From an uncultured Roseburia sp. (lineage in GTDB: Bacteria; Bacillota; Clostridia; Lachnospirales; Lachnospiraceae), in contig CANPGM010000014.1 of NCBI GenBank assembly GCA_947573605.1, forward strand, positions 1 to 64,000: a DNA stretch of 64,000 bases. Reading direction: 5' to 3'. This document shows, in pieces, positions 1 through 64,000 of the stretch. Position numbers and translations under genes: made by a program. The notes below the pieces were generated by a model. That model worked only from the letters and a program-made list of their open reading frames with translations, was not told where the DNA came from and ran no database searches. Within the stretch, counting starts at the first letter, position 1, and every line of letters starts with the position of its first letter.

Positions 1-19
1 GCTTAGGCATTAAGTATCC

Positions 20-643
20 TTGCAAAAAAAGTGTCAACCGATATTGACAATATCAGTATGTGAAGAGTTGTTGAAATTGTTAGATTTATATGATGTGCGG
101 GATAAGAAAGTCAAAGAATTTTCTATGGGCATGAAACAGAGGTTAAGTATTGCGCTGGCGCTTGTGGGGAAGCCGGAGCTGCTGATCCTGGATGAACCCG
201 TCAATGGACTTGACCCGAAAAACATTTCTGCGCTCCGAATGCTATTGAAAAAAATAAACAGGGAACGCAGAATTACGATGCTTATTTCAAGCCACATTTT
301 AAATGAACTTTACCTGCTGGCAACAGATTTTATTATTATTCACAAAGGAAAGATAATAGAGAGTCTTTCCCATGAACAATTGGAAATGAAATGTGAGCAT
401 TATGTGAAGGTTTGTACGGACGATCTGCCGCAATGCGTGACAGTCCTTGAAAAAGAATTAAAGATTTTAGATTATAAGGTGATCGACGACCGCACTCTGC
501 ACATATATGCATTCACGGAAGAACCACAGCGGATTTCACAGGTTTTGACACAGAATCATATAGTAATCGGTGAATTGTCCGTATGCGGGCAAAGCCTTGA
601 AGAGTATTTTCTTTCTGTAACAGGAGGCCGGCGTAATGATTAA
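20..643 (+). CDS. ABC transporter ATP-binding protein, lantibiotic-export type (5' incomplete, possible frameshift)
   Basis: This is the C-terminal two thirds of an ABC ATPase of the BcrA/LanF-like group that powers peptide-antibiotic export or self-protection. Visible motifs are the ABC signature FSMGMKQRL, Walker B LLILDEP, D-loop GLDP and H-loop SSH. The Walker A region lies before the window. The TTG at 20 is not a credible start: there is no ribosome binding site and homologues continue upstream. In another frame bases 3-29 encode LGIKYPCKK, which fits this family just before the visible part, so the frame seems to break at the seven-A run at 24-30. The gene overlaps the permease by 8 bp. 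The family assignment is firm; intactness is unknown. Confidence 0.8.
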   Translation: MQKKCQPILTISVCEELLKLLDLYDVRDKKVKEFSMGMKQRLSIALALVGKPELLILDEPVNGLDPKNISALRMLLKKINRERRITMLISSHILNELYLLATDFIIIHKGKIIESLSHEQLEMKCEHYVKVCTDDLPQCVTVLEKELKILDYKVIDDRTLHIYAFTEEPQRISQVLTQNHIVIGELSVCGQSLEEYFLSVTGGRRND

Positions 644-1346
644 TTTGTTGAAAGTAGAGTTTTATAAATTAAAGAAATTTCAGTTTGGATATATTGCCGT
701 AATATTTATATTTGTAGTTGGGTATGTTTATGGGGATAACCGACTCGGCAATAAAATGTTTGATATAAACGACAACACAAATGTGGTATTTTCCGGTATT
801 GTCAGCGATACCTCATTTGTATTTTTTATCTCAATCATTATGGCATTGTTTATGGGGAAAGACTTCTCTAACCACACCATATGCAACGAAATAAAACTTG
901 GGTATAACCGGTTCCAAATTCTGCTTTCCAGAACGATTACGGTTTGCGTTTTTGCCGTACTGCTTCATGTAATCTATGTTGTATCCGCCGTGCTTGGATT
1001 TTCCATAGTGAGAGGGTTTGATACAAGCGTGCTGCGTGTAGGAAATGTTTTATGGCTTTTGACAGTATTCATACAGCTTGCGGCGGTAATAAGCGGAGTG
1101 GTATTGCTGTCCTTTACAGCAAAAAAAGTATCGGAAGCAATTGCCCTGTCTGTCATGTATGCTTTTATAGGCTGCAATATATTGCGGAACTTTGTAAGTA
1201 CAAAGGTTTTTACGCTGTCTTGTTTTTGTTTTGTGCAAAATAACAATAAAGAAAATTTGACTATTGCAGCAGTCAGCGCAGGAATCACCATGACGGTATT
1301 TTTGACGATTGCCGCATTTACATTTCATAAAGCGGAAATAAATTAG
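636..1346 (+). CDS. ABC-2 type permease of lantibiotic-type exporter
   Basis: A 236-residue very hydrophobic protein with about six membrane segments (near residues 17-34, 60-80, 95-125, 135-160, 167-185 and 205-230). It starts at the ATG overlapping the end of the ATPase gene, which indicates translational coupling, with the ribosome binding site CAGGAGG just upstream. It has the size and layout of ABC-2 permeases that pair with BcrA/LanF-type ATPases and flush peptide antibiotics from the membrane. Specific substrate cannot be read from the sequence. Confidence 0.75.
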   Translation: MINLLKVEFYKLKKFQFGYIAVIFIFVVGYVYGDNRLGNKMFDINDNTNVVFSGIVSDTSFVFFISIIMALFMGKDFSNHTICNEIKLGYNRFQILLSRTITVCVFAVLLHVIYVVSAVLGFSIVRGFDTSVLRVGNVLWLLTVFIQLAAVISGVVLLSFTAKKVSEAIALSVMYAFIGCNILRNFVSTKVFTLSCFCFVQNNNKENLTIAAVSAGITMTVFLTIAAFTFHKAEIN

Positions 1347-1347
1347 G

Positions 1348-2238
1348 GTGCAGTCAGTGATGGAATATATGGTTATCTTAATACTTTTTGCTGCTGCCGT
1401 GATTTTTGCGGGAAGATATTATAAGCTGAAAAAACAGCTAAAGTCTGTTACAAGGCAGCTTAGCATAGAACAGACCCGCCTTGTGACGGTTGAGTTTGTA
1501 GATGATGATATGGAAGCTGCTGTGTTGAAAATCAATGAGCTGCTCGAACGGATGCAACAGACAACCATCAAAAGCAACGCCTCCTCTGCGGTGTTAAAAT
1601 CTTCCATAGCAGACATATCCCATGATATGAAGACGCCGCTAACGTCAGTAATCGGTTATTTGCAATTGGCGGAGAAAGAGTGCGAGGATGAAAAAATCAA
1701 GGAAATTATATATATCTGTTTGGAGCGAACGCGCTATTGCAATACGTTAATCAACGACTTTTATGAGTTATCAGTGATTGAATCGCAGGGCTGCGCTCCA
1801 AAGATGGAAAGAGTAGATGCAGCAGGGATTATTTGTGAACTGATCCTTGCCAACTATCCAGTTTTTGAGGAAAAAAAGATCTCTCCGCATTTTGACGACA
1901 TGGATAAGACAGTGATGGTTTCAGCCGACTGCCATATGCTAAACAGAGTAATCCAAAACTTAATTACAAACGGCATGAAATATACAAGCGGAGACCTATC
2001 TTTTCATATCTGCAGGGAAAATGAGAGGATCACCATTACCGTATCCAATCCTGTGAATGCAGATGTCGACGTCGCGCATATCTTTGACAGATTTTATACG
2101 CAGGATAAGTCAAGAGGCACAGGAAGCGGTATCGGACTCTATCTATGCAGGCAATTTATGGAAGCTATGGGCGGGAGTATCAGCGCAGAAGTAAAAGAAA
2201 AGAATTTCTCGATAAAAGTGACGCTTCATTCTGCATGA
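1348..2238 (+). CDS. Sensor histidine kinase, probably controlling the upstream exporter
   Basis: A 296-residue kinase with a single N-terminal membrane helix (residues about 4-20) and no extracellular domain. The HisKA box is SHDMKTPLTS with the phospho-accepting His92. The ATPase domain has an N-box around NLITNGMKY and a G2-box GSGIGLYLC. The GTG at 1348 directly follows the permease stop; ATG at 1360 is an alternative. Small kinases of this shape are typical partners of lantibiotic-resistance ABC exporters, and the cognate response regulator is probably upstream of the window. Signal identity is inference. Confidence 0.8.
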   Translation: MQSVMEYMVILILFAAAVIFAGRYYKLKKQLKSVTRQLSIEQTRLVTVEFVDDDMEAAVLKINELLERMQQTTIKSNASSAVLKSSIADISHDMKTPLTSVIGYLQLAEKECEDEKIKEIIYICLERTRYCNTLINDFYELSVIESQGCAPKMERVDAAGIICELILANYPVFEEKKISPHFDDMDKTVMVSADCHMLNRVIQNLITNGMKYTSGDLSFHICRENERITITVSNPVNADVDVAHIFDRFYTQDKSRGTGSGIGLYLCRQFMEAMGGSISAEVKEKNFSIKVTLHSA

Positions 2239-2313
2239 AGGGGAAAACCGAATGACGGAAGGCAGCCTATTAGAAGGATAAAACGGGATTGGATACAGAC
2301 GTAAAAAAGATAA

Positions 2314-2336
2314 GGAGCAGACTGGCGTCCTGCTCC
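2314..2336. terminator. Weak hairpin between convergent genes
   Basis: A 7-bp perfect stem (GGAGCAG/CTGCTCC) with a 9-nt loop lies between the kinase gene and the converging ferredoxin gene. No T-tract follows, so terminator function is only suggested by its position. Confidence 0.25.
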
Positions 2337-2407
2337 CGGAAGAAAGCCTTTGCATTATTTGGAAAATGCATGTATAAGCGGGCCTTGCGGTCATTTAGAA
2401 AGGGGAT

Positions 2408-3169
2408 TTAAAGGTACTTATTTATATCGTGCTGCTCAATAACCTTTTTGCCCAACAATGTAATTGCCTGTTGGGGACATTTGCTGATGCAGCGATAGCA
2501 CATAGTACATTTGTTTCCTGAAACTGCAGTACCGTTTACAACTCTGATATTTTTCATGGGGCATAGTTTTTCACATAAACCGCACCCGATACATTTTTTC
2601 TGATTCATATTCAATTTATCAGTATAGCTTTTTGTCTTGCGGTAAAAATACAGTCTTTGTCCAAACAGCCCGGCTGCATGAGACCAGATTCCCAAGCCCT
2701 CCCGCGGGGGTTTTCCGTTTTTGATTTGCATTACCGCTTTGTGAATTTTTGCGTCCGCATTTCTTATCAGCTCAAGATTCTTTTCATATTTTCGTTTCAA
2801 AACTTTTTCATCGCTGATGCTGTCCGGCATTATCAGGTGCAGACCGCCTGTTATGACTGCGCCGTATTTTTTTAATAATCGTGCGAGGATTCCTGCTCCG
2901 TCGCCGCTAAAAAGCCCCATTGTCGCAATGATAAAAATTCTTTTTTCATTCCAAATCTGTCTGTTTGCGATGATATAATCACGGAGTATTTTAGGAATAT
3001 TGCTGAATTGGACAGGATAGCTTATGACGATTTCACGATTGTTTTTCATTTGAGCGACGGCTTCGTCCTGCTCTATGGAAAAAGCGGGACAGCGGCTGTC
3101 ATATTCTTCTAAAAATTTACAAACGCAATACTTTGAATTACCTGTTCCACTAAAATAGATTCCAACCAT
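2408..3169 (-). CDS. EFR1-type flavodoxin/ferredoxin fusion protein
   Basis: A 253-residue protein with an N-terminal flavodoxin-like fold that starts with the FMN-phosphate loop SGTGNSKY, followed by a C-terminal bacterial ferredoxin domain with two 4Fe-4S motifs, CIGCGLCEKLCP and CTMCYRCISKCP (residues about 190-240). Such EFR1 proteins are common in clostridia and are expected to carry electrons between FMN and Fe-S clusters in the cytoplasm; their partners are mostly unknown. The ribosome binding site TTGGAG sits 7 nt before the ATG. It is the last gene of a minus-strand row with an SDR, a TetR regulator and a MATE pump, so a role in handling an oxidised toxic compound is possible but inferred. 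Confidence 0.85.
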   Translation of the reverse strand: MVGIYFSGTGNSKYCVCKFLEEYDSRCPAFSIEQDEAVAQMKNNREIVISYPVQFSNIPKILRDYIIANRQIWNEKRIFIIATMGLFSGDGAGILARLLKKYGAVITGGLHLIMPDSISDEKVLKRKYEKNLELIRNADAKIHKAVMQIKNGKPPREGLGIWSHAAGLFGQRLYFYRKTKSYTDKLNMNQKKCIGCGLCEKLCPMKNIRVVNGTAVSGNKCTMCYRCISKCPQQAITLLGKKVIEQHDINKYL

Positions 3170-3261
3170 TATACATCTCCAAACTTCATACCTGCTCTTG
3201 ACAAGGACATATTCGTTTCAAATAAATTCGGACGTTTCTTGATAATATCTTTCGTTTTCCC

Positions 3262-4023
3262 TCATAAATAGCTGCGGATACTCCGCATCCAGATCTTCAT
3301 AGTCAGTTTTTGGGGCAGTAACTTGACATTTATATGCTGGCATTTTACATAGAACGAGCAAATTGACAGATCCCTGCCTTTTTTCGCGTCTTTTAAAGCT
3401 TTTTTCACAACCTTTTCGGGGGCGACAATGCCCGGAAAACGTACCTTTTTCCCGTTTATTTCCTTTGTAAGCATATCGGTTTCTACCCAACCCGGACAAA
3501 CCGCTGTAACCGTAATGCCATAAGGCATTAATTCGATATGAAGAGCGCGCGAATAACTGCGTTCAAACGCTTTTGAGGCTGCATACAAATTGAGATAGGG
3601 CACAGGCTGAAATGCAGAAGCCGAGGAAACGTTAAGTATTTTTGTTCCCTTTATCATAAACGGAAGACATAGATTGATTAGAGCGGCAGGGGCTTTACAA
3701 TTTAAATCTATTGTCTGTTCTATTTCTGAAATCGAAAACGCTTTTGAAGGCGCCATCTTTGCAATTCCGGCGTTATTGACGAACCAGAGGACAGACGGAT
3801 GCTGTTGTTTCAGCAAATCAGAAAAAGAGAACAAATCCGCAGTAACGGTCAAGTCCTTACATACAGGGATAATTTTTGCACCAAATTCTTTTTTCAGCCC
3901 AAGAAGCCGATTCTCGTTTCTGCCGACTACCCATATTTCATCCAGAGCTTCCTTTGCCAGTTCCCTCACAAACACCTGTCCAATACCGCCGGAAGCGCCC
4001 GTTACAATCGCAATTTTTTTCAT
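3262..4023 (-). CDS. SDR family NAD(P)-dependent oxidoreductase
   Basis: A classical short-chain dehydrogenase of about 253 residues. The nucleotide-binding glycine motif TGASGGIG is at the N-terminus, NNAG follows near residue 87, and the catalytic Tyr-x3-Lys is in YAASK. I chose the ATG at 4023 because AGAGGAAAG precedes it; the ATG four codons upstream at 4035 has no ribosome binding site. It lies downstream of a TetR gene on the same strand and may belong to its regulon. The substrate cannot be told from the sequence. Confidence 0.85.
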   Translation of the reverse strand: MKKIAIVTGASGGIGQVFVRELAKEALDEIWVVGRNENRLLGLKKEFGAKIIPVCKDLTVTADLFSFSDLLKQQHPSVLWFVNNAGIAKMAPSKAFSISEIEQTIDLNCKAPAALINLCLPFMIKGTKILNVSSASAFQPVPYLNLYAASKAFERSYSRALHIELMPYGITVTAVCPGWVETDMLTKEINGKKVRFPGIVAPEKVVKKALKDAKKGRDLSICSFYVKCQHINVKLLPQKLTMKIWMRSIRSYL

Positions 4024-4040
4024 CTTTCCTCTCATTCTGC

Positions 4041-4118
4041 CGCTTTAGCGGCTTCTTAATAAGGAGGAATTTTGTGCGTCGGCACAAATTCCGGGTTGAA
4101 AGCGTTTATCTTTCAACC
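4041..4118 (-). repeat. Three inverted repeats between the TetR and SDR genes
   Basis: Three hairpins follow each other here. A short GCCGC/GCGGC pair is at 4041-4052. An 11-bp stem with one bulge (arms 4066-4077 and 4082-4092) follows. A perfect 9-bp stem GGTTGAAAG/CTTTCAACC (4094-4102 and 4110-4118) overlaps the TetR stop codon. No long T-tract is seen, so they may attenuate or stabilise mRNA rather than terminate. Confidence 0.45.
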
Positions 4119-4729
4119 TAATCCCTTTTCTGTTTATCTTTTAATAAGACCCGCGCCAGATCAACGTCGGAAATCATTTCGTACTCGGTTGTAAATAACT
4201 TTTTGAGCGCATAGAGGTAAACGACGCCCCAATAATAATCGGCTAATTTGACAGGAAGCCCTTCGACAACGCTTCCCTCTTTTTGCCCCTGCCGAATCAT
4301 TTTTTCCGTAATCCGATATAATGTTGACTGATAAGTTGTTTCTGCAGAAATAAAGTTGTTCTGCTCAAACATCATCTGCGAATTTAATGCCACCTTTGCC
4401 GCATAAACATCGTCTTGAATCAGCCTGGACATGATACGGCTTGAGAGTTTTCGTATTTTCTTTTTAGCGGATATTGGTAAACGCATCAGCGCTTTTAAAT
4501 CCTCAATATCTTTCCTGTTATTTGTTAAAGCAAAGATTTCGCGGAACAGTTCTTCTTTTGATTTGAAATAGATATAAAGCGTGCCCTGTCCGATCCCGAT
4601 ATGCTTTGCCAGATCGCTTATCTTTGTTCCGGCAAAGCCGTTTTTAGCAAAATAAAGCATGGAATCTTTCAATATTTTAGAACGGGTTTCTTCGCGGATT
4701 TCCTGACATCGGTCCTGTGATTTCGGCAT
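4118..4729 (-). CDS. TetR/AcrR family transcriptional regulator
   Basis: A 203-residue regulator with the N-terminal HTH typical of TetR (residues about 14-60: a FAKNGFAGTKISDLA helix pair followed by IGIGQGTLYIYFKSKEEL). The C-terminal ligand domain is too variable to name. Its own promoter carries a palindrome right over the expected transcription start, so it very probably represses itself. Neighbours are a MATE drug pump upstream and SDR and EFR1 genes downstream, all on the same strand, which fits control of a detoxification set. Confidence 0.88.
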   Translation of the reverse strand: MPKSQDRCQEIREETRSKILKDSMLYFAKNGFAGTKISDLAKHIGIGQGTLYIYFKSKEELFREIFALTNNRKDIEDLKALMRLPISAKKKIRKLSSRIMSRLIQDDVYAAKVALNSQMMFEQNNFISAETTYQSTLYRITEKMIRQGQKEGSVVEGLPVKLADYYWGVVYLYALKKLFTTEYEMISDVDLARVLLKDKQKRD

Positions 4730-4750
4730 AAGTTATCCCCTCTAATTTAT

Positions 4751-4801
4751 GAATGAATATTTGTTCATTCAAATTGTAACAACACTTTTTGGAATTGTCA
4801 A
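4751..4801 (-). promoter_or_regulatory. Consensus promoter with TetR-type operator
   Basis: On the minus strand TTGACA (4801-4796) and TACAAT (4778-4773) are separated by exactly 17 bp. Immediately downstream lies a perfect inverted repeat, GAATGAA-N6-TTCATTC (4751-4770), covering the likely start of transcription. A second inverted repeat, AATTGTC-AAT-GACAATT (4793-4809), spans the -35 box. The gene served is the TetR regulator, whose ribosome binding site AGAGGGG follows. This is a textbook autorepression layout. Confidence 0.75.
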
Positions 4802-4820
4802 TGACAATTGAGATAGAAAC

Positions 4821-6197
4821 TTATTCCGGATTGCGTTTCTTCCTTTTGCTATGCCCGGAAGAATCATTTCCGGTTTTTATGTCATTGCTATACATCAAGA
4901 TGCAGATAACCGTTAAAATCGTTTCAACAACGGGCTGGGCTGCGACTACGCCGTTTAATTTCCAAAAGCAGTTTAAAATGATAACGCCCGGAATAAACAG
5001 CGCAGCATTTCTCAGAACGGTAATGATCAGTGATTTTACTGCTTTACCTAACGCCTGAAAATAACCTGTTATCATATTGATAACGCCAAGCGCAGGAGCC
5101 GACAGAGAAAGGATTTTTAAAAAGTCGCCCGTCTGATCAATTAAAACGCGTTCCTGCAGGAATATTGCGGCAAGCGGCTTTCCAAAGAGCACAAAGACAA
5201 CAGTAAATAACGCGCCCATAAAAGCCCCATATAACATTGTGTATTTTACGATATCAGACATTCGTTTCGTTTCATTTTTTCCGTAGCAATAACCCACTAA
5301 AGGGGCGACGCCCTGCGATAATCCTACTGACAACAAAATAGGAATCATATCAAGTTTATATGCGATTCCGTAAGAAGCCACTGCGTCAGAGCCGTAAATA
5401 CTGATATAGTTGTTAAGGACAATATTGGAAACGCTCATAAGCACTGTAATAAGAGCGCCCGGAATGCCAATGCTTATGACATTGCGAATCAATGCCGCAT
5501 TCGTTTTATGTCGCCGGGGTTTCAGAGATACGAATTGATTTCCCCTGTTTTCCTGTCGAATCATGCACAGAAGGTAGTATAACGATGCGCATACAAATCC
5601 CAAAGATGTTGCAAGTGCGGCTCCCGCCGTTCCCCATCCCAGTATGGCGATAAAAATATAATCCAATGTCATATTAACTACATTTCCAAGTACCAATCCA
5701 ATGGTAGCTTCTTTAATCAGACCAATCGAACGGAACAAATGAACAAGTCCGTTCGACAGCATAATGAAAGGGGCGCCCAAAAAAATCCATTTCAGATAAG
5801 CACAGGTATGGGCAAGATTATCTGGATCTGCACCGGATATTTTTGCCAATGGCTGAAGAAATGTCAGGCCCAAGACAAGCGTGACAATGCCTGAGACGAC
5901 CATTGCATATATACAGAAATGCATGGCTGCGCCGGCTTCTTTTTCCCTTTCCTCTCCCAATAATCTGGCGATTACGCTGCTGCCTCCCATTCCGAAAACG
6001 CAGGCGACAGACATAATAATAAGCAATATCGGCGCGCACAGCGTTACTGCGGCAATCATAGCAGGTTCTTTTGTCAATGAAACGAAAAAGGTATCTGCAA
6101 TATTATAAATAAGCGTTGTAAGCTGTCCCAGCATAGCAGGTAAGCCCACTCTCATAATCGATTTGAACATATTTTTTTCTTCAAAAACGGATGTCAT
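4821..6197 (-). CDS. MATE family multidrug/sodium antiporter
   Basis: A 458-residue membrane protein with about twelve helices in two similar halves, as in NorM/DinF-type MATE exporters, which expel cationic drugs in exchange for Na+ or H+. The N-terminal half has the family-like stretch LPAMLGQLTTLIYNIADTFF. A strong ribosome binding site (GGGAGGAAAG) sits 9 nt before the ATG. It is encoded just upstream of the TetR gene, with that gene's own promoter between them, and divergently from a Crp-like regulator gene. Substrate is unknown. Confidence 0.88.
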   Translation of the reverse strand: MTSVFEEKNMFKSIMRVGLPAMLGQLTTLIYNIADTFFVSLTKEPAMIAAVTLCAPILLIIMSVACVFGMGGSSVIARLLGEEREKEAGAAMHFCIYAMVVSGIVTLVLGLTFLQPLAKISGADPDNLAHTCAYLKWIFLGAPFIMLSNGLVHLFRSIGLIKEATIGLVLGNVVNMTLDYIFIAILGWGTAGAALATSLGFVCASLYYLLCMIRQENRGNQFVSLKPRRHKTNAALIRNVISIGIPGALITVLMSVSNIVLNNYISIYGSDAVASYGIAYKLDMIPILLSVGLSQGVAPLVGYCYGKNETKRMSDIVKYTMLYGAFMGALFTVVFVLFGKPLAAIFLQERVLIDQTGDFLKILSLSAPALGVINMITGYFQALGKAVKSLIITVLRNAALFIPGVIILNCFWKLNGVVAAQPVVETILTVICILMYSNDIKTGNDSSGHSKRKKRNPE

Positions 6198-6316
6198 AAT
6201 TTCTTTCCTCCCTTGCGTTTATTGGCATGATAAGATATAATAAATCTCAAAAACAAGACATGTGTCCTGTTGAAAAAAAGCAGTTGAAAAAACGTTTGCA
6301 GAAATGGGGATTATTT

Positions 6317-6937
6317 ATGGAAAGAATCTATGACAAAAACAAAATTACAGCCTGTATTGCGGGCAGCAGATATCATGCGGTACTTGACTTATTGGATGTA
6401 GATTTTTATCTGATAAAATATGAAAAAGGCGAATTTGTGCATTCGCCTTTTCAAAGCGAACTGTTATTCCAGATTGTAGAACAGGGTTCCGTAAATATCT
6501 ATTTCATTCGTGACGACGGTACGCGCTACTCTCTGTCAAACGGAACAGCGGACTATTTTCTGGGCGATATGGATATCTTTTATCCCCCAAATAACAACAT
6601 TATCGCTGAAGCCGCCGAAAGTCTCACCTGTATTTCATTTTCAATAGAAAAACACAGAGAAATACTGCTCTCCAATAACCGGTTTCTGGCGCTTATCTGC
6701 CACAGCCTTTCCGCCAAAATCGGAGCCATGACTGACATGGAAGCCGCTCCTGCTTCCCTTACAGAGCGGGTTATTTCCTATATGAAATATAAATGCAGGG
6801 ATGAAACCTTAAAAGGAATAGAACGGGCTGCCTTTCATCTTCATTGCAGCGCAAGGCAGCTTCAAAGGATTATGAATCAGGGGGAAGCCGACGGCCTTGT
6901 CAAAAAACTGGGGAAGGGGACATACAAATTGATATAA
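6317..6937 (+). CDS. Crp/Fnr-family (YeiL-like) transcriptional regulator
   Basis: About 206 residues: a cyclic-nucleotide-binding-like beta barrel (residues about 20-120) followed by a C-terminal winged-helix region. I chose ATG 6317 because TGGGGATT lies 7 nt before it; the longer frame from 6227 adds 30 Lys/Gln-rich residues and has no ribosome binding site. It is divergent from the MATE/TetR row and precedes a Bce-type two-component system, so either could be its target. The residues that bind cAMP are not obviously kept, so the ligand is unknown. Confidence 0.7.
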   Translation: MERIYDKNKITACIAGSRYHAVLDLLDVDFYLIKYEKGEFVHSPFQSELLFQIVEQGSVNIYFIRDDGTRYSLSNGTADYFLGDMDIFYPPNNNIIAEAAESLTCISFSIEKHREILLSNNRFLALICHSLSAKIGAMTDMEAAPASLTERVISYMKYKCRDETLKGIERAAFHLHCSARQLQRIMNQGEADGLVKKLGKGTYKLI

Positions 6938-6998
6938 AGCAGAAGGATATTATAAACTATAAATTTGCCAGTTGTCTTAAAAGAAAAGGAAAAAGAAA

Positions 6999-7676
6999 AT
7001 GCAGAGACAGATTCTTGTAATCGAAGACGATGAGATATTAAATTCCGGATTGTGCTATAACCTTCAGAAACGGGATATGACCCCGTTTTCAGCCTATAGC
7101 GTCAGAGAAGCGAAAGATTTAATGAAAGACAATGCGTTTGACTTGATTTTGCTGGATGTAAATCTGCCTGACGGAAACGGATTTGAATTTGCGAAGGAGT
7201 ACATACGGCATGACAATGTTCCGTTTCTTTTCTTAACCGCGCATAACATGGAAGAAGAAATTATAAAAGGGCTGCAGTCAGGAGCGGACGATTACATTGT
7301 AAAACCTTTTCAGATCAGGGTTCTTATGGAAAAAATTCAGGCTGTATTAAGGCGATGCGAAGGCGTAAAGAAATCCGATACATTTCGCTCCGGGAATCTG
7401 GAAGTTGATTTTGAAAACCGGTTTGTAAAAAGCAGGGGAATGCTGATTTCTCTCACTCCGACGGAATTTGAATTATTAGAAGTCCTGTGCAAAAACAGAG
7501 AGCGGATTTTGACAAAAGAGATTCTGCTTGAAAAGATATGGGACAGGAAGGAAAACTATGTAAACGAGCACACGCTTGCGCTGAATATCAGCAGACTGAG
7601 AAATAAAATTGCCGACGGAGAACATGAATATATTAAGACCATCTATGGGTTGGGCTATAAATGGATTGGGGGATAA
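6999..7676 (+). CDS. OmpR/PhoB family response regulator (BceR-like)
   Basis: A 225-residue response regulator. The receiver domain has the acidic pair EDDE near the N-terminus, the phospho-acceptor Asp53 in LLDVNLPDG, the switch Thr in FLTAHN and the Lys in IVKPF. A winged-helix DNA-binding domain follows (LTPTEFELLEVL ... YVNEHTL ... GLGYKW). It ends 2 bp before the kinase gene, and the ABC transporter genes follow, so it should be activated by peptide antibiotics and turn on that transporter. Confidence 0.9.
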   Translation: MQRQILVIEDDEILNSGLCYNLQKRDMTPFSAYSVREAKDLMKDNAFDLILLDVNLPDGNGFEFAKEYIRHDNVPFLFLTAHNMEEEIIKGLQSGADDYIVKPFQIRVLMEKIQAVLRRCEGVKKSDTFRSGNLEVDFENRFVKSRGMLISLTPTEFELLEVLCKNRERILTKEILLEKIWDRKENYVNEHTLALNISRLRNKIADGEHEYIKTIYGLGYKWIGG

Positions 7677-7678
7677 CG

Positions 7679-8689
7679 ATGAAAACTGTCAAATATATTT
7701 TGATTTTAGCAAATATTTTTTTGCTTATCTGCTGCGGGGCGTTTCTATTTTCGGAAAACGGCGGCGGCGTCCGGAAAATGGAGTCTGCGGCGATTATTCT
7801 GGCATTTGAGCTGTTAAATATCTGCTACTATTATTTTTTCCGCAGACAGGCGGTTCATTTATCAGCAGATGTTTGTCGTTGTGCAGATAATGTTCTGCAC
7901 GGTATATCCGTACAGAATATGCAATACAGGGAAACACTGACGTCTAAAATGGCGGCGGAATTGGATAAACTGGAAGGGGCCGTTGCCTTTCATCTGGAAG
8001 AAAACAGAAAAGAAAAAAAGGAACTTCAGGAAATGATTTCGGAAATCACGCATCAGATAAAAACGCCGGTTTCTAATATAAAGATGTATTGTGAAATGCT
8101 GGCGGAATACGATAGCGCGTGGGAACAGCCGGGACAGTTTCTTGATATTATGAAGCAGCAGTTAAGAAAACTGGAATTTTTATTAGACACACTTATAAAA
8201 TCTTCGAGGCTCGAAACGGAAATGATAAATCTGGAACCGGAGAACGGCAGAGTCATTGAAACGCTTGCGGCTGCGGTAAATGGCGTGATGCATAAGGCGG
8301 AAGGGAAAGATATTGATATTTCGGTTGTCTGTCCCTCTTTTCTCCGGGTTTATCACGATATAAAATGGACGGCGGAAGCGCTTGAAAACATATTGGATAA
8401 TGCGGTGAAATATACGCCTGCAAACGGGAAGATCCGGATTACCGTAAACACAGGAGAAATGTATACGGAAATTCAGGTGAAAGATACCGGAAAAGGAATT
8501 GAGGCGGCGGAGATGAACAATATCTTTAAAAGATTTTACAGAGAAAAAAGCGTTTCCAGAACAGAAGGGCTGGGTCTGGGACTGTATCTCGCAAGGGAAA
8601 TTATTTCTTTGCAGAAAGGGTATATTTCTGTCCGCTCAAAAGAGGGAAAAGGAAGCTGCTTTTCGATCTGCCTTCCGAATCGCGCGTAA
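7679..8689 (+). CDS. Intramembrane-sensing histidine kinase (BceS-like)
   Basis: A 336-residue kinase with two N-terminal membrane helices separated by a short loop (GGGV region, about residues 25-35) and no separate sensor domain, the hallmark of BceS-type kinases that read the state of their ABC transporter. HisKA contains ITHQIKTPVSN with His125; the ATPase domain shows ILDNAVKYTP, DTGKGI and GLGLGLYLA. Start at 7679 follows a GGGGG ribosome binding site; a longer frame from 7661 lacks one. It is part of a response regulator-kinase-ATPase-permease order. Confidence 0.88.
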   Translation: MKTVKYILILANIFLLICCGAFLFSENGGGVRKMESAAIILAFELLNICYYYFFRRQAVHLSADVCRCADNVLHGISVQNMQYRETLTSKMAAELDKLEGAVAFHLEENRKEKKELQEMISEITHQIKTPVSNIKMYCEMLAEYDSAWEQPGQFLDIMKQQLRKLEFLLDTLIKSSRLETEMINLEPENGRVIETLAAAVNGVMHKAEGKDIDISVVCPSFLRVYHDIKWTAEALENILDNAVKYTPANGKIRITVNTGEMYTEIQVKDTGKGIEAAEMNNIFKRFYREKSVSRTEGLGLGLYLAREIISLQKGYISVRSKEGKGSCFSICLPNRA

Positions 8690-8707
8690 AGAGAAAATGT
8701 TTCGATA

Positions 8708-8773
8708 TTGATACTTTTTATTTTCAGTCAGAAACAGGATTGATAACATTCAATTTTAACATAAAGGTATCAA
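8708..8773. promoter_or_regulatory. Spaced inverted repeat before the Bce-type transporter genes
   Basis: In the 147-bp gap between kinase and transporter genes TTGATAC (8708-8714) is mirrored by GTATCAA (8767-8773). Response regulators of Bce systems bind inverted repeats upstream of the transporter genes, so this gap is where such a site would be expected. The 52-bp spacing is unusually wide, and no convincing -10/-35 pair was found, so this is tentative. Confidence 0.3.
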
Positions 8774-8836
8774 ACGAAACGCAGGCTGATTCGGGAATCC
8801 GCAAATAGGCCTGTGAGCTTATTTGGGAGGACAAAG

Positions 8837-9514
8837 ATGTATATTTTACGTGCCGAAAATGTAAAAAAATATTACGGAGCGGAACCGGTTCTGGTGAAAG
8901 CGCTGGACGGAATTACGCTGGAAGTAGAACAGGGGAGCTTTACTGCGATTGTAGGAACTTCCGGTTCCGGAAAAAGTACGCTGCTTCATATGCTTGGCGG
9001 TCTGGATACGCCGACTGACGGAAGCGTTGTAGTGGACGGACAGGAATTAAGCGGTATGGATAAAAACGAGCTTACCATTTTCCGCAGAAGAAAGATAGGA
9101 TTTATTTTCCAAAACTATAATCTGATTCCTAATTTAACGGTATATGAGAATATCGTGCTTCCGGTAGAATTGGACGGGCGCGCCGCCGACAGGAGATATC
9201 TGGAGACCGTGGTAAAGACGTTGGGGTTAAATGAGAAGCTGGAACAAAAGCCGAATCAATTATCAGGAGGACAGCAGCAGAGGGTAGCAATTGCAAGAGC
9301 GTTGGCCGCAAAGCCCGCCATTGTTCTGGCGGATGAGCCGACGGGAAATTTGGATAGCCATACAAGCCGGGAAGTAATCGGATTACTTCAGACCACAAGC
9401 AAAAACTTTCATCAGACCATTGTAATGATAACGCACGACGATGAAATCGCACAGTCGGCAGACCGCGCAATTCGAATCGAAGACGGGAAAATTGCAGAAA
9501 GCAGATGGGCATAA
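8837..9514 (+). CDS. ABC transporter ATP-binding protein (BceA/MacB type)
   Basis: About 225 residues with a complete ABC ATPase: Walker A GTSGSGKST, Q-loop FQNYNL, signature LSGGQQQR, Walker B IVLADEP, D-loop NLDS and H-loop ITHD. This is the LolD/MacB/BceA subclass that works with FtsX-fold permeases. I chose ATG 8837 because GGGAGG lies 6 nt before it; the frame from 8813 has no such signal. It powers the permease encoded next, in a module that senses and removes antimicrobial peptides bound to cell-wall precursors. Confidence 0.9.
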   Translation: MYILRAENVKKYYGAEPVLVKALDGITLEVEQGSFTAIVGTSGSGKSTLLHMLGGLDTPTDGSVVVDGQELSGMDKNELTIFRRRKIGFIFQNYNLIPNLTVYENIVLPVELDGRAADRRYLETVVKTLGLNEKLEQKPNQLSGGQQQRVAIARALAAKPAIVLADEPTGNLDSHTSREVIGLLQTTSKNFHQTIVMITHDDEIAQSADRAIRIEDGKIAESRWA

Positions 9515-9565
9515 GATTGAAAGTTAATCGTTTCAATCGAAAGAAGCGCAGAAATGAGGAAAAGT

Positions 9566-11956
9566 ATGGATCTGAACAAAAATAACAATCATCGTATTCT
9601 TTTTGCTCTTGCAAAGAATAATCTGCTTTCAAAGAAGCTTGCCGGTTTTTTCTCCGCAGTATCTGTTTTTTTAGCGGTTGCACTGGTATCGACGATTTCT
9701 CTTTTTATATTGGGAAATCAGTGTGCAAATCAGCGGATTCTGTCTAAAATGCAGCATGTGAGATACAGGGAAGTTACTGCCGCGCAGGCGGAGGAGATGG
9801 GAGCGGACGAAAGAATCGAAGTATCCGTCCCTTATAAATTTTGCGATCAGAAATTTCGCATGGGCGGCATCGAATATCAGTTTGCCTTTTTTGGCAGTAC
9901 CAGCGACGCAATCAATACGTACTTACCTGTGGAAGGCGCCGCACCGCAGGCATACAATGAAATAGTTGTGGATAAGGCTTTTGCGGAGGAAATGAAGATA
10001 GAGGGAAAGCCGGGGACTGCAATTACACTGGATGTAGGAAATATGGCGGAAGAATTTGTGATCAGCGGAATTACAGACAGCGGGAATGCAGCTTTGCCGC
10101 ATACCATCTACACATCTAAAGAATTTGCCGAAAAAAGTCCGGTGATGGAAACACTTTCATATGAAGCTCTTGTAAAATTTTATGGCGCGGACGACATGTC
10201 TGATTCCGATTTTACAACCATCCTTTATCAGGTCGCAGCCGACTACGGGATTGAGAGACCGAATGTAAATCCGAATGGCAAACTGAAAGAGTCGCTTCAA
10301 TCCGGAAACGCGAAAGTTTTTACGGTTTTGTTTGTTTCAGGTTTGTTGTTTGCAGCCGGAAGTATCGTCATTTACAGTATTTTTTATTTGTCGGTACTAT
10401 CCCGCGTACAGCAGATCGGGCAGTTTCAGACAATCGGTATGACGCCGAAGCAGGTTCGGAAAATGATCCGAAGGGAAGGATTGCTGCTTAGCATGGTTTC
10501 CATACCGCTTGGTCTGCTTTTAAGCGGAATACTTTCATATATTTTCATTCCGACAGGATGGAGTTTTCAAAATTTCGGGCTGGTATCATTGGCTGTTGGC
10601 ATTGCAGCGGGCATCATTGTACAGATCGCCATCCGCAAACCGGCTGCAATTGCTTCAAAAATTTCTCCGGTTGAAGCGTCGAAAAGTATCGGCAGTGAGG
10701 CGGATGGACGCCATAAAAATAAAACGCACAGACGTTTAACGCCTTATGCGTTAGCGGGAATAGAGTTCAGGAGCAATCGGAAAAAATGGTGGTTTACAAC
10801 AGCTTCCCTTGCTTTCGGCGGTATTCTTTTTATGGTTGCTTCCTCCTGGAATGCCTCCTGGGATAAAGAGAGCTATTCCAGGCAATCCTATTTTAAAAAT
10901 GCAGAATATTACATTACGTATCTGTATAGTCATTCTTCGCCGAAAACATACGGTATTACGGAAATGCAGCTGGAAGGTCATTTAAGCAGCGACCTGATGC
11001 AGAAAATACGGCAGATACCGCATGTGAAAGAGGTGCAGGCAGACGATTGCAGTGCAACCGGGGTAATCGAATATCAGGGCAGAACGTTTACACAGCCGTT
11101 TTATTGTCTTACCGAAAAGGATTCGGAATATTTTGAGCTAAACGCCGAAGGAAATCTGGATTATGATTATATGGCGCAAAACGATGCAATATTAATTACA
11201 GACTGCACGTTTACAGAGAGTTTCAACGGAGTTGTTTTTTCACCGGGGGAAAAATTGACGGTTCGGTATTTTGACGGAGAAGAACATCAAATCGAACTGG
11301 AAATTGCAGCCGTTTCAACGGAGACCGTTTTTAGCGATACGAATCGTTCCAACTTTTGTATGACCGACGCGACAATGACAAAATTGTGGAAGACAATGAA
11401 TACGACGGCGTCTGTCACTGTTTCCGTAGAGGATTACGAGAAAAACGGTCTTTGGGTGGAGCAGGAAATCAGGGCGTTGACGGACGAATATGAAGATTTG
11501 GATCTGCTTACTTTAAGAGAGCAGTTGATCGTAGATTCCGCTGAAATACAAAGCGTTCAGACACAGATCTACGGAATTTCCCTGTTTCTTATGCTGTTCA
11601 GTATATTCAATTTGATTAATACGGTAATCAGCAGCGTGACAGCCAGAAAGAGAGAATTATCGATGTTGGAATCAATCGGTATGGAACAAAAACAGATATG
11701 CAAAATGTTGTTATGGGAAAGTTTCTTTTTAGCGCTGCCGAATCTTTTCGTTACTTTAACGGCAGGGACATTTTTGGGAGCCGCGTTTATTCATATGATG
11801 AAAAAAACGGCAGTCTATTTACAATATCGTTTTCCTTTGCCGGCTGTTCTGTTCTATATTGGCGCTATGGTTTTCATTCCGATGTTCCTTTCCTTCTGCT
11901 GTTTAAAACAGCAGAATAAAATCTCATTGGTAGAAAGAATAAAAGTATCGAATTAA
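9566..11956 (+). CDS. FtsX-domain ABC permease of Bce-type peptide-resistance transporter
   Basis: About 796 residues. An N-terminal helix (residues about 25-48) and an external region come first, then a three-helix FtsX block (about 255-355), a further helix (about 405-425), a second large external domain (about 430-660), and a C-terminal FtsX block (about 670-795). This two-FtsX layout fits SalY/BceB-like permeases. ATG 9566 has GAGGA 5 nt upstream; ATG 9554 is a weaker alternative. The large second external domain is where peptide-antibiotic recognition would take place. Exact resistance profile is not predictable. Confidence 0.88.
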   Translation: MDLNKNNNHRILFALAKNNLLSKKLAGFFSAVSVFLAVALVSTISLFILGNQCANQRILSKMQHVRYREVTAAQAEEMGADERIEVSVPYKFCDQKFRMGGIEYQFAFFGSTSDAINTYLPVEGAAPQAYNEIVVDKAFAEEMKIEGKPGTAITLDVGNMAEEFVISGITDSGNAALPHTIYTSKEFAEKSPVMETLSYEALVKFYGADDMSDSDFTTILYQVAADYGIERPNVNPNGKLKESLQSGNAKVFTVLFVSGLLFAAGSIVIYSIFYLSVLSRVQQIGQFQTIGMTPKQVRKMIRREGLLLSMVSIPLGLLLSGILSYIFIPTGWSFQNFGLVSLAVGIAAGIIVQIAIRKPAAIASKISPVEASKSIGSEADGRHKNKTHRRLTPYALAGIEFRSNRKKWWFTTASLAFGGILFMVASSWNASWDKESYSRQSYFKNAEYYITYLYSHSSPKTYGITEMQLEGHLSSDLMQKIRQIPHVKEVQADDCSATGVIEYQGRTFTQPFYCLTEKDSEYFELNAEGNLDYDYMAQNDAILITDCTFTESFNGVVFSPGEKLTVRYFDGEEHQIELEIAAVSTETVFSDTNRSNFCMTDATMTKLWKTMNTTASVTVSVEDYEKNGLWVEQEIRALTDEYEDLDLLTLREQLIVDSAEIQSVQTQIYGISLFLMLFSIFNLINTVISSVTARKRELSMLESIGMEQKQICKMLLWESFFLALPNLFVTLTAGTFLGAAFIHMMKKTAVYLQYRFPLPAVLFYIGAMVFIPMFLSFCCLKQQNKISLVERIKVSN

Positions 11957-12006
11957 CGGTTACAATTGACAGAATCATTTTTGCACGGCAGAACAGGAGG
12001 ATTAGA

Positions 12007-13218
12007 ATGATCTATGATTTTGATAAAATAACGGACAGACGCGGTACAAACAGTCTGAAATGGGAAGTAAGCGAAGGGGAACTTCCGATGTGGGTGGCGG
12101 ATATGGATTTTCCTACGGCGCCGGAAATTACAGAGGCGGTTCAAAAAAGAGCGGCGCACGGTATTTTCGGCTATACCGTGCTGCCGGACGAATGGTATGA
12201 CGCATATCTTGGATGGTGGGAGAGGCGTCACCACTTTCGGATCGAAAAAGAATGGCTGATGTTTGTGACAGGAATTGTACCTGCCATTTCGAGCGCGGTC
12301 AGAAAGCTTACGACGATAGGGGAGAATATACTGGTGCAGACGCCTGTCTACAATATATTTTTTAATTCTATCGTCAATAACGGCAGAAATATAGCGGAAG
12401 CCCCTCTTTGCTATGACGGAGAGAACTATACGATTGATTTTAGAGAACTGGAACGGAAATTAGCCGATCCTCAGACAACAATGATGATTCTATGTAATCC
12501 GCACAATCCGGTGGGAAAAATATGGGACAGAGAAACGCTTGAAAGAATTGGAGAATTGTGCTGCAGGCATCATGTGATTGTTCTTTCCGACGAAATCCAC
12601 TGTGATTTGACGGCGCCCGGCTGCGAATATATTCCTTTCGCGTCCGTATCCGAAATATGCAGAAAGATCAGTGTGACCTGTATTGCCCCGACGAAAGCGT
12701 TTAATCTGGCGGGACTTCAAACGGCTGCGGTCGTTGCTGCGGACGAGACGCTGCGGCATAAAATGCGGCGGGCACTGAATACGGATGAGGTGGCGGAACC
12801 GAACGTATTTGCGGTTGACGCCGCCGTTGCCGCATTTACAAAGGGCGAGCCGTGGCTTTGCGCGCTGCGGGAATATATTGCGGGAAATAAGCGTCTGGTC
12901 AGTGAATTTTTAAAGAGGGAGATACCGGAGATAAAACCGGTGCCTTCGGAAGCGACGTATTTGATGTGGCTTGACTGCGGCGGATTGCCGGAATTGAAAA
13001 ACGGGAAAAAAACCGGAGGAGAACTTTGCCGATTTCTAAGAGAAAAGACGGGACTTTACCTTTCCGGCGGCGGGCAGTACGGAAAGAGCGGAGAAAATTT
13101 CCTGCGGATGAATATAGCCTGTCCCCGCAGCCTTGCAGAAAACGGTTTGAACCGGCTTGGGGAGGGAATCGCAGCCTGGCGGAAACAGACGGAAAACGCC
13201 GGGGCAAAAAGACAATGA
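12007..13218 (+). CDS. MalY/PatB family cystathionine beta-lyase, PLP enzyme
   Basis: A 403-residue fold-type I PLP enzyme. The N-terminal FDKITDRRGTNSLKW and MWVADMDF segments are characteristic of MalY/PatB C-S lyases, which cleave cystathionine or cysteine conjugates to a thiol or homocysteine, pyruvate and ammonia. The PLP-binding lysine is Lys230 in APTKAFN, with NPHNPVG and SDEIHCD supplying other cofactor contacts. A CAGGAGG ribosome binding site precedes the ATG. It probably forms its own unit: it starts 50 bp after the Bce permease and ends at a long hairpin. Confidence 0.88.
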   Translation: MIYDFDKITDRRGTNSLKWEVSEGELPMWVADMDFPTAPEITEAVQKRAAHGIFGYTVLPDEWYDAYLGWWERRHHFRIEKEWLMFVTGIVPAISSAVRKLTTIGENILVQTPVYNIFFNSIVNNGRNIAEAPLCYDGENYTIDFRELERKLADPQTTMMILCNPHNPVGKIWDRETLERIGELCCRHHVIVLSDEIHCDLTAPGCEYIPFASVSEICRKISVTCIAPTKAFNLAGLQTAAVVAADETLRHKMRRALNTDEVAEPNVFAVDAAVAAFTKGEPWLCALREYIAGNKRLVSEFLKREIPEIKPVPSEATYLMWLDCGGLPELKNGKKTGGELCRFLREKTGLYLSGGGQYGKSGENFLRMNIACPRSLAENGLNRLGEGIAAWRKQTENAGAKRQ

Positions 13219-13257
13219 TTTTTCCACTTCTTACGACGGGCAGGCGGCATCTTACGC

Positions 13258-13298
13258 AATGAGGAATCCGGGACGCAAAGCGTCCCGGATTCCTCATT
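13258..13298. terminator. Perfect 19-bp hairpin between convergent genes
   Basis: Arms at 13258-13276 and 13280-13298 pair perfectly around a 3-nt AAA loop. It sits between the C-S lyase gene (plus) and the hydrogenase-MCP gene (minus). Neither side has a T-tract, so it probably acts as a strong structural barrier or bidirectional terminator. Confidence 0.6.
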
Positions 13299-13315
13299 GA
13301 AAGAATAACAGTTTA

Positions 13316-15244
13316 TCAGCTTAATATGGAATTTGTTTCGTGAATGACTCCTCTGACATTTTCCGCCATTTCCGAAACCATATCCATTGATTCCTGAATG
13401 GTCTGTCCGTTTTCCGTGGTGCGTTTCACATCCGCGATAGCGTCTTCTACGGATAATAATAGTTCGGAGATTGTTTCGTTAAATTTTACGATTACGTCGG
13501 AGATTTCTCCGATGGAAGCTTTTATCGCCTGATCGTTCGTCTTCGCGGAAGAGACGGAAGCTTTCGAACTTCCTGATAACTGCTGGATGTTTGAGGCGAC
13601 TACGGCAAAGCCTCTTCCGGCTTCTCCTGCTCTTGCCGCTTCAATGGAAGCGTTTAAAGACAGCAGATTGATCTGGCCGGCAATTTTTTCTACGTCTTGT
13701 GTCATTACATTGTAGCTTTCAATGCTTTCCGTGATGTGAGCCGCCGATTCTTTGATTCCTTCGTTCAGAGCCGAAAGACGGTTCATGTGATCGGTCAGAA
13801 CGTTCATCTTTTCCGTTGTATGTAATCCCAGACTGCGGATCATATCGGCCTCTTCCTTGATGTGGGAGATATTGCCGCTCAATTGTTCAAACACATCCAT
13901 CAGATTTTCATTCATTTCGTGCACGCGCTGGTTTACCTGTTCCGCCCTTGTCCGCTCCCTGCCGATGGAATTTATCATATACTGATGACAGTTTTCTTTT
14001 TCATTCACGCCTTTTGCAAGTGCGATTGCCATATCACGGCAGGTTCTAAATCCGCATGCATGACAGTCGAAATGCTTTTGCGAGGAAGTTTCTTTTCCAA
14101 GCAGCCGAAATGCTTTTTCGATATCGGCTTCCGTTACTTTGATCGTTTCCACTTCCTTTGCCTTGTAGGTCCGGATGTAATTATTCAGATTGAGCTTTTT
14201 GTCAAAGTCTTGAAACTGCAAATCATGTCCACGTTTCGTAACGTTCTTCCGCCGAACATTTTTTGCATACTGTTCTACGTCATACATGATGTTGCTGATG
14301 GCAAAGCAGTGATAGTTCACGCCGGTTGCGGGGCCGCCGTTGCAGCCGTCCTTACAGCTTAATACGTCAAAAACAGTCGGAAGATCCTGTTCCCTCTGCT
14401 CCAGGTATAAATCCAGGTCTCCATATAAACGTTCTGTCCCTTCCGAGGTAATCACGGACATATCGGGCTTGTGAATCAGCAGATTTTTCATCAGTCCGCC
14501 GGGGCGCGGATAAATAGCTCCTTCCAGACCGATATTATCATCAAACTCAAATTCGCTGAAAAGCTTTACTTTCGGCAGATCCACTTTGTTTTCATGGAAG
14601 AAGTCGCGTAAATGTTCCATTGTCACATTGTAGTCAATAATTCCCGTATCGCGGAACTCGTCTGTTTTTGCAATACAGGGAGAGATTGCTGCAATTTTTC
14701 CCCTGTAACCAAGATTTTTACGAATGTAAATTCCGAGACATAACATCGGACTGTGAATCGGTGATAAGCGGGGAATCAATTCCTTTTTATGCTTTAAGAT
14801 ATAATTGACGACCGCCGCGCATGGCTGTGAAATTACCTTTGCGTTCGGATGCTGATCCAGATAGCGCACATGCGCCCAGGTACAGATATCTGCACCGTAA
14901 GATACGTCATATATTTTGTTGATTCCCTGATTACGGAACCACTGAAGGACATGTCTCCAGTTGCCGTCAAAGGCGATTTTGATAGAAGGAGCGGCAATCA
15001 GAACGATTTCTTTTCCGGCTTTTAAATCGTTCAGAAATGCCTCCATATCGTCCTCAAACGTTCTGGCCTGATGCGAACAGGCGCGGATACAGGCACCGCA
15101 TTTGATACATTTGTTCTCATCGATATGAATGATCAGCCTTCCTGTGTCATCCGTCTTAGCATTATTCGCGTCGATTACCGGACAGACTCTAACGCATGCG
15201 TTGCAGCCGACGCATTTGTCCGTATCCAGACAGATTTTTCCCAT
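13316..15244 (-). CDS. [FeFe]-hydrogenase-like redox sensor fused to a chemoreceptor signalling domain
   Basis: About 642 residues, with no membrane segment. Order: two 4Fe-4S motifs (CVGCNACVRVCP, CIKCGACIRACS); a hydrogenase large-subunit domain with three reduced H-cluster motifs (QPCAAV, SPCIAKTDE, CKDGCNGG); a small Fe-S motif (CHACGFRTC, about residue 408); a coiled coil; and an MCP signalling hairpin with tip [20 protein letters not shown]. It should sense H2 or redox state in the cytoplasm and pass it to CheA or another MCP partner, as known for sensory HydS-type hydrogenases. I chose ATG 15244 because the family starts with this ferredoxin motif; a GGGGG stretch lies a long 14 nt upstream. 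Catalytic competence is doubtful because motif 1 keeps one cysteine only. Confidence 0.85.
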   Translation of the reverse strand: MGKICLDTDKCVGCNACVRVCPVIDANNAKTDDTGRLIIHIDENKCIKCGACIRACSHQARTFEDDMEAFLNDLKAGKEIVLIAAPSIKIAFDGNWRHVLQWFRNQGINKIYDVSYGADICTWAHVRYLDQHPNAKVISQPCAAVVNYILKHKKELIPRLSPIHSPMLCLGIYIRKNLGYRGKIAAISPCIAKTDEFRDTGIIDYNVTMEHLRDFFHENKVDLPKVKLFSEFEFDDNIGLEGAIYPRPGGLMKNLLIHKPDMSVITSEGTERLYGDLDLYLEQREQDLPTVFDVLSCKDGCNGGPATGVNYHCFAISNIMYDVEQYAKNVRRKNVTKRGHDLQFQDFDKKLNLNNYIRTYKAKEVETIKVTEADIEKAFRLLGKETSSQKHFDCHACGFRTCRDMAIALAKGVNEKENCHQYMINSIGRERTRAEQVNQRVHEMNENLMDVFEQLSGNISHIKEEADMIRSLGLHTTEKMNVLTDHMNRLSALNEGIKESAAHITESIESYNVMTQDVEKIAGQINLLSLNASIEAARAGEAGRGFAVVASNIQQLSGSSKASVSSAKTNDQAIKASIGEISDVIVKFNETISELLLSVEDAIADVKRTTENGQTIQESMDMVSEMAENVRGVIHETNSILS

Positions 15245-15426
15245 AGTATTTTTTCTTACCCCCTGTAGTTGTTTTATATTTCTCCCGGATATTGAAATGC
15301 CGGGATACCGTATAGAATCCATGCGGCAGGTTTCCCTTGAAAGATAAAGTCTAAATTGATTTTATCAAATGAAAACAAAAATGTCACGAAGATAGCGGAA
15401 CATTTTTGGGAAACAGTGAATATTTC

Positions 15427-15455
15427 TTGAACTTGAGAACATTTTTCCATATAAT
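15427..15455 (+). promoter_or_regulatory. Promoter for the broken GNAT gene
   Basis: TTGAAC (15427-15432) and TATAAT (15450-15455) are 17 bp apart, followed 30 bp later by the strong ribosome binding site AAAGGAGGAGG and ATG at 15501. The promoter looks intact although the gene behind it is broken. Confidence 0.6.
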
Positions 15456-15500
15456 AGACGTAGCTGTCCGACTGCGGACAAAAAGGAGGAGGAAAACGGG

Positions 15501-16110
15501 ATGGATTATCAGTTTTCAAAGGAAATAAAGTCAGATTCCGTATACCCTGTTTGACGGAGAAAAAGCCGTATCCAATATTTCCGTCAATCGGATGGAACTG
15601 CTGATGCAGGGAAAGATTTATAATTGTATTCAGCTTGGGACAATCATGACGGATCAGGAATACCGCGGCCGCGGGTTGTCCCGATATCTTTTTTCAGAGG
15701 TACGAAAAGATTGGGACGGAAAATGCGATGCAATGTTTCTTTTCGCCAATGAGAGCGTGCTTGACTTTTATCCCGGGCTCGGTTTTCACAGAAAAAAACA
15801 GTATCGGTTTGAAAAAAAGGCGGATCAGGCGTTCGGGAAGGCAAAGAGGCTTTCTATGGGAACGTCAGAGAACCGGGTACTTTTGAGACGCTGCTATGAT
15901 ATTTTCTGTGAAACAGACAGAGAATTGGATGAGATTCTTTCTGCGGCCGCTCCGGTCGGCACAAAGAAGGTGCGTCTGGAGTTTACGCCGAACAAAAGCG
16001 GAGACTTTGAAGCGGCGACATATGATGATTCGGATGACGCGCTGTTTGTGTACGGCAGTGCAGGAAGCGGCGGAGAGAAATTGCTTTTTCCGCTTATTTC
16101 ACATACATGA
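15501..16110 (+). pseudogene. GNAT N-acetyltransferase, internally deleted and frameshifted
   Basis: The promoter, ribosome binding site and ATG at 15501 lead into MDYQFSKEIK, then a stop at 15552-15554. The rest of a GNAT domain is open in another frame from about 15529: IPYTLFDGEKAVSN, then the acetyl-CoA loop region TDQEYRGRGLSR, and a C-terminal part ending LLFPLISHT. Related proteins carry roughly 25-30 residues between the two pieces, so a small deletion with a frame change best explains the structure. An internal ATG at 15592 could make a shortened protein of 172 residues, but it would lack the first beta strands. Confidence 0.7.
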
Positions 16111-16185
16111 CGAAACGGCAGACAGAAGGGCAATAACCTGCGTCCGGCGCAGGAATCGATTGAAACAGAAGAAAGGGATGGTTAT

Positions 16186-17175
16186 ATGACGAAAGCGATA
16201 ATTTTACAGATGGCAGGTATGATTTCGGAGCGCCATGCGGGAGTGCTTTCCGAAATGGAGGCATGTATCAGAGATACCGCACGATATTATAAAGAGCACA
16301 ATCAGCAGTATGAGGAGCGGGGAATTACGGCGCCTGCCAATACGCAAGAGGAACAGGGCCTGTGGTGGATTACGATGGCGGATTGCCTGACCGCGTCTTC
16401 CGTTGCGGCGGAGCTTGACTGGAAATGTGAACTGGAAGACTTTCTTTTTGCAGTAGGCAATCTGGCAGGAGTCAGGAAAAACGGTCTTCCCGTCGAAGGA
16501 AACTGGTTTGACGAAGAGGATTCGATCGAGGAATGGTGCGGCATTTTAAACGGAAAATGGGAGCCGTTCAATTTTTGTCTGGCTCAGATGGATATTGACA
16601 GCGACAGTTATGTTATTTTTCCGGTTTCGCTTCTGGCGCTTGCTCCGTTAACAGAAGCCGCAAAGCTGACGGGAGAACGGTTTGAAAAGGCAGGCGGCGG
16701 TACGGAAGCGGACAGAAACCGGACGCATGAATTTTTTCTGAATCAGGAAAAAGAGCTGGAGACGGCGGAAAACGAGAATACTTCTGAAAAATGTGAAAGC
16801 TGCGCCGCCGCTGGAAAACAACCAGGCAAAAGACCCTGTCAGCGCAACCAGTATCAGTGTTTTCAAATTAATTTGAAACCGCAGGAGCTGACAAAAGACC
16901 AGCTTCAGACGGTTGGAAATTGTTTCCGTCTGAATCCGTCCGTAATAGGGCTTCGAATTGCCGAGGGCAGAACCGTATATGTGAAAAATATTCTCAAAGA
17001 AACATTAGAGGCTATGAGAGAGCTTGATCTTGCAGCCGTTTCATATGAGGTGATCCCGTTTGCGCCGAATTACAACTTATATCATTCCTGCACGGAAAAG
17101 AAACCCGGAGGGGGCTCCGAGTTATTTATCGCGCGTTTCGATAAAGAGCGTGGGGAAGATTTTAAACTAAAATAG
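16186..17175 (+). CDS. Uncharacterised DUF6630-like protein
   Basis: A 329-residue soluble protein. Residues about 60-160 (LDWKCELEDFLFAVGNL ... DIDSDSYVIFPVS) resemble DUF6630 proteins, whose function is unknown; the match is from memory and moderate. Residues about 190-225 form a charged, Cys-containing linker (CESCAAAGKQPGKRPC). The C-terminal domain from about 225 (CFQINLKPQELT ... NYNLYHSC) is a separate module I do not recognise. A GAAAGGGATGG ribosome binding site precedes the ATG. It lies between a broken GNAT gene and an MCP gene. Confidence 0.6.
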   Translation: MTKAIILQMAGMISERHAGVLSEMEACIRDTARYYKEHNQQYEERGITAPANTQEEQGLWWITMADCLTASSVAAELDWKCELEDFLFAVGNLAGVRKNGLPVEGNWFDEEDSIEEWCGILNGKWEPFNFCLAQMDIDSDSYVIFPVSLLALAPLTEAAKLTGERFEKAGGGTEADRNRTHEFFLNQEKELETAENENTSEKCESCAAAGKQPGKRPCQRNQYQCFQINLKPQELTKDQLQTVGNCFRLNPSVIGLRIAEGRTVYVKNILKETLEAMRELDLAAVSYEVIPFAPNYNLYHSCTEKKPGGGSELFIARFDKERGEDFKLK

Positions 17176-17326
17176 TGTAAAGGTACTATTTTGCATTATT
17201 ATGTTGTTTTTTTATGATTTTTTAGGTAAACTGGAACATAGGATAAATGGGCAGAGGCATTGCGGATGAGATCGGTTTGTTCTGCGGCAGGATACCTTTA
17301 AAAAGTAGTATCGGGAGGAATTTCAA

Positions 17327-19012
17327 ATGAAAAAAGCTATTAATCAATCCACACTGTCATTAATTTTAAATGGGGTATCCGTACTTACCCTGTTATTTCT
17401 TGTATTTTCCTTGCTGTCCTACAGCAAGGTAAACGCTAAGTTAAAACAAGATTATGACGATCGTTACGAATTGACTTATAATGCAAACCGCTTTATGAAC
17501 GGTTCTGCATATCTTACAAATGAAGTGAGAGCCTTTGCGGCGACTGGAATGGAAGAACATTACCAAAATTACTGGAATGAAGTCAATACGTTAAAGAACC
17601 GCGATCAGGGCGTATCGGCCATGCAGGAGATCGGTCTTACTTCAGACGAACAGGCGTTGATAGACGATATGTATGCGTTGTCCAATTTCCTTGTTCCGCT
17701 TGAGGAACAGGCGATGGAAGAGGCGATGAACGGAGAGAAGGAAGCGGCCCTTGACTATGTGTACGGCGTGGAATACAGTACGTCAATTGCAGAAATCAAT
17801 TCTTTAAAGGAACAGTTTCTGGAAGATCTCGATGACAGAACGCTGACACAGATACAGGAACTGGAGAAGATGGCGTCCTTTTTTGACGGGGCGATTATCG
17901 TATCAGTGCTTTTAGTCATTATTTTCCAGTTGACGAATATGATTTTTGTGAAAACGAAGATTCTTCGCCCGGTTGTTAAAGTGCGCGATCAGATGGGGCA
18001 GATTTCTCAGGGAAATCTGTCTGCAGACTTCGACATGGTGTCGAATACTTCCGAGATTGGTATGCTTGTCGATTCGATTCATGATACGAAGCGTGAACTG
18101 AAACGATACATAAAAGATATTGAGTATAAGCTTGCACAGATGGCTCAGGGCAATATGGAGCTTTCAATCGGGAACGACTACCGCGGCGAGTTCCTGCCGA
18201 TACAGAATGCGATGAGGGAAATTTTAGAAGGACTGAATAACGCCCTTTCCAGAATACATACTTCGGCAGGAATGGTTTCCGAGGAATCAAGGCGCATGGC
18301 GTTAGGAGCGCAGACGCTTTCAAGCGGAACCGTTCAGCAGGCGGCAGCAGTAGAAGAACTTTCGGCAAGTATCAAAGAAATATACGATCAGGTAGAGCGT
18401 ACGTCGAAGGATTCCGGCGATGCGGAGGCGAGTTCACTTGAGGCTTCCGGAAAGCTCAGAGTCTGCGTAGAAAAGATGGAAGAGCTGAAAGTGGCAATGG
18501 AAGATATTTCAAAGTCGTCACATCAGATCGGCGGTATTATCAAAACAATCGAGGATATTTCATTCCAGACCAATATTCTTGCGCTGAATGCGGCTGTTGA
18601 AGCGGCGCGTGCAGGAGAAGCCGGAAAAGGTTTTGCAATCGTGGCGGATGAGGTACAGAGTCTTGCGAATAAGAGCGCGGCGTCGGCACAGGATATTACA
18701 GACTTAATTGAATCTTCAATGAAGCTTGTAGCGCATGGAACGTCGCTTTCGGGAGATACGATGGAAGCTCTCGCAGCCGTAACAACAGGAGCAAAGCGGG
18801 CAACGGAACTGATTGGACAGATGGCGGATTCCGCATCGCAGCAGTCGCAGTCAATTAAGCAGTTAAAGCTCGGTATGGAGCAGATTTCCGAAGTTGTTCA
18901 GACGAATGCGGCGACCGCTCAGGAATCGGCGGCGTCGGCTCAGGAATTGCAGAGTCAGTCCGAAGAGCTTAGAACCGCAGTTTCGCAGTTTAAGCTTCGG
19001 GGACGGAGATAA
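17327..19012 (+). CDS. Membrane methyl-accepting chemotaxis protein
   Basis: A 561-residue receptor with an N-terminal membrane helix (about 12-32), a helical extracytoplasmic domain of about 150 residues resembling a four-helix-bundle sensor, a second membrane helix (about 188-208), a HAMP domain with two repeats, and a long MCP cytoplasmic hairpin whose tip is [24 protein letters not shown]. It signals to CheW/CheA. The ribosome binding site GGGAGG lies 8 nt before the ATG. There is no chemotaxis operon nearby, so it is a solitary receptor; ligand unknown. Confidence 0.9.
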
Positions 19013-19023
19013 CCTGGAATTTT

Positions 19024-19055
19024 AAAAGAGAGTGCGTAAGCGCTCTCTTTTTTAT
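19024..19055 (+). terminator. Rho-independent terminator after the MCP gene
   Basis: An AGAGAGTGC/GCGCTCTCT stem (one G-T pair, 4-nt GTAA loop) is followed by TTTTTT. Flanking A and T runs make it work in both directions, fitting the convergent gene that ends at 19074. Confidence 0.85.
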
Positions 19056-19073
19056 AGCGGTAACTATCAGCCG

Positions 19074-19976
19074 TTAACGCAGCTTTATTGTATTTGGAGC
19101 CGTTGCATAATAACAGATTTCAGCGCCTAGTTCCTCCATAAATGCTTTTTTCCTGGGAGCATTCAATTCCGCATTTTGCATCAGACTTTCAGGCGCATCA
19201 AAGAAAGCTTTTTTGGGTGAGATCATCCGGTAAATGCTCTCGTCCATTCCCCCGTTTCCGTGGTGTCCCATTTGGACGTAATCGGCAGCTAACTGATCGC
19301 CGTATTTTTTTTGCATATAATCGCTTTGGCTGATGCCGACATCGGATAGAAACAGCATGGATTCCTGTTCGGCGGACAGTTTAAAAATCAATCCTCCGTC
19401 GTTGCAGGTATCGCGGACTTCCTGCAGCTGTTCCAGGTCAAAACTGTGGAAGACTTCCATTTGTAGTCCAAACAGGTCCAGCGTATCTCCTTCTGTCAGA
19501 TAAATCAGATTTTCTTCCGACGACATAAGACGGACAAATTCATCATAGACGTCAAACTCGTCCCATTCCGCTGCTCTGGCTTGATAGACGTCATAATCTG
19601 TGGGAACTGCATATATTTTTCTGATCGCTATTTCGCCAGACGCATAAATTTCATTGAATGCGCCGATATGGTCCGGATGCGGATGGGTGAGGATCCATGC
19701 GTCAACGGTTCCGCCGTTGGCGTTGATAACGGAAAGAAGCTGATCGGCGTCGTCGCGCCAGCCTCCGTCTATTATAATCAGATGGCCTTCTTTGTCCGTA
19801 ATGGTATAAATCATCGACTGCAGGCCGGTTGCAGAGGCATATTGCGTTACGGTGTAACCCTGTTTTTCTTTTAAAGAGAAAATAAAAAAGAGACAGACTG
19901 CAAGTGCCGCAGCCAGAAATACGCCCGACGCTATCCTATATTTTCTTTGTTTGTGAGAGCTTCTTTTTTCTGCCAT
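19074..19976 (-). CDS. Membrane-anchored MBL-fold hydrolase (ComEC/Rec2 C-domain-like)
   Basis: About 300 residues with an N-terminal membrane anchor (about 17-36) and an external metallo-beta-lactamase domain. Metal-binding motifs are HPHPDHIGAF (about residue 100), Asp in SDVGIS and His in GHHGNGG, as in the ComEC C-terminal domain and related hydrolases. Known relatives cleave phosphodiester bonds, but the substrate here is unknown. I chose ATG 19976 because GGAAGG lies 5 nt upstream; the longer frame from 20057 would add an unrelated hydrophobic leader. It is next to a TfoX-N domain gene, but no other competence gene is seen. Confidence 0.8.
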   Translation of the reverse strand: MAEKRSSHKQRKYRIASGVFLAAALAVCLFFIFSLKEKQGYTVTQYASATGLQSMIYTITDKEGHLIIIDGGWRDDADQLLSVINANGGTVDAWILTHPHPDHIGAFNEIYASGEIAIRKIYAVPTDYDVYQARAAEWDEFDVYDEFVRLMSSEENLIYLTEGDTLDLFGLQMEVFHSFDLEQLQEVRDTCNDGGLIFKLSAEQESMLFLSDVGISQSDYMQKKYGDQLAADYVQMGHHGNGGMDESIYRMISPKKAFFDAPESLMQNAELNAPRKKAFMEELGAEICYYATAPNTIKLR

Positions 19977-20131
19977 TTTGTCCTTCCTTTCTGCGGTAAA
20001 GGTAGTTTTTCCGAAAAGAACCAGATACATTATAGAAAAGAAAGCGAAAAAAAGCAATTGGCTGAATGGAAAATAACAGAGGAAAGTGTTACAATGTTCG
20101 TATATTAGTTCAAAAAGGAGGCAGGGAAAAG

Positions 20132-20467
20132 ATGGCTACACCGGCGGAATATATGGAATTTGTCTGCGGACAGATTGGCGGGGTCGGAGAAATCCGCTAT
20201 AAAAAGATGTTTGGGGAATATATGCTGTATGTGGATGACAGACCGATTTTTACCGTCTGCGACAGTACGGTATATGTAAAAAAACTGGACGAGCTGCAGG
20301 AAGAAATGAAAGATGCGGAAACGGGATGTCCGTACAATGGAGCGAAAGAGCATTATATTTTAGATATCGATAATGAAGAACTGGCGAAAAAGGTTGCATT
20401 GAAGTTAAAGGAACTGATTCCGGTTCCAAAGCCGAAAAAGAAAGCAAAAAAAGAAAACGGGATTTAA
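20132..20467 (+). CDS. TfoX/Sxy N-terminal domain protein
   Basis: A 111-residue protein matching the TfoX N-terminal domain: YKKMFGEYMLYVDDRPIF and TVYVKKL are family-like, and the lysine-rich tail KPKKKAKK is common to clostridial members. The C-terminal TfoX domain of the competence regulator is absent, so a link to DNA uptake is not established. ATG 20132 has a perfect AAAGGAGG ribosome binding site; the frame continues upstream to 20066 without support. Confidence 0.8.
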   Translation: MATPAEYMEFVCGQIGGVGEIRYKKMFGEYMLYVDDRPIFTVCDSTVYVKKLDELQEEMKDAETGCPYNGAKEHYILDIDNEELAKKVALKLKELIPVPKPKKKAKKENGI

Positions 20468-20474
20468 AATGCAA

Positions 20475-20526
20475 AACAGGAGCTGCTGTCACTATGACTA
20501 TCTGTCATAACACAGCAGCTCCTGTT
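20475..20526. terminator. Bidirectional hairpin between convergent genes
   Basis: A perfect 15-bp stem (20475-20489 with 20512-20526) whose loop contains a second 6-bp stem, TATGAC/GTCATA. It separates the TfoX-N gene from the cellulase gene; only short A/T runs flank it. Confidence 0.65.
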
Positions 20527-20530
20527 GTAT

Positions 20531-22186
20531 TTATTGTACGATGCTTAAGCTATTGCTTCCGCATACGATAAAACCGATGTTCCCGGCGGAGCCGCCCGCA
20601 GAAATGGTTCCGTTGTAGTCCTTTGCGGTAATGTGCAGGGCGTTGCCGGAAACGGTATAATTGCCGTTCCAGCCGTCCGACAGGGAAACGGTTTCGTTGA
20701 ATGCAACGTCGATTGCCCAGGAGGTACAATCGTTTCCGGTTGTATTCTGCAGCGTCAGTTCATACTGATAAAAGCTTTTTCCGTCCGATTCCCAACTGTT
20801 TTTAAGTTCCGCGGTAAACGTAATCTCGCCGCTGCCCAGAGAAACTGTGGGGGCGGGATTTTGGCCGCCGTCTCCTGCTGGATCATTTTTTGGGGGATCG
20901 GAAGGAGGGGTTTCCTGCCCGCCGGGCGTCGGTAATTCGGTTTTTCCGGTCAGCATTCGGTAGAGCCATTTGCCGGAGGCGCTTAAGTCGTTTTCCGAGA
21001 AACCGGAGGTTTTGGTCGTATTGCTGTTTAAAATAGCGGAAGTCTCGCTTTTGTTGGACAGATTCCAGGCAACGTAGCTGACGCCGTACTGATTCATAAC
21101 GGAAACCCATTGATTGGCCTGGTTCTCATCGATTGCGCCATTGCCGCTCGCATCGCAGATTCCGTATTCCGTTACAAATATCGGGAGTCCGGCGTTTATG
21201 GCTGCGGTCATGGTATTCCGCAGGGAATCCGTATGGGTTGCCGCATAAAAGTGCAGGGTATACATGATATTTTCATAGCCGGTAATCGGGTCCGCCGCAG
21301 CCTGGTCTACATACTGCGACCAGTTTGGAGTGCCCACAATAATAATTCCGTCGTCGTCATACGACCGTATCACAGGAATGATTTCTTCGGCGTAGGATTT
21401 GATTTCGCTCCAGCCTGTTCCCCCGTTCGGTTCGTTGCAGATTTCATACAGTACGTTATTGTGATCGGAATAAAGCTCTGCCATTTCCGCAAAAAACGAC
21501 TTTGCTTCTTCTTTATAAGTATTGGGATTGCCGTCGGAAAGAATATGCCAGTCGATAATGACATACATTCCAAGTTCCGTTGCATAGGATACCCCGTTTT
21601 TTACCAGATCTTTTAATTCGTTTTTATCACCGCCGCTGCAGTAGCCGCCGTACTCGGAAGTGTACATAGCCAGCCGGATGACGTTGACGTTCCAATTATC
21701 CCGAAGTTCCCGAAAGCAGTCTTTATTTACGTAATCAGGAAACCATGCAAGTCCGTGTGTGCTGATTCCTTTGAGCTGAACGGCATTGCCGTTTTCGTCG
21801 GTAAGCGCTGTCCCTTCCACATGAAGAGCGCCTGAAGAAGCAGGGGTGACTGCGGGATTGCCTTCTGCGGCTTTTCCCGGAATCACTGTTCCCTGATTCT
21901 TGGTGTTCCGGTCATTTTGGCTTTCTGTTTCTTTGTTCTGATTATTGGAATTTGGTTTACCTTCTTCGGAGCTTTCTGTTTCCGTGTCGGAATCTTTCTG
22001 TTTTGAATCGTTTTTTTTCTCGATGTCTGTGCTCTTTGCGTTAGAAGCGTTTTCCTCTTCTTCGCCTGACTCTGTTTTAGAGGGCAGTTCCGTCTGAAGA
22101 TTTTTTGCGGTCTCTCTGCCGCATCCCGATACCAGCAGAGAACAAATGACGAGTATTGGTGTGACAAGCGCAAATGTTTTTTTCAT
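20531..22186 (-). CDS. Surface lipoprotein endoglucanase, GH5 with C-terminal CBM2-like domain
   Basis: About 551 residues. A lipoprotein signal ends in LLVSGC, followed by a Glu/Ser/Lys/Asn-rich linker (about 25-115) that would span the cell wall, then a GH5 cellulase domain (about 125-410) with the general acid Glu in YEICNEPNGG and the nucleophile Glu in FVTEYGICD. A Pro/Gly linker leads to a CBM2-like cellulose-binding module with the expected tryptophans (ELKNSW, TSWAID, SDGWNG). It should cut beta-1,4-glucan at the cell surface. ATG 22186 fits the AAGGAG 12 nt upstream; the 13 residues of the longer frame do not look like part of a signal peptide. No cellulosome dockerin is seen. Confidence 0.88.
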   Translation of the reverse strand: MKKTFALVTPILVICSLLVSGCGRETAKNLQTELPSKTESGEEEENASNAKSTDIEKKNDSKQKDSDTETESSEEGKPNSNNQNKETESQNDRNTKNQGTVIPGKAAEGNPAVTPASSGALHVEGTALTDENGNAVQLKGISTHGLAWFPDYVNKDCFRELRDNWNVNVIRLAMYTSEYGGYCSGGDKNELKDLVKNGVSYATELGMYVIIDWHILSDGNPNTYKEEAKSFFAEMAELYSDHNNVLYEICNEPNGGTGWSEIKSYAEEIIPVIRSYDDDGIIIVGTPNWSQYVDQAAADPITGYENIMYTLHFYAATHTDSLRNTMTAAINAGLPIFVTEYGICDASGNGAIDENQANQWVSVMNQYGVSYVAWNLSNKSETSAILNSNTTKTSGFSENDLSASGKWLYRMLTGKTELPTPGGQETPPSDPPKNDPAGDGGQNPAPTVSLGSGEITFTAELKNSWESDGKSFYQYELTLQNTTGNDCTSWAIDVAFNETVSLSDGWNGNYTVSGNALHITAKDYNGTISAGGSAGNIGFIVCGSNSLSIVQ

Positions 22187-22315
22187 AATAAAAATAGACT
22201 CCTTTCTAAAATGCCCGCTTTTCATATATTCTTACAGAAATCAGGCAGGAAGTCAATAACAGAACAAATATGGATATCAGGATACCGCCTGCACCGGATT
22301 TATCAGTAAAAATGA

Positions 22316-22345
22316 TTGACCTTCCATATTAATCTAAAGTATAAT
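22316..22345 (+). promoter_or_regulatory. Promoter of the FIST-MCP operon
   Basis: TTGACC (22316-22321) and TATAAT (22340-22345) are spaced by 18 bp, 45 bp before the start codon of the FIST gene. Confidence 0.6.
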
Positions 22346-22390
22346 GTCATTAAATGGGAATGAATCTTACGAAAAGAGAGGAACATTATA

Positions 22391-23446
22391 TTGAGACAGT
22401 TTTTTGGAATGAGTAAAAACGGAGATTTAAAGGAAGCTGTTCGTGGATTAAATGCCCCTCAATTGATTATGCTGATGTCTAATAGTGATCAGTTTGAAGA
22501 GCACGTAAAGGAACTGGAGCGGCTTTATCCGCAGGTGCCGAGCATTGGCTGTATAGGAATGAGCTATGATACGGGCGTTGTGGAGAAAGGGGTAGGAGTC
22601 ATTGCATATTATGACGGCGTTTCCACAGCGGCAAATGTACTTGAGGAAGTGTCTGTGATGCCAGTCAAATACATTGATCGTCTTAAGAGTGACGTCGACA
22701 GAGTAAACGGATCGCAGAACGATACTGTGTGCATTGATTTTTGCTCCGGAAACGATGCCTGTGTGCTGACGACCATTCACAGCGTGCTGAAACAAAGGAA
22801 GATATCTCTGGTTGGAGGAACGGGAGACGCCGGAAAGGTGTCGGCTAACGGCAGAGTATACAATGATGCGGTTGCCTATGCGATAATTAAAAATAATAAC
22901 GGCAGAGTGAAAGCGTATAAAGAAAATATTTATCATCAGTTGGGGAATTATTATTTTATCGCCTCGAAAACAGATAAGGCAAACTATATTATCGGCGAGT
23001 TGAACGGAAAGCCGGCGAAACGGGTATATCAGGATATTCTTCATGTGACCGAACAGGAGATAACGACGCAGACTTTTAAGAACCCCTTCGGAAAAATTAT
23101 CGGAAACGATACCTGCATTATTTCGATTAAAGAGGTAAACGGGAACGCGCTGACGTGTTTCAGACAGGTAAATGATTCGGATGTGCTGATTATGCTGGAG
23201 CTTGGAGATTACAGGGCAATTGTAAAAAATACGATTCAGACAATACATAAGGATTTTCCGAAGATTTCGGCGGTATTTTCCGTAAACTGTCTGTTCCGGT
23301 ATCTGCTTTTTTGTGATAATAATTATATGCAGGAATATCTGCAGGACATGAGCACATTGGGAAATCATGCCGGGCTTGTGGGATACGGAGAGCATTATAA
23401 TAATCGATTTGTAAATCAGTCTATGACATGCGTAGTGTTTGAATAG
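22391..23446 (+). CDS. FIST-domain sensory protein
   Basis: A 351-residue soluble protein with FIST-N (about 20-200, with PSIGCIGMSYDTGV and LVGGTGDAGK) and FIST-C (about 210-345, ending VGYGEHYNNRFVNQSM). FIST domains occur in signalling proteins and are thought to bind small ligands such as amino acids. Start is TTG, preceded by GAGAGG at 9 nt; no better ATG is available. The next gene, 11 bp on, is a soluble MCP, so the two very likely form one signalling unit with the sensor and transmitter on separate chains. Ligand unknown. Confidence 0.85.
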   Translation: MRQFFGMSKNGDLKEAVRGLNAPQLIMLMSNSDQFEEHVKELERLYPQVPSIGCIGMSYDTGVVEKGVGVIAYYDGVSTAANVLEEVSVMPVKYIDRLKSDVDRVNGSQNDTVCIDFCSGNDACVLTTIHSVLKQRKISLVGGTGDAGKVSANGRVYNDAVAYAIIKNNNGRVKAYKENIYHQLGNYYFIASKTDKANYIIGELNGKPAKRVYQDILHVTEQEITTQTFKNPFGKIIGNDTCIISIKEVNGNALTCFRQVNDSDVLIMLELGDYRAIVKNTIQTIHKDFPKISAVFSVNCLFRYLLFCDNNYMQEYLQDMSTLGNHAGLVGYGEHYNNRFVNQSMTCVVFE

Positions 23447-23457
23447 GGAGGAAGAGG

Positions 23458-24378
23458 ATGAAAGGTATGAAGAAATCTCAGAATAAGGAGAAAAGTCTGA
23501 ATCCTGTACTGCATGTGACAGACAGTTTAAAGGAATACCAGCAGGAACTTGTTCAGAGCGAGGTCGCTTCTCTGCGGGAAATAAGTCTGGTGGGCAGTTC
23601 TTTTGGAAGCGTAATTAAGGAAGCGGACAGTTTTCAGGAGACGCTGCTGGAATTTGATCAGACTTTTTCAAATATAAATCAGGTTTCCGGTCAGTTTGCG
23701 AATGTAAAAAGCGAGATTGATCAGTCCGTTGTTCAAGCTCAGAATGTCGTAGACGAGCTGAAAAACAGTACGCATCAGGTAGAATTGCATTTTTCCGAAA
23801 TGGAAAAAACGTTTGGAGAATTTGAGGCAGCGGTAAAGAAAATCAAAGCCTGTACAAATAAAATTGAGTCGATTGCCGATCAGACGAATATTCTTGCGCT
23901 GAATGCTTCGATCGAGGCCGCTAAAGCGGGAGAATTCGGCAGAGGATTTGCAGTAGTCGCCGGAGAGGTAAAAAATCTTGCGGATGAAATAAAGAATCTC
24001 GTTGCTGAAGTGGATTCTGGCATTCAGGATGTGGAAAAGGGAACAGGCATGTTGAACGACTGCATCGATACGTCGCAGCAGGCGCTCGGACAGAGCCTTT
24101 TAAAAGCGGACGAGACATATCAGATGTTCGACAACATTACACAGACGGCAGAAAACGCAACGTCGGTGCAGACGGAAATTAATGATGTAATTGATGAATC
24201 AAAGGTCGCGCTGCAGATGCTCTGCAGTTATTTTGACAAAATCAAAGGTCAGTACCGCGAGGTTGTGCAGCATATTAATCATGCGAGAGCGCTTGGAACT
24301 ACAAAGAGTACAATGTTTGAGGATGTGGACAATATGCTGTCTCAGATACCTCCAATGATCAGAGACTACACCGCATGA
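23458..24378 (+). CDS. Soluble methyl-accepting chemotaxis signalling protein
   Basis: A 306-residue cytoplasmic chemoreceptor with no membrane helix. A helical N-terminal part (about 1-130) leads to a shortened MCP hairpin with tip ILALNASIEAAKAGEFGRGFAVVA. The ribosome binding site GGAGG lies 6 nt before the ATG. The operon with the FIST gene suggests the FIST protein feeds the signal into this transmitter. Confidence 0.88.
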   Translation: MKGMKKSQNKEKSLNPVLHVTDSLKEYQQELVQSEVASLREISLVGSSFGSVIKEADSFQETLLEFDQTFSNINQVSGQFANVKSEIDQSVVQAQNVVDELKNSTHQVELHFSEMEKTFGEFEAAVKKIKACTNKIESIADQTNILALNASIEAAKAGEFGRGFAVVAGEVKNLADEIKNLVAEVDSGIQDVEKGTGMLNDCIDTSQQALGQSLLKADETYQMFDNITQTAENATSVQTEINDVIDESKVALQMLCSYFDKIKGQYREVVQHINHARALGTTKSTMFEDVDNMLSQIPPMIRDYTA

Positions 24379-24416
24379 TTCAGGTTTAGAGCCTGTAACA
24401 GGGAATGGAGAAGAGG

Positions 24417-24456
24417 AAAGCCGATATTCGCCTTTGTGCGTTTATCGGCTTTTTTG
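24417..24456 (+). terminator. Rho-independent terminator after the FIST-MCP operon
   Basis: A 10-bp stem AAAGCCGATA/TATCGGCTTT (24417-24426 and 24443-24452) ends in a T-tract. Confidence 0.85.
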
Positions 24457-24553
24457 AATTTCTTTTGCCAAAGATGGCAGTTCTGCCTGTTGTTTTTAGC
24501 CAGTGCCGGTTTTTGAAAGGCTTGCGTATACGTTTCCTGTAATAATTATCGTG

Positions 24554-24604
24554 TTGTAACTTAACGTGGGGTTTACTATGATTCTATAAGAATACTGACA
24601 GTAT
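24554..24604 (+). promoter_or_regulatory. Promoter with two abutting palindromes, upstream of the R-M genes
   Basis: TTGTAA (24554-24559) and TATGAT (24577-24582) are 17 bp apart. The -10 box runs into two 13-bp palindromes, ATTCT-ATA-AGAAT (24581-24593) and ATACTG-A-CAGTAT (24592-24604), which overlap by two bases. Restriction-modification controller genes often have paired palindromic boxes at this place, so these may be operator sites for the HTH gene that follows. Binding is inference. Confidence 0.5.
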
Positions 24605-24636
24605 CAATATGGCCATGAAGCGGAAGCAGGGGGAAG

Positions 24637-24925
24637 ATGCCTGAATTTGAATTCAGACGGAATAAATGTAAGCATCTTAAGAGATTGACGAAGGAACAAC
24701 TTGTCCAAGCAGGTCGAAACACACCGGAAGACAATTGCGCATATGGAGAAGGTGCAACATTATCCATTCATATGGTTTGCGATCGATATTGCAAGAGCAA
24801 CTGACACATTGAATACGGGAGGACTATATAAAAACGAAAATATGTTCGATTTTTACTTGCTTTTTATGCAAATGGGGAGTATAATCAGGAAAAAAGAAGC
24901 AGATGATGATTATGGAAAATTGGTT
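24637..24925 (+). pseudogene. XRE-type HTH regulator, frame-broken, upstream of R-M genes
   Basis: An ATG at 24637 after AGGGGG opens a 55-codon frame with FRRNKCKHLKRLTKEQL, which looks like the first HTH helices. The continuation HRKTIAHMEK and FAIDIARATDTL, which looks like the recognition helix and following helix of Cro/CI-type regulators, is in the +1 frame from about 24685 to 24925. Neither frame alone makes a whole domain, so one base seems lost near 24680-24690. It could be a decayed controller (C-protein-like) gene for the R-M genes that follow, a sequencing error, or a real frameshift signal. The tail overlaps the methylase start. Confidence 0.45.
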
Positions 24926-25904
24926 TAAATTTATAGATTTATTTGCCGGTATCGGCGGAATGAGAATAGCGTTTGACAGGGTGGGAGGAAACTGCGTTTA
25001 TTCCAGCGAATGGAATAAATACAGTCAAAAGACATATTTTGCCAATTTTGGCGAACAGCCGGAAGGAGACATTACTCAGGTTCATGAGACTGACATTCCA
25101 GATCATGATATACTAGTAGCAGGGTTTCCATGTCAGCCGTTTTCAATAGCTGGAGTGTCCAAGAAGAATAGTCTGGGAAGAGCCACTGGTTTTCAGGATA
25201 AAACGCAGGGAACATTGTTTTTTGATGTTTGTCGTATTATAAAGGAAAAAAGACCAAGAGCATTTATGCTGGAAAATGTAAAAAATTTATGTAGTCATGA
25301 TAAGGGTAGAACCTTTAAAATTATTCTGGAATCACTTGAAGAGCTGAATTATGAGGTATTTTACTCTGTACTGGACGGACAAAATTATGTTCCGCAGCAC
25401 AGAGAACGTATCCTGATTGTAGGGTTTGACAGGGAACGTTATGGTAAAAAAATAGAATTCCGGTTTGATTTAAGACCGGTGGTACAAAAACCAATTATGC
25501 GTGATATTCTTGAAAGTTCGGTAGAAGAGAAATATACTCTTTCTGACAGGTTGTGGCAATATCTTCAAAATTATGCAGCAAAACATAAAGCTGCCGGAAA
25601 TGGTTTTGGATATGGAATTGCACCAGTTGATGGAGTATCCAGGACGATGAGCGCACGTTATTATAAAGATGGTTCTGAAATACTGATTCTACAGGAGGGA
25701 AAAAATCCGCGCAGACTTACGCCAAGAGAATGCGCCCGGCTTCAGGGTTTTCCTGACAGTTTTCAAATACCAGTATCTGATACCCAAGCATACAGACAAT
25801 TCGGAAATTCTGTAGTAGTCCCGCTTATGGAGGAAGTTGCAGGATTGATTGTTAATAAAATGGAGGAATTGGAGTTACAGAATCAAAAAAAGAAGGTGAT
25901 TTAA
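24903..25904 (+). CDS. DNA (cytosine-5-)-methyltransferase of an EcoRII-like R-M system
   Basis: A 333-residue C5 methylase with motif [11 protein letters not shown], motif [10 protein letters not shown] with catalytic Cys77, motif VI ENVKNL, motif [15 protein letters not shown], motif [16 protein letters not shown] and motif X FGNSV. It transfers a methyl group from SAM to cytosine in its target. The company of an EcoRII-type endonuclease and Vsr suggests a Dcm/EcoRII-like target (CCWGG), which is inference. Starts at 24903, 24906 and 24912 are all possible. Lower GC than the flanks supports acquisition by transfer. Confidence 0.92.
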
Positions 25905-27083
25905 ATGTCGAAAACTTATGCTGATTTGGCGATACAAGCTGCAATTGCTGGTCAGTTATGTTATTGTAAATTCTTGTCTGCCAATGATACGGGGAAAACA
26001 GGTGGACACCAGGCAGGGATTTATATTGCTAAGCCATCCATAAAAATATTGTTTGCCGTACCGGGCAAAAAGGGCGAAAATAAGGACAAATGGGTTAAAG
26101 TTAAGTGGCAAAATGATTTTGTGACAAATACAAGGTTTATATATTATGGAAAAGGGACAAGAAATGAGTATCGTATTACTAATTTTGGAAAATCCTTTCC
26201 GTTTTTAATGCCGGAATATACAGGCGCATTATTTGTTTTAATTAAGGAAGATGAGGAGACCTACCAGGCTTTTTTTCTAAATTCAGATGAGGAGATAGAG
26301 TCATTTTTAAGCGCGTTTATGATTAGCCCGACAGAGACAAATTGTCTGATTGATAAAGAAAAGATTCTTCCTGAGAAAAGGACAGAACTGGCGATACAGG
26401 AATTCATTAATGGGTTGTCTGATGACTTTCCGACATCTGACGTAATGTCTGTAGCTGCAAGAAATATTTGTGATAAAATTTATAATCACTCAGAGTACAT
26501 CTATACGAATCCAGATAAGAAGATTATTGAATGGATAAATATGGAATACTCAATATTCAGAGCACTGGAATATACTCGTTATAGTGATTTTATTAGTAGG
26601 GGATTCTCAAATGTAGATGAATTTGTTAACGTTGCAAACAAGGTTCTAAATCGCAGGAAAAGTAGAGCAGGGAGAAGTCTGGAACATCATTTGGCTGCAA
26701 TTTTTGATGGAAATAATATTACATATTCATCACAGGCAGTAACAGAAGGAAATAAAAAACCGGATTTTTTATTCCCTTCTAAGGAAGCATATTATGATAT
26801 CCACTTTCCAACGGAAGCGCTTGTTACGCTGGCTGCAAAAACTACATGTAAGGATCGATGGAGACAGATTTTAAATGAGGCAGATCGGTTAAAAGGAGCC
26901 CCTAAATATTTATGCACACTTCAACAGGGAATATCGGGGGCACAGATGGATGAAATGATGGTGGAAAATGTAATATTGGTTGTACCTGATCCTTATATTT
27001 CATTATACCCTTCTGATAGACAGAGCAGAATTTGGTCAATTGCACGGTTTGTCAGATATATCAAAGAACTGGAAGGGAAATGA
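25905..27083 (+). CDS. EcoRII-like type IIE restriction endonuclease
   Basis: A 392-residue protein with the two EcoRII domains: an N-terminal effector-DNA-binding domain (about 20-150, with LSANDTGKTGGHQAG) and a C-terminal PD-(D/E)XK-like nuclease domain (about 215-385). The segment KPDFLF ... AAKTTCKDRW keeps Tyr296, Lys312 and Arg318 in the spacing I recall for the EcoRII active site (Tyr308, Lys324, Arg330). EcoRII cuts before CCWGG and needs a second site as activator; the same target is likely here. It directly follows the methylase gene and overlaps nothing. Length is close to EcoRII itself. Confidence 0.88.
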   Translation: MSKTYADLAIQAAIAGQLCYCKFLSANDTGKTGGHQAGIYIAKPSIKILFAVPGKKGENKDKWVKVKWQNDFVTNTRFIYYGKGTRNEYRITNFGKSFPFLMPEYTGALFVLIKEDEETYQAFFLNSDEEIESFLSAFMISPTETNCLIDKEKILPEKRTELAIQEFINGLSDDFPTSDVMSVAARNICDKIYNHSEYIYTNPDKKIIEWINMEYSIFRALEYTRYSDFISRGFSNVDEFVNVANKVLNRRKSRAGRSLEHHLAAIFDGNNITYSSQAVTEGNKKPDFLFPSKEAYYDIHFPTEALVTLAAKTTCKDRWRQILNEADRLKGAPKYLCTLQQGISGAQMDEMMVENVILVVPDPYISLYPSDRQSRIWSIARFVRYIKELEGK

Positions 27084-27084
27084 G

Positions 27085-27534
27085 ATGGATATAAAAAGCA
27101 GGGAAGAACGAAGTAAAAATATGGCGGCGATTCGTTCCAGAAATACAAAGCCAGAGATCTATTTAAGGAAGCTGCTTTTTTCACGCGGTTATCGGTATCG
27201 AGTGTGTTCTAAGTATGTATCTGGACATCCGGATTTGTATTTAAAGAAATATAATACTGCAATTTTTGTTCATGGTTGTTATTGGCATCGTCATAAAAAC
27301 TGTAAATATGCATACATGCCAAAATCAAGAGTGGAATTCTGGCAGAAGAAGTTTGAAATGAATCAGAAACGGGACTATATTGTCAGGGAAGAACTTAAGG
27401 ATAGACAAATAAAATGTCTGATTGTTTGGGAGTGTACCATAAATCAGATGGAGAGAAATTCAGATATACAATATATGTATCTAAAACGAATAGAAAACTT
27501 TTTAAAGTCAATAGATTTATATGATGAAATATAA
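27085..27534 (+). CDS. vsr: Very short patch repair endonuclease Vsr
   Basis: A 150-residue nickase that cuts at T:G mismatches made when 5-methylcytosine deaminates. Conserved residues are the catalytic Asp in GHPDLYL, the HGCYWH motif with the active-site histidines, zinc ligands in HGC/HRHKNC, and the final VWEC. The start is one base after the endonuclease stop codon, so translation is coupled; a GGAAGGG ribosome binding site lies inside the endonuclease gene. Presence of Vsr supports a C5 methylase making mutation-prone m5C. Confidence 0.92.
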   Translation: MDIKSREERSKNMAAIRSRNTKPEIYLRKLLFSRGYRYRVCSKYVSGHPDLYLKKYNTAIFVHGCYWHRHKNCKYAYMPKSRVEFWQKKFEMNQKRDYIVREELKDRQIKCLIVWECTINQMERNSDIQYMYLKRIENFLKSIDLYDEI

Positions 27535-27598
27535 GATGGTATTAATTTTGTTTACATCATAAAACGGATAGTTGATACTTTAATTGTGAGGAGCCGCT

Positions 27599-28462
27599 AT
27601 GGTATATTTAACGCATTTTGATTTTCCCGACAGAGAAACGGAATACAGCTTTACCATGAGTCAGAAACGAACCTGTTATGACACGGTTTATCCTTTTTTG
27701 ATTTTATCGAAGCACTGCCTGGCGATGCTTGATTTTGAACCGGTGACGATTCTCTACGGCGGCAACGGGTCGGGTAAGACGACGGCGCTTAACGTCATCG
27801 CGGAAAAGCTCGGGCTTATGCGTGATACGCTGTTTAACCGGTCAAATTTTTTTGAAGATTATATCAGAATGTGCGGCTATAAGGCGAAGAAAACGATACC
27901 GTCTGAAAGCAGAATCATTACCAGCGACGATGTGTTTGATTTTATGCTGAATATAAGGAGCATCAATGACGGAATTGACAGAAAAAGAGAAGCGCTTTTC
28001 GAAGATTATCTGGAGGCAAAATACGGACATTTTCAGATGAAGTCGATTGACGATTATGAGCAGCTCAGGAAAGTAAACGCGGCGCGAAGCAAAACGCAGT
28101 CGAAGTATATCAGAGATCGGCTGATGGATAATGTGCGCGAGCACTCTAACGGGGAGAGCGCGTTTCTTTATTTTACGGACAAGATTAAAGAAAATGCGCT
28201 CTATCTGCTGGACGAGCCGGAAAACAGTCTTTCTCCCGAACGGCAGCAGGAGCTTATGAAGTTTTTGGAGGATTCGGCGCGCTTTTTCGGCTGCCAGTTT
28301 ATTATTGCTACACATTCGCCGTTTCTGCTTTCGGTCCGGGGTGCAAAAATCTATGATATGGATGAGGAACCTGTGGATGTAAAGAGTTGGACACATCTTG
28401 CGAATGTCCGGGTTTATTATGACTTTTTCAAAAAATATCGGAACGAGTTCGAGGCGGATTAA
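27599..28462 (+). CDS. AAA/SMC-like ATPase of unknown role
   Basis: A 287-residue single-domain ABC-type ATPase related to RecF/SMC heads: Walker A GGNGSGKTT (about residue 55-63), Walker B YLLDEPENSLSP (about 202-213) and an H-motif ATHSPF. The insert between them is short (about 120 residues) and helical, with HSNGES matching the SMC-type signature. Such small ATPases occur in overcoming-lysogenization-like and other defence loci but also as lone housekeeping proteins. GC is like the chromosome, unlike the R-M genes before it, so it may mark the island edge. Confidence 0.75.
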   Translation: MVYLTHFDFPDRETEYSFTMSQKRTCYDTVYPFLILSKHCLAMLDFEPVTILYGGNGSGKTTALNVIAEKLGLMRDTLFNRSNFFEDYIRMCGYKAKKTIPSESRIITSDDVFDFMLNIRSINDGIDRKREALFEDYLEAKYGHFQMKSIDDYEQLRKVNAARSKTQSKYIRDRLMDNVREHSNGESAFLYFTDKIKENALYLLDEPENSLSPERQQELMKFLEDSARFFGCQFIIATHSPFLLSVRGAKIYDMDEEPVDVKSWTHLANVRVYYDFFKKYRNEFEAD

Positions 28463-28543
28463 AAGGAAAACGCTTTAAAGTTCAAAGCCTTGTGCCGGTG
28501 AGCGAATGAAAGAAGCGTTTTCCTGTTTTGCATCCATTTTACT

Positions 28544-29467
28544 TTACTTATTGTCTGCGCGAAATTCGTCGGCGCGGCTGCCGTGGGAGGCGAATAGTTT
28601 CAGCTTTGCATAAAAGTCGTCAAGGATAAAACGGGCGTTTAGATTTTTGTATACCTTTATGGGCCGATAATCTCCGGTATGTACATAATGCATATTTTCG
28701 TCGAACGATGGGGCCGGTTTCCATTCCCACTCGCCGCAGTCGCCAAACAGGATAATGCCTACAGACGGCGAGTCGCCCAGGATGCGGTATTCGGCAGGTC
28801 TTGATTTCCATTCATTATTGAAATTTACCACATTTTCAGCAAGATAGGCTCCGATTTCGCCGTAGGGGTGAACCTTATCCCATAGTTCTGCGAAAGAGAC
28901 CGGCATCATGCGATAGACATTTCTGGGAACCTGCCAGAGCGGTACGGAGGATTTGAAAACCACATTTGCAGCACATATGTCGTTTTTCAAGTTGTATTCC
29001 CATCCGCCCGTCGGATACTCCCGTCCGCCAATCCATAAAACGATCAGATTTTTCTCGGCAATTTCCGGCTTCATCAGCAGAGCGGACGCCATATCGGTTA
29101 AGGGCCCTAAAAAAGCGAGATAGAGCGGTCTTTCATCTTCGCGCATTGCTTCTTCGATTATGAGCCTTGCACCGTTTGAATCAATTGGCGTTGCTTCATC
29201 GGTGAGTGCGGTTGGCGCGCCGTTTTCCACCCGAATCATGTTTTGCATTTGCATTTTTCTTAACAGCAGCATCGTTTCCTCATAGCTGTCCTTTTGACTG
29301 TGAGACGATTTTTCCGTCCCGAAGTGCGCGGGAACGATGCCCTTTAATAAAATGGATTCCGACAATAGGGCATGGACAATCGCAAACTGGTCGTCTACTT
29401 CGTTTTTTACATCTGTATCCAGTATAACCCGGACCTTTTTGTCATCCGGGATATGAAATGATTTCAT
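28544..29467 (-). CDS. Nucleoside hydrolase (IunH-like)
   Basis: A 307-residue protein with the Ca2+-binding Asp cluster at the N-terminus, ILDTDVKNEVDDQFA, typical of inosine/uridine-preferring nucleoside hydrolases, which split the N-glycosidic bond of ribonucleosides or related glycosides. The LGPLTD segment matches the family loop. A strong AAGGAGG ribosome binding site lies 8-9 nt before the ATG. It is in a transferred neighbourhood but looks like an ordinary metabolic gene. Confidence 0.8.
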   Translation of the reverse strand: MKSFHIPDDKKVRVILDTDVKNEVDDQFAIVHALLSESILLKGIVPAHFGTEKSSHSQKDSYEETMLLLRKMQMQNMIRVENGAPTALTDEATPIDSNGARLIIEEAMREDERPLYLAFLGPLTDMASALLMKPEIAEKNLIVLWIGGREYPTGGWEYNLKNDICAANVVFKSSVPLWQVPRNVYRMMPVSFAELWDKVHPYGEIGAYLAENVVNFNNEWKSRPAEYRILGDSPSVGIILFGDCGEWEWKPAPSFDENMHYVHTGDYRPIKVYKNLNARFILDDFYAKLKLFASHGSRADEFRADNK

Positions 29468-29615
29468 GAGAAATTCCTCCTTTTTCTATCTATTTTCCAA
29501 TAAAAATGTGCTAATTGCAACCAAAAAGAAAGCAAGTTAGTTGATTTTGTCGACGAACCGTTCGGATTTTGGAAGCAGAAGTTTATTTGACTGGTGAAAA
29601 AGTATTAACAAAATG

Positions 29616-29644
29616 TTGAATAAACTACAAAATATGAATATAAT
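29616..29644 (+). promoter_or_regulatory. Promoter for the unknown gene at 29700
   Basis: TTGAAT (29616-29621) and TATAAT (29639-29644) with a 17-bp spacer, in very AT-rich DNA, 56 bp before the start codon. Confidence 0.6.
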
Positions 29645-29699
29645 TATTTTTATTGAAGAATAACAAAAGTGTAAATGAAGAAGCGAAGGAGAAGGTTGG

Positions 29700-30908
29700 A
29701 TGGAATTTAAGGAATATAAGTTCAAGGAGATACAAAAGAGAATCAGAATGAAATATATCCGCGAAAGTAACGTAAACTTAAATCCGTGGGAAATAACAAA
29801 TTTTGTAAGCAGGATATCTTCCTGTTTTTATAAATTGGAATTGCTGAATACGATTGCCATTGCAATAAATCAGGGAGTCGCTCTGAACAGAATATTTATT
29901 ATGGACAGGGAGTATAAACTGAATACAAGATATACCGGACTTTCGCTGATAGATTTAAATACGTACGGTATTAATAAAATATTTTCTATTGGCAAACCGA
30001 TTCCGCTGGCGCCTGACAAAAGCATTAATCAAATTCGGTTTTTGTTTGAATATTTATATAACTTAAATCGGATTTTATACAGGGAAGGAAGACGAAGATT
30101 CACAGAATGGGACCGTGCAGAGGCGTATGCTTTTTTGAGGCAAAAAGGTTTGGTTGAAGCATTGGGGGAAATCGAAAAGATTGCATTTGATAAAGTTACA
30201 TTTCATAAAGCGCCAAAAGAATTTGCAGGATTAAGAAAAGAACGGGAAAAGATTGAAAAAAAGTATCTGCATTACATAGAAGATGAGAAAAAATTTCCCG
30301 TTTTAGAAATGAAACTGTCTAATCATGAAAAAGGGTTGAAGGAAGAGGAAGAAGAGCTTGTAAGAAAATATTACAATATATTTTTCGATTATTTTACGAA
30401 ACTTCAAAGGCCGATTGTCGGAATATTTAATCCGGAGAACCAGCAGATACAGATCTTATGCGCGGATTATTTTGATGATACCATAAATTACAATACGCAT
30501 ATTGATTTAAAAAGCATTACGCACAACAGCCCGATAATGTCTGAGATTGAAGCCGGTTTTTCGATAGCGTCAATGCATAAAGCAGAGAAACGGGCAGCAG
30601 AATTACATATACTGGAAAAGAAAAAATACGAGTTGGAAATACGAAATCTGCAAATGGATTATATGTTAAAACAGCAGGAAGCAGAGAAAAACGCTCTTGA
30701 TATCTATGCGAAAAAAATTGAAATACAAAGGGAATTAAATCGTATGGCAGACAGGCAGGAGGCGGATGGCATCAGTGGATTGGACGATACTTATTCCAAC
30801 AAAAAGCTTTTACAGACGTTTGAAAAGGTTCGGAAGGGGTATTCAGAAGTATTGAGGACGAATCAATTTGTGGAACAGGACAAAAGTATACTGGATTTGA
30901 GGACTTAA
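29700..30908 (+). CDS. Unrecognised 402-residue AT-rich-gene protein with C-terminal coiled coil
   Basis: I do not recognise this protein. Residues about 25-120 look like a compact alpha/beta domain (NPWEITNFVSRISSCFY ... FIMDREYKL ... SLIDLNTYGINKIF). The middle is charged and helical. Residues about 285-355 form a likely coiled coil rich in Lys, Glu and Ala (KAEKRAAEL ... MLKQQEAEKNALDIY). No signal peptide or membrane helix is seen. An AAGGAG ribosome binding site and a good promoter show it is a real gene. GC is well below the chromosome average, as in the R-M genes, pointing to recent gain. Neighbours are defence-like, but no function can be claimed. Confidence 0.75.
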   Translation: MEFKEYKFKEIQKRIRMKYIRESNVNLNPWEITNFVSRISSCFYKLELLNTIAIAINQGVALNRIFIMDREYKLNTRYTGLSLIDLNTYGINKIFSIGKPIPLAPDKSINQIRFLFEYLYNLNRILYREGRRRFTEWDRAEAYAFLRQKGLVEALGEIEKIAFDKVTFHKAPKEFAGLRKEREKIEKKYLHYIEDEKKFPVLEMKLSNHEKGLKEEEEELVRKYYNIFFDYFTKLQRPIVGIFNPENQQIQILCADYFDDTINYNTHIDLKSITHNSPIMSEIEAGFSIASMHKAEKRAAELHILEKKKYELEIRNLQMDYMLKQQEAEKNALDIYAKKIEIQRELNRMADRQEADGISGLDDTYSNKKLLQTFEKVRKGYSEVLRTNQFVEQDKSILDLRT

Positions 30909-30927
30909 GAACAGAGGAATTTGACGC

Positions 30928-31068
30928 ATGAATCAAACGCTTACATACTACAACCAAAATGCCCGCAGTTTCATATCCAATACGCGCAGCGTAGATTTTT
31001 TGAGAGGACGGATTATTACCGCAGACGTTATCTGTCAGATAAATCAGAGCTTTAAATATTCAGGATAG
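30928..31068 (+). pseudogene. Class I SAM-methyltransferase N-terminal stub
   Basis: A 46-codon frame after AGAGGAA starts MNQTLTYYNQNARSF and SNTRSVDF, which matches the N-terminus of a common small SAM-dependent methyltransferase family, but the glycine-rich SAM motif that should follow is missing and the frame ends in unrelated residues. It seems to be the remnant of a deleted gene. Confidence 0.5.
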
Positions 31069-31154
31069 AAATAATGAGTACTTGACAAAAATCACAGCTT
31101 TCCTGTTTTTTGCATACCCTGATAAAAATACGCTAATATCAGGAACAATGATTT

Positions 31155-32147
31155 ATGAAACGAACCACTCCTTTAGAACCTGCGGCAGAAAAACTTTGCG
31201 ACCAAAGCGCCGTGCCGCCTTTGATTTTTCAAATTCCTCCCGAACAGGGAAGAGAGCGGCTAGAAGAAGCGCAAAATGCTCCTGTTTTTCTTTATCCTGC
31301 GAAAACTGACAGAAAACAGATTGACACGGGAAAATGGGGAAGCATTCCTGTTTATTTTGTCTCACCGATAGAAACGTGCTCCGTACAAAACGTGATCTTT
31401 TATCTTCACGGCGGGGGATGGGTATTCGGAAGTTTTCATACGCATGAAAAGCTGATAAGAGAACTGTCCGCAAGGACAAATTCCCTTGTCGTATTCCCGG
31501 AATATTCCCGTGCGCCCGAAGCAAAATATCCGACGGCGATAGAACAGTGTTTTTCCGTGCTTTCATCACTATGGGAAATACTGGCTGGCATGTATCCTCG
31601 GATTTGCCGGAGTACGCTTACGGTGGCGGGAGATAGCGCGGGGGGAACTTTGGCAATCGCTATGTCGTTTTTAAAACAGATGCGCGGCGGACCGGAAATT
31701 CAGAAACAGCTTCTCTATTATCCGGTTACGGACGCGTGTTTTCAAACGTCGTCTTATCTGCAGTTTGCAAAGGATTATTATCTGTACCGCGACGGTATGA
31801 AATGGTTTTGGCAGCAGTATGCGCCCTGCGCCGCAGACCGGAAGGAAATTACGGCATCGCCTCTGCGGGCGGAGAAAAAAGAACTTGCAGGACTGCCGCA
31901 GACAATGATTGTGAACGGTCAGGCGGATGTACTGCGGAGCGAGGGGGAAGCCTTCGGAGAACGGCTTCGGTGCGCCGGAATAAACGTGACCGCAATTCGC
32001 GTGCAGGGAACAGTCCATGACTTTGTTATGCTGAACGCGCTGGATGAGACGGAAGCCTGCCGGATTGCAATGGACGCGTCCGTATCCTGGCTGAACCGGA
32101 AAAACCGGGAGGCTTATGCATGTTTTCTCAGGGATGACAATTCATGA
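31155..32147 (+). CDS. Alpha/beta hydrolase, HSL-type acetyl esterase/lipase
   Basis: A 330-residue soluble serine hydrolase with the oxyanion motif HGGGWVFGS, nucleophile Ser in GDSAGG, acid Asp in NGQADVLRSEGE and His in VHDFVM. This is the hormone-sensitive-lipase branch that hydrolyses short acyl esters. The ribosome binding site AGGA is weak. It sits between a broken methyltransferase and the TIR gene, and its GC is chromosome-like. Confidence 0.85.
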   Translation: MKRTTPLEPAAEKLCDQSAVPPLIFQIPPEQGRERLEEAQNAPVFLYPAKTDRKQIDTGKWGSIPVYFVSPIETCSVQNVIFYLHGGGWVFGSFHTHEKLIRELSARTNSLVVFPEYSRAPEAKYPTAIEQCFSVLSSLWEILAGMYPRICRSTLTVAGDSAGGTLAIAMSFLKQMRGGPEIQKQLLYYPVTDACFQTSSYLQFAKDYYLYRDGMKWFWQQYAPCAADRKEITASPLRAEKKELAGLPQTMIVNGQADVLRSEGEAFGERLRCAGINVTAIRVQGTVHDFVMLNALDETEACRIAMDASVSWLNRKNREAYACFLRDDNS

Positions 32148-32203
32148 TAAACATAGTAAAATAAAAAAGATTAGAAAACACAAAAGAGAAGGGAAAAAAG
32201 AAA

Positions 32204-34390
32204 ATGGCGATTTACAGATGTAAGATGTGCGGCGGAGACCTTGAAGTTTTAGAAGATGTTTCCGTCGTAACCTGCGAATTTTGCGGTACCGGACAGACAA
32301 TTCCGACCGTCAGGGACGAAAACATTCAGGCGCTTTTTAACAGAGCAAATATCCTTCGTATGAAGTCCGAGTTTGACAGGGCCGCAGAGCTTTATGAGAA
32401 GATCATTCAGGCAAGCGAAAAAGAGGCGGAGGCGTATTGGGGGCTGATTCTGTGTAAATACGGAATTGAGTACGTGGAAGACCCCGCAACCTTTAAAAGG
32501 ATTCCTACCTGCCACCGTACTTCTTACGAGGCAGTCACGGCGGATGAAAACTATAAAAAGGCGATTCAATATGCGGACGTGCTGCAAAGAGCAATCTATG
32601 AGACAGAGGCAAAAGCAATCGAAGAAATTCAGAAGGGCATCCTTGCTATTTCGCAGAAGGAAGAACCGTACGATGTTTTTATCTGCTATAAGGAAACGGA
32701 TGCGGACGGCAAGCGCACGGTAGACAGCGCAATTGCGAATGAAATTTATCACGAATTGACGCAGGAGGGTTTTAAAGTATTTTATGCGGCGATTACTTTG
32801 GAGGACAGGCTTGGAACGGAATATGAGCCGTATATTTTTTCGGCGCTGAATTCGGCGAAAGTTATGATATTATTGGGAACCAGACCGGAATATTTTAATG
32901 CGGTATGGGTAAAAAACGAGTGGTCCAGATTTTTAAAAATCATGGAAAAAGACCGTTCCAGACTATTGGTTCCGTGCTACCGCGATATGGACGCCTATGA
33001 GCTTCCCGAAGAATTTGCCCATCTGCAGGCGCAGGATATGTCCAAAATCGGTTTTATCAATGACGTCATCCGCGGCATAAAAAAGGTAATTGCAAAAGAA
33101 GAAACGGAACCCGCAGAGGAAACGGCTGCCGCGCAGCCGGTTTTTGGCAATTCGTCTATGAGGGCGCTGTTAGACCGCGGGTATATGGCGCTGGAGGACG
33201 GAGAGTGGGAAAATGCAAACGAGTATTTTGACCAGGTTTTGAACATGGATGCAAAATGCGGCGATGCGTATCTGGGAAGAGTGCTTGCAGAGAGCAAAGT
33301 TTCTAATTTGGACAGTTTTTCCCAATCCCGTTTAAGACAGTATGAGACGGTAAAGAAAGAGCGTTGCGAAGCATGTGATAGAAGATTAGAAGAAATAAAA
33401 AGTTTAATTAGTGATTGTGTGGTAGAAGGTTATTTAGAATTCAAGGACTTTGAAGGTTTTTTTGATTTTGATTTACATTTCGATTCAAAACTTGTAAATT
33501 TGCAAAACGCTTATGAGAAGGATATGGATTATTTGACTCAGAATAAGCTGATAAATAGAACGTTGCAGTTTTTAGAGGGAAAGAAAAAGGAACTGTTTTC
33601 ATTAGAACTGGAAAAAGCAAAAAGCGGAGCGCTTCAGCGGTTGGAAGAGGCGAAACAGGAGCATGAAAAAAATGTGTCTTCTATTACGGAAGCATATAAG
33701 AACTTTTTTGAAGAAAAAGCGGCACAGGCACGGGCGATGTCATGGGAGGCGAAAGAAAGGAAAAGACTGCGTTACGAGGAAGTCTGCAAGGAACAGGCTT
33801 CGGCATCATTTGATTCTCAGTATGAACTTATTGCAAAAAAGTTTGAGGAATTTGGAAATTATCAGGCTGCAGAAAAACGGGCGGCGGAATGCAGAAAGGC
33901 GGCGGAGGACTTTCGTATCGCGTCCAATCAGGCAATTATAAAAAATAAACAACGTAAGCTGAAGATTGCGATAGCAGTAATCATTGCGATAGTTGCCGTA
34001 TGGAAGATTATTCCGGCTATTGCTAATAAAATATTTCTTTCTTTTGTGCAGAAGAAATTAATAGGTGAGAAGTTTACAGGGGAGTGTATTTATGAAATTG
34101 GCGTTGAGAGAAGAGAAAGGAAGTTCGAAGTAGTAATACTGGACGAACGATATTGCAACGTTGAAGAGATAGTTTACATTGATGAATTATCAGGCAGATC
34201 TCAGACGGTTTATTCAGACGATTATATCCCCTATACATTAACAGGAGGAGTATTTGGGATAAAATTTAACTGGGATTCCGATGTAATCGAAGGAAGTGAC
34301 AGAGACTTTTTTGTTATAATTGATGGTGATGATATAAAATTAGAAACAGAAGATTATACATTGAATGCGGAGCTTATATTAAGCAATTGA
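32204..34390 (+). CDS. Zinc-ribbon/TIR/TPR-like protein with coiled coil and membrane anchor
   Basis: A 728-residue modular protein. Zinc ribbon with Cys6, Cys9, Cys24 and Cys27; TPR-like helices (about 40-150); TIR domain (about 155-295) starting YDVFICYKE, with LEDRLGTEYE and a W-x3-E motif (Trp235, Glu239), Glu239 being the candidate catalytic glutamate of NAD-cleaving TIRs; more TPR-like helices (about 325-360); a long coiled coil (about 465-580); one membrane helix (about 588-607); and an unrecognised beta-rich C-terminal domain (about 620-728). The TIR would be cytoplasmic. DNA of the first 1.1 kb has chromosome-like GC, while much of the rest is AT-rich, suggesting a swapped 3' end. 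A helicase-nuclease gene follows after 52 bp. NADase activity is inferred, not shown. Confidence 0.82.
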   Translation: MAIYRCKMCGGDLEVLEDVSVVTCEFCGTGQTIPTVRDENIQALFNRANILRMKSEFDRAAELYEKIIQASEKEAEAYWGLILCKYGIEYVEDPATFKRIPTCHRTSYEAVTADENYKKAIQYADVLQRAIYETEAKAIEEIQKGILAISQKEEPYDVFICYKETDADGKRTVDSAIANEIYHELTQEGFKVFYAAITLEDRLGTEYEPYIFSALNSAKVMILLGTRPEYFNAVWVKNEWSRFLKIMEKDRSRLLVPCYRDMDAYELPEEFAHLQAQDMSKIGFINDVIRGIKKVIAKEETEPAEETAAAQPVFGNSSMRALLDRGYMALEDGEWENANEYFDQVLNMDAKCGDAYLGRVLAESKVSNLDSFSQSRLRQYETVKKERCEACDRRLEEIKSLISDCVVEGYLEFKDFEGFFDFDLHFDSKLVNLQNAYEKDMDYLTQNKLINRTLQFLEGKKKELFSLELEKAKSGALQRLEEAKQEHEKNVSSITEAYKNFFEEKAAQARAMSWEAKERKRLRYEEVCKEQASASFDSQYELIAKKFEEFGNYQAAEKRAAECRKAAEDFRIASNQAIIKNKQRKLKIAIAVIIAIVAVWKIIPAIANKIFLSFVQKKLIGEKFTGECIYEIGVERRERKFEVVILDERYCNVEEIVYIDELSGRSQTVYSDDYIPYTLTGGVFGIKFNWDSDVIEGSDRDFFVIIDGDDIKLETEDYTLNAELILSN

Positions 34391-34442
34391 CTTATTGCTA
34401 ATATATAATTTTATCATTATACACCCGTCAGGAGCCGCAATT

Positions 34443-37400
34443 ATGAACACGATCAACCGCGATATTTTTAAAGCCATCCATGAGGGGAAATGGCTGAAAA
34501 TTGAATACAGAAACAGGTCGGGAGAGGTCACGAAATACTGGATTGGAATCCGTGACATGAATCTTAAGAAACGCGCGCTAAAAGTGGACGGGCTTCATTT
34601 AAGCAAATATACGGTCGCACAGTATGATACCGTCTATATAGATTCTATTTTATCCACGCAGATCATCGAAGGGTCATACTGTCCGGTCAACGAAGAACTG
34701 GTGCGCGACATTTCCGAAAACCCGCATAAGTATAAGCTGTTGTTTGAGAATACGGCTAATCTGAAAATTTTGAACTATCTGGAAATGTGTAACCGTCTCG
34801 ACGCCGTTCCCTATTGTTCGGACTTTCGACTGGTTCGGTTTATCGACCGGGACAGTTTTTCGGAAGGGTGTTATCCGTTAAGCGAGGAACAGTTTCGGGA
34901 GATTGTAAAGCAGTTTCAATACAAAGCGGACCGGGACGCCGTTTCGGAAGGAAAGCTTTTAATACGGCAGCTTGCCATGAATGTTTTAAGCATTCATACG
35001 GACAGGGGGCTTTACGTGCTGGCGTATCGAAGGCTTCATTTGGACGTAAAAAAAAGAGTGCTGCGTCCGGAAGAGGACATTACGATTTGTACGGAATTTA
35101 CGATAGACGGGAAAACAGAAAGCATTCGCTATTATTTGGACGCGGAAGAATATGAGCTGTTACATGATTTTGAACGGCATCAGGAAAAAATCAAAGACTG
35201 TGTGGCGAAGCGCGCAAACCGGGCGGTCTGCGTGGACGATATGCCGTATGTCATCGGAATCGGCATGGATGTCATACTGGATCTGCATAAAGAATACAAT
35301 GCAATTTTAACGATGTATCAGGAAAACACAGTCACTTTTCCGATTCGGGCGTTTTTCGGGGACTTGCTGGAGCGGCCGCGCCGGAGAAAAGCGTACCCGA
35401 TTGCTTTTTTGAATCAGGAAATGAATCTGGATCAGCTTTTGGCGATTCACAACGCTATGAAATATCCGGTCGCCTATATTCAGGGACCGCCCGGAACCGG
35501 AAAGACAAATACGATTATTAATACGATTATTACGGCATTTTTTAATGAAAGAACCGTGTTGTTTGCTTCGTACAACAATGTGCCGATTGACGGTGTGTTT
35601 GAAAAACTGGCGTCGCTGACTTATCACGGAGAAAAGATTCCGTTCCCGGTTTTGCGTCTGGGGAACGGACAGAAGATAAAAGAGGCGATTTCCTATATCA
35701 AAGAGCTGTATGAGCGCACGGAAGGAATCCGGGTATTTGAAGCAACGCTGGACAGACGGAAGGACGACCGCGTCCGCAGGGCGAGAAAGCTTTCCGATCT
35801 ATTAAAAAAATATGAGGAAAGACTGGATCTTACCGAACGCAGCGAAACGTTAAAGCGTTTACTGGAGTATCAGCAGCAGGCGGGAAACAAAATAAAGCTC
35901 CTGCCGTTTCAGGCGGATTTGCAGGGGCGGCAGTTAGAACAGGTCAACCGTAAAATCAAAGAAATGGGCGATGTTACGGATGGAGACGCAAGAGCTCTGC
36001 TGGATCATAATGAGGAGGAGTTTTATCAGTTTCTGTTTTACAGCTCGGCGGGCTATATCAAGCGATTAGGCAGCGGCAGATATGCCGACTTTATGGAAAT
36101 TTTATATGATACGGACGAGAAAAAACAGATGGAAGCGTTTCATAAATATTTCAGCAAAACGGAAAACGTCAGAAAAATGCAGAAGGTTTTTCCGATTATG
36201 ATTACTACCTGCATATCGGCGCACAAAATCGGAGAACCGAAACCGATGTTTGATATGACAATTTTAGATGAAGCAAGCCAATGCAATACGGCCGTTTCGC
36301 TCGTCCCGATTATCCGGGGCGATAATTTGATGCTTGTGGGCGACCCCCAGCAGTTAAACCCGGTAATTCTTTTGGACGAGCTGACAAACCGAAAACTCCG
36401 CAGAAAATATCGGGTGGCGGAGGAATATGACTACCGAACGAACTCCGTCTATAAAACATATCTTGCATGCGACGCCGTAAGCGACGAGGTGCTGCTGCGG
36501 AATCATTACCGCTGTCATGAAAAAATCATTGAATTTAACAACAAAAAGTACTATAATTCGAAGCTGAATATCTGTTCCTCGCGCAATGAGAGCAGGCCGC
36601 TTTTCTATTTTGACGTTCAGGGAGAATGCGGCGATGCAAAGAATACGGCTCCGGCGGAGGTTCGCGAAATTATACGGATTGCGGGAGAAAACCGCGAGAA
36701 AAGTATCGGCGTCATTACGCCGTTTGTGAATCAGAGAAAGCTGATTGAGGCGGCGCTGGAAAAAGAAAATCTTGGGAATGTCGTCTGCGGGACGGTACAT
36801 GCGTTTCAGGGCGACGAAAAAGACATGGTGCTTTTTTCAACGGCAGTCACAGAACACACGCATGCGGGAACATACGAATGGCTCAAAAACAATAAAGAAT
36901 TAATCAATGTCGCGACTTCGCGTGCAAGAGACAGACTGATTGTACTTTCTAATTCTCAGAACTTAGAGCGTTTGCATAAAAGCGGCGAAGAGGACGATTT
37001 TTATGAACTGGTAGAATATGTCAGAAATAACGGGGAATCGGAAGTGTCGTCAAAGCAGGTTAATTCCAGAGCGCTTGGCATTAAGCCGTTTCGAGCGGAA
37101 ACGGAGGAAGCGTTTTTGAAGAATCTAAATCATGCGCTGGAAAATATCTGGCTTTCGGAAAGCAGTTTCACAATTGAGAGACAGGTAGCCGTTTCCGATA
37201 TTTTTAGAGAAAAATCCGGCGGAGAAGATTTGTTTTACAGGGATTGTTTTGATTTTGTCGTATATGAGAAGCAGCCTGGGCGCGAAGTTCCGATACTGGC
37301 GATTGAGCTGGACGGGAAAGAGCATTTTGAGGATGAGATTGTGCAAGTTCGCGACGAACGGAAAAGAGAACTTTGCAGGGAGCAGGATTTACAGATGATT

Positions 37401-37478
37401 CGGGTGGAAAATTCTTATGCAAGACGTTATCATCACATGAAAGAGATTTTGCTGGATTATTTCTCGAAAAGACATTAA
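34443..37478 (+). CDS. SF1 (UPF1/DNA2-like) helicase with C-terminal VSR/DUF2726-like nuclease domain
   Basis: About 1011 residues. The N-terminus (about 1-70, AIHEGKWLKIEYRNRSGE) resembles the Sm-like barrel of WYL domains, usually a ligand or nucleic-acid sensor; this is tentative. The SF1 helicase core has Walker A GPPGTGKTN (about 348), Walker B ILDEASQ (about 606), motif III VGDPQQLNP (about 630), motif V VHAFQGDEKD (about 784) and motif VI TSRARDRLIVLS (about 825). The C-terminus (about 895-1011) has FDFVV ... LAIELDGKEH ... RDERK, the acidic/Lys pattern of VSR/DUF559/DUF2726 nucleases. ATG 34443 follows CAGGAG; the longer frame has no signal. It should unwind and cut nucleic acid. The pairing with the TIR gene suggests defence. 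Confidence 0.85.
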   Translation: MNTINRDIFKAIHEGKWLKIEYRNRSGEVTKYWIGIRDMNLKKRALKVDGLHLSKYTVAQYDTVYIDSILSTQIIEGSYCPVNEELVRDISENPHKYKLLFENTANLKILNYLEMCNRLDAVPYCSDFRLVRFIDRDSFSEGCYPLSEEQFREIVKQFQYKADRDAVSEGKLLIRQLAMNVLSIHTDRGLYVLAYRRLHLDVKKRVLRPEEDITICTEFTIDGKTESIRYYLDAEEYELLHDFERHQEKIKDCVAKRANRAVCVDDMPYVIGIGMDVILDLHKEYNAILTMYQENTVTFPIRAFFGDLLERPRRRKAYPIAFLNQEMNLDQLLAIHNAMKYPVAYIQGPPGTGKTNTIINTIITAFFNERTVLFASYNNVPIDGVFEKLASLTYHGEKIPFPVLRLGNGQKIKEAISYIKELYERTEGIRVFEATLDRRKDDRVRRARKLSDLLKKYEERLDLTERSETLKRLLEYQQQAGNKIKLLPFQADLQGRQLEQVNRKIKEMGDVTDGDARALLDHNEEEFYQFLFYSSAGYIKRLGSGRYADFMEILYDTDEKKQMEAFHKYFSKTENVRKMQKVFPIMITTCISAHKIGEPKPMFDMTILDEASQCNTAVSLVPIIRGDNLMLVGDPQQLNPVILLDELTNRKLRRKYRVAEEYDYRTNSVYKTYLACDAVSDEVLLRNHYRCHEKIIEFNNKKYYNSKLNICSSRNESRPLFYFDVQGECGDAKNTAPAEVREIIRIAGENREKSIGVITPFVNQRKLIEAALEKENLGNVVCGTVHAFQGDEKDMVLFSTAVTEHTHAGTYEWLKNNKELINVATSRARDRLIVLSNSQNLERLHKSGEEDDFYELVEYVRNNGESEVSSKQVNSRALGIKPFRAETEEAFLKNLNHALENIWLSESSFTIERQVAVSDIFREKSGGEDLFYRDCFDFVVYEKQPGREVPILAIELDGKEHFEDEIVQVRDERKRELCREQDLQMIRVENSYARRYHHMKEILLDYFSKRH

Positions 37479-37551
37479 TTGCCGCAGTTTGATGTAATAT
37501 GTGCCTGCGGCCTTAAGAATGGCAGGATATGGAAAGGGCATGGTATTTTTT

Positions 37552-38889
37552 ATGAAAGATTTAACGAAAGGAAAACCGTCGGTATTGATTCTGACCTTTG
37601 CGCTTCCTATTTTTTTTGGAAATCTTCTTCAGCTTACATATAGTCTTACGGATACGCGGATTGTCGGGTCTTTTCTCGGAGAAGACGCGCTGGCGGCGGT
37701 TGGCGCGACAAGTCCGTTAAGCGGTCTGATCATCGGTTTTCTGCTTGGAATTGCCAATGGGTTTGCGATTATTACGGCGCAGCGGTACGGGGCGAAGGAT
37801 ATTTCCGGTTTGAAAAAATCGTTTGCGGCTTCGCTCAGGCTCGGCGGAATAATGGCTGTCGGTATCACTGCGGCGGGGATTTTGTTTGTAAATCCGCTGC
37901 TGCGATTCCTTAGAGTTCCGGATAAACTTATGCATACGGCCCGTTCTTATATATTAATTATTATTGCGGGCCTTCTGATTACGCTTCTTTACGATGTGCT
38001 TATGGCAGTAATGCGTGCGGTTGGGGATACGATCACGCCGCTTTTGATACTTACGTTGTCTGTCGTATTAAATATTGCAGGCGACTTATTTTTTGTCGTC
38101 GTATTGCGGGCGGGCGTGTGTGGCGCTGCAGTGGCAACGGTTTTGGCGCAGCTGATTGCGTTGGCTGTCTGTTACGTTTATATGGTAAGGAAATATGAAA
38201 TGCTCCGGCTTAGGAAAGAAGATTTCCATATAGATGATAAGAACATGGAAAAGCAGATGCTAAGTTCCGGTCTTTCGATGGGATTTATGAGTTCGCTTGT
38301 AAACATCGGTTCGCTGACGCTGCAGACGGCAATCAATCAGCTTGGACAGGATATCATCGTAGCGCATACTGCGGCAAGAAAAATTACCGAAATATTTATG
38401 ATTATGTTCGGTGTATTCGGACAGGCGATGGCGACCTACTGCGGACAGAATCTCGGAGCGGGTGAAATCGGCCGCATAAAAAAGGGAATTTTACTTTCAA
38501 TTTTGTATACTTGTATTTGGTGTACCTTTGCTATTGCTGCAAGCTACACGATAGGTCCGTGGCTTGTCCGGCTGGTAACGGGCAGCGGAAATGAAACGGT
38601 TCTTACAAATGCAACGAATTATCTCAAATTCGATACGCTTTTTTACTATGTGACGGCGTTGATTTGTATTATCCGCAATGCGCTGCAGGGGCTTGGCGAT
38701 CACATTACGCCTTTGGTATCGAGTTCGCTTGAGATGGTCGGAAAAATTATCATTGCACAGACGTTGGTGGAGTGGTTACAATATACGGGAGTGATTGTAG
38801 CGGAACCGATTGTATGGTTTATCATGGTAATTCCGCTTCTGATACGGATTGTTCGAATGCCTGTGCTGAAAAAAAGCGCCTGCGGATGA
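37552..38889 (+). CDS. MATE family efflux transporter
   Basis: About 446 residues with twelve predicted helices and the MATE-like start SVLILTFALPIFFGNLLQ. It is a different branch from the MATE pump at 4.8-6.2 kb. ATG 37552 is chosen because the family begins with this KDLTKGKP segment; ATG 37540, four residues upstream, lies closer to the GGAAAGGG ribosome binding site and is equally possible. No regulator gene is adjacent. Substrate unknown. Confidence 0.87.
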   Translation: MKDLTKGKPSVLILTFALPIFFGNLLQLTYSLTDTRIVGSFLGEDALAAVGATSPLSGLIIGFLLGIANGFAIITAQRYGAKDISGLKKSFAASLRLGGIMAVGITAAGILFVNPLLRFLRVPDKLMHTARSYILIIIAGLLITLLYDVLMAVMRAVGDTITPLLILTLSVVLNIAGDLFFVVVLRAGVCGAAVATVLAQLIALAVCYVYMVRKYEMLRLRKEDFHIDDKNMEKQMLSSGLSMGFMSSLVNIGSLTLQTAINQLGQDIIVAHTAARKITEIFMIMFGVFGQAMATYCGQNLGAGEIGRIKKGILLSILYTCIWCTFAIAASYTIGPWLVRLVTGSGNETVLTNATNYLKFDTLFYYVTALICIIRNALQGLGDHITPLVSSSLEMVGKIIIAQTLVEWLQYTGVIVAEPIVWFIMVIPLLIRIVRMPVLKKSACG

Positions 38890-38910
38890 AGTGAGATACC
38901 CGGCAGGCGC
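38876..38910 (+). terminator. Hairpin overlapping the end of the MATE gene
   Basis: GCGCCTGC (38876-38883) pairs with GCAGGCGC (38903-38910) across a 19-nt loop that contains the stop codon. There is no T-tract. Confidence 0.4.
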
Positions 38911-39127
38911 AACGATATTATGATAAAATAAGAATAATTACTTTTTGTAAGAGCTTTTGTCGAAAACGAAGAAAGGTTTTCAGGAATGTTGCGATCGTCG
39001 GAGCGGGTAGGATTCAAAACCGGCCTATATAATGATTCGCGTATTGACCGCTTGTGGAGGTTACAGGTGGTCAATGCACGAAATACACCTGTATTTTATC
39101 GACCGCTTTATTTGCGATTGATTCCAT

Positions 39128-39690
39128 TTATTTTAAGTTAGAAGAATCGATATTTCCATGTACATCGATAAGACTTAACTCCGAAAGCTCCTGCCTGCAG
39201 TCATTTACTCTTCCTGAACAGGTTTTGTAGTCCTTTATGGTTTTGATGATTTCTTTGCCGTTGTCTCCGGTAAAGGTCGTCAGGCTGTTTTTTGCGAAGA
39301 AGCCGGAAAGGGAGGAAAGGTTTGCCTTTAAGTTAGTTGCTTCATCTTCATATGATTCAATCAATGATTTTTGAATTTCTGACGACTGTTCTTTTATAGA
39401 GCGTGTCTCATTTGCAGAAATATTTTCATTAATTAAGAGTTTCTTTTAGTTCTTTATATTTTTAAATGTGTGAATCAAGAGATTTTTTTGAGTTTTATAA
39501 GAATTTGTGAGTTCTAAAGCCTTTTGTCTTGTTTCTTCCTGTGCGTGAAGTCCTTTAGAAATTTGAGATACTAATGCACTTATTGTAAGAGTTGTCCCCA
39601 TAGAGATAGCAGTATTGAGAGCAATAGGGGCAATTTGTTACCCTATACGGGCAACTTTTGCAGCAGCAAGAGGTTTACTGTTAAATCACC
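39128..39690 (-). pseudogene. Phage tail tape-measure protein fragment, decayed
   Basis: Read on the minus strand, 39690-39480 encodes KPLAAAKVARIG, a stop, then QIAPIALNTAISMG, LVSQISKGLHAQEE and TRQKALELTNSYKTQ, which resembles the region after the hydrophobic part of siphophage tape-measure proteins. A frameshift follows near 39460, another stop near 39447, and the frame resumes as ETRSIKEQSSEIQKSLIE and IESYEDEATNLKANLSSLSG to 39128. Only a few hundred bases of a gene normally of several kb remain, and no other phage gene is nearby, so it is a prophage relic. Confidence 0.55.
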
Positions 39691-39830
39691 ATTTAATATT
39701 TAAATATTATATTAGATTTTCTGTATGTGCAGAGCAGTATTTATCTGGTTTGTGGAGAGCCGGATGTAGATTTTTTTTTGTTTTACAGTATAATCTAAGA
39801 AAGAAAATTTTAAAGGAGATTGGAAGTCAT

Positions 39831-40427
39831 ATGAAACGGAAGCGTATTTTTTTTACCATCTTATTTATAATAGTATTAGGCTTGTCGGCTTGTTCATCGC
39901 AAGAGAAAAAGCTTGCAGGTAAGTATATTGACAAATATGATGAAACACATTACTTGAGTTTCAATGAAGATGGCTCATTCGTTGATAATTTTTTAACGAC
40001 TACGAGTAAAGGAAATACAGATATTTCAGATTTCTACATTTATCAAATTGATAAGGATGGATTTATTACTATAATTTCTACATTAGAAAATGAATTTCAA
40101 GATTCGCTTGATAAATATGAACTTGGATGGTTATATAATGATTCTATTGGTATATGGTTAGATGGAACATTACCAATTACTGAAACTCAAACATATATTT
40201 CCTGTTTGTTAAATGGATATATATTTGAATTTCATTTTAATAATGATGGTACATATGAACATACATCAATTTCAAATAACGAAATCGTTCACACTGATAA
40301 TGGAATATATACAACAAATGAAAATGAAGTTGTCTGCACAAGCGAAGAAGGTGTAACAACAACTTTTATAAGTGCAAAAGATAAAGTTTTTTGTGTTCAA
40401 TATATTAAAATAGACGTTAAAAATTAA
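39831..40427 (+). CDS. Putative lipoprotein from AT-rich DNA
   Basis: A 198-residue protein with a lipoprotein signal ending LGLSAC after a Lys/Arg-rich start. The mature part has two similar-looking stretches of the form LSFNEDGSF (about residue 43) and FEFHFNNDGTYEH (about 130), typical of small beta-sheet lipoproteins. Function is not recognised. ATG 39831 is chosen because the signal peptide starts there; AAGGAG lies 12 nt upstream. The gene is strongly AT-rich compared with its surroundings, suggesting transfer along with the phage relic just before it. Confidence 0.65.
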   Translation: MKRKRIFFTILFIIVLGLSACSSQEKKLAGKYIDKYDETHYLSFNEDGSFVDNFLTTTSKGNTDISDFYIYQIDKDGFITIISTLENEFQDSLDKYELGWLYNDSIGIWLDGTLPITETQTYISCLLNGYIFEFHFNNDGTYEHTSISNNEIVHTDNGIYTTNENEVVCTSEEGVTTTFISAKDKVFCVQYIKIDVKN

Positions 40428-41129
40428 TGATACCAATTTAATTACATCTTTTTTACATAGAGCATTCTTATTTTTGCTGATGTGTATTTTTGCTGATGTG
40501 TATTTTTCAGTGAACCGATTTGCTGTAAGATGTTCTATGACATTTTCGTTGATGATATCGAAAACCAGATAAAATCAAAAATAGTATCTAAGAATACCAA
40601 ATTTGTATGAAACAAATAATAAATATCATTTTGTTGTCGGTATCCTTTCGGAGTGTGCGTCACGTCTGCCGTTTCCGGCTGCTTTGTAGCGTGCGGCTGC
40701 TATCCATTGCTTATTTAAACCACAAGGCTATGCCGCACGCTTCACAAATATTTTTATTCATATTCCAATCTACCTGCCCTTGCCAGGAGAGGGTTCCTGT
40801 GTTGCAATAAATTGCTATTCGCGACGCCTTTTCATTTTTCTACGTCTTTTTCATTATGTATCACGCCGCAGCGCCTTGTGAATTTACATGAGACACTGGC
40901 GCAACACTTTTATCGTTTTTTCAACTCCTATTCCCTTTTTTGCTTTTTTAAATTGAAGCGACCATTGTATTAGATTCAATAAAACAATTCCGGTTTCAGA
41001 TGCCGGATGGCGGATTTCATTAACGGTTCTGTTTTATCACCTTATAGGAAACTGCGTCGTCAGACGCATGCAAGCGTCACGAAGAAATGCTTTTTATGAA
41101 ACAAAATCTGAAAAACGTTTCATGAATTA
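40428..41129. other. Gene-poor stretch of about 0.7 kb
   Basis: No convincing gene is found. The longest frame (40607-40810) has no family resemblance or ribosome binding site. At 40469-40500 a 16-bp unit (TATTTTTGCTGATGTG) is repeated twice in tandem. A small GCGTC/GACGC hairpin lies near 41054-41067, and ATGAAAC (41096-41102) is mirrored by GTTTCAT (41117-41123) just before the next promoter, possibly an operator. Confidence 0.4.
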
Positions 41130-41157
41130 TAGACAATTTATAATAATGTTGTATAAT
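41130..41157 (+). promoter_or_regulatory. Promoter for the DUF2087 regulator gene
   Basis: TAGACA (41130-41135) and TATAAT (41152-41157) with 16-bp spacing, 40 bp before a start codon with a perfect AAAGGAGG ribosome binding site. The ATGAAAC/GTTTCAT inverted repeat is directly upstream. Confidence 0.5.
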
Positions 41158-41197
41158 AAAAGGACATTGACTAATCAAATTCAAAGGAGGTTTTTGT

Positions 41198-41950
41198 ATG
41201 TTCTGGAATTATCGTACGGATGAAATCAAACGGGGATTTGCGGAAAAAGAAGATCGTTATGTCTGTATTTTTTGTGAAGCGGATTTTGAAAAGGGGCGGA
41301 TTTATCAAATCGGAGAGGAATATTTTGACGCGTTCGGGGCCGTAAAATATCATGTGGAATCGGAACATGGAGGCGCCCAACAATTTCTGTTGAGTCAGGA
41401 ATCCGGTGTGACGGGGCTTTCCGAAATACACAAAAGTCTGATTTCACTGCTTTTTTTGGACAAAACCGATAAGGAAATCAGCGAAGCGCTTGGAATTGCG
41501 CCGTCGACGGTTCGGAGCCATAAATTCAGACTTCGGGAAAAAGAAAAGCAGGCGAAAGTGTTTCTGGCGATTATGGCGCTATTGGAGGACAGGGCGGGGA
41601 AATCAGTTGGACGAAATGATATCGGAACGCTGGAGGAACTGCACAGCTCTGCGAAAATGGTAGACGACCGTTATAATATTACGGATAGCGAGCGTAAGAA
41701 AACGATTTCTTCTTATATGGATAAAAACGGAAAATTAAAGCAGTTTCCTGCAAAGGAGAAGAAAAAGATTATTATTCTGCGTGAAATTACAAATAATTTC
41801 AAACGGGGCGCCGGTTATACAGAAAAAGAGGTCGACCGGATTTTAAAAAGGATTTACGAAGAGGATTACGCGACGCTGCGCCGCGCACTGATTGAATACG
41901 GATTTATGGATCGGGCGGCGGACGGCAGCAGATACAGGGTAAAGGAATAG
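41198..41950 (+). CDS. HTH regulator with C-terminal DUF2087 domain
   Basis: A 250-residue regulator. A Cys-containing N-terminal part is followed by a LuxR/sigma-70-region-4-like HTH (about 75-115: LFLDKTDKEISEALGIAPSTVRSHKFRL) and a C-terminal DUF2087 domain (about 165-250, KLKQFPAKEKKKIIIL ... GYTEKEVDRIL). DUF2087 is a predicted nucleic-acid-binding domain of unknown detail. A LytTR/DUF3021/ABC-exporter operon starts 100 bp downstream on the same strand, and this protein may help control it. Confidence 0.8.
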   Translation: MFWNYRTDEIKRGFAEKEDRYVCIFCEADFEKGRIYQIGEEYFDAFGAVKYHVESEHGGAQQFLLSQESGVTGLSEIHKSLISLLFLDKTDKEISEALGIAPSTVRSHKFRLREKEKQAKVFLAIMALLEDRAGKSVGRNDIGTLEELHSSAKMVDDRYNITDSERKKTISSYMDKNGKLKQFPAKEKKKIIILREITNNFKRGAGYTEKEVDRILKRIYEEDYATLRRALIEYGFMDRAADGSRYRVKE

Positions 41951-42050
41951 AAACGGGCATGTCAGGTATGAAATCCGGCAGCTTATGTCTTCCTCTCTTG
42001 TATCTTGTTTCGTTACCTGGTATGTTTGGTGCAAAGAAGGGAGTGGGGAT

Positions 42051-42494
42051 TTGAAAATTTCAATCAATGTGAAGGATGAAGCGGATGATACGCAAATCAC
42101 AATCGACTGTCGCCGACTGACGCCGGAAATCGAAAAAATAATAGCAATGCTTCGGATGCTGGACCAACAGCTTACCGTTATGAAAGCGGGGGAAACGTAT
42201 CTTTTGGACGCCGCTAAAATCATTTACATCGAATCGGTCGACCGGAAGACGTTTATCTATACGGTAGACGACTGCTTTGAGTCAAAGTTAAAGCTTTACG
42301 AAATAGAAGAACGCCTTTGCGAAAGCGGTTTTTTCCGCGCCGGAAAATCCTGTATTGTCCAATTAAGACATATCAGGTCTCTGAAAACAGACGTGGACAG
42401 AAAGCTGCGCCTTACGCTGGAAAATGGGGAACAGCTGATTGTTTCAAGGCAGTATGCGGAAGAGCTGAAAAGAAGACTGGGGGTGATAAAATGA
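42051..42494 (+). CDS. LytTR-type transcriptional regulator
   Basis: A 147-residue regulator without receiver domain; the LytTR DNA-binding domain covers about residues 45-147 (AGETYLLDAAKIIYIES ... YEIEERL ... FFRAGKSCIVQ). Start is TTG 42051, with GGGAG about 8 nt before it; upstream codons of the frame encode no plausible domain. Its stop overlaps the ATG of a DUF3021 membrane protein (ATGA). LytTR/DUF3021 pairs usually control a following ABC transporter, which is present here. Confidence 0.85.
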   Translation: MKISINVKDEADDTQITIDCRRLTPEIEKIIAMLRMLDQQLTVMKAGETYLLDAAKIIYIESVDRKTFIYTVDDCFESKLKLYEIEERLCESGFFRAGKSCIVQLRHIRSLKTDVDRKLRLTLENGEQLIVSRQYAEELKRRLGVIK

Positions 42495-42973
42495 AAAAAG
42501 GAGAAACCGTCTTTGATTATTTAAGCCAGGTAATGATTATTTTCGGAAGTACTTTACTTATCCTTTCTGTTTTTTGCATTCTGTTCGGAGAAGAAGCAAA
42601 GGACTATTCCGCCATGTTTGCGCTCGGAAGCAAGGGGCTTAGCGTGGATATCATGTATCAGTTTTTTCTCGTATCGGTTATCATCGCCGCCCTGCGGTTC
42701 CTTTTCTTTACGGATCGATGGATTAAAAATCTGTCGCTGACGCTTCGAACGTTAAGCATGTTTGCACTTGTGCTGGCGACTGTAATTACTTTTATTTTGC
42801 TTTTTGACTGGTTTCCGACGGATGATGCGAAGGCATGGGTGGGTTTTGTCGTGTGTTTTTTATTCAGTATTGCGGTCAGCACGGGAATTTCAATTTTAAA
42901 GGAGAAAACGGAAAACACAAAAATGGAGAAAGCCTTAGAACGCATAAAGTCTGAAAAAACGAAGGAGATTTGA
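42491..42973 (+). CDS. DUF3021 membrane protein, LytTR partner
   Basis: A 160-residue protein with four membrane helices (about 15-35, 55-75, 85-108 and 118-135) and a charged cytoplasmic tail. The size and pairing fit DUF3021, where the membrane protein is thought to sense a signal and restrain the coupled LytTR regulator. It overlaps the regulator gene by 4 bp. Confidence 0.82.
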   Translation: MKKGETVFDYLSQVMIIFGSTLLILSVFCILFGEEAKDYSAMFALGSKGLSVDIMYQFFLVSVIIAALRFLFFTDRWIKNLSLTLRTLSMFALVLATVITFILLFDWFPTDDAKAWVGFVVCFLFSIAVSTGISILKEKTENTKMEKALERIKSEKTKEI

Positions 42974-43011
42974 GATTTTAGATTCCCAAAACGGAATCAT
43001 GGGAGGTAAGT

Positions 43012-43875
43012 ATGGAATACGCAATTAAGGCAGATCATATCGGGCATCGGTTCGGCGGGAAAAGCGTTCTGAAGGCGCTGAATCTAAAGGTTGGATACGG
43101 AGAGATTTTCGGGCTTCTTGGGCCGTCGGGCGCAGGCAAGACAACGCTGATTAAAATTCTGACGGGGCAGCTTCGGGCGACAGAGGGAACGGCAAGTCTT
43201 TTCGGCAGGGAGACCGGAACGCTTACGGGAGCGGATTACGGTGAGATCGGGATTATGATGGATTGTTTTGGACTGTATGAGCGGCTGAGCTGTTATGAAA
43301 ACCTGAAAATATTTGCAAATATATACGGTATTGCAGGGAAAAAGAACAGAAGGGAAAAAATTGAGCGCATGTTGGACAGTGTGGGACTGCTTGCGTCAAA
43401 AAACACAGATGCAATGAAGTTATCAAAGGGTATGAGAAGCAGACTTCTGCTTGCCCGTGCGCTTCTTGGGGAACCGAAGGCGTTATTTTTGGACGAACCG
43501 ACAAGCGGTCTTGACCCGGTTACCGCAGAAGAAATCCACAGGCTGATAGAGGCGGAAAGACAGGCAGGGGTCACCGTATTTTTAACGACGCATCATATGG
43601 CGGAGGCAGAGAAGCTCTGCAGCCGGATTGCACTGCTGCATAACGGAGAAATCGTAGAGTCCGGTTCGCCCGGGGAAATCTGCAGAAGGTATAATCATCA
43701 GAAAAAAATACTGCTTCATCTTTATGACGGTACGGACTTAACGCTTCCGCATGACGCTGAAGCGGCGGAAACGATAGAACGTTGTCTGAGAAACGGTGAA
43801 ATCGAGACCATTCATTCTTCGGAGCCGGATTTGGAAACGGTATTTATGGAATTGACAGGAAGGAAGTTGGTATAG
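43012..43875 (+). CDS. ABC transporter ATP-binding protein of LytTR-controlled exporter
   Basis: A 287-residue ABC ATPase with Walker A GPSGAGKTT, signature LSKGMRSRL, Walker B ALFLDEP, D-loop GLDP and H-loop TTHHMAEAE, followed by a C-terminal extension. This is the DrrA/CcmA-like subclass that works with ABC-2 permeases. The ribosome binding site GGGAGG lies 6 nt before the ATG. It ends directly before the permease start. Confidence 0.9.
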   Translation: MEYAIKADHIGHRFGGKSVLKALNLKVGYGEIFGLLGPSGAGKTTLIKILTGQLRATEGTASLFGRETGTLTGADYGEIGIMMDCFGLYERLSCYENLKIFANIYGIAGKKNRREKIERMLDSVGLLASKNTDAMKLSKGMRSRLLLARALLGEPKALFLDEPTSGLDPVTAEEIHRLIEAERQAGVTVFLTTHHMAEAEKLCSRIALLHNGEIVESGSPGEICRRYNHQKKILLHLYDGTDLTLPHDAEAAETIERCLRNGEIETIHSSEPDLETVFMELTGRKLV

Positions 43876-44568
43876 ATGAAAAATATTACGGCGATTTTTG
43901 CAAAACAGGTAAAAGATACGGTAAAGAACAAAGAGATTCTGATTCAGTTCGTAATGTTTCCGATTCTTACATTAATTATGTATCATACGGTAAAAATAGA
44001 AGGGATGCCGGAGCACTTTTTTACAAATCTTTTTGCGGTGATGTATCTTGGGATGGCTCCGCTGACTTGTATCGCTGCGGTTATATCCGAAGAAAAGGAA
44101 AAAAATACACTGCGGGTGCTTCTGATGTCAAACGTTAAACCGGTGGAATATCTTGTTGGCGTGGGCGGCCATATCTGGCTTATCTGTATGGCCGGCGCCC
44201 TTTTTATCGGAATTGGAGGAGGATATCGGGGAATACTTCTTTGTAAGTTTCTGACGATTATGGGGGTTGGACTTTTAATATCCCTGTTTATTGGGGCTGC
44301 AATCGGCATATGGAGCAAAAATCAAATGACGGCGACGTCGATATCGGTTCCGTTTATGCTCGTGCTTTCCTTTGTTCCGATGCTTTCCATGTTTAATTCA
44401 AATCTCGAAAAAATATCTGAAATGCTGTTTTCGGAACAAATCTATCTGCTGATCAATCGGCTTGGACAGGAAGGCGTGCAGCTTCAAAATGTTGTAATCC
44501 TGCTTTTGAATACGGCGCTTGCAATAGTTCTGTTCTGGTATGCTTACCGCAGGCGCGGTCTGGAATGA
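43876..44568 (+). CDS. ABC-2 type permease
   Basis: A 230-residue protein with about six membrane helices, starting right after the ATPase stop. The segment AVISEEKEKNTLRVLLMS is the conserved cytoplasmic coupling helix of ABC-2 permeases. Together with the ATPase it forms an exporter, perhaps for a drug, peptide or lipid. The gene ends inside a long hairpin. Confidence 0.87.
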   Translation: MKNITAIFAKQVKDTVKNKEILIQFVMFPILTLIMYHTVKIEGMPEHFFTNLFAVMYLGMAPLTCIAAVISEEKEKNTLRVLLMSNVKPVEYLVGVGGHIWLICMAGALFIGIGGGYRGILLCKFLTIMGVGLLISLFIGAAIGIWSKNQMTATSISVPFMLVLSFVPMLSMFNSNLEKISEMLFSEQIYLLINRLGQEGVQLQNVVILLLNTALAIVLFWYAYRRRGLE

Positions 44569-44586
44569 CGGCGCCTGCGGTAAGCA
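44541..44586 (+). terminator. 16-bp perfect hairpin overlapping the permease gene end
   Basis: Arms 44541-44556 and 44571-44586 pair perfectly; the stop codon is in the 14-nt loop. No T-tract follows. Probably the end of the exporter operon. Confidence 0.55.
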
Positions 44587-44656
44587 AAAGAAGATTATCT
44601 TTCTCTGCTTGCAGGCAAAAAATCCATCCAAACATCGTTTTTTTATTCGGTGGGTA

Positions 44657-45040
44657 TTAGCTTTTTATGTTCTCGTTACATCCGGTAAGCCGGTCAACAG
44701 CAAGAGAAGCAGTAGGCTGAAAGTAAAGATCCCTTCCATTATTGCTTTCATACATAAAATCCTTTAACGGTTTACTCGTATATTTTGAAAAATCGCCGTA
44801 TATCGCAAATCGTACGCCATAGTTGATGAACTTCTGGATTATTTCTCCTGCCAAACAAGTACTCAGGACAAAGAAATCGTTTACAATTGCCTCCTTGTTT
44901 ACAGCAATATTTGTGCAGTCGGTTTCGTATTTTACTGTCATGATAAAGTCTAAAGCAGACTGTACATCTGTAATTAATAATTCATCGCTTTTTACAACTG
45001 CAACCTCTATATTATTTTTTCGGATAACTTCTGTTTTCAT
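44657..45040 (-). CDS. DUF4180 domain protein
   Basis: A 127-residue soluble protein matching DUF4180 (NNIEVAVVKSDELLITDVQSALDFI; NDFFVLSTCLAGEIIQKFINYG; GDFSKYTSKPLKDF). Function unknown; the family is often encoded next to TetR regulators in Firmicutes, as here. ATG 45040 has GGAGGT 4-5 nt before it and lies inside the TetR gene (29-bp overlap). Confidence 0.85.
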   Translation of the reverse strand: MKTEVIRKNNIEVAVVKSDELLITDVQSALDFIMTVKYETDCTNIAVNKEAIVNDFFVLSTCLAGEIIQKFINYGVRFAIYGDFSKYTSKPLKDFMYESNNGRDLYFQPTASLAVDRLTGCNENIKS

Positions 45041-45659
45041 TTTTACCTCCATCAGTTGTGCGTATTTTTTCAGTCTCTTGTGATTCATACAAAGCGCCAA
45101 CCAAATGATCAACCATAAAGTCAAAAGTTTCCATATGATTGTAGGGTAGAAGATCCTTATTTTTGATATTCATAATTAAGGAGTAAATCACTGACAACAC
45201 CAAATCCGCATGAACCGTGAATTTGAAATACGGCTGTTTTAGAAAAATCCGTTGGCTCATATGATTGGATTTCTCGATTTTTTTTGCCTGCTCCTCCGAT
45301 AACTTGTTCATCAAAACTGTAAAATCCGTACTGTCCGAATGGTACAAAAAATTATTGTTATCATATTCCCGATAAATGAGCTTTATGGCTTCTGCAACGC
45401 CGTATTTATCTTTGTTTTTTTCGATTACCTCGGACGCCGCATTGCAGATTTGTTCTTGCACGGAACACAATACCTCACAAAAGAGCGCTTCTTTCGACTC
45501 AAAAAAAAGATAAAATGCACCCTTTGAGATGCCGACCTGCCGGCAAAGGTCGTCGACGCTTGTTTTCTTATAGCCGTACTGTGACCAGCTCTGCTTACAT
45601 GCTTCCTGCAAACTTCTTTTGATGTTCTCTTTTTCTCGTTCTGTAAAACTTCTTGCCAT
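45012..45659 (-). CDS. TetR family transcriptional regulator
   Basis: A 215-residue regulator with an N-terminal TetR HTH (YGYKKTSVDDLCRQVGISKGAFY, about residues 28-50). The ribosome binding site AAGGAG lies 8 nt before the ATG. It probably represses its own operon with DUF4180 through an inverted repeat in its 5' leader. The last 10 codons overlap the DUF4180 gene. Confidence 0.88.
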   Translation of the reverse strand: MARSFTEREKENIKRSLQEACKQSWSQYGYKKTSVDDLCRQVGISKGAFYLFFESKEALFCEVLCSVQEQICNAASEVIEKNKDKYGVAEAIKLIYREYDNNNFLYHSDSTDFTVLMNKLSEEQAKKIEKSNHMSQRIFLKQPYFKFTVHADLVLSVIYSLIMNIKNKDLLPYNHMETFDFMVDHLVGALYESQETEKIRTTDGGKNENRSYPKK

Positions 45660-45674
45660 ACAGTTTTCTCCTTA

Positions 45675-45735
45675 CTATGACTTGAAATACGTTTTTGGTC
45701 ATAGATATAATATGCCTGGTATAGATAAAAGTCAA
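45675..45735 (-). promoter_or_regulatory. Promoter and operator of the TetR-DUF4180 operon
   Basis: On the minus strand TTGACT (45735-45730) and TATTAT (45712-45707) have a 17-bp spacer. Just downstream CTATGAC (45675-45681) is mirrored by GTCATAG (45698-45704), covering the expected start of transcription. Confidence 0.65.
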
Positions 45736-45782
45736 GAAATATTTTCAAAATGCGAAATCCTTTCAAAGTTTTTCTGCGCCCT

Positions 45783-45807
45783 GCCTGTCCATGTTTGCAG
45801 GACAGGC
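45783..45807. repeat. Inverted repeat in the 45.7-46.0 kb gap
   Basis: GCCTGTCC (45783-45790) pairs with GGACAGGC (45800-45807) in the 350-bp gap between the TetR and hemolysin III genes. Otherwise this gap holds only the two divergent promoters and no gene. Confidence 0.4.
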
Positions 45808-45878
45808 GTTATGAACCGAATGAAGTATGGAAAAAATCGGGTAATTATAAAATTTTTAAAAACAGATGCATAGATGCA

Positions 45879-45907
45879 TTGACATCCTCTCAAAATAAGA
45901 GTAGTAT
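45879..45907 (+). promoter_or_regulatory. Promoter of the hemolysin III gene
   Basis: TTGACA (45879-45884) and TAGTAT (45902-45907) with a 17-bp spacer, about 100 bp before the start codon. The octamer AGATGCAT occurs twice at the -35 region. Confidence 0.6.
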
Positions 45908-46009
45908 AGCTTCAATAAGTAGTATTAAAAACTATGTAAAAAAGATAAGATAACCACAACAAGTATATATATTGGACAATATTGGCAGAAAAGAGAGGGA
46001 GGATGAACT

Positions 46010-46660
46010 ATGCAGATTACAATCAGGGAACCGGGAAGCGCAATTACACATTTTATCGGTATGCTGCTTGCAGTACTTGCGGCGATGCCGCTTCTGGCAA
46101 AAGCAGGGCTGTCGGGAAGCGAGACGGCGGTAAATGCAATGATGATTTTTATGGGCAGTATGGTGCTGCTTTATGGGGCGAGCGCGCTGTATCACTCAGT
46201 CGTAGTTTCGGAACGCGTGTTAAAGGTATTCCGAAAACTGGATCATATGATGATATTTGTGCTGATCGCAGGATCTTATACGCCGGTCTGTATGATCGTA
46301 CTCGGCGGTAAATCAGGATATACGCTGCTTGCGGCCGTATGGGGAATTGCTGCGGCGGGAATGTTAATTAAAGCGCTTTGGATAAACTGTCCGAAATGGT
46401 TTTCTTCCGTGATTTATATTGCGATGGGCTGGGTCTGCGTGTTTGTCTTCGGACAGCTCTTTGAAACGCTTTCCGTGGAAGCGTTCCTGTGGCTTTTGGC
46501 AGGAGGCATTATTTATACGGTCGGCGGAGTGATTTATGCGCTTAAGCTTTCCATTTTTAATTCCAGACATGTAAACTTCGGAAGCCATGAAGTATTTCAT
46601 CTTTTTGTGATGGCGGGAAGCATCTGTCATTTTATTTTTATGTATCGCTTTGTACTGTAA
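46010..46660 (+). CDS. Hemolysin III family (PAQR/YqfA-like) membrane protein
   Basis: A 216-residue protein with seven membrane helices and the PAQR metal-site pattern: an early His in THFIGM, SALYHS, and a late FHLFVMAG ... HF. Family members are linked to membrane lipid balance; the name hemolysin is historical. The ribosome binding site GGGAGG lies about 8 nt before the ATG. Transcribed alone. Confidence 0.88.
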   Translation: MQITIREPGSAITHFIGMLLAVLAAMPLLAKAGLSGSETAVNAMMIFMGSMVLLYGASALYHSVVVSERVLKVFRKLDHMMIFVLIAGSYTPVCMIVLGGKSGYTLLAAVWGIAAAGMLIKALWINCPKWFSSVIYIAMGWVCVFVFGQLFETLSVEAFLWLLAGGIIYTVGGVIYALKLSIFNSRHVNFGSHEVFHLFVMAGSICHFIFMYRFVL

Positions 46661-46705
46661 AATGCGCTTTGAATCTTTCGGGCGTTAAAATAAAAGAGAA
46701 ACCTG

Positions 46706-46740
46706 CGCCGCCGGATGGAAGGCCCTTTCATCCGGCGGCG
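46706..46740 (+). terminator. GC-rich hairpin after the hemolysin III gene
   Basis: A perfect 12-bp stem (46706-46717 and 46729-46740) of CGCCGCCGGATG with its complement, 11-nt loop, no T-tract. Confidence 0.5.
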
Positions 46741-46810
46741 TTACATATTTATACGGCCGATTGCGGATAATATGCTTATCAAAACATTGGTACGGAAAGG
46801 AAAAAAGAGT

Positions 46811-48742
46811 ATGAGCAATCGCCTGATAAACCAGAGCAGTCCTTATTTACAGCAGCACGCAAATAACCCGGTTGACTGGTATCCGTGGTGCAGGGAGGCT
46901 TTTGAAAAAGCGCGCCGGGAAGAGAAGCCGGTGTTCTTAAGTATCGGTTACAGCACTTGTCACTGGTGCCATGTGATGGCGCATGAAAGTTTTGAAGACG
47001 AAGAAACGGCCGAACTGTTGAACAACCATTTTGTTTCTATAAAAGTGGACAGGGAAGAGCGCCCGGACATCGACAGTGTATATATGGAGGTTTGTCAGGC
47101 ATTTACCGGAAGCGGAGGCTGGCCAATGAGTATTTTTATGACGGCGGAACAAAAACCTTTTTATGCAGGTACGTATTTTCCTCCCGAAAGCCGTTACGGA
47201 ATGCCCGGTTTCAAAGAATTACTAAATACAATTGCAGAACAGTGGAAATGCGGCAGAGACGATATTTTAAGTACTGCGGACCGGATTCTGGCCGGTCTGT
47301 TCCGACAGGAAGACGGGCAGGCATCGGAGATTGCGTACAGTCTGCCAGGAGAGGCCGCGGCGCTGTTTGAGAATAGTTATGACAGCAGGCACGGCGGATT
47401 CGGGCAGGCGCCTAAATTTCCCATGCCGCACAATCTGATTTTTCTGACCCTTTATGCAACGCTGAATGATGATAAGACGGCGCTTGAAAGCGCGGCGGGC
47501 ACGCTTGAAAAAATGCGCCGGGGCGGGATATTTGATCAAATCGGCTATGGGTTTTCACGCTATTCGACAGACCGTTATTATTTGGTGCCTCATTTTGAAA
47601 AAATGCTTTATGATAACGCACTGTTGATAATTGCCTGTGCGGCTGCGTATCGGGCGTGCGGCAAACAATCGTTTCTTGCGGCGGCGGAGCAGACGGCGTC
47701 CTGGATTTCCCGCGAAATGACAGGGCCGGACGGAGCGTTTTATTCCGCACAGGATGCGGACAGTGACGGAGAAGAAGGAAAATTTTATCTCTTTACGAAA
47801 CGGGAAATAGAAACGGTATTGGGAAAACAGCGTGCGGACGCTTTTTGTGCGTATTTTAATATTACCGAAGAAGGAAATTTTGAAGGAAAAAATATCCCGA
47901 ATCTGCTTTTTCATCAGAAGCCGGACGGAGCGTTTGAAAAAGAAAGAGAAGAAGTTTATCAATACCGGAAGAACCGCGGACATCTGCATCTTGACGATAA
48001 GGTTCTAACGTCCTGGAATGCGTTTGCAATCATTGCAATGACGACGCTCTATCGAATTACGGGAAAACGGCAGTACCTTTTGGCGGCTGAGGTGGCATGC
48101 CGGTTTATCGAAACAAATCTGACAGAGGGCAGTCTGCTATACGTAGGATGCCGCGGCGGGAAAACGGCGGGTTACGGTTTTTTGGACGATTATGCCGGTT
48201 ATGCGGCGGCGCTGCTTTCGGTTTATGAGGCGACGGGAGACGTTTCCCGGCTAAAGCGGGCCGAACAGCTTTTGGAGGAAGCAAAGGTGCAGTTCGCAGA
48301 TCAAAACGGCGGATATTTTTTATACGGAAACAAAAACGGAAGTCTGATTACAAAGCCGAAAGAAACCTATGACGGTGCAATTCCTTCGGGCAATTCTCTG
48401 ATGGCCTGGTGCCTTGTCCGAATTTCCCAGATTACGGGAAGCAGCGTATATGAAGAGCAGGCTGCAGGACAGCTTGCCTTTTTATCCGGAAAAGCGGCGC
48501 AATATCCGGCAGGGCACAGCCTTTTTTTAACGGCTTTGCTCCTTTATCAAAATCCGCCTGAAAAAATTACCGTAGTGATTGCAAAAGGAGACGACATAGA
48601 GCGGGTAATTTGTACGCTTCCGCTTACCGCTGTTTTGGAAATTCATACGAATGAAACAGAAGCGCTTCGGCTGTTAAACGGGCAGACGACGTATTATGTC
48701 TGCAAAAATCATACCTGTTATCCGCCGACAAATGAAATATAG
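46811..48742 (+). CDS. DUF255 thioredoxin-domain protein (YyaL/SSP411 type)
   Basis: A 643-residue soluble protein. The N-terminal thioredoxin-like domain has NPVDWYPW and the CxxC motif in [10 protein letters not shown] (about residue 50); the rest is an alpha/alpha-barrel like that of N-acylglucosamine epimerases ([19 protein letters not shown] near the C-terminus). The family is conserved from bacteria to mammals, but the reaction is unclear. ATG 46811 is supported by GGAAAGGA and family start; the 32 upstream codons overlap the previous terminator. Confidence 0.9.
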
Positions 48743-48758
48743 TTTTGGTATAAAGCTC

Positions 48759-48787
48759 TGGTAAAACATGACAGAATCCGGTATAAT
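48759..48787 (+). promoter_or_regulatory. Possible truA promoter
   Basis: TGGTAA (48759-48764) and TATAAT (48782-48787) are 17 bp apart, about 107 bp before the truA start. The -10 box is perfect, the -35 box poor. Confidence 0.35.
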
Positions 48788-48893
48788 AGCGAGAGATTCC
48801 AAAGGGCGGAATCACTGGGGCGGCAGGCGGAAGCAATCGAGGTCTGTAAATGTGCCCTGACCGCAGTAAACTGCTTTGATAGGGAGGATTCGT

Positions 48894-49652
48894 ATGGCAC
48901 AGAATTATAAAATGCTGATTGCGTATGACGGCACGCGTTATTATGGATGGGAACATCAACCGAATACCGATATGACGATTCAGGGAAAGCTTGAAGCGGT
49001 TCTTTCACGCATGACGGATTCTCCGATAAAAGTAATCGGAGCGGGCCGGACAGACGCGGGCGTTCATGCAAAAGGAATGACGGCCAACGCTCATTTTGAC
49101 ACGTCAATGACGGTTGAGGAAATCTGTGCATACCTGAATCGTTATCTTCCGGACGATATCTGTGTGCGCGAAGTAAAAATTGCTTCGGAGCGGTTTCACA
49201 GCCGATACAACGCGCTCGGAAAAACGTACTGCTATACTTGCTATGTCGGCGGCTTAAAGCCGGTTTTTAACCGAAAATACGTTTATGCGACAGAGCGGCC
49301 CGACATTGAGAAAATGAAAACGGCCGCCGGATATTTGAAAGGAACACATGATTTTGCAAGTTTTTGCAGCAATCCGAAAATGAAAAAATCTACGGTTCGC
49401 CAGGTTGATCAAATCCAGATTACGCAGAATGGCGATTACCTGAATTTTACGTATCATGGTACCGGCTTTTTACAGCATATGGTGCGTATATTGACCGGAA
49501 CGCTTCTTGAAACAGGCTATGGACTTCGGACTCCGGAGAGCATGGAAGAGCTGCTTGCGGCGAAAAGCCGCGCGCTTGCCGGTTTTACGGCTCCGGCGCA
49601 GGGACTTTGCCTGATCAGGGTGGATTATCAGAGCAAGGGAGTATGCAAATAA
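48894..49652 (+). CDS. truA: tRNA pseudouridine synthase A
   Basis: A 252-residue enzyme that isomerises uridines 38-40 in the anticodon stem of tRNAs. The catalytic Asp is in GAGRTDAGVHA (about residue 52); IAYDGTRYYGW at the start and FLQHMVRILTG near the C-terminus are family motifs. ATG 48894 has GGGAGG 6 nt upstream; the frame from 48876 is not supported. Confidence 0.93.
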   Translation: MAQNYKMLIAYDGTRYYGWEHQPNTDMTIQGKLEAVLSRMTDSPIKVIGAGRTDAGVHAKGMTANAHFDTSMTVEEICAYLNRYLPDDICVREVKIASERFHSRYNALGKTYCYTCYVGGLKPVFNRKYVYATERPDIEKMKTAAGYLKGTHDFASFCSNPKMKKSTVRQVDQIQITQNGDYLNFTYHGTGFLQHMVRILTGTLLETGYGLRTPESMEELLAAKSRALAGFTAPAQGLCLIRVDYQSKGVCK

Positions 49653-49666
49653 AAAGGAAACAATAA

Positions 49667-49762
49667 TATAAGGTACGATACATGAATCTTTTGATAAGCG
49701 GCAAACTGAACGGATACCTTGCCGATCTTGAGAAACAGGCAGAACAGACAGAGTCATTATGA
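49667..49762 (+). pseudogene. TnpV-like conjugative-transposon protein fragment
   Basis: The frame reads YKVRYMNLLISGKLNGY then LADLEKQAEQTESL before a stop. This strongly recalls the core of TnpV proteins from clostridial Tn4451/Tn916-like mobile elements, but both ends of the about 120-residue protein are missing. It indicates that a mobile element once sat between truA and the next gene. Confidence 0.5.
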
Positions 49763-49798
49763 AGGCCTCCGGAATCCGGGAACAATTTGATTGACAAA

Positions 49799-49860
49799 AT
49801 CGGGATCCATGATCCCGAAAAGAGCGGCGGCACAGCCTTTCGGCCGCGCCGCCGCCTTAC
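49799..49860. terminator. Hairpins between truA and the TPM gene
   Basis: A perfect 8-bp stem TCGGGATC-CAT-GATCCCGA (49800-49818) is followed by a GC-rich inverted repeat of GGCGGC and GCCGCC units (about 49823-49856). They lie between convergent genes and probably stop transcription from one or both sides. Confidence 0.5.
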
Positions 49861-49916
49861 AGAACTACTTCGTTCTCCCATTTTGGCTAAACAGGATGTT
49901 TCCTTTTTCTGCGGCA

Positions 49917-50699
49917 TCAAAAACTATGGCCGCCGCCCGAAGCGCCTCCTCCGCCGCCGCTGCTCCCGCCGCTGCTACTGCTGCTGGTATGCGGATTATA
50001 TGTTCTTGTTTCATGTGTAAACTGCGCCTGAGTATTGCTGATGTTGCAATGATAAATAATATTTTGCTTTAAATCGGTATCCGATGCGGCGCGTTTTTTG
50101 CTGATCGACATAACGATAAAATAGTTTGCCAGAAGCGCAATCAGCAGGCTGATCAGAAGGTTACAGATATACTTCATCGGCATGGGAATGTTTTTCCCGG
50201 CCAGAACATCTGCAATCTGTGAAAAGGCTTCCATACCGCACTCATAATAACGTTCGTCGGAGGCGTATGTATAGACATTGTCCGTAATCGTATCGCAGTA
50301 ATCGTTGGTAATGATATTCCGGAAGGAGCCGAAACCGGAGATCCAGAGCATACGGTAATCCATGTCTATAACAAATATTACGCCGTCCGAATAACCGAAC
50401 GTTTCTTCATAGATACTTTCCGAAAGATTTCTGGTTGACATATAGTTGTTTTGGTTTACGGATAATAACATAACGTTTCCGTAAACGGCGGATTTCTCCA
50501 TTACTTCGGTAAGCTTCACTATTTCTCGGTCCGAAAACAGTCCGGCATCGTCTCTGATTACAATTTCATGAAGGTAGACGTCTTCTGTATTCTCTGCGAA
50601 ACAAATCTGCGCGGAAAGCATTCCGATAAGAAACAAAAACAGACAGACGATATAACAGGTTCGTTTACTTTTCCGGCGCACGGTCGTCACCTCCTTCAC
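49917..50699 (-). CDS. TPM-domain membrane protein
   Basis: A 260-residue protein with a signal peptide (about 12-35), an external TPM (TLP18.3/Psb32/MOLO-1) domain (about 45-165, with IRDDAGLFSDREIVKL and FGYSDGVIFVID), a membrane helix (about 178-200) and a Ser/Gly-rich tail ending GGGHSF. TPM proteins in bacteria are membrane-stress or phosphatase-like proteins of unclear role. It overlaps the upstream zinc-ribbon gene by 35 bp, so the two form an operon. Confidence 0.82.
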   Translation of the reverse strand: MKEVTTVRRKSKRTCYIVCLFLFLIGMLSAQICFAENTEDVYLHEIVIRDDAGLFSDREIVKLTEVMEKSAVYGNVMLLSVNQNNYMSTRNLSESIYEETFGYSDGVIFVIDMDYRMLWISGFGSFRNIITNDYCDTITDNVYTYASDERYYECGMEAFSQIADVLAGKNIPMPMKYICNLLISLLIALLANYFIVMSISKKRAASDTDLKQNIIYHCNISNTQAQFTHETRTYNPHTSSSSSGGSSGGGGGASGGGHSF

Positions 50700-52083
50700 G
50701 GTTAAACTGAGGCAGTTTTCTTGTAGATAAGATATTATAGTTCCGCATGATGGTAATGATAGTCAGGAATACGGCTATAATGGAGAAAGCGGCGCCAAGA
50801 TAATAGTAGTAATCTGATACCGGGTTCAGGATAAATATGACCGCGGACGCGGCAATGGCGCAAAAAGAGGTCAGTATTCCAGGGACACTGAATTTATCTT
50901 TCATAAATCTTTTCCAGGTTTCGGAAAAAGGAATTTTTATCTTCTGCGGAGCGGAACCTCTGAACAATCCTCTGTCGCCTGCACCGGATTCCTTTTTTAC
51001 AATTTGTGCAATTTCACGAAAAGACAGAATAAGCGATAGGATCAGAAGCAGTGCGGATACGATCATAGCGCTTTTGGCCTTCATGAATACTACAAAGTTC
51101 AGAAGGAAAAAAACAGGGATGGTAAGCAGCAGAGAGCAGAGGGTATACTTTTTATAATCTATCGGAATGTCAGAGGTGATTTTTCCGGTCTGCCCGTTAA
51201 TGGATACATATGATACACGGTCGTTTTTTCGGTAAGACATAAACCATACCGGAAAAAGTGCATAATGCGGATAATTCATAGTGGTATGGAATAGAGAAGC
51301 ATTTGCGGTGTGCTTTGATTTCATTGAATAACCCTTAAAAACGGGAATCTTTTTTGCATGTTCATAAGAAATACGGCCTGCGAGGCCCGCCGCATCCTGG
51401 TCGTAAACTCTCGAAGAGACGTCGTAAGTGTCCGCATAGAACCCGCTCAGATAAGCAGGGTTGAAGCGCTGCATTTCACGGACGTTATAGGGCGCAAGAC
51501 TTTCGCTGATATCATCGGAAAACTCGCTGGATGCATCGTGAGTAATGCCCTGATAATCTGCGTCTATTACGCCGGTTAAATCGTAGTGTCTTGTAATATC
51601 ATAATCTCCGCTTCTGGAGTACTTTTCTCCGCGCAGACAGAAAGCGCCTTTGTGGCTGACGTCATATACCCAATAGGGCATATAGATGCCGCGAAAGCTG
51701 TTGATGCATGATTCATCTTTTAGTTCGTTCGGCGCAAATAATGCGCGCCGCATCATTTTTCGATAGGAAGAGATACAATCCTCTTTTGTTTTTTTAAACG
51801 GAATAATGGCATCCGGCTTTTTCTCTCTTGAGAGACGGCTTTTCAATAAAGTGGAGGCGCCGCAAAAACTGCAGAAAGCAGCGGCTGTCTGATCCTGACT
51901 GATGATTTCCGCGCCGCATTGAGAACAGATAAATTTGGTGACTTCAAAGTCTTTTTCCTCTTCGGCGCCTTTTAAGGTCTGGAAGGCGGACGGATCTGCG
52001 GCTGTTTGACAGAAATCACATTTCAGCTTTTGTGAGGGAATGTCAAACCGTAATCCGCCGCCGCAACTGGGACATGGGTACAT
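50665..52083 (-). CDS. TFIIB-type zinc-ribbon membrane protein
   Basis: A 472-residue protein with two N-terminal zinc ribbons (CPSCGG ... CDFC at about 4-25; CSQCGAEI ... CSFCGAS at about 52-75), a middle beta-rich domain, and four membrane helices (about 310-330, 335-355, 395-415 and 420-440). Proteins of this build commonly sit with TPM proteins, as here, and may act in envelope quality control. The ribosome binding site GGAAAGGA precedes the ATG. Function not established. Confidence 0.75.
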   Translation of the reverse strand: MYPCPSCGGGLRFDIPSQKLKCDFCQTAADPSAFQTLKGAEEEKDFEVTKFICSQCGAEIISQDQTAAAFCSFCGASTLLKSRLSREKKPDAIIPFKKTKEDCISSYRKMMRRALFAPNELKDESCINSFRGIYMPYWVYDVSHKGAFCLRGEKYSRSGDYDITRHYDLTGVIDADYQGITHDASSEFSDDISESLAPYNVREMQRFNPAYLSGFYADTYDVSSRVYDQDAAGLAGRISYEHAKKIPVFKGYSMKSKHTANASLFHTTMNYPHYALFPVWFMSYRKNDRVSYVSINGQTGKITSDIPIDYKKYTLCSLLLTIPVFFLLNFVVFMKAKSAMIVSALLLILSLILSFREIAQIVKKESGAGDRGLFRGSAPQKIKIPFSETWKRFMKDKFSVPGILTSFCAIAASAVIFILNPVSDYYYYLGAAFSIIAVFLTIITIMRNYNILSTRKLPQFNREGGDDRAPEK

Positions 52084-52357
52084 AATGATTTTCCTTTCCG
52101 TAGCCTGAAAAATGGCACAGGCATTTTTTATTAATTTACCACAAAAAAAGAAAAAATTCTATAGGATATTTGACGGAAAACGGACCTTCCGTCCCGGAGC
52201 GGAAATGGAAAATATCGGTTGCTTCCGGTAAAACCGAAGTATATAATGGAACAAACAGGCAGTCCGGATACTGCGTATTCGAATAAACGTCCGATTGCGT
52301 CCGGAGCGCGTCTGCAAATTTTATGCATACATCAATGTGTGGAAAAGGGAGGAAAAC

Positions 52358-53161
52358 ATGCGTACGGAAATATTTAAGATTCAGGCGGAAGGATCTCTGC
52401 CAGAGGCACAACTGCACACATATATTCAGGACAGCGGGGAATTAATGATGATAAAGGACCGGCCTTTGATTTTAATTTGTCCGGGCGGCGGATATACGAG
52501 CGTTTCGAAACGGGAAGGCGAACCTTTGGCGGTTCGGTTCCTTGCGATGGGATATCATGTCGCGGTGCTGCGGTATTCCTGCGCTCCGGCGGTTTATCCG
52601 ACTGCGCTGCTGGAACTGGCGGAGTCGGTAAAGCTGATTCAACTGCACGCGGAAGAATGGCTGGTAAGGACGGACCGGATTTTTGTACTTGGATGTTCCG
52701 CAGGAGCGCATGTTGCGGCAAGCCTCGGTATGTTTTGGCACGAGTCCTGGCTGGCGGAAAAAACGGGCGTTACAAACGAGTCGTTAAGGCCTGCAGGTAT
52801 GATTCTGTGTTATCCGGCGATCTATGTGCCGGAGGATTTCTCAAAGACGATTCTGGCAGGTCAGGATACCGAAGAAATGAGAGAACGCGTATCACTGGAT
52901 AAGCAGGTAACCGAACACACGCCGCAGGCGTTTATCTGGCATACGTTTGAAGATACCAGAGTGCCGGTGGAAAATTCACTGAATTTGATTATGGCCATGC
53001 GAAAATATCAAATTCCGGTTGAGTTTCATATGTACCCGTACGGGAAGCACGGACTTGCGGCGGCGGATGAGCTTACGCAAAAGATCGACGGCACCGGGAT
53101 TCAAAAGGAATGCCAGAGCTGGCTTCCGCTGGTTCAGACATGGCTTAAGGAGCGGACATGA
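52358..53161 (+). CDS. Alpha/beta hydrolase, acetyl-xylan-esterase-like
   Basis: A 267-residue serine hydrolase with oxyanion loop CPGGGYTSVSKREGEP, nucleophile Ser in GCSAGAHVA, acid Asp in TFEDTRVP and His in PYGKHGLA. This build is typical of BD-FAE/Axe2-like carbohydrate deacetylases. ATG 52358 is supported by GGGAGG 5 nt before it. The stop overlaps the next gene by 4 bp, although the products look unrelated. Confidence 0.87.
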   Translation: MRTEIFKIQAEGSLPEAQLHTYIQDSGELMMIKDRPLILICPGGGYTSVSKREGEPLAVRFLAMGYHVAVLRYSCAPAVYPTALLELAESVKLIQLHAEEWLVRTDRIFVLGCSAGAHVAASLGMFWHESWLAEKTGVTNESLRPAGMILCYPAIYVPEDFSKTILAGQDTEEMRERVSLDKQVTEHTPQAFIWHTFEDTRVPVENSLNLIMAMRKYQIPVEFHMYPYGKHGLAAADELTQKIDGTGIQKECQSWLPLVQTWLKERT

Positions 53162-53946
53162 TATATCTGTTTACGTCTTCGCAAGAGGCGGCGCGGGAGT
53201 TTCGGGCATACCTGAAACTGAAAAGGACCGGAGAGGGACTTCCCTTTCCGGTCTTTTCCGACGGGAATACGGACAAATGGGAGGAAAACGGAACAGACGC
53301 AAGGGCGCAGTTTATACTTGTAACATACCGCGGCGGCGGTATTGCGGCCGCGACGGCCATCGGAAGCATCTGCACCGTTTTCGGTGCGGAAGACAACGAC
53401 GCGCTCGTTTATATCGGGCGTTTGGCGGATCGGACAGCAGGTGTAAACGAAAACCTGTTTCTTTGTCATAAAATTACGGAGTCTTCTTCCGGCAGAAATT
53501 TTTATCCCGACATTTTGTATCGCCACAGTTTACCGGAACGCGCGGTGCGGGACGAAGAAGCGGCCGCGGTTTATCAGGCGGGAGCCTGCTTTTTCGGTCC
53601 GCATCAGATGATATTTTTAGAGGCGGCAGAGGAAGCGCCGATTGCGCAGGCAGCGGTTTTTGCGGAAGAACTTGTGGAGTCGGATTTTTATTCTGACAAT
53701 AAGAAACAGCAAGGTCGGAAATCGTATGACAAAGAAGAAGCAGAATGGACGGACCGGCTTTGCGAGGCGCTCTGCTGTTCTCAGACAATGCGGCTTTCCG
53801 TGTTGCGCCTGATTCGTTACGAAGCATTGGCGGGAATCGATTATAAAGCGGCTGTAAACGAACTGTTCCGGGAAGGAAAGCTTCCCTGCAAGGATAAAAG
53901 AGAGGGGAAAGCGAGACTTGAAGAGCTTAAAAGAAAACTGCTATAG
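53158..53946 (+). CDS. Phosphorylase-like protein encoded with SPL lyase
   Basis: A 262-residue soluble protein. Residues about 45-175 (ILVTYRGGGIAAATAIGSIC; DNDALVYIGRLADRT; DEEAAAVYQAGACFFGPHQ) have the glycine-rich phosphate-loop and GxAG-like pattern of nucleoside phosphorylases, though degenerate. The C-terminal part is helical. The gene overlaps an SPL-family radical SAM gene by 29 bp, and such pairs recur in Lachnospiraceae as far as I recall, suggesting a role in handling DNA lesion products. That role is inference. Confidence 0.6.
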   Translation: MIYLFTSSQEAAREFRAYLKLKRTGEGLPFPVFSDGNTDKWEENGTDARAQFILVTYRGGGIAAATAIGSICTVFGAEDNDALVYIGRLADRTAGVNENLFLCHKITESSSGRNFYPDILYRHSLPERAVRDEEAAAVYQAGACFFGPHQMIFLEAAEEAPIAQAAVFAEELVESDFYSDNKKQQGRKSYDKEEAEWTDRLCEALCCSQTMRLSVLRLIRYEALAGIDYKAAVNELFREGKLPCKDKREGKARLEELKRKLL

Positions 53947-54934
53947 TCCTGTTTTTTCGCATATTTACGTTGAGGATTCGATCTGGGACCATCCGCGGAC
54001 GAAAGCGGTTTTAAAAAGATTTCCGAATGCTTATGTCATAAAAATCCGCCACTACAAGGATGTATTCTGCCGAAACGGACAGAATTACGTAAAGCAGCAT
54101 CGGGCGCAGAGTCTGATTCTGGCGAATAAACAGGGCAGGCTGATTTATGAGGGCGCTCCCGTATGCCAAAGCTTTGGAAATACACATTTTTATTATACCT
54201 CCTGTATCATGAACTGCATTTATGACTGCGAGTACTGCTATTTAAAAGGGATGTATCCGTCGGGACATATCGTCGTTTTTGTCAATATCGAAGATATCTT
54301 CAAAGAAACGGAAGAACTGCTAAAGCGCCATCCGGTTTATCTGTGCGTCTCGTACGATACGGATTTAATGGCGTTAGAGACTATTGCGGGCTATGTAGGG
54401 GAATGGGTACGCTTTTGTGAAACGCATCAGAATATACAGATCGAAGTCAGGACAAAATGTGCGAATATACATCTGTGGGATAAGCTAAAGGCACGGCCGG
54501 AAATCGTCTATGCGTTTACCCTGTCGCCGCAGCAAATGATCGATGCATACGAACACGGAACGCCGCCGCTTGGGCAGCGGATTTTGTGCGCGGCGGAAAT
54601 AAGTAAGGCCGGGTTTCCGGTGCGGCTCTGTTTTGATCCGATGATATACAAAAAGGGATGGGAAGAAGATTATGCCGCGATGACGGAAGAAGTGTTTTCG
54701 TGTATATCGTCCGATAAAATTACAGATGTAAGCATAGGGTCATTTCGTATTTCGCAGGATTATTTAAAAAAACTCCAGAAATGCGAGCCGTATTCGGCGG
54801 CGGTTCAGTTTCCGTTTGAAAACGACGGCGGCGTGTATCATTATCCGACGGAGCTTATGCATCGGATGGAACAATTTCTTTTTACAGAGGTGAACAAAAG
54901 GGTACCAAAGGAACAGATTTTTTTGTGGCGGTAA
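53918..54934 (+). CDS. SPL-family radical SAM protein (spore photoproduct lyase-like)
   Basis: A 338-residue radical SAM protein with the cluster motif C-x3-C-x2-C in CIYDCEYC (about residue 100) and YFSHIYV-like start SPVFSHIYVED. Spore photoproduct lyase reverts the UV-made thymine dimer of spores; close relatives keep the radical SAM core but their substrate is not always proven. Start is TTG 53918, inside the previous gene; no ATG fits the conserved N-terminus. Confidence 0.85.
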   Translation: MKSLKENCYSPVFSHIYVEDSIWDHPRTKAVLKRFPNAYVIKIRHYKDVFCRNGQNYVKQHRAQSLILANKQGRLIYEGAPVCQSFGNTHFYYTSCIMNCIYDCEYCYLKGMYPSGHIVVFVNIEDIFKETEELLKRHPVYLCVSYDTDLMALETIAGYVGEWVRFCETHQNIQIEVRTKCANIHLWDKLKARPEIVYAFTLSPQQMIDAYEHGTPPLGQRILCAAEISKAGFPVRLCFDPMIYKKGWEEDYAAMTEEVFSCISSDKITDVSIGSFRISQDYLKKLQKCEPYSAAVQFPFENDGGVYHYPTELMHRMEQFLFTEVNKRVPKEQIFLWR

Positions 54935-54962
54935 AAGCAGGAAAAGGCGGAGGAAACAGAGG

Positions 54963-55724
54963 TTGGAAAAAGCGGCGATTGTAACAGGGGCGTCTTCGGG
55001 GATCGGATTTGAAATCAGTAAAATGCTCTGCGGAGAGGAATATGAGGTATTCGGATTCGGAAGGGATTTCGAAAGAGAAGAACTAATGCAATGGCAGGAA
55101 GCGGAAGAAACGCGCGCGATTGCAAAGCGGTTTCATCCGATTGTCTGCGAGATGACCGATACGGAAAAGCTTTGCGTTTCTGTCAGGCGGATCAGAAGGG
55201 AATATAGTCCCGGACTGTTTGTAAGCTGTGCGGGCGTTGGGTACTATGGGCTCCATGAAGAACTCGACAGCAGAAAAATAAGGGAAATGGTGCGGGTAAA
55301 TCTTGAAGCGCCGATGATTCTTGCGAATCTGCTGCTGCGCGATTTGAAAAAACAGAAAGGCTGCATGATTTTTATTTCATCCGTTACGGCAGGGGAATCC
55401 AACCCGCACGGCTGTGCATACGGCGCGACAAAAGCAGGACTTTCGAGTTTTTCGCGCAGTCTGTTCGACGAAGTGCGGAAATACGGGGTGCGGGTCGTGA
55501 CGATTTCGCCTGATATGACGAAAACAAGGCTTTACCGGAATGCGGATTTTATGCAGGACGATGCGCCAGAGGCCTATCTGGAACCGGGAGAGGTTGCGGA
55601 TGCCGTAGCGTTTGTTCTAAGCAGGCGGGAAGGTATGCTGGTGTCCGACATTACGTTAAAGCCGCAGCTTCGCCGGATAAAACGTAAAACGCCGCATAAT
55701 CTATTTGGAAAAAAAGAACAATAG
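54963..55724 (+). CDS. SDR family oxidoreductase
   Basis: A 253-residue short-chain dehydrogenase with TGASSGIG, the SCAGVG variant of the NNAG motif, and Tyr-x3-Lys in YGATK. Start codon is TTG, with GGAGG 11 nt before it. It differs clearly from the SDR at 3.3-4.0 kb. Substrate unknown. Confidence 0.85.
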   Translation: MEKAAIVTGASSGIGFEISKMLCGEEYEVFGFGRDFEREELMQWQEAEETRAIAKRFHPIVCEMTDTEKLCVSVRRIRREYSPGLFVSCAGVGYYGLHEELDSRKIREMVRVNLEAPMILANLLLRDLKKQKGCMIFISSVTAGESNPHGCAYGATKAGLSSFSRSLFDEVRKYGVRVVTISPDMTKTRLYRNADFMQDDAPEAYLEPGEVADAVAFVLSRREGMLVSDITLKPQLRRIKRKTPHNLFGKKEQ

Positions 55725-55772
55725 TGATATACTATGTGAAAAACAAACGTTGATTTTATAAAGGAGGAGAAT

Positions 55773-56615
55773 ATGCCGGAAAACAGTAATTGCAGCAGCG
55801 CAGGAAGCTGCGACAGAGAAAGCTGCGAAGGATGCAAGGGCAATTCCGGCGGCGGGATTGCAAAGGAGCCGATGAACGCGGCCTCAAAAATAAAAAAAGT
55901 GATCGGGGTCGTCAGTGGAAAAGGCGGCGTGGGGAAATCTTTTGTGACGTCTTCTTTTGCAGCGGCAATGAAAAAAGCCGGGTATAAAGTAGGGATTTTG
56001 GACGCGGATGTAACGGGACCGTCCATACCGAAAATGTTCGGCGTACACGGACAGGTGTGCGGATCGGAAGACGGTATGATTCCGATGGAGTCAAAAGACG
56101 GTATAAAAATCATTTCCGTCAATCTTTTGCTGGAGGACGAGGAAGCGCCGGTGATTTGGCGCGGGCCCGTAATAGCGGGCGTAGTGAAGCAGTTCTGGAA
56201 CGAAACGGTCTGGGGCGATATTGACTACCTTTTTGTGGACATGCCTCCGGGAACCGGAGATGTGCCGCTGACCGTATTCCAGTCGCTTCCGGTGGACGGA
56301 ATTGTAATAGTTACCTCTCCGCAGGAACTGGTTCAGATGATTGTAAAAAAAGCCTGCAATATGGCGGAGATGATGCACGTTCCAGTGCTTGGCGTGGTTG
56401 AAAATTTCAGTTATCTCAAATGCCCGGATTGCGGAAAAGAAATCAGTATTTTCGGCGAAAGCCGCGTGGAGGAAGCTGCAGCAAAGTTTTCCCTTCCGGT
56501 ATTCGGAAAGATTCCGATTGATCCGGTTTATTCGGAACTGGCGGATGCGGGCCGGTTTTTTGAAGCGGAGAATCCGTATTTGGAAAGGGGCGTTGAAGCG
56601 CTTAAAAAGTTGTAA
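55773..56615 (+). CDS. mrp: Mrp/NBP35-family Fe-S carrier ATPase
   Basis: A 280-residue P-loop ATPase with a Cys-rich N-terminus (CSSAGSCDRESCEGCKGN), the deviant Walker A SGKGGVGKS (about residue 50), the MPPGTGD motif and the C-terminal CxxC in LKCPDCGKE. It delivers Fe-S clusters to apo-proteins. The ribosome binding site AAGGAGGAG precedes the ATG. Ends at a good terminator. Confidence 0.9.
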   Translation: MPENSNCSSAGSCDRESCEGCKGNSGGGIAKEPMNAASKIKKVIGVVSGKGGVGKSFVTSSFAAAMKKAGYKVGILDADVTGPSIPKMFGVHGQVCGSEDGMIPMESKDGIKIISVNLLLEDEEAPVIWRGPVIAGVVKQFWNETVWGDIDYLFVDMPPGTGDVPLTVFQSLPVDGIVIVTSPQELVQMIVKKACNMAEMMHVPVLGVVENFSYLKCPDCGKEISIFGESRVEEAAAKFSLPVFGKIPIDPVYSELADAGRFFEAENPYLERGVEALKKL

Positions 56616-56648
56616 AGAGAAACCTGTTTTTTTACCGCTTGCTTTGAA

Positions 56649-56697
56649 AAACAAACCACTTAGTGTAAAACTATTTACACGGGCGGTTTGTTTTTTT
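56649..56697 (+). terminator. Terminator after mrp
   Basis: An outer stem AAACAAACC/GGTTTGTTT encloses an inner stem GTGTAAA/TTTACAC and ends in a run of seven T. Confidence 0.85.
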
Positions 56698-56731
56698 ATA
56701 GTAATATCAGCACAGGGAAATGAGAGGAAAT

Positions 56732-57193
56732 ATGAAGCTGCGAATTGAGATTGACGAAAATTTAGAAGAACCGGAAGTTGTAATCCGCTGCGGGTGTCTG
56801 ACGGACGAAGTGACGCATCTCCAGCAAGCCATCAGCAAAGCGTCCGGCGCTTCACAGAAATCTGTTTTTTACAAAGGGAGCACGGAGTATTATCTGACTT
56901 TAAATGATATTCTGTTTTTTGAAACGGACGAAAACGGGATCAGCGCTCATACGAAGGATAACGTCTATCAGACCAGATACAAACTCTATGAACTTGAGGA
57001 ACTGCTTCCGGGATCTTTTATGAGAGTATCAAAATCCGCGATTTTGAATACCAGTCATATTTACTCTATTAAACGCAATCTGACGGCCGCAAGCGCCGTA
57101 ACCTTTCAGGGGACGCATAAGCAGGTCTACGTATCGCGTTACTACTATAAACCGTTAATCAGCAAATTAGAAGAAAAGAGGTTGGATCGATGA
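56732..57193 (+). CDS. LytTR-type transcriptional regulator
   Basis: A 153-residue regulator with a C-terminal LytTR domain (about 50-150: FYKGSTEYYLTLNDILFFE; YELEELLPGSFMRVSKSAILN) and a short N-terminal part, no receiver domain. ATG 56732 has AGAGGA 3-5 nt upstream. Its stop overlaps the next ATG (ATGA), so it is coupled to the LiaF-like membrane protein, its likely sensor or brake. Confidence 0.87.
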   Translation: MKLRIEIDENLEEPEVVIRCGCLTDEVTHLQQAISKASGASQKSVFYKGSTEYYLTLNDILFFETDENGISAHTKDNVYQTRYKLYELEELLPGSFMRVSKSAILNTSHIYSIKRNLTAASAVTFQGTHKQVYVSRYYYKPLISKLEEKRLDR

Positions 57194-57900
57194 AATTTAG
57201 AAAAAACGGTGCGAAAATAGCATGGGGTGTCTTTTTTATTCTGGCTGCGGTGTATCTGATTGTAAGCAGAGTTGTAGAATTGCCGCAGATTGGGGTTGTG
57301 AAAGTGATTTTAACTTTGTTTTTGGCATGGCTGTTTATTCACGGCTTATGGAACGTCAATTTCTGGGAAATTTTGTTTCCCATCGCGTTTCTGTGTATTC
57401 TTTTTGAAAAAGAACTCGGCATAACGCAACTGACGCCGGGGCCGGTGTTGGGTGCGGCGCTTCTTGGCAGCATCGGACTGTCTATGGTATTTAAAAAAAA
57501 GAAAAAAAACAGTTGGAGTTATAGCAGCGGAGCGAGTATGTCTGCGTCGGCAGGCGAACAGTGCAGCGGGGAACATATTCGTATTGAAAATAATTTCGGC
57601 TCTTCCATTAAATACGTAAATTCCGATAATTTCTGCAATGCGGAACTGGAGAACAGCTTCGGCACGATGACGGTTTATTTTGACAATGCGATCATCCAGG
57701 GCGGGATGGCCTATATCAATATCAGCAACAGTTTTGGCGAAACCGTTTTATATATTCCGAAAGAATGGAATACGGTTAATTATCTGGATCACTCCTTTGG
57801 AGCGATTAACGAAGTTGGAAAATCGGTTGGGAGCAGCGCCGCTACGTTGAATCTTCGCGGAGATACGAGCTTTGGCCATATTGAGATTCACTATATTTAA
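57190..57900 (+). CDS. LiaF-like membrane protein, LytTR partner
   Basis: A 236-residue protein with four N-terminal membrane helices (about 8-28, 37-55, 58-76 and 83-100), a Lys-rich turn, and a C-terminal beta-helix-like domain with repeated NNFGSS/ENSFGT/SNSFGE/DHSFGA units. This layout is that of LiaF/DUF5668-type proteins, which hold back envelope-stress regulators until the membrane is damaged. Coupled to the LytTR gene by a 4-bp overlap. Confidence 0.85.
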   Translation: MKFRKNGAKIAWGVFFILAAVYLIVSRVVELPQIGVVKVILTLFLAWLFIHGLWNVNFWEILFPIAFLCILFEKELGITQLTPGPVLGAALLGSIGLSMVFKKKKKNSWSYSSGASMSASAGEQCSGEHIRIENNFGSSIKYVNSDNFCNAELENSFGTMTVYFDNAIIQGGMAYINISNSFGETVLYIPKEWNTVNYLDHSFGAINEVGKSVGSSAATLNLRGDTSFGHIEIHYI

Positions 57901-57910
57901 AAGACAGTAA

Positions 57911-57954
57911 GAAACGCTGCAGGCGGAAAGGTATGTTTCCGCCTGCGGCGTTTC
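57911..57954. terminator. 19-bp hairpin between convergent genes
   Basis: Arms 57911-57929 and 57936-57954 pair with one G-T pair. It separates the LiaF-like gene from the HExxH protein gene; no long T-tract. Confidence 0.6.
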
Positions 57955-57965
57955 GCTTTGTAACG

Positions 57966-58469
57966 TTATGCAGCGCAGTCGATGTTTGCACCGACAAGTG
58001 AGACTGCGTCTAATGATTTCTGATTTTTCTGGTATGGATTTGATTCGTCGCTATACTTAATTGTCGTATTCGTCGTACCTCCCGAAACATATGTTCTCCC
58101 GCATTCCGGGCAGACGGAGGTATGAATGGAAACGGAGGCGTTGATTACCTTGCCGTTCGCTTTTTCCGCTTTGCTGTATGCATTGGCGACATGCTCTCCC
58201 TCATGTGCGCGTACCGCCGAGCCGGCGGCGTTCGGCGAGATATGGGACGCTGTTTTAAATGAAACATTTCCTTCGTCTGAGCCGTCCTGATACTTGCGCT
58301 CTTTGCAGGTTTGGCATTCCGCCGGAGAAGACGTTTTGCCGGCCTTTTTTATCTGATCCGGATCTGCAGAATTGCGGACGTTGCCTATATTTGTATCTCC
58401 TCCTGTAATGTTTTGAATACGATTGTATGCCGGCATCGGAGAAATACCGGCAATTGCACCGAGTGTCAT
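57966..58469 (-). CDS. Putative metalloprotease-like protein with HEGEH motif
   Basis: A 167-residue protein with no signal peptide. It has a zinc-binding HExxH motif in AHEGEHVANAY (about residue 88), two Cys pairs (CQTC at about 52; CPECG at about 121) and a Gly/Ala-rich region. It resembles the SprA-related putative metallopeptidases found in many bacteria. The third metal ligand is not certain. A GGGAGC ribosome binding site lies 8 nt before the ATG. Confidence 0.7.
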   Translation of the reverse strand: MTLGAIAGISPMPAYNRIQNITGGDTNIGNVRNSADPDQIKKAGKTSSPAECQTCKERKYQDGSDEGNVSFKTASHISPNAAGSAVRAHEGEHVANAYSKAEKANGKVINASVSIHTSVCPECGRTYVSGGTTNTTIKYSDESNPYQKNQKSLDAVSLVGANIDCAA

Positions 58470-58519
58470 AAAATCACGCTCCCTTCATCTGATATTCTGA
58501 TTGTATCATGGAAGAGCAG

Positions 58520-58543
58520 GATTGAAAATTAAAATTTTCAATC
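58520..58543. repeat. Near-continuous 24-bp palindrome between divergent genes
   Basis: GATTGAAAATT and its perfect complement are separated by two bases (AA), centred at 58531.5, in the gap between the HExxH gene (minus) and the DUF2752 gene (plus). It could be an operator for the minus-strand promoter. It lies 48 bp before the plus-strand -35 box. Confidence 0.5.
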
Positions 58544-58590
58544 TCGGATTTTATGACTTTTGGCACTTATTTTCGGACCGTCAATAATTT

Positions 58591-58619
58591 TTGACAGAAC
58601 CTGCATCGTAGGGTATACT
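58591..58619 (+). promoter_or_regulatory. Strong promoter for DUF2752 and probably tex
   Basis: TTGACA (58591-58596) and TATACT (58614-58619) with a 17-bp spacer, 50 bp before the start of the DUF2752 gene. Confidence 0.7.
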
Positions 58620-58668
58620 GTTTAACGGCATATTTGACGGTGAAACGAAGAAGTAAAGGAACAGAAAT

Positions 58669-59109
58669 ATGATACAAAAAGGACGCTGTTTTAAATCGGA
58701 GCAGGAAACGGACAACACCTGTTATATAATCGGATGGTGTCTGCTTGCGGCAGTCGGTCTTTACATAATAATCCGAAAGTTTGCGGGTGAAGAAGCGCTT
58801 TCCTGGCCGTGTCTGTTCCATGTGTGGACCGGCTGGTACTGTCCGGGGTGCGGCGGTACGCGCGCAATGCGCGCGCTTTTTTCGGGACGGCTGCTTGCTT
58901 CTTTTTTCTGTCATCCGGTCGTCCCGGTCGCCGCGGTTTTAGGCGGCTGGTTTATGATAAGTCAGACTGTTGAACGGTTTTCCGGCGGACGGCTGCGGAT
59001 GGGAATGCATATCCGGGGATGGCATTTTGGGCTGATTCTTTTCCTGATTGCCGCAAATTTTCTTACAAAAAACCTGGCTCTGGCAGTCTGGGGAATCCGA
59101 TTATTATAG
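58669..59109 (+). CDS. DUF2752 membrane protein
   Basis: A 146-residue protein with three membrane helices and the family signature WYCPGCGGTRAMRALFSG (about residue 57-74). Function unknown. The ribosome binding site AAAGGA lies 7 nt before the ATG. tex starts 15 bp after it on the same strand, so both are probably cotranscribed. Confidence 0.85.
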   Translation: MIQKGRCFKSEQETDNTCYIIGWCLLAAVGLYIIIRKFAGEEALSWPCLFHVWTGWYCPGCGGTRAMRALFSGRLLASFFCHPVVPVAAVLGGWFMISQTVERFSGGRLRMGMHIRGWHFGLILFLIAANFLTKNLALAVWGIRLL

Positions 59110-59124
59110 AAATGAGGAAGAAAA

Positions 59125-61296
59125 ATGGACATTCTTGCAAAAATTTCCGAAGAACTTTTGATTAAAAAAGAACAGACGGCGGCGGCGGTAAAGCTGATTG
59201 ACGAGGGCAACACGATTCCGTTTATCGCCCGATACAGAAAGGACGCGACCGGTTCGTTAAACGACGAGGTCCTTCGTAATTTATTTGAACGGCTGCAATA
59301 CTTAAGGAATTTAGAAGAACGGAAGGAGACGGTTTTAAACAGTATTAACGAGCAGGGAAAGCTGACCGACGAATTAAAGGCGCAGATCCTTGCGGCGGAT
59401 ACGATGGTAGCGGTAGAAGATTTATACCGTCCCTATAAACCAAAGCGCAGGACGAGAGCCGCCATCGCAAGGGAGCGGGGACTTGAACCGCTTGCCAACC
59501 TGATTTCGCTGCAGATGATAAAAACCCCTCTTATAGAAGAAGCCGCAAAATATATCGATCCGGAAAAAGAAGTAAATACGGCGGAGGAAGCGCTGGCGGG
59601 AGCAAAGGATATTCTTGCGGAAGCGATTTCCGACGAGGCGGATTACCGGAGCAGAATCCGCGAGCTGACGATGAAGAAGGGGCGGATTCTTTCGACGGCG
59701 AAAGACCCGGAAACAGAGTCCGTATACGAAATGTATTATGAATTTGACGAGCCTGTCGCAAAGCTGGCGGGCCACCGTACGCTTGCGATAAACCGTGGGG
59801 AGAACGAAAAAATTCTCACCGTAAAAATAGAAGCGCCGGCAGAAGAGATCTTAAATTATCTGGAGCGGAAGGTGATCAGAAAGGATAACAAACAGACTGC
59901 AGATATTTTAAAAGAGGTCGTTGCAGACGCATACGACAGGCTGATTGCACCCGCAATCGAGCGTGAAATCCGAAATGATTTGACGGAACAGGCCGAGACG
60001 GGGGCAATCCGGGTATTCGGTAAAAATTTGGAGCAGCTTTTGATGCAGCCGCCGATTGAAGGACAGGTAGTACTGGGCTGGGACCCCGCGTTTCGCACCG
60101 GATGTAAGCTTGCAGTCGTCGACGCGACAGGAAAGGTACTTGACACTGCGGTAATCTATCCGACTCCGCCGTTTCGGAATGACGAAGACGAACGGAAAAA
60201 GAAAGACAGTGCGAAGAAGACGCTGAAAAAGATGATTTCCGGATACGGAATTACCCTGATTTCCCTCGGTAACGGAACGGCGTCGAGAGAATCCGAACAG
60301 TTTATTGTGGATTTACTGAAAGAAATTCCGGAAAACGTGCAATATATTATTGTAAACGAAGCGGGAGCTTCCGTTTATTCCGCCAGCAAGCTTGCAACGG
60401 AAGAATTTCCGAATTTTGACGTCGGTCAGAGAAGCGCCGCGTCTATGGCGCGCCGTTTACAGGACCCGCTTGCGGAACTGGTAAAAATCGACCCGAAGTC
60501 CATCGGCGTCGGCCAGTATCAGCACGATATGAATCAGAAAAAACTGGGCGAGGCGTTAAACGGCGTCGTGGAGGACTGCGTAAACAAAGTCGGCGTCGAT
60601 TTAAATACGGCCTCCGCTTCTCTGCTGGAATATATCTCCGGCGTCAGCAAAACGGTTGCCAAAAATATCGTCGCATACCGGGAAGAAAACGGCAGATTTA
60701 CCGCAAGGACGCAGCTTCTTAAAGTTGCGAAATTAGGACCGAAGGCGTATGAACAATGCGCGGGCTTTACAAGGATCACGGGCGGTACACAGCCGCTTGA
60801 CGCAACCGGCGTTCATCCGGAAAGCTATGAAGCCGCAAAGAGTTTGCTTGAAAAACTGGGTTATACGCTGGAGGACGTCAAATGCCGGAGACTGGAAGGA
60901 ATTTCGAAAAAAATTTCCGGCATTGAAAAGCTCGCGCAAGAATTGGGAATCGGCGTACTGACGTTGGAGGATATTATAAAAGAGCTGGAAAAACCGGCGC
61001 GTGATCCGAGAGAGGATATGCCGAAGCCGATTTTAAGGAGCGACGTTCTGGAAATGAAAGATTTAACGCCCGGCATGATCTTAAAAGGGACGGTCCGTAA
61101 TGTCATAGATTTTGGCGCGTTTGTGGATATCGGCGTACATCAGGACGGACTGGTGCATATTTCGCAGATATGCGATCGGTTTATCAAACATCCGCTTGAG
61201 GCCGTTAGCGTCGGGGATATCGTGGAAGTAAAAGTATTAAGTGTAGATTTAAAAAAACAGAGAATACAGCTTACAATGAAGATAAACGAATCGTAA
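59125..61296 (+). CDS. tex: RNA-binding transcriptional accessory protein Tex
   Basis: A 723-residue protein of full family length: Tex-N helical domain (about 1-190, with IPFIARYRKDATG), YqgF-type RNase H-like domain (about 325-450, GWDPAFRTGCK; GNGTASRESE; NEAGASVYSAS), helix-hairpin-helix region (about 495-560, GVDLNTASASLLEYISGV) and C-terminal S1 RNA-binding domain (about 645-720, GTVRNVIDFGAFVDIG). It binds nucleic acid and transcription complexes. Confidence 0.95.
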   Translation: MDILAKISEELLIKKEQTAAAVKLIDEGNTIPFIARYRKDATGSLNDEVLRNLFERLQYLRNLEERKETVLNSINEQGKLTDELKAQILAADTMVAVEDLYRPYKPKRRTRAAIARERGLEPLANLISLQMIKTPLIEEAAKYIDPEKEVNTAEEALAGAKDILAEAISDEADYRSRIRELTMKKGRILSTAKDPETESVYEMYYEFDEPVAKLAGHRTLAINRGENEKILTVKIEAPAEEILNYLERKVIRKDNKQTADILKEVVADAYDRLIAPAIEREIRNDLTEQAETGAIRVFGKNLEQLLMQPPIEGQVVLGWDPAFRTGCKLAVVDATGKVLDTAVIYPTPPFRNDEDERKKKDSAKKTLKKMISGYGITLISLGNGTASRESEQFIVDLLKEIPENVQYIIVNEAGASVYSASKLATEEFPNFDVGQRSAASMARRLQDPLAELVKIDPKSIGVGQYQHDMNQKKLGEALNGVVEDCVNKVGVDLNTASASLLEYISGVSKTVAKNIVAYREENGRFTARTQLLKVAKLGPKAYEQCAGFTRITGGTQPLDATGVHPESYEAAKSLLEKLGYTLEDVKCRRLEGISKKISGIEKLAQELGIGVLTLEDIIKELEKPARDPREDMPKPILRSDVLEMKDLTPGMILKGTVRNVIDFGAFVDIGVHQDGLVHISQICDRFIKHPLEAVSVGDIVEVKVLSVDLKKQRIQLTMKINES

Positions 61297-61325
61297 TTAT
61301 TTAGAAAAAACAATTTTGCAGGTCA

Positions 61326-62057
61326 ATGGAAGGAGTGAAAAAAAGAAAAATGAAAGTAAAAAGAAGATTTCATTTTATAGCAATTCTTGCTTTGTTTGTT
61401 TTGCTGGCAGGCTGCGGAGACAATCATTCGCAGACAGAACGTTCGGTACAGAGCGGCGGTACGGAAGACCGGCTGCCGGAAGATACGTCGTCGCCGGGAG
61501 CAGGATCTTTTGTAGAACAGGCGGGCGGGGAGAAAGCTTCGTCTGAAAATTCTTCGACGGTTGACGCGTCTTCCGTGCAGAACGGCGCGTCAGGGCAGGA
61601 CGCCGCAGGCACAGGCGGAACGGAAGCGGATCTGGAATCTGCTAAAGCCATTGCGCTTTCTCATGCCGGACTTGCGGAGGAAGAGGCGACTTTTGTAAAG
61701 GTCGAACTGGATTACGATGACGGAGTCAGACTGTATGAACTGGAATTTGTGACAAAGACCGATAAGTATGAATATGAAGTCAAAGCGGCCGACGGTATGA
61801 TCTTAAAAGTCTCGTCCGAACCGATTGCCAAGATTCCGGGAAATCTGCAGACGGAGGGGCTTATTTCTGCGGAGGCGGCGAAGGAAGCGGCTTTAAGCTT
61901 TGCGGGCCTGACGGTATCCGACGCCGTGTGTACAAAGATAGAACTGGATTATGACGACGGGACTGCGGTATATGAATTGGAATTTTTTGCAGGGGGCGCA
62001 GAGTATGAATTTGAAGTAAACGCGGCGACCGGCGAAGTCCTGAAAATGGAAATGTAA
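61326..62057 (+). CDS. PepSY-domain lipoprotein with two repeats
   Basis: About 240 residues. A basic start and hydrophobic signal end in LLAGC, a lipobox. A Ser/Gly/Glu-rich linker follows (about 35-98), then two PepSY repeats (about 100-160 and 175-243), each with AKxIALSHAGL-like and KxELDYDDG and YELEF patterns. PepSY domains may inhibit proteases or act as envelope sensors. Starts at 61326, 61335 (GTG) and 61350 are all possible; GGAAGGAG lies at 61328-61335. Confidence 0.85.
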   Translation: MEGVKKRKMKVKRRFHFIAILALFVLLAGCGDNHSQTERSVQSGGTEDRLPEDTSSPGAGSFVEQAGGEKASSENSSTVDASSVQNGASGQDAAGTGGTEADLESAKAIALSHAGLAEEEATFVKVELDYDDGVRLYELEFVTKTDKYEYEVKAADGMILKVSSEPIAKIPGNLQTEGLISAEAAKEAALSFAGLTVSDAVCTKIELDYDDGTAVYELEFFAGGAEYEFEVNAATGEVLKMEM

Positions 62058-62065
62058 GGCTGTTA

Positions 62066-62094
62066 TTGACAAACGATTCTCCAATGCATAAAAT
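62066..62094 (+). promoter_or_regulatory. Promoter of the ECF S-component gene
   Basis: TTGACA (62066-62071) and TAAAAT (62089-62094) with a 17-bp spacer. The remaining leader is under 50 bases, too short for an FMN riboswitch. Confidence 0.65.
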
Positions 62095-62142
62095 AAGCTG
62101 GGTAAATTAAGGGTGGAAAAGCAAAAGGAGAGAAATCGTACA

Positions 62143-62781
62143 ATGAATGCACAGACTACCAAAAAAGGAACGCCAAAACAAAGAGAGGCAGGAAGAGTCA
62201 ATGTCCGCTATCTGACGGTGACGGCAATGCTTACCGCCGTTGCATACATTCTTATGTTTCTGGATTTTTCCGTGCCGTTTATGCCGTCGTTCATTAAAAT
62301 GGATTTATCGGAACTGCCCGCATTAATCGGATCATTTTCGATGGGACCGCTGTGCGGCGTTTTGGTTTGTCTGATAAAAAATGTGCTCCACCTTTTTATC
62401 AGTACAACCGGAGGAGTCGGAGAACTGTCGAATTTTCTGCTTGGGGCGGCGTTCGTACTTCCGGCGGGACTCATTTATAAACATAAAAAGTCCAAAAGAA
62501 ACGCCCTGCTTGGTTCTTTGCTTGGGTCATTGATTATGGGCTTATTCAGTATAGTGTCGAACTATTTTCTGGTCTATCCGGTCTATTACAATTTTATGGA
62601 TAAAGAGGCGGTACTAAATGCGTATCAGGTGATTTTGCCGTCCGTAAAAAATATTTTTCAGTGTCTGGTCTATTTCAATATGCCGTTTACAATTGTAAAA
62701 GGACTGTTTTCCGCAGGGATTACGATGCTGGTATATAAACATCTATCGCCTGTTTTAAAAGGCTCCGGAGACAGAAGATAA
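62143..62781 (+). CDS. ribU: ECF transporter S component, RibU-like (riboflavin)
   Basis: A 212-residue protein with about six membrane helices. The segments FIKMDLSELPALIGSFSMGP and the loop KNVLHLFISTTGGVGELSNF are typical of RibU-type substrate-binding components, which bind riboflavin and work with the shared EcfAAT module encoded elsewhere. ATG 62143 is chosen because AAAGGAG lies upstream (spacing 12); a GTG at 62113 gives a longer frame. No FMN riboswitch is seen, so the riboflavin assignment rests on family likeness. Confidence 0.78.
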   Translation: MNAQTTKKGTPKQREAGRVNVRYLTVTAMLTAVAYILMFLDFSVPFMPSFIKMDLSELPALIGSFSMGPLCGVLVCLIKNVLHLFISTTGGVGELSNFLLGAAFVLPAGLIYKHKKSKRNALLGSLLGSLIMGLFSIVSNYFLVYPVYYNFMDKEAVLNAYQVILPSVKNIFQCLVYFNMPFTIVKGLFSAGITMLVYKHLSPVLKGSGDRR

Positions 62782-62807
62782 AAGAACCGTACTGCTGAAA
62801 GAAGGAG

Positions 62808-62851
62808 AAAGACGCAGAAACAGTCAGTTTTATTCTGCGTCTTTTCTTTTT
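62808..62851 (+). terminator. Rho-independent terminator after ribU
   Basis: A 12-bp stem AAAGACGCAGAA/TTCTGCGTCTTT (62808-62819 and 62833-62844) runs into TCTTTTT. Confidence 0.85.
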
Positions 62852-62899
62852 GCAGAAAAAATGGTATACTTGCGTAAGATGAGACAGGGAGGATTAAAC

Positions 62900-63400
62900 A
62901 TGCCGATAGAATTTGATATAAAATTAACTCCGAAGGATATGTTCCGGTTTAATATGTATCAGGCATATTCGGGATTTCAGGGATGGCTTTCCGTAGCGCT
63001 TTCCGTAATACTGTTCGTGGCGGCAGGAATGACCTGGGGGGAGGCAGACGGGACAAGAACCGCGCTGTATGTATTGTTTGGCGTCGTTTTTCTGGTCTAT
63101 ACGCCGCTTACCCTTTTTTTGCGTTCCAAACATGCCATAGCCGCGTCGGAGGTTTTAAGCGGCGCGCTTCATTTTGCGGTGGATGAAACAGGGTTTACCG
63201 TTTCTCAGAAGGAAGCGAGCGCGAGCCTTGCGTGGGAGCAGATTTATAAAATGATTGCTACAAAAAATAACGTGCTGGTGTACAGCAGCCGCATTAATGC
63301 ATATATCATTCCGCGGGAACAGCTATCGGAAAAATATAAGGCTCTTTTAGCGCTTTCTAAGAAAAAGCTTCCGAAATACCGTATCAGAATGAAAGAGTAG
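62900..63400 (+). CDS. YcxB-like membrane protein
   Basis: A 166-residue protein with two membrane helices (about 28-45 and 53-72) and a C-terminal YcxB-like domain (FAVDETGFTVSQ ... LAWEQIYKMIATKNNVLVY ... AYIIPREQL). Function unknown. ATG 62900 has GGGAGG 7 nt before it. It lies 20 bp before tsaE. Confidence 0.8.
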   Translation: MPIEFDIKLTPKDMFRFNMYQAYSGFQGWLSVALSVILFVAAGMTWGEADGTRTALYVLFGVVFLVYTPLTLFLRSKHAIAASEVLSGALHFAVDETGFTVSQKEASASLAWEQIYKMIATKNNVLVYSSRINAYIIPREQLSEKYKALLALSKKKLPKYRIRMKE

Positions 63401-63420
63401 AGGAACAGGCGGGAATTACG

Positions 63421-63861
63421 ATGAAAGAAACAGTTTTCGAGACTTATTCGGCGGAAGAAACCGCTGCGCTGGGAGAAAAGATCGGCGCTTGTGCGGCTCC
63501 GGGTGACGTATATACACTGACAGGCGAGCTTGGCGCAGGAAAAACTACTTTTACGCAGGGAATTGCCAGAGGACTTGGGATTCGCGAGTCCGTTTCAAGC
63601 CCGACGTTTACGATTGTGCAGGTTTATGAAGAAGGGCGGATGCCGTTTTACCATTTTGACGTATATCGAATCGGAGACATAGAGGAAATGGAAGAAATCG
63701 GTTACGAGGATTATTTTTACGGAAACGGTCTTTGTATGATAGAATGGGCAAATCGGATTGAAGAACTTCTGCCCGGAAAACGAAAGGATATCACGATTGA
63801 AAAGAACCCGGCAATCGGATTTGACTATCGAAAAATTTTCGTGAGAGAAGCAGAAAGTTAG
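63421..63861 (+). CDS. tsaE: tRNA threonylcarbamoyladenosine biosynthesis ATPase TsaE
   Basis: A 146-residue P-loop ATPase with Walker A GELGAGKTTF (about residue 36), SPTFTIVQ, FDVYRI and MIEWANRI motifs. It supports TsaB-TsaD in making t6A37 of ANN-decoding tRNAs. tsaB begins 86 bp downstream, the usual order in Firmicutes. Confidence 0.95.
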   Translation: MKETVFETYSAEETAALGEKIGACAAPGDVYTLTGELGAGKTTFTQGIARGLGIRESVSSPTFTIVQVYEEGRMPFYHFDVYRIGDIEEMEEIGYEDYFYGNGLCMIEWANRIEELLPGKRKDITIEKNPAIGFDYRKIFVREAES

Positions 63862-63947
63862 CGGGTTGTCAAAAGGAGTAAAAGTAATAATTATAACTTT
63901 CTGTCTCGGAATTAAGATGCCGTTTGCACGGCGGGATGGGAGAAAGT

Positions 63948-64000
63948 ATGAAAATACTGGGATTGGACAGTTCGGGACTTGTCGCGAGCGCTGCAATTGT
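63948..64000 (+). CDS. tsaB: TsaB, start only (runs off the window)
   Basis: The first 17 complete codons encode MKILGLDSSGLVASAAI, the usual start of TsaB, the partner of TsaD in t6A synthesis. GGGAG lies 5 nt before the ATG. The rest is beyond the window. Confidence 0.85.
   Translation, partial: MKILGLDSSGLVASAAI

Follow-up and report, generated by a model that had tools for sequence, protein, structure and literature searches.

A TIR gene beside a helicase gene in an uncultured Roseburia, and the SPFH-associated TIR family to which it appears to belong

Do a TIR gene and the helicase gene that follows it on a Roseburia contig act together against phages, or do they merely adjoin, each with affiliations of its own? 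Bacterial immunity is known to make use of TIR effectors, and the original prediction took the two genes, which lie in the window (the whole stretch of 64,000 nucleotides that was analysed), for a candidate defence system of a kind not yet described. Our analysis suggests that the more regular partner of such TIR proteins is an SPFH protein, and that the helicase looks like an occasional neighbour.

The two genes and their surroundings

The features on which the argument draws are the following.

24903..27534, + strand, Dcm-type methylase, type II REase and Vsr-like genes, outside the proposed system
32204..34390, + strand, TIR gene (putative sensor-effector), 728 aa
32219..32284, + strand, CxxC...CxxC zinc ribbon (Cys6, 9, 24, 27)
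32675..33043, + strand, TIR domain, residues 158-280 (Pfam TIR_2, PF13676, E 5e-12, above cut-off)
32918..32920, + strand, codon of Glu239, in AVWVKNEW, predicted catalytic residue
33965..34021, + strand, predicted TM helix, residues 588-606 (hydropathy 2.69)
34022..34387, + strand, C-terminal domain, 122 aa, unclassified
34391..34442, + strand, 52-bp gap from the TIR stop to the helicase ATG
34443..37478, + strand, UPF1-like SF1 helicase with DUF2726 C-terminus, 1011 aa
35481..35507, + strand, Walker A motif QGPPGTGKT, residues 347-355, invariant in 11 aligned orthologues
37095..37445, + strand, DUF2726 domain (PF10881, E 2e-7)

The TIR protein is built, in order, of a zinc ribbon, a TPR-like stretch, the TIR domain, a second TPR-like stretch, a variable middle region, one TM helix and the C-terminal domain. 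Of these parts, the zinc ribbon, TIR domain and single membrane segment had been predicted before and are borne out by the four cysteines, the Pfam match and the hydrophobic stretch, which has five K/R before it and three after; the Pfam matches for the TPR and zinc-ribbon regions are sub-threshold. Glu239 had also been placed correctly and, by analogy with known TIR NADases, is presumably the catalytic residue. The C-terminal domain has no Pfam match at E <=0.5 and no phmmer match at E <=1 among the 1388 ORFs of the loci fetched for comparison, in line with the variable ends of its relatives described below.

Both ORFs lie where they had been reported, and the 52-bp gap is reproduced when the helicase is started at ATG 34443; its ORF opens at TTG 34395, but the ATG, with AGGAG ahead of it, is the likelier start. 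AAA_11, AAA_12 and the C-terminal DUF2726 all score above the Pfam cut-off, in agreement with the SF1 helicase and nuclease-like end first proposed, and the solved sequences that score best against the protein are DNA2, SMUBP2, UPF1/NAM7 and SEN1. We take DUF2726 here to be a Vsr/PD-(D/E)XK-like nuclease, a predicted activity, so that helicase motifs and a putative nuclease would be joined in one protein, as helicase and nuclease are in DNA2. A WYL-like N-terminus had been suggested; this region has no Pfam match, and a profile search of the PDB, taken as far as E=10, listed no WYL chain. The AAA_11/AAA_12 core is shared with MkoA and MkoC of Mokosh and with other SF1 defence helicases, and the 1027-aa ORF matches MkoC over residues 463-917 (E 1e-49). 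The matches are partial, however, no second Mokosh-type gene was recognised beside the window helicase, and the protein ends in DUF2726.

The prediction that the locus is neither Thoeris nor CBASS stands, as no PADLOC or NCBIfam model fits it well. The window TIR does match ThsB (E 3e-4) and ThcB4 (27.5 bits, where the cut-off is 220), both weakly, but no ThsA (SIR2-SLOG) or equivalent partner lies beside it, and its architecture and neighbours are different. Among the neighbouring window ORFs scanned with Pfam and PADLOC there was no CD-NTase.

Around the two genes, the restriction-modification set that had been noted nearby was found again, with its Dcm-type methylase, type II REase and Vsr-like gene ~5-7 kb upstream; a phage relic had been noted too, and a PHROGs scan of 10 chosen ORFs yielded no clear case of one. 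The genes adjoining the TIR gene are an esterase and the helicase. A flanking MATE gene has relatives in five genomes, at 69-74% identity, all of them located elsewhere, and those in L126, L127 and L128 lie near homologues of window positions 53158-55724; the region has thus been rearranged, and no clean insertion site can be named.

The helicase as a neighbour of the TIR gene

The arrangement in the window invites a reading as a unit, since the genes are co-directional and no terminator-like site was listed in the 52-bp gap by a promoter and terminator scan. The same scan placed promoter-like matches at 34238 and 34311, inside the end of the TIR gene and upstream of the helicase, and 24 such matches over the whole region against a shuffle mean of 11.2. 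The original prediction looked to conserved adjacency in relatives, and here the reading as one system is weak: the helicase was found in none of the 79 other TIR loci for which DNA was fetched, which are the best 80 rows of 568 relatives confirmed in a contig scan. The order was sampled with 295 genomes; the TIR core is present at E <=1e-50 in 25 of them and the helicase in five, and the overlap is the window's genome alone (1/25 TIR genomes, 1/5 helicase genomes; Fisher p=0.36); a cut-off of E 0.001 gives the TIR core in 31/295 genomes, the other six being counted as negative. Full-length helicase orthologues (55-73% identity) occur without a TIR relative in six congeners, and 4 of 62 genomes of the genus bear TIR.

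Against these counts stands the congener G633, one of those four, in which genes for an SPFH protein, a membrane protein, TIR, GNAT, a beta-lactamase-fold protein and the helicase follow one another on one strand, the helicase being the third gene downstream of TIR. Both genomes seen with the two genes, the window's and G633, have them within ~2 kb, which indicates recurrence, not a fixed partnership; under random positions the G633 proximity would have a chance of roughly 0.3% (10 kb in 3.7 Mb). The window and G633 helicases also group together with L108 and L111, in FastTree topology only, but the TIR fronts of the two genomes are not close relatives, that of G633 being the 83rd nearest to the window's among 123 in the tree.

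That TIR and helicase form a functional unit is suggested by the close spacing, the G633 gene order with its low chance expectation and the helicase tree; the helicase-nuclease would then sense or process phage DNA and trigger the membrane-bound TIR, though none of these points speaks for triggering in particular. Weighed against the empty loci, the single shared genome, the congeners with helicase alone and the distance between the TIR fronts, this reading seems to us improbable. As an obligate system the pair is rejected on these counts, a verdict softened by G633. The helicase looks like an occasional neighbour of TIR, and the best reading of it is a separate DNA2/UPF1-like gene, optional beside TIR, in some defence islands: helicase neighbours picked by eye match models of AbiD (two), a CBASS cyclase, TmtA, IetS, a type I MTase and Vsr.

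A constant front, variable ends and an SPFH partner

To what, then, does the window TIR protein belong? It has the front of a family whose members share an N-terminal CxxC...CxxC zinc ribbon, a TPR-like stretch and a TIR domain with W235/E239, and whose C-terminal ends vary. From 131 TIR ORFs, 13 were dropped as weak or running off the end and one for lack of the zinc-ribbon motif, leaving 117, of which the 116 of length at least 300 entered the comparison of fronts; the C-terminal scan covered the 104 ends that reach 90 aa, among which 26 belong to TM-less members and were cut at residue 480. As AVWVKNEW was one of the search seeds, members lacking this exact string were looked at separately: Glu239 is kept in 15/15 of these, and in 124/124 aligned members overall. 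Trp235 is likewise invariant, Cys24/27 are present in 124/124 and Cys6/9 in 122/124. By domain, the 104 ends comprise DUF6273 (42), RCC1_2 (23), LRR_5 (5), Lipocalin_3 (4) and SH3_3 (2). Five tandem pairs among the 51 same-locus pairs compared (L031, L032, L046, L077 and L099) have fronts that are 93-98% identical and last 250 residues that are 20-32% identical; in five other same-locus pairs the ends are 52-63% identical, the level of many fronts. A PDB profile search with the family alignment returned 26 chains, chiefly TPR, WD-40 and designed repeat proteins, with no TIR chain among them.

More K/R precede the helix than follow it in 71 of 77 TM-bearing proteins, and fewer in five. By the hydropathy cut-off, 33/117 members have no TM helix. 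Four of these are shorter than 340 aa, and motifs mark the ends of some as RCC1- or LRR-like; one is the member on contig C27 of the window's own genome. Sensing outside the cell therefore cannot be general.

The family is apparently mostly chromosomal, to judge from sequence searches. When 50,697 phage and 72,556 plasmid records were searched by tblastn with the TIR core, none matched at E 1e-5, and IMG/VR held one locus for TIR and one for the helicase, on which grounds a phage- or plasmid-borne family is rejected.

An SPFH gene (Band_7_1) is present in 56/79 TIR loci (best 80 of 568) and in 24/28 loci of at least 20 kb, always co-directional with TIR (all 56 ORFs); its product carries a zinc ribbon, and the gap to the following membrane-protein gene has a median of 3 bp (54 pairs). 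PF13421 as such occurs in 194/295 genomes, so that only adjacency is informative. Among the matches listed for the 25 TIR genomes, SPFH lies within ~5 kb of TIR in 17 and away from it in six; G125 carries TIR, yet its genome gave no match to PF13421, and the matches listed place G252 in neither group. The ~230-aa membrane protein is found in 21/25 TIR genomes versus 7/270 others (p=2e-22). The SPFH-membrane pair also occurs without TIR, in L133-L137 and on contig stretches of G159, G232 and G304. In the open-access PMC literature we found no report linking SPFH, band 7 or flotillin proteins to a bacterial TIR-domain protein; the 'Tir' that stands beside band-7 in a passage of PMC11237479 is the CesT/Tir chaperone.

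Beside the window TIR, the SPFH and membrane-partner genes, which are usual but not universal neighbours in the family, are absent, and the same genome carries an SPFH-membrane-TIR triad on C27. The window copy looks like an orphan of the family.

What the family may do

That the window gene is an orphan of a modular TIR sensor-effector family working on an SPFH platform, with the helicase separate, is a reading to which we give an even chance. The zinc-ribbon/TPR front would dock at the membrane onto the SPFH platform, and the C-terminal module, which would lie outside the cell where there is a TM and in the cytosol where there is none, would sense a cue from phage or envelope. Clustering of TIR domains on the platform might then switch on NAD+ cleavage, which would halt growth or kill the infected cell; the helicase-nuclease may sometimes ride with the locus and would not be a required trigger. 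Several observations sit awkwardly with an SPFH-centred reading: the window copy has no such partners, SPFH is distant from TIR or missing in some TIR genomes, SPFH-membrane pairs occur without TIR, many members have no TM, five same-locus pairs have ends about as alike as many fronts, the SPFH protein YdjI has a role in envelope stress, and the G633 helicase hints at some helicase link.

Is the role defensive? Probably so for the SPFH-linked family, and the original proposal of a candidate defence function gains indirect support from the defence-model matches near the helicase and from AbiH-like genes directly beside TIR in seven loci (one profile-scanned; neighbours picked by eye), to be set against PF14253 in 12/116 genomes of the order. 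AbiH-like, DUF2971 or DUF4760 genes directly adjoin family genes in some loci. SpbK of B. subtilis is described in part of PMC12847820 as a TIR NADase that acts in abortive infection and interacts with a phage protein. It is likened to the window family, by description, as a TIR defence protein. To our knowledge SpbK has no SPFH partner, and we know of no activity or phage phenotype for any member of the present family.

A neighbouring parts list points elsewhere. B. subtilis YdjG-YdjH-YdjI, with PspA, combines a zinc-ribbon band-7/SPFH protein, a membrane partner and a ZnR-TM protein, and no TIR is described in the passages on it (PMC11237479, PMC8581546); its SPFH protein YdjI acts in envelope stress, according to the part of PMC8581546 that treats it. 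The SPFH-TM-TIR operon could accordingly be a TIR-bearing counterpart of ydjGHI, a module for envelope stress, not anti-phage, whose C-terminal domain would sense membrane or cell-wall damage while TIR chemistry or scaffolding tunes metabolism, and the SPFH-membrane pairs of L135 and L136, which adjoin zinc-ribbon proteins without a TIR match, fit such a picture. We regard it as a serious but rather unlikely possibility: no PspA-like group was recognised by eye in 10 neighbour clusters of the TIR loci, and the AbiH-like neighbours and the repeated, tandem copies with like fronts and differing ends resemble conflict systems.

It is very unlikely, in our estimate, that TIR is a non-catalytic assembly module and that what the proteins sense is molecules of the gut community or the host instead of phage. 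DUF6273, LRR and RCC1 domains have a wide range of possible ligands, DUF6273 being reported as C-type-lectin-like in a passage of PMC10743442, and many of the 79 loci (best 80 of 568) come from animal gut or rumen samples; the invariant Trp235 and Glu239, however, point to an active site that has probably been kept.

A wider version of the SPFH-platform reading is tentative, and we would sooner doubt it than adopt it. Gut Clostridia would possess a repertoire resembling pattern-recognition receptors, with a constant cytoplasmic TIR chassis on the SPFH platform and C-terminal modules (C-type-lectin-like, LRR, RCC1, SH3, lipocalin-like) swapped by recombination between tandem copies, so that surface recognition leads to NAD+ loss; the window would hold a satellite receptor with an optional helicase-nuclease arm. 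In animal Toll-like receptors, likewise, a single TM separates TIR from LRRs (PMC7075850, in part), as it does in some family members. However, the domain order is reversed in the bacterial family, with TIR at the N-terminus and the sensor at the C-terminus, few of the ends are LRR, and the 33/117 members without a TM rule out such a topology as general; we see no sign that the architecture goes back to a common ancestor.

If true, a TIR front that stays constant while its recognition-like ends are exchanged, set on an SPFH scaffold, would be a different wiring of TIR effectors, and its modular layout would come close to that of animal membrane TIR receptors. Interest in a partner of TIR thereby passes to the SPFH protein and away from the helicase.

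The TIR gene and its helicase neighbour

Does the TIR gene of this Roseburia stretch form a defence system with the helicase gene that follows it, the helicase triggering the TIR, as the original prediction proposed? Both ORFs were read in the window at the positions first assigned to them, with 52 bp between the TIR stop codon and ATG 34443, the most likely helicase start:

32204-34390 (+): TIR protein, 728 aa
34443-37478 (+): SF1 UPF1-like helicase, 1011 aa

Recurrence speaks for the pair: in the congener G633 one strand (L142:2093-11865) carries, one after another in this order, genes for an SPFH protein, a membrane protein, a TIR protein, a GNAT, a beta-lactamase-fold protein and the helicase. 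Against it, the helicase does not lie near the TIR gene in any of 79 TIR-family loci from named genomes, covered for up to 10 kb per side, often less; these loci represent the top 80 of 568 rows and are thus biased to close relatives. Among 295 genomes of the order, partly incomplete like those of the other sets, 25 have the TIR core (E ≤ 1e-50) and 5 have the helicase (E ≤ 1e-60), the own genome being the only overlap (1/295; Fisher p=0.36). In a sample of 40 relatives, 24 of them of the genus (own included), six congeners have full-length helicase orthologues (55-73% identity) and G020 has a fragment, all without a TIR relative. The TIR core is present in 4/62 genomes of the genus; of the TIR-bearing genomes, G648 has no helicase within the 19 kb fetched around the TIR, and G012 gave no helicase match. 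The zinc ribbon-TPR-TIR N-terminal parts (fronts) of the window and G633 proteins are not closely related, G633 ranking 83 of 123 by tree distance; a single array, L039, holds one near relative of each, and the two helicases are 71% identical and cluster in the tree with those of L108 and L111. The G633 TIR carries an RCC1 end. The TIR-helicase link is therefore recurrent but optional.

In the window helicase Pfam identifies AAA_11, AAA_12 and DUF2726; the Walker A motif does not vary among 11 aligned orthologues, and the top-scoring solved sequences are DNA2, SMUBP2, UPF1/NAM7 and SEN1. The WYL-like N-terminus first proposed found no WYL chain in a PDB profile search up to E=10. Helicase neighbours chosen for scanning include AbiD (two), a CBASS cyclase with TmtA (L119), IetS with a type I methyltransferase (L118) and Vsr (L112), and likewise amylase, SNF2, esterase and peptidase genes. 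The L112 Vsr gene adjoins the helicase, and a Vsr-like gene belongs to the window set upstream of the pair.

Partnership with an SPFH and a membrane protein

The TIR family's partnership with an SPFH protein, which combines PF13421 with zinc ribbons, and with a membrane protein of about 230 aa is more regular than its helicase link. Among the 79 TIR loci (best 80 rows of 568), SPFH is found in 56, every time on the TIR strand, and in 24/28 of those of at least 20 kb, and the membrane protein in 52. In 53/55 matches the latter is predicted to have 3 or 4 helices, and a median gap of 3 bp separates the two genes (n=54 pairs). PF13421 is common by itself (194/295 genomes of the order; controls 4/14). 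By the matches listed, read by eye, 17/25 TIR genomes have it about 5 kb or less from a TIR, and 6 do not have it near one; G125 lacks it genome-wide, and the remaining genome, G252, falls in neither class from the matches listed. The membrane protein occurs in 21/25 TIR genomes versus 7/270 others. Since contig C27 of the own genome holds a full SPFH-membrane-TIR triad, the window TIR is an orphan or satellite copy. Elsewhere the SPFH-membrane pair stands alone, or beside zinc-ribbon-like proteins without a TIR match (L135:8221-9021, L136:6933-7715), which suggests that the zinc-ribbon/TPR front is the part that docks.

The main rival reading is a role in envelope stress, because the nearest layout found in the literature is that of ydjGHI/PspA (PMC11237479, PMC8581546).

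Of 299 genomes sampled across the phylum, 2 have the TIR core (E ≤ 1e-40): the own one and G051, which belongs to its family; record titles also name Erysipelotrichaceae and Chloroflexi MAGs as sources of TIR loci. On L131, an IMG/VR contig, the GH25, resolvase, SPFH, membrane and TIR genes all run the same way; this may be a prophage-borne copy.

A conserved front and variable ends

Pfam places TIR_2 at residues 158-280 of the window TIR protein; its TPR and zinc-ribbon matches are sub-threshold. In an alignment of 116 members conservation covers columns 1-300 and is lost over most of what follows, and Glu239 and Trp235 are kept in 124/124 members, including 15/15 without the search seed. Residue 202 of the window protein (32807-32809) is Arg, Lys in 120/124 members. 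The C-terminal ends (n=104) match DUF6273 (42), RCC1_2 (23), LRR_5 (5), Lipocalin_3 (4) and SH3_3 (2); in phage proteins, DUF6273 is reported to give models with a C-type-lectin fold (PMC10743442). The window's own 122-aa end has no Pfam match up to E 0.5 and no phmmer match among the 1388 ORFs of the fetched loci. A ferredoxin-like 4Fe-4S motif was seen by eye in the ends of the L041 and L043 members.

At least two TIR genes occur in 32/79 loci (best 80 rows of 568). In 5 of 51 same-locus pairs (L031, L032, L046, L077, L099) the fronts are 93-98% and the last 250 aa only 20-32% identical; in five others the ends are 52-63% identical. Identity drops between residues 300 and 450 in 7 of the 8 pairs profiled, and in the L077 pair only past the TM helix.

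The window TIR has a single hydrophobic helix (residues 588-606), flanked by more basic residues on its N-terminal than on its C-terminal side. Of 77 TM-bearing members, 71 carry more such residues on the TIR side of the helix and 5 carry more beyond it, which predicts the TIR inside and the end outside. No TM is found in 33/117 members, including that on C27. The 1913-aa TIR protein at L079:2683-8424 has one TM and then a long BspA-like LRR array.

Defence context and a proposed mechanism

Two further window features lie upstream of the pair:

24903-27534: Dcm-type methylase, type II REase and Vsr-like set
29700-30908: 402-aa ORF of low G+C (35%), without a significant hit in Pfam, NCBIfam, PADLOC or PHROGs

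Counting all matches in the loci searched, AbiH-like genes directly adjoin TIR genes at seven loci (L031, L040, L050, L073, L077, L080, L097), DUF2971 genes directly adjoin SPFH, membrane or TIR genes at six, and DUF4760 genes stand beside TIR genes at four. The single AbiH-like protein scanned matched PF14253 (36 bits) and SIR2_2 (26); the PF14253 background is 12/116 genomes of the order and 0/14 controls. At L050 and L080 the AbiH-like gene overlaps the SPFH start. The two TIR members scanned drew nothing stronger than weak PADLOC matches.

The most likely mechanism, we infer, is one in which the C-terminal module would sense a ligand or damage, whereupon the TIRs would gather into clusters at the SPFH platform and their chemistry would halt the cell. 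What the analysis shows is architecture, conservation and linkage; the TIR chemistry, the docking, the topology and a response to phage are predictions from these. As for the window pair, we infer that both genes are of a defence type but separate from each other, the TIR gene coming from this SPFH-platform family.
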